Shown here piece by piece: positions 1 through 23,999 of a DNA stretch of 23,999 nt. This DNA is from a virus. The notes below the pieces were generated by a model. It ran no database searches. It had not been told where the DNA came from and was given only the letters and a program-made list of their open reading frames with translations. The DNA is taken from the IMG/VR virus record IMGVR_UViG_3300031669_000233, positions 1 through 23,999 of that record. The stretch is one strand, 5' to 3'. A program made the translations under genes and the position numbers. Every line of letters begins with the position of its first letter. Within the stretch, counting starts at the first letter, position 1.

Positions 1-1115
1 TTCTGTTGCAGCGCAGTTGATCCGGCATTAATTCCAGCACCGCTAATTGTATGCCCTGCTAGATTCCCAGCTTTTTGCAGAGTCTGCAACCTCTTAGCAT
101 TCGCCGCAGCTTTCTCCGCCACGCCACTATAAATATCCACATACTTCTGGGCCTTCTCAAGAACAGCGGCTTTGTTTACTACCTTAAGAGTAGCAACCTG
201 ACTTTTAAATTTGGCAGCTTCCTCCGCAATACTCCTTGACGCCTTCCCTGCCTTCACGGAGGATGCAAGATCGTTGCCGACAGCCATATCTCCCAACTTC
301 AACTCACCCATGACCAAGAAGGCTGGGTCAAGGAATGACTGCGCTGCCAATAAGGGATGCTGCAACATTCCCTTAAAGCCTTCAGTGACCTTAGAGGCAA
401 ACGACATATCTGCCTCCTTCTTAGTTGCATCAATCTGTGCCTGCGCCTTCTGAACAAGCGCGGGAGAATATTGCGTTGGATTGTTTACAATATGCAGCAG
501 CTTAGCGGTATCTTGAATCTTAGCGGCAGCACGGGTTGACGACTCCTGCGGGTAGGCGAAAGTTTTAACAATCTCAGGAACAGTAGACTTAGTGGTCAAA
601 TGCTTAACAGGGTCAAAACCAATGTCCTTCTGCGACAACGGATCATTCTTATAAGTTTCCGGAATTGTCAGAGGATCAGTAGCCGTACCAAAGAGATAGG
701 ACAGCGGGCTATTGAAGGAAACATTGTGTATCTTAGCTGCCTGCATCTCCTCAAGAGACATAGGGTGCGCCGGCACCGTCTGATGCTGGGTATTATAATT
801 CTTGAAATAATTTATAATGCTATTGTCGGTATTAAGTAATCCAACCTCTGCCTTCGGAAGATAATTGTAGGTATCCACAAGAGCATTAGTTGCACTCTTG
901 CCATAACCCACAAGAGTATCCCCAAGAGCACTACCTACACTCTGCAAGGTACTATCCGGCTTAGCATTATCCACAACATTAACTGGGGTGGGCAAAGGAG
1001 AAAAGTCCGCATCCGTATAAGATACAGGCGCGGTCGAGGCTGCCACAGGAGCAGCAACCGTCGAACCATCAACAGGGGAGAAATCCGAATCCGAGTATGT
1101 TGTCGTATCAGCCAT
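1..1115 (-). CDS. large internal virion (ejection) protein, N-terminal part
   Basis: An open frame runs from an ATG at 1115 to the left edge with no stop, giving about 371 residues of a longer protein. It starts MADTTTYSDSDFSPVDG. A short motif of the form Y-[ST]-D-[SA]-D-F-S-P occurs twice within the first 40 residues or so, then the chain becomes Ala/Lys-rich and helix-prone from about residue 200. No catalytic motif is visible in this part. It is the next gene after two Ala/Gln-rich internal-type proteins at the end of the particle module, where podovirus-like phages place the biggest ejection protein, often with a transglycosylase domain further along. That position is the main reason for the call. 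The start lacks a clear Shine-Dalgarno sequence, but no other ATG appears for about 100 codons. Coding is certain, function is inferred. Confidence 0.75.
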   Translation of the reverse strand, partial: MADTTTYSDSDFSPVDGSTVAAPVAASTAPVSYTDADFSPLPTPVNVVDNAKPDSTLQSVGSALGDTLVGYGKSATNALVDTYNYLPKAEVGLLNTDNSIINYFKNYNTQHQTVPAHPMSLEEMQAAKIHNVSFNSPLSYLFGTATDPLTIPETYKNDPLSQKDIGFDPVKHLTTKSTVPEIVKTFAYPQESSTRAAAKIQDTAKLLHIVNNPTQYSPALVQKAQAQIDATKKEADMSFASKVTEGFKGMLQHPLLAAQSFLDPAFLVMGELKLGDMAVGNDLASSVKAGKASRSIAEEAAKFKSQVATLKVVNKAAVLEKAQKYVDIYSGVAEKAAANAKRLQTLQKAGNLAGHTISGAGINAGSTALQQ

Positions 1116-1128
1116 TATATTAAATCCG

Positions 1129-1143
1129 GTAACAAATTGTTAC
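1129..1143. promoter_or_regulatory. 15-bp palindrome GTAACAAWTTGTTAC, copy 1
   Basis: Reads GTAACAAATTGTTAC: two perfect 7-bp half sites around one central base. It lies in the gap between the 438-residue internal protein and the partial large protein, 13 bp upstream of the latter's ATG. The same element occurs at 8147, 14536, 20708 (one mismatch) and 22687. The dyad symmetry suggests a site for a dimeric DNA-binding protein. The binding protein is not identified. Confidence 0.75.
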
Positions 1144-1144
1144 G

Positions 1145-1165
1145 AGGCATACAAACAACATGCCT
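1145..1165. other. small inverted repeat downstream of the 438-residue gene
   Basis: AGGCAT and ATGCCT form a 6-bp stem with a 9-base loop, just after the stop codon of the minus-strand gene and next to the 15-bp palindrome. No run of T follows on the minus strand, so it is a weak terminator candidate at best. It may help to separate the two genes or stabilise the 3' end. Confidence 0.3.
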
Positions 1166-1166
1166 A

Positions 1167-2483
1167 TTAGGGTTGTACCCAACCTTCCTTAGTCCACTTT
1201 AAGGCAACCTTCGCCTTCGTCTTATTATTAATCATTTCATATATCTTACCGGGGATACGAAGGGAGGGATCTTTATGTAGTTCCCCTGACAAAGGAATAG
1301 GTTTAGTAATACCATTAAACGCCTCGGCAGGCTTAGCTGGAGTATTTCCTTCATACCAATGCCCGCTATCAATCTCTGGGGTAGCCTTAGCAATCTCATT
1401 ATGCTTAATAGAGTTCAAGGTTGCTTGCGTGACAGCTTCCTTAAAGGTCAATGACCTACTAGGGTCTGACCTCATACGTTGATTAGCATCTGAAACAATT
1501 TGTATCATTGTAGGACTACTCAAACCAACTCCTGTCTTGGAGGTAACATCCTTACTATATAGTACTGAATTATTAGGATCGTTTGGATCGGCTCCTGTAA
1601 GTTGTGCAACAATAGGCATTGCATCCCGCAATTGTTCAGTTGAAGGAGCCTTATCAATAGCACCTACCTTCATATTATTCTTTCGGAGTGCAAGATCCGC
1701 AGCATGATATGCCTTCGTATTTGCACTATTGATGGCTGCCTGCTGTTCCGTGGCACGATCATGGGATTGCTGCAAGGCAAGGTGTGCCTGCTGAATCTTT
1801 GCCGTAGCCTGTTGGGCAGCGGTCATGCCTGTCTGTTCAATACGTCCCATAATGCCAGGAGACCATTGCGTATTATGAACATTCTGCCTCTCCTCCGGAG
1901 AAGAATTAGGATCTCCCATAACCTGCATCTTCCAGGCATTTAATGCCTGCGGGGTATCCCCATAAACTGCGACGAGTTGCTGGGCTGCCATGCCTGAATT
2001 AGTGTAATGCATTTGCTGCCTCTTCAACTCAGCCGTCTGCATTGCCGACTGTTCCTCCTGCTGCTTCATCTGTGCATTTTGTGCATTAATCATATTAGCA
2101 GATGCCTCACTAGCCCCCACTAAATCTCCTCTGGATAATGCTGAGTAGGCCAACCTAGAGTTAAATCCAACCGGGTCAAATTTTTGTGCCTCCTGATCTG
2201 GAGTTGGTTGAGGTTGCGGAGGTGGTGCCCCAAGAGGTTGCCCTGTCTGTGGATTAATAATGGGAGTAGGTTTCGCAATACTCCCCTTCATCATATCATC
2301 CATCTCCTGCTGCTGCCATTGTGCCTTCTGGCTATTCTGATCGGCAACCTGATGGGCATTCTGCAACCACAAGGCCTGCATCTGCCTCGTATAATCATTC
2401 TGACTTGCCTGCTGCTGCCCCTGCACGAATCCTGTGCCTGCATTAGCAAGGGCTTGGAGGCCTGCACCAATATTAAATCCCAT
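1167..2483 (-). CDS. internal virion (ejection) protein, Gln/Ala-rich
   Basis: A 438-residue protein very rich in Gln, Ala and Asn, especially over the first 240 residues, with a short Pro/Gln-rich stretch near residues 85-95 and many QQ pairs. The middle looks largely helical. The last 60 residues are less biased and contain a WYEGNTPAKPAEAF stretch. No enzyme motif is seen. Composition and position, between the 201-residue Gly/Ala/Gln-rich protein and the large partial protein, match the internal head or ejection proteins of podovirus-like phages (P22 gp7/gp20/gp16, T7 gp14-16 are functional analogues, not shown homologues). A GGAG Shine-Dalgarno sits before the ATG, and the start is 2 bp from the upstream stop, so it is translated with its neighbour. 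Confidence 0.65.
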   Translation of the reverse strand: MGFNIGAGLQALANAGTGFVQGQQQASQNDYTRQMQALWLQNAHQVADQNSQKAQWQQQEMDDMMKGSIAKPTPIINPQTGQPLGAPPPQPQPTPDQEAQKFDPVGFNSRLAYSALSRGDLVGASEASANMINAQNAQMKQQEEQSAMQTAELKRQQMHYTNSGMAAQQLVAVYGDTPQALNAWKMQVMGDPNSSPEERQNVHNTQWSPGIMGRIEQTGMTAAQQATAKIQQAHLALQQSHDRATEQQAAINSANTKAYHAADLALRKNNMKVGAIDKAPSTEQLRDAMPIVAQLTGADPNDPNNSVLYSKDVTSKTGVGLSSPTMIQIVSDANQRMRSDPSRSLTFKEAVTQATLNSIKHNEIAKATPEIDSGHWYEGNTPAKPAEAFNGITKPIPLSGELHKDPSLRIPGKIYEMINNKTKAKVALKWTKEGWVQP

Positions 2484-2485
2484 GA

Positions 2486-3091
2486 TTAAGATACTCCAAA
2501 GGAAAACATAGAATTATCCGAAGGGGCAGATTGCAATTGCATGCCGTAACCGCCAGTACCATTGCCTCCTATATATCCACCAGTGCCTGTGGTAGCATCA
2601 TAAGAGGTTCCGGAGCTACTACCGCCTCCTCCAGAATTATTATAGGCATTAATACCCTGCCCAACCAAGCCACCAACCTGCCCCCACATTTGATTACTCT
2701 GCTGCTGCTGGATATTAGCCTGATTATTAGCAGCCTGCATCGCACTCGCAGGAGCCTGCCCAGCACCCGACAGCATGGCAAGATTATTGAATTGTTGCTG
2801 ATAGGCATTACCGCCCGCCTGCGCCGCTGCAACAAGGGCATTCCCGCTACCTGTATAACCCTGTGCTGCCATAGTACGGGAGGCAGCCTGCTGCTCCGCC
2901 AATCCATATCCACTATTGACGGCAGAGGAAGGATCCTTCATAAGGGCATTGAGTTGCTGTGCTGCCGCAGGTCGATACTGCGCATAAGGATCATAGGCAG
3001 AGGGATTACTATTACCTGAACCTCCACCACCCCCACTCAATGCCCCACCTACAACTGTAACTGCCGCTGCGCCAACCGCTGCCCATACCAT
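2486..3091 (-). CDS. small internal virion protein, Gly/Ala/Gln-rich
   Basis: A 201-residue low-complexity protein. It begins with a hydrophobic Ala/Val segment (residues 2-18) followed by a Gly run, then an Ala/Gln-rich helical middle, and a Gly/Ser-rich C-terminal third. The hydrophobic N-terminus could insert in membranes, as expected of a protein that helps DNA cross the envelope. No catalytic residues stand out. The ATG overlaps the TGA of the cupin-like gene by one base (TGATG), implying coupled translation. It is the first of three adjacent internal-type genes. Assignment as an ejection protein rests on composition and location only. Confidence 0.6.
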   Translation of the reverse strand: MVWAAVGAAAVTVVGGALSGGGGGSGNSNPSAYDPYAQYRPAAAQQLNALMKDPSSAVNSGYGLAEQQAASRTMAAQGYTGSGNALVAAAQAGGNAYQQQFNNLAMLSGAGQAPASAMQAANNQANIQQQQSNQMWGQVGGLVGQGINAYNNSGGGGSSSGTSYDATTGTGGYIGGNGTGGYGMQLQSAPSDNSMFSFGVS

Positions 3092-3567
3092 CAGACTTCT
3101 CCAAAATTAAGTTGAAGTTGCTCAAGGCAATCTACCAAGAGCTTACCCGTCTTTGAATCCCTCAACCTATCTTCTGGCACAATAACTTCCGCCTCTAATT
3201 CTTCTTCCGTGGTTGTTTCAGTTACATGCGTGTTTGCATACCACACATCTGTATGTGCATACCCAATTTTTTTAGTTCCTGCCTTACTAACAAATATGCA
3301 GGGAGCCTCAAATAGCTTTGGCCCATCATCCATTAAAATTGTAATACTTCCCTTAAGAAGGATATTAAAATGTTCCGTACGGTGCATCTTCCCTACAAGG
3401 ATAGTACCTGCCGGAATAAATAAACTCCTAATACACATATGAGGAGCCCACTGATTTGTAGCAGGCATATCCACAGGAGTACCTTGGCAGAGGCGATCCT
3501 GAATATCAAAAATCTCTTGCAGGGTAGGACCGCGAGTTAGAAATTCTTTTGGGATAATAGTATTCAT
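3091..3567 (-). CDS. cupin-like phage protein
   Basis: Using the ATG at 3567 gives 158 residues. An upstream extension of this frame exists only inside the GC-rich fibre gene and was discarded. The core from about residue 45 to 118 reads as a small double-stranded beta-helix: a GTILVGKMHRTEH segment with His62, Glu65 and His66, a Gly at 73, then a GTKKIGYAHTDVWYANTH segment with His105 and His114, the usual layout of the two cupin motifs. A metal site is therefore possible. I recall similar small cupin-like proteins in other phages but no proven role. It may be a virion or assembly protein, given its place between fibre and internal proteins. The start has no good ribosome site and lies right beside the GC-content break, so its 5' region may have been remade by recombination. 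Confidence 0.65.
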   Translation of the reverse strand: MNTIIPKEFLTRGPTLQEIFDIQDRLCQGTPVDMPATNQWAPHMCIRSLFIPAGTILVGKMHRTEHFNILLKGSITILMDDGPKLFEAPCIFVSKAGTKKIGYAHTDVWYANTHVTETTTEEELEAEVIVPEDRLRDSKTGKLLVDCLEQLQLNFGEV

Positions 3568-3574
3568 AATATTA

Positions 3575-4366
3575 ACTATTCGGGAATGGCGAGCCAGCCT
3601 GTTTGAGTGATTGCGTACATGGTCACCGAGATAGCCCGTAGCCGAGAATGTCAATAAATGCCGCGCCGCCCGATGCGGGAGCTGGCGAAAGCGCGTATTG
3701 AATGCTCTGGCTTGCGTCAATGGGGAACGACAGCGGCACGCCGGTAATGGGCCTGATGACGTGGATAGGAAATACCGACGCCAGTGAATTGCCAAGCTCA
3801 AGGGTTGCCGTGTTATCCGTGTCCAGGCAATTCAGCTTTGCGACGTTGGCCGTCGCGGGCACCGCAGCGGATAGCGACACGGTGGTTGCAACGGTAGCGA
3901 CGCCGGCGGAAACAGCGCGAAAAGGCGCGTTTCGCGTGTCAAGGCGCCACACAACGAAGCCGTCCGACCCGTGCATGAAGTTCGTCAAGTTCCCCGACGC
4001 ATCCGCTAGAACCGAGCCGAGATACCGCCGCGACGTGTCGCCCGTTTTAGCGCGGGCCGTGCCGCTGTAGGGGACGTCCGGCGCCGTCGTCACGCATTCG
4101 ATGGCTGGCGTTCCAGCGTTGGAGTAGAGGTACAGGTGGTAGAACGTCGAAGCGGTGAGCACCAAACCAGTCAGTGCGATGGCGTTCGGCGCATCGAGGT
4201 AGTAGCCGAGCGACGGGATGTAGGCTCGCCCGCTCGATACCGTGACCGCCGTGGCGCTCACCCACTGCATCTGAAGACCATCGATGTAGCCTGGGCCTGA
4301 CCAGAGCTTGGCACCATCTACCACACTCTGCGGATCGACTGTTGGTAGTGCAGAAAGGAACGGCAT
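3575..4366. other. GC-rich island inserted in an AT-leaning module
   Basis: Base composition jumps abruptly. By my count the 60 bases at 3841-3900 hold 41 G or C, while the 60 bases at 4561-4620 hold 14. The right edge coincides with the start of the GC-rich fibre gene and the left edge with the short gap before the cupin-like gene. I see no flanking direct repeats, transposase or integrase. Replacement of a receptor-binding gene by recombination is the simplest reading. Confidence 0.7.
3623..4366 (-). CDS. tail fibre / receptor-binding-type protein, foreign composition
   Basis: A 247-residue, Ala/Ser/Thr/Val-rich, beta-type protein with no signal peptide and no enzyme motif. An N-terminal part with alternating short strands (for example AVTVSSGRAYIPSLGYYLD) is followed by TFYHLYLYSNAGTPAIE and SRRYLGSVLADASGN stretches, a pattern I associate with fibre proteins in prophages of Burkholderia-like bacteria; this is recollection, not a search. 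Codons end mostly in G or C, unlike all neighbours. A GAGGG ribosome site formed by the end of the upstream gene precedes the ATG, two bases after that gene's TGA, so it is inserted cleanly in the operon. Its place after the gp10-like and 118-residue genes suits a host-recognition spike. Confidence 0.65.
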   Translation of the reverse strand: MPFLSALPTVDPQSVVDGAKLWSGPGYIDGLQMQWVSATAVTVSSGRAYIPSLGYYLDAPNAIALTGLVLTASTFYHLYLYSNAGTPAIECVTTAPDVPYSGTARAKTGDTSRRYLGSVLADASGNLTNFMHGSDGFVVWRLDTRNAPFRAVSAGVATVATTVSLSAAVPATANVAKLNCLDTDNTATLELGNSLASVFPIHVIRPITGVPLSFPIDASQSIQYALSPAPASGGAAFIDILGYGLSR

Positions 4367-4367
4367 C

Positions 4368-4724
4368 TCAAACCCTCACAGTTATGGGATCACCTATATG
4401 ATCCTGAATTATTGCATACGCATGTGTAGTTAATACTGAAGGATCATTACTAGAATTAACTGGAATATTAATAACACCTGTAATTCTTCCGTAAGCATCT
4501 AAAACTAATTGGGGAACATGTGTAGCATCACCATAAGTTCCTGGGGTTGTATTAACCAAGGGTTGTTTAGATACTGAAATTAAATTAGCATTAATTGTAT
4601 TAATCTTAATCTGTACATTGGTGAACCACTGATTCCAAATAAAACTAACCTTTCCTGTATTCTTATCCGCGATAGGAGTATTATTAGGAGTCTGTGCAAG
4701 GTTATTGGATTGCGTGGTTCCCAT
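4368..4724 (-). CDS. small tail-fibre-type protein
   Basis: A 118-residue Asn/Thr-rich protein. Residues 1-50 resemble the head-binding N-termini of many phage fibre proteins (a FIWNQWF segment), and residues 60-90 hold a GTYGDATHVPQLVLDAYGR motif common in fibre shafts. It is very AT-rich, in sharp contrast with the adjoining GC-rich fibre gene. The ATG overlaps the stop of the gp10-like gene (TAATG). It may be an adaptor that mounts the downstream fibre on the tail, or what remains of the original fibre after replacement of its distal part. Both readings are inference. Confidence 0.55.
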   Translation of the reverse strand: MGTTQSNNLAQTPNNTPIADKNTGKVSFIWNQWFTNVQIKINTINANLISVSKQPLVNTTPGTYGDATHVPQLVLDAYGRITGVINIPVNSSNDPSVLTTHAYAIIQDHIGDPITVRV

Positions 4725-6160
4725 TACAATGTACCTACATCAAATTGCAATTCTACACTTTTCAATCGGAAGGGGAGATTATTGTTGATTGTAAATTTGA
4801 ATGCCCGCCGAGTGAACGTCCCGCAGTGATCTAACTTCGGGAAGGGAAGGGACATATCAACCTTTCTCGGCTGTGACCAAGTCTGATAATCATCATCCGT
4901 TACTTGTACCTGCATGATTGCCCCAGTAACTTGATCCGTATCAAAGATCATCCTCCCCAACTGTTTCCTCCTGGAAGTGCCTGCATCCCACAGGGGAGTG
5001 ATAACAGTGATGGGCATAACAGAGCCATCATCATCTAGGTAATTAGGGCTGGCATAATATAACGTCCCATTACTTTCATGCTGCAAGATATGATTACCAG
5101 CACTATCACGGCAAGAAGCCACAATAGGCATATAATCCCCATTAGTATCCGTCCACTGCTCCCACCTATTCTGCACAAGATCGTAGGCAAGTGTAAGGTT
5201 GGCATTCTTAATCGTAACGACATAGAAGTTATGCCCGTTTGCTTTGATATGCCAACTATATACAACCGACAGGTCGATCTGATTAAGGAGGCGATCAATG
5301 TTAGGTGTGGATACAACCCTCGGCTGTGTCTGCTCCAACATCAATACTTGATTGGAGGCATCCCTATTCGTGGAGATAAAGAATAGAATCTCTTGAATAG
5401 ATTGCACGCTATCGGCGGAGGCACAACCGTAGTTCAATTTACCGGCAGGATAGAATAGCAAGGGAGAACCTGTTGGATTCCCTACATCACTAAAGAACTC
5501 TGTTGTCCATTCCTTCAAGGCAACAACATACACCGATTGCTTTGACAAATACACACCACTATCCGGCTCAATCTGTGCCGTGATATAATCGAGAGGGTCC
5601 CAATCCCCTACAACAGAGACACTATTCGGCACACTACCCCAAATCACCGCAGGTGTAATTGCAGTACCGAAAAAGTGCTGCATTACATAAATTGCCCCAT
5701 TGAGATAGGCAAGTCCCTTTGTTGTGTAGGCAGGATAGGTTGCATTAATGGAATGGAGGGTTGCAGAAAGGCCGCTAGTATCTTCATAGGCATATCCCTG
5801 AACACCATTCTGTAATACTAGATGAGGAGTTGTTCCAAGGATACTATTGAAGGAATAGACACCGCCAGTACCATCAAGACCTGTTGCAACGGAGGCTAAT
5901 CCTTTATAAAGGACAGTTCCGAAAATAGAATACACATAACCATTCCAATAATAGACACCCCTGCCAGCAGCGCTAGTCAGGGGAGGAATACCCCAAGTCA
6001 ACATGCCCGGGCGGCGGTATATATGTGTTCCCTCATTCGGAGAGGCCTCCACGTAACAATTGATGATGCGGGAATCTTTCGCCGTTGAGTTATCCCGATT
6101 CTCAGGACCTGCAATAAGTGGAAGGCGTGCCGGAACTGCAACGGTTGGAGATTGTGCCAT
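4724..6160 (-). CDS. P22 gp10-like tail hub / DNA stabilisation protein
   Basis: 478 residues, close to the length of P22 gp10. The N-terminus (IINCYVEASPNEGTHIYRRPG) and repeated blade-like stretches such as GYVYSIFGTVLYKG, AIYVMQHFF, FISTNRDASNQVLMLEQ and YDLVQNRWEQWTD match the propeller-type proteins that close the packaged head and form the tail hub in P22-like phages. The C-terminal region (about 390-478) with a DDDYQTWSQPRKV segment is also typical. It directly follows the gp4-like gene, the same order as in P22. GGAGG lies upstream of the ATG, which overlaps the preceding TAA (TAATG). Family assignment is from pattern recognition. Confidence 0.8.
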   Translation of the reverse strand: MAQSPTVAVPARLPLIAGPENRDNSTAKDSRIINCYVEASPNEGTHIYRRPGMLTWGIPPLTSAAGRGVYYWNGYVYSIFGTVLYKGLASVATGLDGTGGVYSFNSILGTTPHLVLQNGVQGYAYEDTSGLSATLHSINATYPAYTTKGLAYLNGAIYVMQHFFGTAITPAVIWGSVPNSVSVVGDWDPLDYITAQIEPDSGVYLSKQSVYVVALKEWTTEFFSDVGNPTGSPLLFYPAGKLNYGCASADSVQSIQEILFFISTNRDASNQVLMLEQTQPRVVSTPNIDRLLNQIDLSVVYSWHIKANGHNFYVVTIKNANLTLAYDLVQNRWEQWTDTNGDYMPIVASCRDSAGNHILQHESNGTLYYASPNYLDDDGSVMPITVITPLWDAGTSRRKQLGRMIFDTDQVTGAIMQVQVTDDDYQTWSQPRKVDMSLPFPKLDHCGTFTRRAFKFTINNNLPFRLKSVELQFDVGTL

Positions 6161-6879
6161 TAGCGAAACCTCCCCGCTGTATTATAGAAACGACTATCTA
6201 CATTAAATCGTGTGGATGCATCCTCCACATCGAAGTTCTCTAGGGCAGTACGATAGGCAGTTGCCCTCTGCTGGCATCTATTCATTATGGATTCTGGCTG
6301 TCCCGTACAGATATCATCCGCCAATCCCCAACGTAATGCCATCCTCCATTCTTGCGGGAAGGCGGTATTATCCGTCAATAGAACTGGATTCTTTGCCTGC
6401 ACCCTCATAAGAAAGGTTGCAGTATTCAATATCTCCGTGCTATCAGGAGCAGGCCATAGATTCAAATTAAGTGCGTATGCCTGCTTATCCGCGAAGTATG
6501 AATTGATGGTACCCGAATTACCAGTAACCTGTGAGAGGCGTTCCCACTCATCCCTACTAATGGGGACAAGAGGGCGCCTTATATTAGACGTATTAAGAAC
6601 AAACCCCTGCAATACTTGCAAGGGCTTATCCATTGTCACGGCGGGACCAATTGGGCCGATGACATATTGCGTCTGATTAAGGACAAGGGGAACTGTTATC
6701 TCCTCCTGGAGGAACAATTTGATCCCCTGCGTCTGCCACAAGTTAATAATATCGCAGAGGCGCCTCATATATATTGCAAGCTGTTCTGAGTCCGCCTCTG
6801 CACCTTCCTGCAAATACCCAGCATCAAACATGGCATCATTGATGATACCATATGCCGTGTTGGATGTAGAGTTAGCCAT
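6160..6879 (-). CDS. P22 gp4-like head-to-tail adaptor
   Basis: A 239-residue protein whose N-terminal half is helical (AYGIINDAMFDAGYLQEGAE, then an LCDIINLWQTQGIKLF helix) and whose C-terminal half has AFPQEWRMALRWGLADDIC. This is the typical pattern of the P22 gp4 / tail accessory family that binds the portal after packaging and accepts the gp10 hub. P22 gp4 is shorter (166 residues), but longer relatives are common. Its place directly upstream of the gp10-like gene supports the call. There is no strong ribosome site; the start lies only 3 bases after the upstream stop, so translation is probably coupled. Confidence 0.75.
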   Translation of the reverse strand: MANSTSNTAYGIINDAMFDAGYLQEGAEADSEQLAIYMRRLCDIINLWQTQGIKLFLQEEITVPLVLNQTQYVIGPIGPAVTMDKPLQVLQGFVLNTSNIRRPLVPISRDEWERLSQVTGNSGTINSYFADKQAYALNLNLWPAPDSTEILNTATFLMRVQAKNPVLLTDNTAFPQEWRMALRWGLADDICTGQPESIMNRCQQRATAYRTALENFDVEDASTRFNVDSRFYNTAGRFR

Positions 6880-6882
6880 ATA

Positions 6883-7323
6883 TTACGCCGGATAGATAGG
6901 TTGAAGTTTAATGCACTCAATGATGCAGGCGAATGTTAGGGCGCCATTTGCCGTTGTAGGGGTGCCTGCAATACCCGTCGTAGAGAACATAATATCCCCG
7001 GTAGCTCCTGGGGCTGCATTATTCGTAAGGCCGGCAAAGTTTGAAAAATCAGAATCATCCCCGCCAGACATACCCCAGAACAGTTCATTGGTGGTTGCCT
7101 GCCACCACAATTGCACGTCTAGGTTTGAACTATTCGGCTGCGAGTATTTAACCCTCTCTACGCGCAAGGCAAGGCAGGGAGGACTCATGGTGGCGACAGT
7201 AGTAAGTTGCGTTACCGGAATATCAATCGGAGTTGCTACCGTTAGGTCAATCTCACCTGTAACACGAATAACAAAGTTCCGCATTCCATCACGCAACACC
7301 TGAGTGTTGAATGTATTGGCCAT
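6883..7323 (-). CDS. virion structural protein, beta-rich
   Basis: A 146-residue protein with alternating hydrophobic residues, Thr/Ala/Asn-rich and lacking any charge cluster or enzyme motif. Segments such as MRNFVIRVTGEIDLTVATP and VQLWWQATTNELFWGMSGG suggest a small beta sandwich. It sits between another beta-rich protein and the gp4-like adaptor in the particle module, so a head decoration, connector or tail role is likely. The start has GGAG upstream and lies two bases after the preceding TAA. I do not recognise a named family. Confidence 0.6.
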   Translation of the reverse strand: MANTFNTQVLRDGMRNFVIRVTGEIDLTVATPIDIPVTQLTTVATMSPPCLALRVERVKYSQPNSSNLDVQLWWQATTNELFWGMSGGDDSDFSNFAGLTNNAAPGATGDIMFSTTGIAGTPTTANGALTFACIIECIKLQPIYPA

Positions 7324-7325
7324 GA

Positions 7326-8069
7326 TTAACGCTCCATCGCGGCATACAGGAAGTCTGCAACGCCGGTTGTTACGGCGGCAGTAGCACCATTACCAATGGA
7401 GAGGGTTGGATTCAGAAGAACCGCAGTCATTGCTCCCGTGAGAGAGGAGGCAAGGATCTTCGCAGCCGGACCGAGGGTAGTAACATCTTGCCTCTTCTGC
7501 CCAATCAAACTATTACCAGCATAGATCAATATATTACCAAGGCGGTCAACCGTGAAACCAAGGTCAATATCAGTATTCGCCGTCAACAATCCCGTCAAGG
7601 TAACAGTGCCAATAACGACACTTCCCGTGACCACATTCACTACAATGTTTGTAGTACCGGCAGCCTTCAAGAAGTAGATGCCGTCCGTAATTGCCGTGAA
7701 GGGGGTTGTGGTTGTGTCAATGAGTCCGGCAATAAAAGCATTAGTCGTGAGGGTAGCAACCTGCAGGCGGCACAAGTAGGCCAACTTCTTGGTGGCTGTA
7801 TATTGGAAGGAGGCTACCGGAAGTTGAACCGTGGGATAACTTGCTGCCGTTGCGGCGGTGGTGAAGAGAATACGACCACCACTACCACTAGCAGCCGTAG
7901 CAGCAATGGAACCGCCTGACACAGTTGCCGTATAAAGGGCAGCATTATAAGGGAGAAAGTCATCCTCATAATACGCATAGAAGAATGGATCAGGTACACC
8001 AACCTGCGCGAGAGGCTGATAAGGTGCATCCTGCGTGAAGCCGGAAGTGAAGCGTACTGGATTGCCCAT
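7326..8069 (-). CDS. virion structural protein, jelly-roll-like
   Basis: A 247-residue Ala/Thr-rich protein. After an aromatic N-terminal segment (residues 24-42, with PFFYAYYEDDFLPY) the rest is a string of short beta strands and turns with stretches such as LAYLCRLQVATLTTNAFIAGL and DIDLGFTVDRLGNILIYAGNS. This looks like a lectin-type or jelly-roll fold of a head fibre or decoration protein. No enzyme motif is seen. It follows a 100-bp non-coding gap with a palindrome and a hairpin, so it may start its own transcription unit. AGGA precedes the ATG. Confidence 0.6.
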   Translation of the reverse strand: MGNPVRFTSGFTQDAPYQPLAQVGVPDPFFYAYYEDDFLPYNAALYTATVSGGSIAATAASGSGGRILFTTAATAASYPTVQLPVASFQYTATKKLAYLCRLQVATLTTNAFIAGLIDTTTTPFTAITDGIYFLKAAGTTNIVVNVVTGSVVIGTVTLTGLLTANTDIDLGFTVDRLGNILIYAGNSLIGQKRQDVTTLGPAAKILASSLTGAMTAVLLNPTLSIGNGATAAVTTGVADFLYAAMER

Positions 8070-8105
8070 GATATTTGTCCTGATGATAACGCCATTATGG
8101 AAAGG

Positions 8106-8135
8106 CGCTTCCCTTCGATCAATTGTCGGGAAGCG
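8106..8135. promoter_or_regulatory. inverted repeat in the 8070-8169 gap
   Basis: CGCTTCCC and GGGAAGCG form an 8-bp perfect stem around a 14-base segment that itself has a small CGAT/GTCG inner pairing. It lies between the minus-strand gene ending at 8170 and the one starting at 8069, 11 bp past the 15-bp palindrome. The minus strand continues with CCTTTCC rather than a T run, so this is not a standard intrinsic terminator. It could act as an operator or as a leader hairpin. Confidence 0.45.
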
Positions 8136-8146
8136 TTATACACCGT

Positions 8147-8161
8147 GTAACAATTTGTTAC
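8147..8161. promoter_or_regulatory. 15-bp palindrome GTAACAAWTTGTTAC, copy 2
   Basis: Reads GTAACAATTTGTTAC on the plus strand, a perfect 7+1+7 dyad. It lies 8 bp beyond the stop of the 60-residue basic gene and about 80 bp before the start at 8069. On the minus strand a TATAAC follows 6 bp later, which could be a -10 element. Confidence 0.75.
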
Positions 8162-8169
8162 CTCTCTTT

Positions 8170-8352
8170 TTACTTCTTACCTTTCTTATGCCCGTGGTAG
8201 TTTTTCTGCCCAGGGGCAGCTTGTGCAAGGCGGGCCATTTTACCAATAACTCCGCCAGGAACTCCCTGCGCCTTCATCTGAGCAGCACGGCCACCGTGAC
8301 CCAACTTGTTACTCTTTCCTTTAAAGGAACCAGCCTTCTTAATAGTGGCCAT
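8170..8352 (-). CDS. small, strongly basic protein of the head module
   Basis: 60 residues with 14 Lys/Arg, several His and Gly, and no Asp or Glu at all. It starts MATIKKAGSFKGKSNKLG and ends in HGHKKGKK. GAGGAG precedes the ATG. The gene directly follows the 87-residue gene in the major-capsid cluster. I recall near-identical small proteins in other phages at the same place, all without known function. The charge suggests contact with DNA or the inner capsid surface, but that is inference. Confidence 0.65.
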   Translation of the reverse strand: MATIKKAGSFKGKSNKLGHGGRAAQMKAQGVPGGVIGKMARLAQAAPGQKNYHGHKKGKK

Positions 8353-8362
8353 ACATTACTCC

Positions 8363-8626
8363 TCATTTACCTTCAGGACGTTTATGCAAACCCTTCTCGG
8401 TCAGAAGCGCCTTCAGGTCGTCAATGTGAAGGCAGTCGCACATACATGCCATGCACACTGGACCGCCAATCAGTGGCGCGATACTTCCGTTACAGTAATC
8501 ATTTCCCGGCGTCGCATCGAACAAGACACCAATGGTATTGATTGGATTGCTGTTGTGCCCACCATACCCCGCAAGTGATACAACGATGTCGCCATTCTTA
8601 GCCTCACGGCCATTACGATAATGCAT
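8363..8626 (-). CDS. conserved small phage protein, Cys-containing
   Basis: 87 residues starting MHYRNGREAKNGDIVV. A GNDYCNGSIAPL segment and a CMACMCDCLHIDDL segment (Cys at about 58, 61, 63 and 65) are the recognisable parts. The cysteine cluster might bind metal. I recall this family from many phages next to capsid genes, without an assigned role. An AGGAGGT ribosome site upstream is the best in the head module, suggesting high expression. It lies 12 bases after the capsid gene stop. Confidence 0.7.
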   Translation of the reverse strand: MHYRNGREAKNGDIVVSLAGYGGHNSNPINTIGVLFDATPGNDYCNGSIAPLIGGPVCMACMCDCLHIDDLKALLTEKGLHKRPEGK

Positions 8627-8638
8627 AACTACCTCCTA

Positions 8639-9556
8639 TTACGGACCATTGCTACCATAGATACCACGAGGATCGGTACAACCCAACGAGAAGCGCATAT
8701 AACTAGCCGCCAATGCATTCTTGGTATTGAAGTCATTGTCCTGAGCGAACTCAGGCTTAGCACGCCAGAAGAAGCGCATACCATTCGGCACATTAGTACG
8801 GACAAACCATGCACTCGGCTGCGTGAGGTAATGGTTCAACTTCACACCCTTCGGAAATGCCCCGGTGGACTTCAACACGTTAATGTTATTGTTCGCCGTA
8901 TCACTCTGAAGGACACTCTTGAGGATACGCTCCGCATTGTAATGTTCCTGCGGAGCAATATGCAGCGACTGACCCATGGCAGCAACACGCAACCCCTTAT
9001 CGGAGGTCATCTGCATGATCTGAATGCCGAGGTCTTCCAGTGCCGCCTCACTCAAATCAGCACCAGGAGTCAAGGCATTACTGAAAGTACCGCCGCTAAC
9101 CTGAACATGCGCATTACTAATCAGCGGCTGCCCATCGGCCATCACAAAGTAGCTAGACGAGAAGGCATTGTTGTAGATGAATGCCGACACATTCTCAATG
9201 GTCTGATTCATTGAAAACGCATTTGTCTTAGCACGCCTCGTTGCCACTTCCTTATAGAGGTTATCCATCAACTCCTCATGCGTTACGATGTAACCGAGAC
9301 CATACGCAATGTGCGTATAGCGGGTTACGTAACCTTGCTCCTCACCATCATACTCAACTGGTGCACCTTGACCCTTAACAGGAGCGAGGCCAAATCCAGT
9401 GACCTGCACATCTTCCTCATACGCCTTCTTTGAAGTCTCAACCTCGAAGAGATCCGTATACTCCACCGGATGCTCATTATACATCTGACCCCATACGGTA
9501 TGAACACCAGGCCATTGTAGTTTCGGGTGGGTACCAGTATTGATTACGCCTGCCAT
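8639..9556 (-). CDS. major capsid protein (HK97-fold type)
   Basis: 305 residues. The N-terminus (VINTGTHPKLQWPGVHTVWG), a YIVTHEELMDNLY segment near 90-102, a GQPLISNAHVQVSGGTFSN loop near 142-160 and a C-terminal NPNGMRFFWRAKPEF-like segment near 259-272 fit the HK97-fold capsid proteins related to the Mu gpT type. Length is usual for that family. The order scaffold, pre-capsid gene, companion, capsid supports it strongly. AGGAG precedes the ATG. No N-terminal prohead protease or delta-domain processing site is evident, in keeping with a separate scaffold gene. Confidence 0.85.
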   Translation of the reverse strand: MAGVINTGTHPKLQWPGVHTVWGQMYNEHPVEYTDLFEVETSKKAYEEDVQVTGFGLAPVKGQGAPVEYDGEEQGYVTRYTHIAYGLGYIVTHEELMDNLYKEVATRRAKTNAFSMNQTIENVSAFIYNNAFSSSYFVMADGQPLISNAHVQVSGGTFSNALTPGADLSEAALEDLGIQIMQMTSDKGLRVAAMGQSLHIAPQEHYNAERILKSVLQSDTANNNINVLKSTGAFPKGVKLNHYLTQPSAWFVRTNVPNGMRFFWRAKPEFAQDNDFNTKNALAASYMRFSLGCTDPRGIYGSNGP

Positions 9557-9568
9557 ATTATTCTCCTA

Positions 9569-10171
9569 TTAGACGCCAGCAGTGCCGGCAGACAGTTCGT
9601 GTGCGTTGATCTTAACAAGCCACTTGGCATTCGCACCGAAGGCATTGTCAGATGTACGATCCAACCCAAGCAGACGAACTTGCAGGGTACTGGTTGTGGC
9701 AGGCGTTGCATCCGTAACACTTGCCAACTGCCAACCGGAACTGAAACCATTATTCGTTCCGAGGAACAGAACCTGGTTTAGACCAATCTCTGTGGCGGCC
9801 AACTGTGTACCATTGGCATGTTCCTGAACCTTAAAGATCAGGTCAGGACTATCTGCAACAATAGCATACCAATCAGTTGCCTGAGCGGCAGCAGGTCGCA
9901 CCGTGCTGTTCAAATTGAGTGGATTAAAAATACCACTCTCCGAAGTACCGAGGCCCATAACGACACCACGGATCGGACCCGTTGCAGCAGCGAGAGTAAT
10001 ACCAGGTACACCATTCGCATCACCGCTGCCACTACTAATAACCGGATCACCAATGGCGAATCCGTTAGTGTCGGCAGCTGCGATTTGATAGATGTTACCC
10101 TGGCCGTTATACGGCGCCCCAGTCAGATGTTTGACGGGGGATAGACCATTAGGGCGAGATACATTTGCCAT
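9569..10171 (-). CDS. capsid companion / decoration-type protein
   Basis: 200 residues beginning MANVSRPNGLSPVKHLTGAP, with NIYQIAAADTNGFAIGDPV and GPIRGVVMGLG segments. This is the pattern of the beta-rich protein found beside the major capsid gene in many podovirus-like phages, usually annotated as a structural or head protein and perhaps a cement protein. No enzyme motif. The gap to the capsid gene is 12 bp and both must be made in quantity. Ribosome site GGGAAA is modest. Confidence 0.65.
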   Translation of the reverse strand: MANVSRPNGLSPVKHLTGAPYNGQGNIYQIAAADTNGFAIGDPVISSGSGDANGVPGITLAAATGPIRGVVMGLGTSESGIFNPLNLNSTVRPAAAQATDWYAIVADSPDLIFKVQEHANGTQLAATEIGLNQVLFLGTNNGFSSGWQLASVTDATPATTSTLQVRLLGLDRTSDNAFGANAKWLVKINAHELSAGTAGV

Positions 10172-10183
10172 AGAGGTTTCCCA

Positions 10184-10681
10184 TTATGATTTACGAGTGA
10201 ATAGGCTGTTCTTACCAGTTCTTTTATCAATGTAACGTTGCTTCCTGTCCTCGCCTGACTCACCTGAACTATCACTACCTATGGTACCACCTTTCAATGT
10301 ATTCGCAAGGGCATCTGACCGCTTGTCTAGCAAACTCTGTGCGTATTCAAAAATTTCATCGGGGCATTCCATGAGGTACATCCGTGAAGGACCCTCTCCA
10401 CTACCAATACTCACACGGGAACCCATGTCACCATTACCACTATCCTTACTATCACCTGCAAGGTCGAAATTATTAATATCAACATCGTCGGCATCTACGA
10501 AACGATAACCTGCCTGAACTGCCTGACCTAGCCGTGCTGGAACTCCCCGAAACCAATGCCTATGCCAACCCGGCTTCTCCGGGACTTCCATACGCAAGGT
10601 ACCGCCTGTCATCGGCTTATATCCCTTCGGAAGTGAGAGGGGAGTATTAGCGGGATTCGACTTCTCTTTCTGCACGGCCAT
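10184..10681 (-). CDS. conserved pre-capsid protein of unknown function
   Basis: 165 residues. The N-terminal segment LPKGYKPMTGGTLRMEVPEK is followed by PGWHRHWFRGVPARLGQAVQ, GYRFVDADDVD, DMGSRVSIGSGEG and RMYLMECP. I recall this exact order in proteins encoded between scaffold and major capsid genes in many phages. The C-terminal 60 residues are helical and charged (EYAQSLLDKRSDAL, then EDRKQRYIDKRTGK). It is probably a virion or assembly factor, with no proven activity known to me. The start is two bases after the scaffold stop with GAGGG upstream. Confidence 0.65.
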   Translation of the reverse strand: MAVQKEKSNPANTPLSLPKGYKPMTGGTLRMEVPEKPGWHRHWFRGVPARLGQAVQAGYRFVDADDVDINNFDLAGDSKDSGNGDMGSRVSIGSGEGPSRMYLMECPDEIFEYAQSLLDKRSDALANTLKGGTIGSDSSGESGEDRKQRYIDKRTGKNSLFTRKS

Positions 10682-10683
10682 GA

Positions 10684-11550
10684 TTAACCCTCATTCTCTT
10701 TGTAAAGATTATAGAAATGGTTTTCCCATTCCTTTACGGTCTTGAACATCTTGCCGGGACCAACAAAGTTATCATTGTCCTCATGGCAGACATCCCTTGC
10801 CTCCTTCGAGAGTGAGGCGAAACCACCATTACCTTGGTTGGTTCCATTCGTGCCACCTTCAACCTTACTAACCTGCCTTCCCCCCTTACCTTCCACCTCC
10901 TCAAGAATCTTGAGGCATTTATCCATGAAGGCCCTGCCGCTTGACTTCTCACCATCATCACGAAGGTCTGCACCGATCTTAATCAAAGCCCTTGTACGCT
11001 TACGATTAGTTACATCGGCATCATCACCGAACCAATCATTCTCCTCATTCCATGCGATGAACTCGGGGTCAAGGCCATTGACCTTCCCTTTATCTTCCTT
11101 GTCCTCAACTGCAAGTTCTTTGCTATCCTTGACCGCAGACTTAAGTTCATCCAGCTTATCGAGGACCTCCAGTTCGGCATCCACATCGCCAACCTCCTTG
11201 GCTGCCTTCAACTCTGCCCGCAATTGTGTCCTTGCCTCGGCTACCTTCTGTGCGGTACTTTCCGTGTAGGACTTCTGCAAGGCCTTGATGGCTGTTTGAG
11301 AGGTTTCTACGGCTTTCTTAAGACTAGCAACTTCGCTGTCCCTTGTCAACAGTTCCGCTTTCAATTTCTTCACTGTTGCCTGAACAATTGGAAGGATGTG
11401 TTCTCCCCTCTCTACGAATTCATCAGCATCCCGCCAATTCTTAGGGTCACTCTTATATTCATCCTTCGGTACCCACCCCATCTCTTTGGCCTTGGAGATT
11501 ACTTCTTCCGAAGGACCAGTACCTTCACCATTCTCGATTTCATCAGTCAT
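10684..11550 (-). CDS. head scaffolding protein
   Basis: 288 residues, highly charged. The N-terminal GWVPKDEYKSDPKNWRDADE and FVERGEHILPIV motif is characteristic of phage scaffold proteins. Residues 55-155 are a long coiled coil rich in Ala, Lys, Glu and Leu (KKLKAELLTRDSEVASLKKA and on). Residues 160-230 are Asp/Glu-rich, then a Gly/Asn linker leads to a basic, aromatic C-terminal tail (KMFKTVKEWENHFYNLYKE) suited to capsid binding. It lies just upstream of the pre-capsid and capsid genes. The ATG overlaps the preceding stop as ATGA, with AAGGAAA upstream. Confidence 0.75.
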   Translation of the reverse strand: MTDEIENGEGTGPSEEVISKAKEMGWVPKDEYKSDPKNWRDADEFVERGEHILPIVQATVKKLKAELLTRDSEVASLKKAVETSQTAIKALQKSYTESTAQKVAEARTQLRAELKAAKEVGDVDAELEVLDKLDELKSAVKDSKELAVEDKEDKGKVNGLDPEFIAWNEENDWFGDDADVTNRKRTRALIKIGADLRDDGEKSSGRAFMDKCLKILEEVEGKGGRQVSKVEGGTNGTNQGNGGFASLSKEARDVCHEDNDNFVGPGKMFKTVKEWENHFYNLYKENEG

Positions 11551-11957
11551 ACAATATTTCCTTTCTCAAATGCTACACGAATATAGGCTACTTTATTAGA
11601 AGGTTTATATTTATAATTATTAGTCGTATAAGGGTTATCCTGCTCATAGGTACTTACCTCTTCCCAAATCTCCAGATTATTTCTAATATATACCTGACTA
11701 GTATTAAAAGATTTTGCTAATGAGCTAATTGCTTTTAAGGTAATATTGACAAGGGTATCAGTAGGAATATCATTCCCGCAAAAAGTCCCCACAGATCCCT
11801 CCTCCTTTAAATTACCATTAAAAATTGTAACATACTTAGGTCCCTTTGGATAGGCATAAGAGGTTGGAAATCCTTGGGCAGCCTCAATACCGTAAGACTG
11901 AAGTAATATATTAATTACTTCAGGTATAGTAACTACCTTAACTAACTTATTAGACAT
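11547..11957 (-). CDS. hypothetical protein between co-chaperonin and scaffold
   Basis: 136 residues, Asn/Lys/Tyr-rich and noticeably more AT-rich than the neighbouring scaffold gene. Segments VVTIPEVINILLQSYGIEAA, YPKGPKYVTIFNGNLKE and NPYTTNNYKYKPSNKVAYIR are visible. No known motif was recognised. A GAGGAG ribosome site, formed by the end of the GroES-like gene, lies upstream, and the stop overlaps the scaffold start. The location suggests a head-assembly or accessory gene. The composition suggests it may have been acquired separately. Confidence 0.6.
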   Translation of the reverse strand: MSNKLVKVVTIPEVINILLQSYGIEAAQGFPTSYAYPKGPKYVTIFNGNLKEEGSVGTFCGNDIPTDTLVNITLKAISSLAKSFNTSQVYIRNNLEIWEEVSTYEQDNPYTTNNYKYKPSNKVAYIRVAFEKGNIV

Positions 11958-11960
11958 ACC

Positions 11961-12266
11961 TTACTCCTCAATTCCTGCAAAAATATCACGGTCATTTACA
12001 AAACGATACTGTTCTTTGTCCTTCACACCTGTTGCCATGTAGCCAGCGTAGGCGCTAATCAATACGTGTTCACCAATGGAGGCACGAGGAACATCCTCCT
12101 CCTTCCAACACATTGGGCCGATATCAATAACAATCGCCCTCTGTTCAACGGTCTGCATGTTTGCCTTCACACTATCGGGAATGATAATTGTTCCCTGTGC
12201 AACTGTAGGTTCATAGGGCTTAACCAACACGGCACGTCCCTTCGGAATCAATCCACTATTGTTCAT
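11961..12266 (-). CDS. GroES-like co-chaperonin (Cpn10 fold)
   Basis: 101 residues with the order of a Cpn10 domain: GRAVLVKPYEPTVAQGTIIIPDS gives the first strands and the start of the mobile loop, then QRAIVIDIGP, CWKEEDVPRASIGEHVLIS and AGYMATGVKDKEQYRFVNDRDIFA complete the barrel. Length equals that of GroES (about 97). The likely role is to partner with the host GroEL 60-kDa chaperonin to fold the capsid protein, as T4 gp31 does. Its place between portal and scaffold fits this. Residues 22-40 form the likely mobile loop, including an III hydrophobic stretch. GGAGGGAAGGG precedes the ATG, which overlaps the upstream stop (ATGA). Confidence 0.75.
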   Translation of the reverse strand: MNNSGLIPKGRAVLVKPYEPTVAQGTIIIPDSVKANMQTVEQRAIVIDIGPMCWKEEDVPRASIGEHVLISAYAGYMATGVKDKEQYRFVNDRDIFAGIEE

Positions 12267-12520
12267 TCCCTTCCCTCCAATTCCACATAGTCAACGCCTA
12301 GAAGATCCCGCATTGCATTGCAGTAACCTGTGGCACCTGCATTCTTCACTAGCATTTCAGTTGTGAAGGCAGCACTCAGGCCTCCATCAGCCCATTGCTC
12401 CATTAGTTTACTGCGCTGCCGGGTTGCCCATTCCATTAGCATTTCCGTCACCGGATGGTCCTTCCAACTGAGGAAGAGTTCCTTGTCCGCCTGTTCCATC
12501 TTGTCCTGTAGTGTTGTCAT
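12263..12520 (-). CDS. small helical protein overlapping the portal gene
   Basis: 85 residues, amphipathic and helical throughout (DKMEQADKELFLSWKDHPVT, EMLMEWATRQRSKLMEQW). The first 38 codons or so overlap the end of the portal gene in another frame, a 113-bp overlap. The composition is normal for a real protein, whereas the overlapping portal tail is a Gly/Asn/Gln spacer. The WKDHPVT segment recalls small phage proteins next to portal genes with unknown function. A later ATG at 12403, just past the portal stop, is possible but leaves only 46 residues and discards the conserved-looking part. Possibly a portal or scaffold partner; unproven. Confidence 0.65.
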   Translation of the reverse strand: MTTLQDKMEQADKELFLSWKDHPVTEMLMEWATRQRSKLMEQWADGGLSAAFTTEMLVKNAGATGYCNAMRDLLGVDYVELEGRE

Positions 12521-14507
12521 TTTCGCCTACCTGTTGTGCTTGTTGAGTTATGGAATCATTCATCATCTTTAACGCGTCGATCTTTGCCTTGAACTCCTCA
12601 ATGTTCGCTGTTGCTCCTATGCCACCTGCTTGCTGCTGCGCCAATGCTGCCTGTGCATATAGGCTTATAATCTTCGCCTCATTCAAACGGCGCTGCTCAA
12701 ACAAGGAAGACATATATTGCAACTTCTTCCATTGGAGGTTTGCCATTGCCACCTGCACCTTCAACTGCTCGATCTGTACTTTCTCGGTGAGGGGTGGTGG
12801 CATCTTCTTTGCAAGGCCGAGGTATACCTTATCAATGTTCGGTATTCTCATTGCCTTCAAATAATACTTATTAACCTCGTCTGGGTTGTACAGGAGGTTT
12901 CCATTCGCAACTTGCATCAATGCGGAGGCTTGCTTGAATCGTGCCTGGTCACTCATTACATTTGGATCGGCGACAGGCACAACAGAACTACTATCGCCAA
13001 GGTAATCAGCACGACTGATGTATGTATCACCGCCAGCGAAGTAAGTCTTGCCTGCCGGAAGATGAATGGCATTGAGAATATATAGCTTCTTATACTCCTG
13101 CTTCATCGACCTCCAGATACGCTTGAAGATTGCGGCATATACTTTCTGCCCCTGCTCAATCATCGTCTGACTTGTTTGTGCGGGTGTATTCTGTCCTGGA
13201 TTCCCTCCCGTACTAATATCCACAGCACCACTGATTTTCTCCGTGTAGTTAATCAACAAGGAGAGAAGTTGGAACATTACATTGGAGGGTTCTCGCACGG
13301 GGAGAGGTATGACAGATTTACGCAGATCGTCCCCGGTGCTATCAACTCGATTCCACTCGAACGGGGAAAAGTTATACGTACCTCCCCTGATTTTTGCGCC
13401 ACGACCGAGAAATCCCCCCGCAGTGTTACTGATAGTTCCGGAGTCGAACAATTGGTTGACGGCACTATTAACAGATTCATTGAGGGGTCCCAGGAGTACA
13501 CCGTACCCAATATCCATGATGCTGCCATCGGCAGAGGGGATGAAGGGGATTTTTGTGAAGTATTCGTGCGCCTGTATGCGGATGATTTCACCGCTCGGGG
13601 ACTTCTCAACATCCCTCTCGGAGTCAGCACGAGCAACTATACGTAGGACGCAATGGGTACTATTCTCGATTGTTACGATGTAGGGTTCTGCATAACCATC
13701 ACCATCGAGGTCGAGTGTGCGGTGTTGTTCAAGGGCAAGAAATGGGGTACGTGTATCCGGTTGAGGTTGTTCCATGCCGGAACGATTATCAATCTCTACA
13801 CTCTCCTCCGTCTGAGGGATGGCAGGTGCAACATCCTCGTACCATTCTTCCTCCCTTACATCCCTGTATACACCCGACAAGATACGACTGTGTATTGTAT
13901 TGCGGGACATTGGAATCAAATGTGTCTTGGTATAATCCTCAACATTCTTTGCCCAGTAATTAATGACAAGGTCCCTTGCAAGGACAAGATCACTTTCATT
14001 CCTTCCCTTATCGCCGCTGAAGTAAGTCTTCTTCCAGGCAGTTCCAACGATTGGTACATTAAGGAGGGCACGGTCTGTTTGTTCCTCCCAATCCTCATCC
14101 TGCTCCAGCAGTTGCCAACTCATGTGCGTTGATATGCGTTCGGAGCGTGCCGTCTTTGAACCATCTGGATCGGGACCAATAACACGGGACTGCACAACAC
14201 TTGTACCATCTACAATGTCAGGATAGGCACGACTATGGAATTGCAGTGCTGCGATGGTAATAAGAGGGAAGGCAATGTTACTACAACCAGGCCAAGGGAA
14301 ACTCTTGTCCTTTTGAATCTGCATGGCGAGGTCCATGCCAGCCGAGTTGCGCTGCAACCAATGAACACGAGATTGCACGTCGGATTGATAATCCTGCCAC
14401 ACAAGATCACCAATCTTTCGAAGGTCATCCTCCGTGAACTTATCGCAGAGGTTGGGGGAATCAATTGTATCTTTGTCAAATGTTATCTTATTATCAAGGT
14501 CTAGCAT
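12408..14507 (-). CDS. portal protein
   Basis: 699 residues, the size of P22-type portals (725). Recognisable parts are FPWPGCSNIAFPLITIAALQ near 71-90 (entry to the wing domain), an EYFTKIPFIPSADGS segment near residue 325, a YGVLLGPLNESVNSAVNQLF stretch, then INYTEKISGAVDISTGGNPG and the following NTPAQTSQTMIEQGQKVYAA, typical of this portal group. The stem-crown helices follow. The C-terminal tail after about 655 is a Gly/Asn/Gln spacer that overlaps the next gene. The dodecamer sits at one capsid vertex and passes DNA from the terminase. AAAGGG precedes the ATG. It follows TerL with a 48-bp gap holding a 15-bp palindrome, so it may begin a separate unit. Confidence 0.88.
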   Translation of the reverse strand: MLDLDNKITFDKDTIDSPNLCDKFTEDDLRKIGDLVWQDYQSDVQSRVHWLQRNSAGMDLAMQIQKDKSFPWPGCSNIAFPLITIAALQFHSRAYPDIVDGTSVVQSRVIGPDPDGSKTARSERISTHMSWQLLEQDEDWEEQTDRALLNVPIVGTAWKKTYFSGDKGRNESDLVLARDLVINYWAKNVEDYTKTHLIPMSRNTIHSRILSGVYRDVREEEWYEDVAPAIPQTEESVEIDNRSGMEQPQPDTRTPFLALEQHRTLDLDGDGYAEPYIVTIENSTHCVLRIVARADSERDVEKSPSGEIIRIQAHEYFTKIPFIPSADGSIMDIGYGVLLGPLNESVNSAVNQLFDSGTISNTAGGFLGRGAKIRGGTYNFSPFEWNRVDSTGDDLRKSVIPLPVREPSNVMFQLLSLLINYTEKISGAVDISTGGNPGQNTPAQTSQTMIEQGQKVYAAIFKRIWRSMKQEYKKLYILNAIHLPAGKTYFAGGDTYISRADYLGDSSSVVPVADPNVMSDQARFKQASALMQVANGNLLYNPDEVNKYYLKAMRIPNIDKVYLGLAKKMPPPLTEKVQIEQLKVQVAMANLQWKKLQYMSSLFEQRRLNEAKIISLYAQAALAQQQAGGIGATANIEEFKAKIDALKMMNDSITQQAQQVGENDNTTGQDGTGGQGTLPQLEGPSGDGNANGMGNPAAQ

Positions 14508-14535
14508 TTGCTTACCCTTTATTATAATGCATGAC

Positions 14536-14550
14536 GTAACAATTTGTTAC
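14536..14550. promoter_or_regulatory. 15-bp palindrome GTAACAAWTTGTTAC, copy 3
   Basis: Perfect GTAACAATTTGTTAC between terminase and portal genes, 5 bp after the terminase stop and 28 bp upstream of the portal ATG. On the minus strand TATAAT follows 9 bp later (plus coordinates 14521-14526). If that were a -10 box, the transcript would start almost at the portal ribosome site, so its promoter role is doubtful. Confidence 0.75.
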
Positions 14551-14555
14551 GGGTA

Positions 14556-16019
14556 TTAGTATCCAGTATGCCTGTTACGCCCAACTGCATTTTCTCTATA
14601 GTATTGATTTTCTTCCTCCTCCAACTCATCTATCTCCTCGAAATCTTCCTCCTCAAGGGATCCCATATTCTCAAGGCCAATGCAGAGAGTTGCCGTGCTA
14701 TCAAATTGATCATCTAACTTAGCTTGCTTACCGCCGGTAAATTTAAGATTCTCATCCTTGTAAGAAGAAAACCAAGAACCATCAACATCAAAGCGTACAA
14801 GTCCTGACTTCAGTCTCTTTTGATAAGGTCTACCTCGAACTGCCTTATCTTTTACTGGATTAAGGATTTCAAAATTTAGATATATATCGCGGGCCTGCAT
14901 TTCATTACGAATCATAGGCCAAACGCTATTCCAGATAATACCTCCCTCAACAAACCACATCTGCGGATGCCATCGGGACTCCATCATAAACATTTCTTCA
15001 ATCCACTCATCTGTTCCCCACCTACCAACCCTACTATCTACAACATGGAGGAGATTATTTATATCTTTACCCCCAGCGGTAAAGGAGGTTCTATTAGCAA
15101 GGTCAGCCTTGGAGACAGCAAAGTCGCAACCGATATAATACAGTTTTTCAGAGTCTTTGTCATCCTCTGACATAGGAATAAAATACTCGGACTTAAGATA
15201 GGCATCAGCCATGTCCTGCGGATCATTTAGGAATTCCTGAGCGTAACCGCCTGGGTCACCATCTTCCTCAAATTCTTCCTGCTTGTCCCGTAGCTGAGCG
15301 GCAGTCCACCTTTCCGGCCACAGTATATTCGAGAAGTCATCGTAGGATTGATGTGCCTTGTAGAATAGGAAATGCCACTTCTTATTCTTCAGGAGTCGAG
15401 ATAGTAAACTATCTTCATGTAGGATAGTTCCGTGAACCCGTATCTTACCACTCTTACTGAGCGCCTGCTTACAGGCACGAAAGAACCACCTCCTGAATTT
15501 CTCCCTTCTCTCCTTAGATTCAACCTGCTCATCGTCCTCCATGTCATCACAGACAATCAAATTAGGACGTTTACCGTTCCACAGAGCACCACGAATCTTT
15601 TGTTCCGATCCCCTTGCATTAATACGAAATCGGTGTCCGTCATCACACACCACAATGATTTCAGTCTTTGCATCGCTCTCGAATCCTACAATGCCAAACT
15701 CTTCCCGCAGATCGGTGTTGGTATGCAACTCCTCACTAATGTTAGAGAGTTGCTCACTTGCCTTTGGTTCTGTACTACCGATTAAGATAACATAGTCAGA
15801 GGTACGAAAACACACCTCCGCCATTATGTAATCGAATGTAAGACCCGTCGATTTAGCATGATCGCGGGGCGCAACGCAGCCACACGAATCATAATCACTC
15901 GTGTAGAGTTTCCATGCCTCCCTATGGAATGGCGGTGTTGGCATAGCATTGTCATACCTCGGAGAGAGGAATGTACCTGCGAATGCCTCCACCAACTCAG
16001 AAGTAAGTTTTACTGCCAT
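14556..16019 (-). CDS. terminase large subunit
   Basis: 487 residues in the usual two-domain order. ATPase: Walker A variant VAPRDHAKST at 49-58, Walker B LIVCDD at 154-159 followed by the acidic catalytic stretch MEDDE, and a motif III-like GTIL at 197-200. Nuclease: Asp299 in GCDFAVSK, Glu358 in WFVEGG and Asp440 (or Asp437) in DDQFDSTA form the acidic triad. The C-terminus ends in a Glu-rich tail (455-470). It pumps DNA through the portal and cuts it. The start overlaps the upstream gene by 10 bp; GGGAAG precedes the ATG. All key residues look intact. Confidence 0.92.
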   Translation of the reverse strand: MAVKLTSELVEAFAGTFLSPRYDNAMPTPPFHREAWKLYTSDYDSCGCVAPRDHAKSTGLTFDYIMAEVCFRTSDYVILIGSTEPKASEQLSNISEELHTNTDLREEFGIVGFESDAKTEIIVVCDDGHRFRINARGSEQKIRGALWNGKRPNLIVCDDMEDDEQVESKERREKFRRWFFRACKQALSKSGKIRVHGTILHEDSLLSRLLKNKKWHFLFYKAHQSYDDFSNILWPERWTAAQLRDKQEEFEEDGDPGGYAQEFLNDPQDMADAYLKSEYFIPMSEDDKDSEKLYYIGCDFAVSKADLANRTSFTAGGKDINNLLHVVDSRVGRWGTDEWIEEMFMMESRWHPQMWFVEGGIIWNSVWPMIRNEMQARDIYLNFEILNPVKDKAVRGRPYQKRLKSGLVRFDVDGSWFSSYKDENLKFTGGKQAKLDDQFDSTATLCIGLENMGSLEEEDFEEIDELEEEENQYYRENAVGRNRHTGY

Positions 16020-16627
16020 AGACTTCCCGACATTGTAAATTCCAACCTACCTATATTATTCATACCTATTTTCAACAAGGAAGGATTAGGTATATCATTA
16101 CCAACAGATACTCGAAGTACATAATCAATAGTGAAACGGTCCCTTTCCTGCCTCATATATAGATCATTATTTAGGAGGTAGCAAAGAATAATATCAGACT
16201 TCCCTAGATTAATACTAACCTTCCTCTTATCATCAAAGGTACATTGTGGGGAGGTAGAACCTGCCGGAAGTGTTATTATTGTATAACCAGGGATAGTATT
16301 ATCATACCACCAAAAATAAGCATTCCCTTGCGATACATAGGCAATGCAGGGTTTCATATTCTGATCGAAGGCAAGACTAACAGATGTTACATTAGGCTTA
16401 CTCAGCAACACGGTAGCAGGTGTGTTGGGAGAAGATATAACCATGTCATTTAAAGTGAGGGGACCTGCAATTGTAAGTGTCCATGTTTGCACCTGCAACC
16501 CTTGCGAAGCATCACTTAAACCAATCCCACCTAACTGATATGAGGTAGTAAGAGAGGGGGTAATATTATCTGGAGGCAGATAAGGGGCATACATAAGGGT
16601 TGTAGATAAAGCATTCCCAGGCATCAT
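16010..16627 (-). CDS. virion-type protein upstream of TerL
   Basis: About 206 residues from the ATG at 16627; a TTG at 16645 in the same frame would add six. A beta-rich protein with SLAFDQNMKPCIAYVSQGNA and YFWWYDNT, then CTFDDKRKVS, SDIILCYLLNNDLYMRQERD and GMNNIGRLEF. These conserved-looking segments ring a bell as a protein often placed just before TerL in podovirus-like phages, with no proven role. It may belong to the tail-fibre apparatus with the three genes before it. The 3' end overlaps TerL by 10 bp. No good ribosome site precedes any start, so expression probably depends on coupling to the upstream gene. Confidence 0.6.
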   Translation of the reverse strand: MMPGNALSTTLMYAPYLPPDNITPSLTTSYQLGGIGLSDASQGLQVQTWTLTIAGPLTLNDMVISSPNTPATVLLSKPNVTSVSLAFDQNMKPCIAYVSQGNAYFWWYDNTIPGYTIITLPAGSTSPQCTFDDKRKVSINLGKSDIILCYLLNNDLYMRQERDRFTIDYVLRVSVGNDIPNPSLLKIGMNNIGRLEFTMSGSLWQ

Positions 16628-16628
16628 A

Positions 16629-17582
16629 TCATGGGTATCTTGCAAGAGAGAAATTAATTGTAAAGGAAAATGTATAAGTATTATCTTTAGGGATAGCTGG
16701 GGTAAATCCTATTTGAAATTTATGATACCTATGAGATACCGTAATAACAGTTATACCTCCCGTAAGATTCATATATCCTACGGGACAAGTATAGGTAGCT
16801 TGCTGAAAATAGGAACCTACCGTATAAGCAGCGACAGAGCCTGTATTAGGATTAGAACCAGAAGCTCCTGAAGGATTAGTAAGAATTGTACCTAAAGATC
16901 CATTATATCCAGTCATTTGGGGAACAAAATTAAACGCAAAAGGGTTTGAAGGACCCCCAGTAGGGCCACTTAATCCATAGGGAAGCCAACTTATTGCGTA
17001 AGTTACACCACTAATGTCAATAGATCCTGTCTGTGTAGTAACATTCCAGTATAGGTTAAGGGTATAGGTAAGAGTAAGTTCTTCTGTAGATAATACAGTA
17101 ATGGTTGTTGGAGTACCAGTACCATCAACAATAAGGGCATGACTTTGTAATAGATAATTTGGGGATGTAGACACATATCCACCAATACCTACCTCTGCTA
17201 AGGTACCCGTTGCAGAACCCACAGGAAAGGTCCAAGTACCTGTACTTGTCCAATAGGGAGGAACTGAACCAGACGCAGCTACATATACCCAATTAACCAT
17301 AGGACTACTGGCATTTACTCCATTATTAATTGCAGCCAAAAAGGCAGTGAGCGTAGTGTCTGTATAGGCAGGTGTCGTATTTCCCGTCCCAACATAAGCT
17401 CCTGCAAGACAAGGATCCTGACCTCCCCCAAACCCAATAAAAAAATAATCCAAACCACTATTAGTAATTAGATTCTTAAAAGGTTTCGTTTGTTTTGTAA
17501 TTCTTCCAGTAGCAGCATCCCTTACCGTCAGTTGATAAAAGCCCTCAATCCCTCCTTGCATATTCATTGTAGGAGTATTCAT
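16629..17582 (-). CDS. virion / tail-fibre-type protein
   Basis: 317 residues, Gly/Thr/Tyr-rich and AT-rich at DNA level. The N-terminal GFYQLTVRDAATGRITKQTK is followed by FKNLITNSGLDYFF, a start I associate with phage tail-type proteins that place a sugar- or tail-binding domain first. The remaining region is mostly short beta strands and turns, ending NTYTFSFTINFSLARYP. No enzyme motif. It lies in a run of fibre-associated genes between the small and large terminase subunits. GGAGGT precedes the ATG, which overlaps the upstream TGA as ATGA. Confidence 0.55.
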   Translation of the reverse strand: MNTPTMNMQGGIEGFYQLTVRDAATGRITKQTKPFKNLITNSGLDYFFIGFGGGQDPCLAGAYVGTGNTTPAYTDTTLTAFLAAINNGVNASSPMVNWVYVAASGSVPPYWTSTGTWTFPVGSATGTLAEVGIGGYVSTSPNYLLQSHALIVDGTGTPTTITVLSTEELTLTYTLNLYWNVTTQTGSIDISGVTYAISWLPYGLSGPTGGPSNPFAFNFVPQMTGYNGSLGTILTNPSGASGSNPNTGSVAAYTVGSYFQQATYTCPVGYMNLTGGITVITVSHRYHKFQIGFTPAIPKDNTYTFSFTINFSLARYP

Positions 17583-18295
17583 GCGAGGGTACCTCCTTGA
17601 GGGGCAATGGCAGACTGAATTACTTCTGGTTGATAGTTCATGTAAAATACCTGACCTTTAACAAGTGTGCCAGAAATGGCAGCAATATTATTCTTTATAT
17701 CCTCATGAGGATTATTATAAGTAACGGCACTAACGGAGATAAGTAATCCGATGTAAGGTGCAATACTTGATTGGATTATTTCAGGAGGATAATTATTATA
17801 ATAAATGGCACCTAGAGACATCGAACCTGTTACAGGGGATAGGGCATTTTTTATACTTTCCGTCCATCTTGGATTTAGGAGGAGGTGTGCAAAATAGGGA
17901 AATATTACCGGTTGAATTATCTCTGCGTATTCAACTGGATAAGGCCAACTTGTATAATATATATTCGTGAATACTGGCGTAGCATTTCCATCTTGAGGCA
18001 GCACAGCTAATCGTGTCACCTTATCATATGTATTACCGAGGGATGTATCAATCTCGAATTTAATGCTGTATATATTACCGGGAACGCCGAGGCGAATACG
18101 CTGTTCTATATAACCGACATGAACATCTATTCCTTGATACAAGAGGTTAGATGGATTAAGGTCATCCCCACTAAATACCGTAACAGTTACAACCTGATTT
18201 GTTATTGTTTCTCCTGCCTTGAGGACATCGCGGAAATCACCAAGGTAAGATTTGGTTTCATCTACCGTCTTACTATCACTAGTATAGAGGGACAC
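17579..18295 (-). CDS. fibre-adaptor-like protein with C-terminal repeats
   Basis: 238 residues from a GTG start that overlaps the previous stop (TAGTG); GGTGG lies upstream. Residues 1-105 resemble the whole of the 104-residue protein encoded just before it (shared GETIT, VTVFSG, PGNIY and RLAVLPQDGN features). Residues about 112-238 are four to five units of 26-28 residues with the pattern YxNxxPEIIQSSIAPxxGxL, seen clearly at 165, 192 and 218, and in weaker form at 113 and 144. The repeats recall exposed fibre or tail extensions. The likely role is to link a fibre to the tail, but function is inferred. Confidence 0.6.
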   Translation of the reverse strand: MSLYTSDSKTVDETKSYLGDFRDVLKAGETITNQVVTVTVFSGDDLNPSNLLYQGIDVHVGYIEQRIRLGVPGNIYSIKFEIDTSLGNTYDKVTRLAVLPQDGNATPVFTNIYYTSWPYPVEYAEIIQPVIFPYFAHLLLNPRWTESIKNALSPVTGSMSLGAIYYNNYPPEIIQSSIAPYIGLLISVSAVTYNNPHEDIKNNIAAISGTLVKGQVFYMNYQPEVIQSAIAPQGGTLA

Positions 18296-18609
18296 TAATA
18301 ATTTCCACCCGGAGCAATTACAGCAAGGCGACCCTCCTTACTATAATTGTGTGTACCGGAGGCAGTCACCAGACATACAATTAGGTAGATATTACCAGCA
18401 ATACCACCTGTTATATTAACCGTTACTTGTGTAGATGCGTTGGTGACTGTTCCCAGCATGGAGGTAGGGGAAGGATCTGTCCCGGAGAAAACAGAAACAG
18501 AGACGGCACTCCCCGTTACTGTTTCTCCGAACTGTAACTTATCAGAGAAATTAATAACGAGGGGTATTGTCTCTGCCGCCGTCTTACTTGGATATTGAAG
18601 GAGTGTCAT
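18295..18609 (-). CDS. fibre-to-tail adaptor-like protein (Gp77-type)
   Basis: 104 residues forming one beta-sandwich-like domain: FSDKLQFGETVTGSAVSVSV, then FSGTDPSPTSML, QVTVNITGGIAGNIYLIVCL and KEGRLAVIAP. The GETV...V.V..G.D..P and GG.AGN.Y patterns match what I recall of phage fibre-tail adaptor proteins. It is a tandem paralogue of the N-terminal half of the next gene. It lies six bases after the small-terminase stop, with only a weak purine-rich ribosome site. Confidence 0.55.
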   Translation of the reverse strand: MTLLQYPSKTAAETIPLVINFSDKLQFGETVTGSAVSVSVFSGTDPSPTSMLGTVTNASTQVTVNITGGIAGNIYLIVCLVTASGTHNYSKEGRLAVIAPGGNY

Positions 18610-18615
18610 TTCTTC

Positions 18616-19194
18616 TTACTCTTCGCCTTCTTCCCTCCCTGTGGAATCGGCAAACCCATCGCCATCCTCTTGTGCTGTGGGATTAATTGACTGTCCTGTC
18701 CCTTCGATTTCTTGGTAGATGCCATCTTCATTTCTCCGTGTCTCTATGGTTTTGGTTACGCCGCCTTGCAGGTACAACAGGCGTTCAGCGAGGCGAGCAA
18801 GGCGATCATTAGTGTCGATGATTTCTTTCGGAATACTACTACCACTGCCAATTCTCTTGGTTGCTTCCATCTGCAACCGTGCTGCGGCTACCCTCTCCTT
18901 TGGAGAGCCATTCGCCATCACCTCACTAATAACTTCCACCGATTGCACAAACATCGCGTCGAGTTGGAGGCCTGCCGCCTGACACATCTCGGCGATGTAG
19001 TCCTTCATCAAGGGTTGTTTGGACAGCATGGTGATGTATTCAGGTGTAACGCCGACAACATTGGAAATGGTGCGACGGTCAATACCCTGAGCCAGCATAG
19101 CACATACCTGCTTATGCTTCGGCTTCAATTCTTTCATCTGCCAGCCGACAACATTTTCCCCTTCATCAAGGGGTTGCTCAACCATTGCATTCAT
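18616..19194 (-). CDS. terminase small subunit
   Basis: 192 residues from the ATG at 19194, chosen because it overlaps the upstream TGA (ATGA); a GTG at 19200 would add two. Residues 22-60 (LKPKHKQVCAMLAQGIDRRT, then ISNVVGVTPEYITMLSKQP) form a helix-turn-helix as in phage small terminase subunits. A helical oligomerisation region follows (to about 145, AAARLQMEATKRIGSGSS and AERLLYLQGG) and an acidic C-terminal tail (EDGDGFADSTGREEGEE) that probably meets TerL. It recognises phage DNA and presents it to TerL. Five genes up from TerL, with fibre genes between, is an unusual but known separation. Confidence 0.75.
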   Translation of the reverse strand: MNAMVEQPLDEGENVVGWQMKELKPKHKQVCAMLAQGIDRRTISNVVGVTPEYITMLSKQPLMKDYIAEMCQAAGLQLDAMFVQSVEVISEVMANGSPKERVAAARLQMEATKRIGSGSSIPKEIIDTNDRLARLAERLLYLQGGVTKTIETRRNEDGIYQEIEGTGQSINPTAQEDGDGFADSTGREEGEE

Positions 19195-19364
19195 TTCCAC
19201 TTCCCTACTGCTGGAGCACGCTTCGCCGTTACCTCTTTTGGAATCTTCACCTGCCTTGCCATAGGAAGGGCGTGCATCTTTGCGAAGCCTTGATTAATCT
19301 TCGCCTCGTGTTGTTTCGGTACGGCCATTTTCGCAACCTGGAATCCTTTAAAAACATTACGCAT
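19191..19364 (-). CDS. small basic hypothetical protein
   Basis: 57 residues, MRNVFKGFQVAKMAVPKQHE at the start, with about 15 Lys/Arg, including VPKQHEAKINQGFAK and VKIPKEVTAKRAPAVGKWK. The ATG at 19364 has AGGAGG upstream and overlaps the end of the previous gene by 8 bp. The stop overlaps the small-terminase start. A later Met (13 codons on) could also serve. No family recognised. Strong basic charge next to a DNA-recognition subunit suggests nucleic-acid contact, which is inference. Confidence 0.55.
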   Translation of the reverse strand: MRNVFKGFQVAKMAVPKQHEAKINQGFAKMHALPMARQVKIPKEVTAKRAPAVGKWK

Positions 19365-19500
19365 TTTCCTGTTCCTCCTTCCTGTGATGCTCCAGATAAA
19401 GGGGATCCTCCTCCAACATGTCCTGCACCCTCTCAAGGGCCTCCTTCTGTTCGGAGGTGAGGAGAGAGAAAAGATATTCGTGCTTACTCTTGATGGCCAT
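19357..19500 (-). CDS. small acidic hypothetical protein, first gene of the left arm
   Basis: 47 residues (MAIKSKHEYLFSLLTSEQKE, then ALERVQDMLEEDPLYLEHHR), helical and Glu-rich. The ATG at 19500 is chosen because the protein looks natural from there, while the in-frame extension to 19596 is Cys-rich and unlike a protein. No Shine-Dalgarno is visible; upstream bases on the minus strand read CCTCCTCCT, the wrong strand for one. An upstream 46-residue open frame ends just inside this gene and could supply coupling. Function unknown. Confidence 0.5.
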   Translation of the reverse strand: MAIKSKHEYLFSLLTSEQKEALERVQDMLEEDPLYLEHHRKEEQENA

Positions 19501-19708
19501 AGGAGGAGGTACCGAAAAGGGACAGAGAGACCGTAACACAGCTCGGGCAGAAGTGCAATAGCAGCAGAGAGGTTCGTAGAAACACTGACACCTCACATAA
19601 CAACAACGCCTTCAAAGATAACATACCTGAAAATTCAAAACTTGCCGCGGATGGGAAAATGCCTTTAAGATTTTTAGCAGTCACGCGATTTGCCTCCCCA
19701 TTGCCAGT

Positions 19709-19727
19709 GAGAATAGTTATCATTCTC
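19709..19727. promoter_or_regulatory. Fur-like box 1
   Basis: GAGAATAGTTATCATTCTC. Its ends GAGAAT/ATTCTC are perfectly inverted, and by my count it matches 14 of 19 positions of the classical Fur consensus (GATAATGATAATCATTATC). In host genomes such a site represses nearby promoters when iron is plentiful. Whether host Fur binds here is not shown. Confidence 0.5.
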
Positions 19728-19750
19728 GTTATGATATGTAATCGCATTGT

Positions 19751-19769
19751 GCGAACGATTATCATTCAT
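19751..19769. promoter_or_regulatory. Fur-like box 2 (weaker)
   Basis: GCGAACGATTATCATTCAT, with 12 of 19 matches to the same consensus by my count, about 40 bp (four helical turns) from box 1. The core GATTATCATT is the typical Fur hexamer pair. Weaker alone, but its closeness to box 1 makes the pair more credible. Confidence 0.4.
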
Positions 19770-19805
19770 CATTGCATATTGTACTGGATGGTTCGGTATT
19801 GTATT

Positions 19806-19823
19806 GTGCAATGTATACTGCAC
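19806..19823. promoter_or_regulatory. 18-bp near-palindrome GTGCA-N8-TGCAC
   Basis: GTGCAATGTATACTGCAC with 5-bp perfect outer arms and a GTATAC core. It lies about 55 bp upstream of the first rightward promoter's -35 element and could be an operator for it. No second copy was found. Confidence 0.35.
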
Positions 19824-19877
19824 GGTTCATTATATAAAAAGGATGGTCATGCAATCTGGAAATAATTTGAAAATAGT

Positions 19878-19907
19878 TTGAACTATCTGCACAGATGATT
19901 GTCTATC
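19878..19907 (+). promoter_or_regulatory. early promoter P1 (TTGAAC-N18-TCTATC)
   Basis: TTGAAC at 19878-19883 and TCTATC at 19902-19907 with 18 bp between, ending in GATTG. The same arrangement occurs at 20220 and 21765, each upstream of a gene with the same ACGATTGGAG leader. The -35 is close to sigma70 consensus, while the -10 is poor, so a modified or assisted holoenzyme is possible. A 12-bp palindrome, ATCTG-CA-CAGAT at 19885-19896, lies in the spacer of this copy only. Confidence 0.55.
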
Positions 19908-19925
19908 TATCTGTAGCAAGCGAAA

Positions 19926-19957
19926 CGTGCACGCTCATATGCACGATACGATTGGAG
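19926..19957 (+). promoter_or_regulatory. leader hairpin plus conserved ribosome site, unit 1
   Basis: CGTGCA (19926-19931) pairs with TGCACG (19940-19945) over an 8-base loop, followed at once by ATACGATTGGAG (19946-19957), the shared ribosome-site block, and the ATG at 19966. The hairpin just upstream of the ribosome site may protect the mRNA 5' end or tune translation. Confidence 0.45.
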
Positions 19958-19965
19958 TTATCACG

Positions 19966-20223
19966 ATGACTGAGAATGAAGTAATTGCAGCGATTGCACG
20001 CAAAGAGTACGAGCTAGTTAAGCTCGACGATATGCGTCAAATGGGAATTGACGATGATCCCAATAGTTATGGATTATTCGACATATCATGGGAAGATGAT
20101 GATGGGATTATCGCACATGAGTATGTCGCACTCACGCTTGATAGCGCAGAGCGTGAAGATACGCTGCAACATATGTTCATGAATGATTTTTGTGATGACT
20201 GGACTTGCACGCAATTGATCTGA
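19966..20223 (+). CDS. very acidic small early protein
   Basis: 85 residues from the ATG at 19966, chosen for its GGAG site; an in-frame start 13 codons earlier would place the ribosome site inside the gene. By my count there are 22 Asp/Glu against 5 Lys/Arg, including IDDDPN, WEDDDG and DFCDDW. It is the first gene of the rightward arm, behind its own promoter and structured leader. Acidic proteins made first by other phages (T7 Ocr, gene 0.3) mimic DNA to block restriction enzymes or other host DNA-binding proteins. There is no evidence of sequence kinship to Ocr here, so this is a hypothesis. No family recognised. Confidence 0.7.
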   Translation: MTENEVIAAIARKEYELVKLDDMRQMGIDDDPNSYGLFDISWEDDDGIIAHEYVALTLDSAEREDTLQHMFMNDFCDDWTCTQLI

Positions 20224-20249
20224 ACTTTTTACACTGCACATTGTCTAAC
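20220..20249 (+). promoter_or_regulatory. early promoter P2 (CTGAAC-N18-TCTAAC)
   Basis: CTGAAC at 20220-20225 overlaps the stop of the acidic gene; TCTAAC at 20244-20249 follows after exactly 18 bp, as in the other two copies. The -10 lies in the loop of an inverted repeat, CTGCACA (20234-20240) and TGTGCAG (20256-20262), which might be an operator or end the upstream transcript. Confidence 0.5.
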
Positions 20250-20284
20250 TGATAGTGTGCAGAATAAAGAGTTTACAACGTGAA

Positions 20285-20321
20285 GCATGTGCACGAATTC
20301 ACATGCAATATACGATTGGAG
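20285..20321 (+). promoter_or_regulatory. leader hairpin plus conserved ribosome site, unit 2
   Basis: GCATGTG (20285-20291) pairs with CACATGC (20300-20306) over an 8-base loop, followed by ATACGATTGGAG (20310-20321), identical to unit 1, then the ATG at 20328. The stem differs in sequence from unit 1 but has the same loop length and place, which suggests that structure is being kept. Confidence 0.5.
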
Positions 20322-20327
20322 ATTAAC

Positions 20328-20630
20328 ATGAACAACACACAGACGAAATCACGTTGCAAGATTGCAGACGTTACGTACAAAAGTAGCGTGACGATTATCT
20401 GGGATGATTGCACAGTTGAAGATGTACAAGCACTCGCAGCGCAGAAAGTCGTCAATAAGTTTCAGCAAGATGCACGCGAAGCTGGGAAAGCTGTTGCTGA
20501 AAATGTCACTCTGTATGCAAGAGATTACAAACAGGGATTGCGTAAAGCTGCGCAAACTCCAGAGCAGATACTTGCTAGCTTGAGTGAAGATCAACTTATC
20601 CAGTTGATGAAAGACAGGGGTTTGATGTAA
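20328..20630 (+). CDS. small early protein, unknown function
   Basis: 100 residues from the ATG at 20328, fixed by the GGAG site of the shared leader. Residues 1-25 form strands (KIADVTYKSSVTIIWDDCTV), residues 30-60 a long helix (EDVQALAAQKVVNKFQQDAR), and the C-terminal 25 residues a second helical part (TPEQILASLSEDQLIQLMKD). The layout strand-strand, DCT.ED, helix, then a C-terminal LS..QL..L recalls small early phage proteins that I have seen as hypothetical. No catalytic motif. Transcribed from its own promoter; followed by a hairpin at 20648. Confidence 0.65.
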   Translation: MNNTQTKSRCKIADVTYKSSVTIIWDDCTVEDVQALAAQKVVNKFQQDAREAGKAVAENVTLYARDYKQGLRKAAQTPEQILASLSEDQLIQLMKDRGLM

Positions 20631-20647
20631 TAACGTGCATGTGAAGT

Positions 20648-20677
20648 AATCTACATTCTGTCAAAAGAGTGTAGATT
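20648..20677 (+). terminator. hairpin downstream of the 100-residue gene
   Basis: AATCTACA and TGTAGATT form a perfect 8-bp stem over a 14-base loop, 18 bp past the stop codon. It is not followed by a U tract (the next bases are GCTGCATCTG), so it would be a weak or factor-dependent terminator, or an RNA-stability element. Confidence 0.4.
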
Positions 20678-20707
20678 GCTGCATCTGCCTTCTTTGTGAA
20701 AAAGGGC

Positions 20708-20722
20708 GTAACAATTTGTTAT
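20708..20722. promoter_or_regulatory. 15-bp palindrome, copy 4 (one mismatch)
   Basis: GTAACAATTTGTTAT: the last base departs from the dyad. It lies at the left edge of the 9-bp repeat region, 25 bp before the first unit. This is the only imperfect copy of the five. Confidence 0.65.
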
Positions 20723-20746
20723 GGGATTTGTTAAGATAATATGTGA

Positions 20747-20924
20747 AGTGTTGTATATGTTAGTAGTGTTGTATATGTTGGAAGTGTTTTCAGTGTTAGT
20801 AAGTGTCATATGCTCTTAAAAAAATATTTAAAAAACAAGCATGCAGCTTACTAACATCATTAACACTCGCAACACGTGCAACATCACTAACACGTGCAAC
20901 ACTTGCAACACTTGCAACACTCTG
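20747..20924. repeat. bipartite 9-bp tandem array forming a 57-bp inverted repeat
   Basis: Left arm 20747-20809: seven 9-bp units, the first six with TGTT at the same place (AGTGTTGTA, TATGTTAGT, AGTGTTGTA, TATGTTGGA, AGTGTTTTC, AGTGTTAGT). Right arm 20853-20924: eight 9-bp units that start AACA (for example AACACGTGC, AACACTTGC twice). Aligned as inverted arms, 20747-20803 and 20847-20903 match at 42 of 57 positions, and several mismatches would be G-U pairs in RNA. Between them lies an AT-rich core (20815-20839) with the inner arms TGTTAGTAAG/CTTACTAACA. Candidate replication origin, operator array or structured RNA. The 9-bp step also keeps an open frame through the right arm, giving a Thr-x-x repeat that I do not believe is a protein. 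Confidence 0.8.
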
Positions 20925-20939
20925 TCACGCTGCTATAAT
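20912..20939 (+). promoter_or_regulatory. sigma70-like promoter at the right end of the array
   Basis: TTGCAA (20912-20917) and a perfect TATAAT (20934-20939) with 16 bp between. The -35 is inside the last repeat units, so a protein bound to the array would control it. It would drive the gene at 21013 with a leader of about 65 bases. Confidence 0.5.
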
Positions 20940-21012
20940 GAGTCACACACTGACACTAGATACACAGAGCAGCGCAGCAACATTCACTATTGCAGACAAG
21001 TAAGGTAATAAC

Positions 21013-21492
21013 ATGGCAACAATGAAGGCTGGAATGGTCACGACCGTTCGCATCTCCCCGAAGGATTGTATATCCATTCTGGACATATTGGACGTGGCGC
21101 AGGTGAGGAGGGACAATATGTCCTTCGCATCCTGTACATCCCTTGCACTGTCCAGTTTGATTGGGATGGCCCGACAGGCAGGCATCATTGAGGAGCCGGA
21201 TGGGTTTGCGTTCCTTGATAAGGTTGGCCCGTATAGGGATGGGAAGAATAATAAGGTGAAGAGGCTGACTTCCAATAGCCTGTACCTAGCGGCACAACAC
21301 GGCTCTGCTGCAATCTCCCTCCCTCGTGTTAATACAAGTATGCCGCCGCAAGTCATGGAGGAGCAGGCCCTCCGTGAACTGAAGGACAGGTTCACAAAGT
21401 TGAATGACCGGAAGGAGGCAGACATTCCCCTCTCAATGGAGGAGGAACAGGAATGGCAAGCATGCTTCTCTGTCCTATATCCGGATGGTTGA
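21013..21492 (+). CDS. conserved-looking early phage protein, unknown function
   Basis: 159 residues starting MATMKAGMVTTVRISPKDCI. The segment VRISPKDCISILDILDVAQV, then RRDNMSFASCTSLALSSLIG and MARQAGIIEEPDGFAFLDKV is mostly helical and recalls small phage proteins with a ribbon-helix-like or helical N-terminal region. A Glu-rich helical C-terminus follows (MEEQALRELKDRFTKLNDRK). No catalytic motif. The ribosome site AAGGT is weak; a second Met three codons later is an alternative start. Its promoter lies in the repeat array, so it could be the array-binding protein, but nothing in the sequence proves that. Confidence 0.65.
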   Translation: MATMKAGMVTTVRISPKDCISILDILDVAQVRRDNMSFASCTSLALSSLIGMARQAGIIEEPDGFAFLDKVGPYRDGKNNKVKRLTSNSLYLAAQHGSAAISLPRVNTSMPPQVMEEQALRELKDRFTKLNDRKEADIPLSMEEEQEWQACFSVLYPDG

Positions 21493-21551
21493 GGGCAGGC
21501 GAATGCAATGAGCGTGGTCACAGGGTTCACAACATTACAAAGAGATATGAT

Positions 21552-21746
21552 ATGTTTGATTTTACTGTGTTGAAGCCGGAGGATGATAGGGGTGTCCTCG
21601 GCTGGTTTCCCGTTAGTCGTTGTTGGTTCACCTTTACCTACAGTAGTGAGGATAATGCTGTTAGGTCATTCGGCGGCACTGGTGATTTCTTCGGGGAATG
21701 GCCGTCCCATTGGGCGTTCTGCCCGCCGGCAATTGAAGAAGATTGA
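21552..21746 (+). CDS. small hypothetical protein, aromatic-rich
   Basis: 64 residues from the ATG at 21552. An upstream extension overlapping the previous gene was dropped because the natural-looking protein begins MFDFTVLKPEDDRGVLGWFP. It is rich in Trp and Phe (SRCWFTFTYSS, GDFFGEWPSHWAFCPP). AGAGA upstream is a weak ribosome site. Separated from the previous gene by 59 bp with no clear promoter. Function unknown. Confidence 0.55.
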   Translation: MFDFTVLKPEDDRGVLGWFPVSRCWFTFTYSSEDNAVRSFGGTGDFFGEWPSHWAFCPPAIEED

Positions 21747-21764
21747 AAGATAAACAAAGATAAA

Positions 21765-21794
21765 TTGAACTATTCACGCGATTGATTGTCTAAC
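21765..21794 (+). promoter_or_regulatory. early promoter P3 (TTGAAC-N18-TCTAAC)
   Basis: TTGAAC at 21765-21770, 18 bp, TCTAAC at 21789-21794. The -35 region TTGAACTAT and spacer end GATTGATTG resemble P1 closely. Downstream, ACGATTGGAG (21819-21828) precedes the ATG at 21835. No leader hairpin is evident in this copy. Confidence 0.55.
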
Positions 21795-21834
21795 ACTATG
21801 TACGACACAACAATACAACGATTGGAGTATTACG

Positions 21835-22005
21835 ATGAACGGTCATGTATGGCTTGTTTTTGTTTATGCTGATGTACCTGACTCAATCTGGACAACGAGG
21901 GAACTTGCGATCACTCGTGCTGCGGAGTTGGATATGTATAATGGATGTTTGGATTTATCCATTATTGACGAATTTATCTTAGATGAACCGGAAGGATTCG
22001 TGTGA
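21835..22005 (+). CDS. small early protein behind P3
   Basis: 56 residues: MNGHVWLVFVYADVPDSIWT, then TRELAITRAAELDMYNGCLD, ending IIDEFILDEPEGFV. Net acidic. The first 14 residues are hydrophobic strand-like. The start is fixed by GGAG in the shared leader, and the stop overlaps the next gene's ATG (ATGA). No family recognised. Sharing promoter and leader with the acidic protein and the 100-residue protein suggests a common timing and perhaps anti-host role. Confidence 0.6.
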   Translation: MNGHVWLVFVYADVPDSIWTTRELAITRAAELDMYNGCLDLSIIDEFILDEPEGFV

Positions 22006-22256
22006 TGCAACTCCCCGCAGCAGAGCAATTCGAGGTGTTCATTCGCCCTCGCTGGCAGGGCATTCCTGCCCCCGGATATAGTCGAGTGAAGGTTACTATA
22101 TTGAATGATCGACCCTCCCTCAACTTCATACATACGGCATTCCTTCATATCGTAAAGGAATTGTTGGAGGAACGAGGCTACGTTAAGGACGGGGAGGAAA
22201 AATGCCTAACAGTAACGCAGATATTAACCTTCGCAATGCAGAAGTATGCGTCGTGA
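22005..22256 (+). CDS. small early protein, unknown function
   Basis: 83 residues starting MQLPAAEQFEVFIRPRWQGI. An alpha/beta look: strands at 8-30, helix at 43-57 (AFLHIVKELLEERGYVKDGE), helix at the end (TVTQILTFAMQKYAS). No catalytic motif. The ATG overlaps the upstream stop, so translation is coupled and expression shares P3. Confidence 0.6.
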   Translation: MQLPAAEQFEVFIRPRWQGIPAPGYSRVKVTILNDRPSLNFIHTAFLHIVKELLEERGYVKDGEEKCLTVTQILTFAMQKYAS

Positions 22257-22301
22257 AGGCGGGAAGTAAGAGGGCACAGGAAAACAACTGGAGGATGCAA
22301 C

Positions 22302-22475
22302 ATGTTAAGTATAACCCCCGAAATGAAAGAACTCCAGAAGTATTGGAACTTTGCGGACGAGCCGGAGGTTGTGGAGTTGAAACAACAATTGATTGGTGGG
22401 GTGATAAATCCGATTGAATATTCCCATGCTATTTTATACCTTGCAGAAAGATATGGTTTTACGGAGACCAAGTAA
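22302..22475 (+). CDS. small hypothetical protein
   Basis: 57 residues: MLSITPEMKELQKYWNFADE, then PEVVELKQQLIGGVINPIEY and an AILYLAERYGF helix. GGAGG lies 9 bases upstream of the ATG at 22302. The stop overlaps the next ATG (TAATG). It looks like a compact two-helix protein with no known motif. A rival frame, 22202-22417, overlaps it and has a plausible ribosome site, but its composition is less protein-like. Confidence 0.6.
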   Translation: MLSITPEMKELQKYWNFADEPEVVELKQQLIGGVINPIEYSHAILYLAERYGFTETK

Positions 22476-22681
22476 TGCAAACCGATGCGCAAAGGAACAT
22501 CGCAGCGACAAAGCGAGCCGCCTGCCGTACTGGCAACAGGGTCGTGGAGACACCGATAAGGTGTATCATAATGCCCGGCTACTCTCTTCCACCCACTCGT
22601 GTTGAAATTGATGCGCTTTTACAGAAGTTGACAGCAGCGCAACTCATGGATATTGTGACGAAGCGCCTGCAACTGAAGTAA
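22475..22681 (+). CDS. small basic hypothetical protein
   Basis: 68 residues with a basic N-terminal half (MQTDAQRNIAATKRAACRTG) and a C-terminal helix (VEIDALLQKLTAAQLMDIVT, then KRLQLK). The ATG overlaps the upstream TAA. GGAG lies about 10 bases upstream. A 15-bp palindrome starts 5 bp after the stop, so this gene ends a unit. Function unknown. Confidence 0.55.
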   Translation: MQTDAQRNIAATKRAACRTGNRVVETPIRCIIMPGYSLPPTRVEIDALLQKLTAAQLMDIVTKRLQLK

Positions 22682-22686
22682 AACCA

Positions 22687-22701
22687 GTAACAAATTGTTA
22701 C
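22687..22701. promoter_or_regulatory. 15-bp palindrome GTAACAAWTTGTTAC, copy 5
   Basis: Perfect GTAACAAATTGTTAC, 5 bp after a stop codon and 38 bp before the next ATG (22740), the same position relative to genes as copies 2 and 3 but on the other arm. No TATAAT-like hexamer follows here. Confidence 0.75.
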
Positions 22702-22739
22702 CCCATTTACGAACAAAACACATAGACAAGGAGAAAGAG

Positions 22740-22919
22740 ATGCGTTCAAATGCCTCATACCGCGTTAATGCCCGCAGGAAATCGGCCTTAATTCGTCGTA
22801 CTGACAACCTCACTATCTGGAAAGGGATGCTTCAAAAGAATCCTAAAGGTGAGATTTGCCAAAAAAAGGTTTCAATTGCCGAGACTGACATTGTGAATCT
22901 AATTCGCAATATTGGATAA
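22740..22919 (+). CDS. small strongly basic hypothetical protein
   Basis: 59 residues, with about 14 Lys/Arg (RVNARRKSALIRRTDNLTIW). A good GGAG site precedes the ATG at 22740. No family recognised. It is the first gene after palindrome copy 5. Basic charge suggests nucleic-acid binding, which is inference. Confidence 0.55.
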   Translation: MRSNASYRVNARRKSALIRRTDNLTIWKGMLQKNPKGEICQKKVSIAETDIVNLIRNIG

Positions 22920-22959
22920 TAACAATCTCAGCATATAACAAACAATCGAGGATTGACAG

Positions 22960-23160
22960 ATGAAAATTACCAAAACGTCCACTTTTAGTGGAGTATCCCA
23001 TACATTGGATATTCCAGTTACGGAGGAACAACTCCAGAAATGGAGTAATGGCATGCTGATTCAAAAGGCAATGCCAAACCTCAACCCCGATCAAAGGGAG
23101 TTTCTTATGACAGGCATTACCGCAGAGGAATGGGCAGAAACTTTCGGGGAAGACGAATGA
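22960..23160 (+). CDS. conserved small phage protein (KITKTS family)
   Basis: 66 residues: MKITKTSTFSGVSHTLDIPV, then TEEQLQKWSNGMLIQKAMPN and DQREFLMTGITAEEWAETFG. I recognise this pattern from many tailed phages, where it is always a small protein of unknown function; the MTGIT.EEW C-terminus is its most conserved part. Its presence confirms a phage early region. GAGGATT is the ribosome site. Confidence 0.75.
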   Translation: MKITKTSTFSGVSHTLDIPVTEEQLQKWSNGMLIQKAMPNLNPDQREFLMTGITAEEWAETFGEDE

Positions 23161-23354
23161 CCTACCGTGCACAAGTAACCCTTCCCGGCGAAGTCCATAC
23201 GAAGATGCCCGTTTTCGCCACCGAAGCTGAGGCAGCAGAGTACGCCGAACAACAGGCCGATGCATGGCGACTTGTCACCGATTACAACACCGTGTTGGTG
23301 GACAAGCCCGCAACGCATGCCATGCGTAAAGGGAAGTTGATCGTACTCCCGTAA
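23157..23354 (+). CDS. small hypothetical protein
   Basis: 65 residues from the ATG at 23157, which overlaps the upstream TGA (ATGA). MTYRAQVTLPGEVHTKMPVF, then an EAEAAEYAEQQADAW helix and YNTVLVDKPATHAMRKGKLI: strand-helix-strand pattern common in small phage proteins. No motif. A further upstream start (23130) would overlap the previous gene and is not needed. Confidence 0.6.
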   Translation: MTYRAQVTLPGEVHTKMPVFATEAEAAEYAEQQADAWRLVTDYNTVLVDKPATHAMRKGKLIVLP

Positions 23355-23361
23355 CACAAGT

Positions 23362-23388
23362 CATGCCTCTTCATAAAGAGGGGGCATG
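23362..23388 (+). terminator. hairpin between small genes
   Basis: CATGCCTCTT faces AAGAGGGGGCATG across a short CATA loop, pairing with a small bulge. It follows the stop at 23354 by 7 bp and precedes the next ATG by 24 bp. A U tract is missing (TCTGGTATT follows), so it may be only a weak terminator or an mRNA-processing hairpin. Confidence 0.4.
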
Positions 23389-23411
23389 TCTGGTATTGCA
23401 GGAGTAATAAA

Positions 23412-23681
23412 ATGACAAACGCATACCAACGCCGTCTCTCCCATCGCCTTGCGCGTAAAAGAGAGACATACACCGCTCAAAGGTTGGACAATTTCATCCG
23501 CATTGACCGTTTCATGTTATCCTTCGAGAATGCCTGGGCTGCCCTCTACAATGAGAAGGTGCAGGTGCAATATCACAACGGTTGGTACTGGATAATGGGC
23601 AGGCGTTTGAGGCATTCCGCCTTAGAGCGATTGACGGAAATAATGCAAGCTGAATTACACGAACGGGAATTAGGAGAATAA
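23412..23681 (+). CDS. small hypothetical protein
   Basis: 89 residues: MTNAYQRRLSHRLARKRETY, a basic start, then LDNFIRIDRFMLSFENAWAA, NEKVQVQYHNGWYWIMGRRL and a C-terminal helix (ALERLTEIMQAELHERELGE). Mixed helix-strand-helix. AGGAG lies upstream. No family recognised. Confidence 0.6.
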   Translation: MTNAYQRRLSHRLARKRETYTAQRLDNFIRIDRFMLSFENAWAALYNEKVQVQYHNGWYWIMGRRLRHSALERLTEIMQAELHERELGE

Positions 23682-23683
23682 CA

Positions 23684-23872
23684 ATGGCGATGAGCAGGAA
23701 AGATTACGAGGCAATTGCAGAATGTATCAATTGTTCCCTTGATTATTACAGTGATCGAAGGATTAATACCTCTAACCTTCTAGCAACCCTCTGTGATTAC
23801 TTCAAAGAAAGCAACCCTAATTTTCAACAAGGTGTATTTATTGAGTCCTGCCTGAAAGAAGAAGGAGAATAA
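23684..23872 (+). CDS. conserved small phage protein (MSRKDY family)
   Basis: 62 residues. The MSRKDYEAIAECINCSLDYY start, then ATLCDYFKESNPNFQQGVFI, matches a small-protein family that I recall in many phages and prophages (SRKDY..IA and F...NP.F....F), with no known function. Two close Mets (1 and 3) could start it. GGAG precedes the first. Confidence 0.7.
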   Translation: MAMSRKDYEAIAECINCSLDYYSDRRINTSNLLATLCDYFKESNPNFQQGVFIESCLKEEGE

Positions 23873-23874
23873 CC

Positions 23875-23999
23875 ATGCTGCGAAGGGGAAATCGAGATAA
23901 CCTACTATCTGACCAAAAGAGATATGAACAAATACTTCAGGATTATGATAGAATAGGGCAAAAAAAGGAAAGGGAAGATGGTGAATACATCATCACAAT
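23875..23999 (+). CDS. partial gene running off the right edge
   Basis: An ATG at 23875 with GGAG upstream opens a frame of 41 residues (MLRRGNRDNLLSDQKRYEQI and a charged helix QKKEREDGEY) that continues past the window. It lies two bases after the previous stop. Function cannot be judged. Confidence 0.55.
   Translation, partial: MLRRGNRDNLLSDQKRYEQILQDYDRIGQKKEREDGEYIIT

Follow-up and report, generated by a model that had tools for sequence, protein, structure and literature searches.

At the junction of the late and early operons of a phage fragment of 24 kb (the window, that is, the whole 23,999-nt stretch of DNA analysed here), two arms of short repeats in 9-bp steps face each other across an A-rich core (20748-20924), and this array probably works as a switch that is covered by protein and from which replication starts, resembling the origins of satellite phage P4 and of the phage-inducible islands. 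This reading rests on the array and on its architecture, which relatives conserve, on where it lies, on a core of low stability, on its overlap with a promoter and on its co-switching with the neighbouring gene product, p21013. The features of the region are as follows.

20708..20722, no strand: palindrome GTAACAATTTGTTAT, one of five copies in the window, at the edge of the block common to close relatives.
20736..20763, minus strand: weaker mirror-image promoter-like site CTAACA-16-TATTAT (9/12), overlapping the outer left units.
20748..20801, plus strand: left arm of six RTGTTNNNN units at 9-bp intervals, whose unit cores are conserved in L001-L004 and L011.
20811..20846, no strand: A-rich core beginning TCTTAAAAAAATATTTAAAAAACAA, flanked by the two arms and proposed to melt; relatives whose sequence spans the junction have it at the same site.
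20853..20924, minus strand: right arm, eight AACAYNNNN units (NNNNAACAY type) in 9-bp step, mirroring the left arm.
20912..20939, plus strand: extended sigma70-like early promoter TTGCAA-16-TATAAT (10/12 consensus, TG before the -10), overlapping the last right-arm units.
21013..21492, plus strand: p21013 (159 aa), adjoining the array; best candidate for an array-binding protein.

All unit steps in both arms of the window are exactly 9 bp. The left-arm units read, in order, GTGTTGTAT ATGTTAGTA GTGTTGTAT ATGTTGGAA GTGTTTTCA GTGTTAGTA (20748-20801) and are followed by AGTGTCATA (20802-20810), and those of the right arm read AACATCATT AACACTCGC AACACGTGC AACATCACT AACACGTGC AACACTTGC AACACTTGC AACACTCTG (20853-20924). 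The seven plus eight units in strict step of the original prediction are thereby confirmed, the seventh unit on the left being degenerate. The inverted repeat that had been counted there as 57 bp with 42 of 57 matches was recovered by a repeat-finding tool as 58 nt at 74% (20746-20803 / 20847-20904), and the inner 10-bp arms, TGTTAGTAAG and CTTACTAACA, match perfectly, as had been stated. A scan for mirrored tandem arrays of any tetramer, unbiased as to motif, scored 14 units at the window site, and the same scan found zero mirrored arrays in 5.7 Mb of composition-matched random sequence.

Complete relatives of the fragment measure ~43-49 kb. The late genes (those for terminase, portal, major head protein and head closure) point leftward, the early genes rightward, and the array occupies the point where the two operons meet, between the ORFs at 20280-20630 and 21013-21492. 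The sigma70-like promoter predicted over the last units has its consensus match at 20912-20939, and, judged by eye, G006, G013 and G017 likewise carry sigma70-like elements at the outer part of the right arm; the minus-strand site with 9/12 matches is, taken alone, no better than chance. Matches to the DnaA box TTWTNCACA are at chance level (three scattered matches in 24 kb, one of them at 20695, outside the array), and the window holds no DnaA-box cluster of the kind that marks a DnaA-type oriC. The palindrome GTAACAAWTTGTTAC occurs at 1129-1143, 8147-8161, 14536-14550, 20708-20722 (the copy ending in T) and 22687-22701; it is found eight times per genome in G006, G009 and REEB109, widely scattered and nearly always intergenic, and is missing from G007, G008, G010 and G013. 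It looks like the site set of a phage regulator, independent of the array.

The array is kept in four close relatives whose p21013 is 96-99% identical (L001-L004) and in the fragment L011, which was found via its DNA pattern. Among these close relatives the unit cores are almost invariant, the spacers vary and the number of units changes by whole 9-bp units, with 6 or 7 clear units in the left arm and, in the right arm, eight AACAY cores in the window, seven in L001 and L004 and five in L002 and L003. The right arm of L004 contains a left-arm spacer, which suggests occasional arm-to-arm copying. Distant relatives were collected by a scan for the DUF3987 helicase that gave 15 contigs, most of which were then fetched whole; among the contigs covering the junction, an A-rich core with mirrored arms lies at the same place, in diverged sequence, in G006, G007, G008, G009, G010, G013 and G014, and the array is weak in G011 and G017. 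A period test over ten relatives gave lag 9 as the most enriched up to 20 (Stouffer Z 6.1), with lag 8 at Z 3.7 and all other lags from 4 to 20 at no more than 2.4, and the triplet counts left:right across ten relatives (TGT 87:12, ACA 14:83) reveal strong mirroring. When whole genomes were scanned without bias for mirrored arrays, matches fell at the junction site in the window, G002, G007, G008 and G013; PaP2 and a Desulfofustis phage, which are more distant DUF3987 carriers, gave no mirrored array at the scan threshold. Phage DNA and protein searches with the array region and p21013 returned no named relative, and a scan for five-unit AACAY arrays returned mostly contigs without a mirrored partner. 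In several distant relatives p21013 lies ~0.5-1 kb farther downstream of the array, which therefore belongs to the junction and not to one promoter-gene pair. Separately, a 44.5-kb relative contig (L213 / L223-L225) is binned in the MAG Pseudomonadota REEB109, and the host may therefore be a pseudomonadote, a binning artefact being also possible.

These comparisons bear on the view that the array is neutral, its tandem and inverted repeats having arisen by slippage and template switching. Such events do happen, as the gains and losses of whole units and the left-arm spacer in the right arm of L004 attest. However, the architecture and the 9-bp period persist where p21013 is only ~30-60% identical, and because the ~45-kb relatives keep the same architecture at the late/early junction although their sequence has diverged, we regard a neutral origin as highly improbable. 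The original prediction had named, as signs of slippage, relatives that lack the array or hold random unit numbers without a common phase; what we found instead is a preserved 9-bp phase, with variation limited to how many whole units are present.

A long RNA hairpin formed by a transcript that crosses the array could likewise account for mirrored arms: the plus strand folds at -72 kcal/mol with a z of -8.1 (minus strand, z -5.5), and in several relatives the arms are complementary beyond the cores. Yet any mirrored repeat folds likewise, neither predicted promoter would transcribe across the array, and all Rfam matches are sub-threshold. In the window and distant relatives, wobble-compatible mismatches number 21 on the plus versus 25 on the minus strand, with no preference (the window being counted once, and the balance being unchanged when L222 and the short match of G017 are omitted). 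Moreover, unit loss is confined to one arm and the unit numbers of the two arms change independently. Because of this lack of a G-U strand bias and the independent change of unit number, the structured-RNA option put forward in the original prediction is disfavoured, and we consider it very unlikely.

In six of ten genomes no 40-mer is less stable than the core, and in one genome the core comes second; its rank is 13th in the 24-kb window, 45th in G006 and 28th in G011. For five of the eight genomes compared, the minimum of the cumulative GC skew, which had been proposed as a check for an origin, falls no more than ~2 kb from the core, and in G006, G007 and G008 it lies ~5 kb away; this is compatible with an origin, but the signal tracks gene direction and is confounded by the divergent operons.

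As to the protein that would read the array, p21013 has homologues in G006-G011, G013, G017, G019 and REEB109. The REEB109 phage is informative in that its array is of the TGTGA type, like that of G006, and the window group has the TGTT type; its p21013 and e22002 are G006-type, and its e20280, e23130, e23412, PolA and DUF3987 proteins are nearer to the window group. Since the array and p21013 are both G006-type in REEB109 while DUF3987 is window-like, array and p21013 travel together. As a counterpoint, p21013 adjoins the array, so that hitchhiking could explain the co-switching, and e22002 switches too. However, e22002 was not detected in G007 or G013, both of which carry the array, and this leaves p21013 as the best candidate reader; we infer that its product binds the array. 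The N-terminus of the family reads as a strand-helix-helix pattern, two helices of which appear in the predicted model (pLDDT 68, fold uncertain). Profile searches of p21013 against Pfam, PHROG and the PDB gave nothing convincing and no Pfam ribbon-helix-helix match; of its 17 weak fold matches, four, all with non-significant scores, are to TCP-domain structures or to a transcription factor-DNA complex. A ribbon-helix-helix fold is thus put forward as a possible hypothesis, drawn from sequence pattern and model.

The DUF3987 protein, encoded ~15 kb from the array, is a candidate for the replicative helicase of the phage lineage. In L140 (5011-6237, minus strand) its model is that of an AAA+ helicase resembling MCM, with a winged-helix-like region at the C-terminus (pLDDT 73.8; matches to MCM helicases), and this agrees with a prediction by which DUF3987 domains serve as helicases in mobile elements (PMC5862659). 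It had been our first choice as array reader and was dropped, REEB109 having an identical C-terminus and different units. The corresponding explanation, in which the winged-helix-like region would read the units directly as origin iterons in the manner of P4 alpha and SaPI Rep, can point to the resemblance of the model to MCM AAA+ helicases, to the C-terminal domain by which SaPI-type Rep reads iterons (PMC7581432) and to the same array format at VapE-like helicase genes. We nevertheless judge it improbable: the window group and REEB109 share the final 75 residues at 100% identity, yet their units are TGTT and TGTGA, respectively, so that array type does not follow DUF3987, and the gene is far from the array.

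The main rival is that the array is an operator only, bound cooperatively by p21013 as an autoregulating early repressor or activator in the manner of the omega/ParB arrays of pSM19035, with the core serving as UP element or spacer and replication starting elsewhere. We take this to be possible, though doubtful. It would fit the overlap of promoter-like sites with the outer units, the switching of the array with p21013 and not with the helicase, the 15 kb that separate the helicase gene from the array, and the ribbon-helix-helix precedent of short direct and inverted repeats over promoters (PMC9499535). It leaves unexplained, however, why the core is the least stable stretch of the genome in most relatives, and why the array is so like the P4 crr and the arrays beside helicase genes. 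Ribbon-helix-helix partition proteins bind such arrays as well (PMC9499535), which brings in a centromere-like partition site; we noticed no ParA-type ATPase gene beside the array, the ParB domain of the lineage is fused to a methyltransferase, and we give this reading very little credence. The fusion itself, a ParB N-terminal domain joined to an N6/N4 DNA methyltransferase domain (L140, 9282-10517, minus strand), is found in the replication operon throughout the lineage.

We therefore return to a double array that combines both roles. Many copies of one early DNA-binding protein, most likely p21013, would bind the TGTT cores of both arms, so that a nucleoprotein block on each side faces the other across the A-rich core. 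The block on the right would cover the early promoter, and binding would therefore control transcription of the early (replication) operon; the core, placed under strain, would melt and become a replication origin, the entry point for the MCM-like DUF3987 helicase and the family A polymerase. As a whole this explanation is one towards which we lean modestly. Of the origin, operator or centromere-like and RNA options listed in the original prediction, a protein-binding array and an origin are supported and the RNA is not; binding, regulation and the start of replication at this site are what we infer. More tentatively, and with well under even confidence, we suggest that a small new DNA-binding family (possibly ribbon-helix-helix) coats the iterons, melts the core and loads the helicase, and that array and p21013 form a cassette exchanged independently of the replisome. 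Array and p21013 make a concrete, testable pair, and they amount to a natural exchange of binding specificity between replisomes that are otherwise alike.

The format recurs outside the lineage. A scan by DNA pattern turned up mirrored arrays in contigs unrelated to the lineage as well, among them L017, L013 and L012; in L017 and L013, VapE-like helicase genes lie beside or over the mirrored array, and L012, a 9.8-kb contig, has no recognised helicase. In L160 (6240-6570), likewise unrelated, mirrored RTGTCACNN 9-bp arrays come immediately after a VapE-like primase-helicase gene and are a likely origin, and in L013 (8524-8632) a mirrored ATGTTCCAC array lies within the VapE/DUF5906 helicase coding sequence, comparable to lambda ori, which sits inside the O gene. 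These VapE-like loci (L160, L017, L013) share with the window mirrored 9-bp TGTY arrays round a core at a helicase gene, but the helicase is of another family and the array comes directly after or inside its gene. Since 20 of 22 VapE-like loci tested have no mirrored 9-bp array with at least three units per arm, not all members of that helicase family have the format.

Among known systems, lambda ori and plasmid iterons likewise combine iterons with an AT-rich element; in lambda and RK2, however, the iterons are ~17-22 bp long, in direct orientation and on one side, and the units here are mirrored and of 9 bp. In the arrays of pSM19035 we know of no A-rich core between facing arms. The likeness to its omega/ParB heptads is that short asymmetric repeats lie in direct and inverted orientation over promoters, those of parS being 7-bp repeats bound cooperatively (PMC9499535). 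The window array shares this arrangement, its promoters being consensus matches only, and differs in its 9-bp unit from the contiguous 7-bp unit of pSM19035, which also has a ParA partner. In PICI origins an AT-rich region is always flanked by two sets of iterons (PMC6092414), and so it is in the array. PICI origins lie, however, directly 3' of rep, whereas the array is at the late/early junction of a 45-kb tailed phage with DUF3987 ~15 kb off; because it is not directly downstream of an initiator helicase gene, we do not file it in the PICI family. The P4 crr runs TGTTCACAC TGTTCACC, a T/A-rich stretch and then GGTGAATAATGGGTGAAGGGTGAACA, so that P4 crr / ori type I has in common with the array iterons with a TGTT core (TGTTCACC), in P4 at steps of 8-10 bp, in two mirrored sets on either side of a T/A-rich core; it has 2+3 units versus 7+8 here, and it adjoins the alpha gene. 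Its reader is the alpha primase-helicase itself, whereas the phage array follows a small separate protein. The mirrored iterons of P4 crr, the double sets of PICI origins and the direct and inverted repeats of pSM19035 show that the mirrored 9-bp step, originally thought to be an arrangement without known precedent, does have precedents. The array is thus a double iteron arrangement of the P4/PICI type in a new setting, with a different likely reader, and the presence of this known layout in a tailed-phage lineage and in unrelated helicase-bearing contigs may help in predicting where uncultivated phages have their origins.
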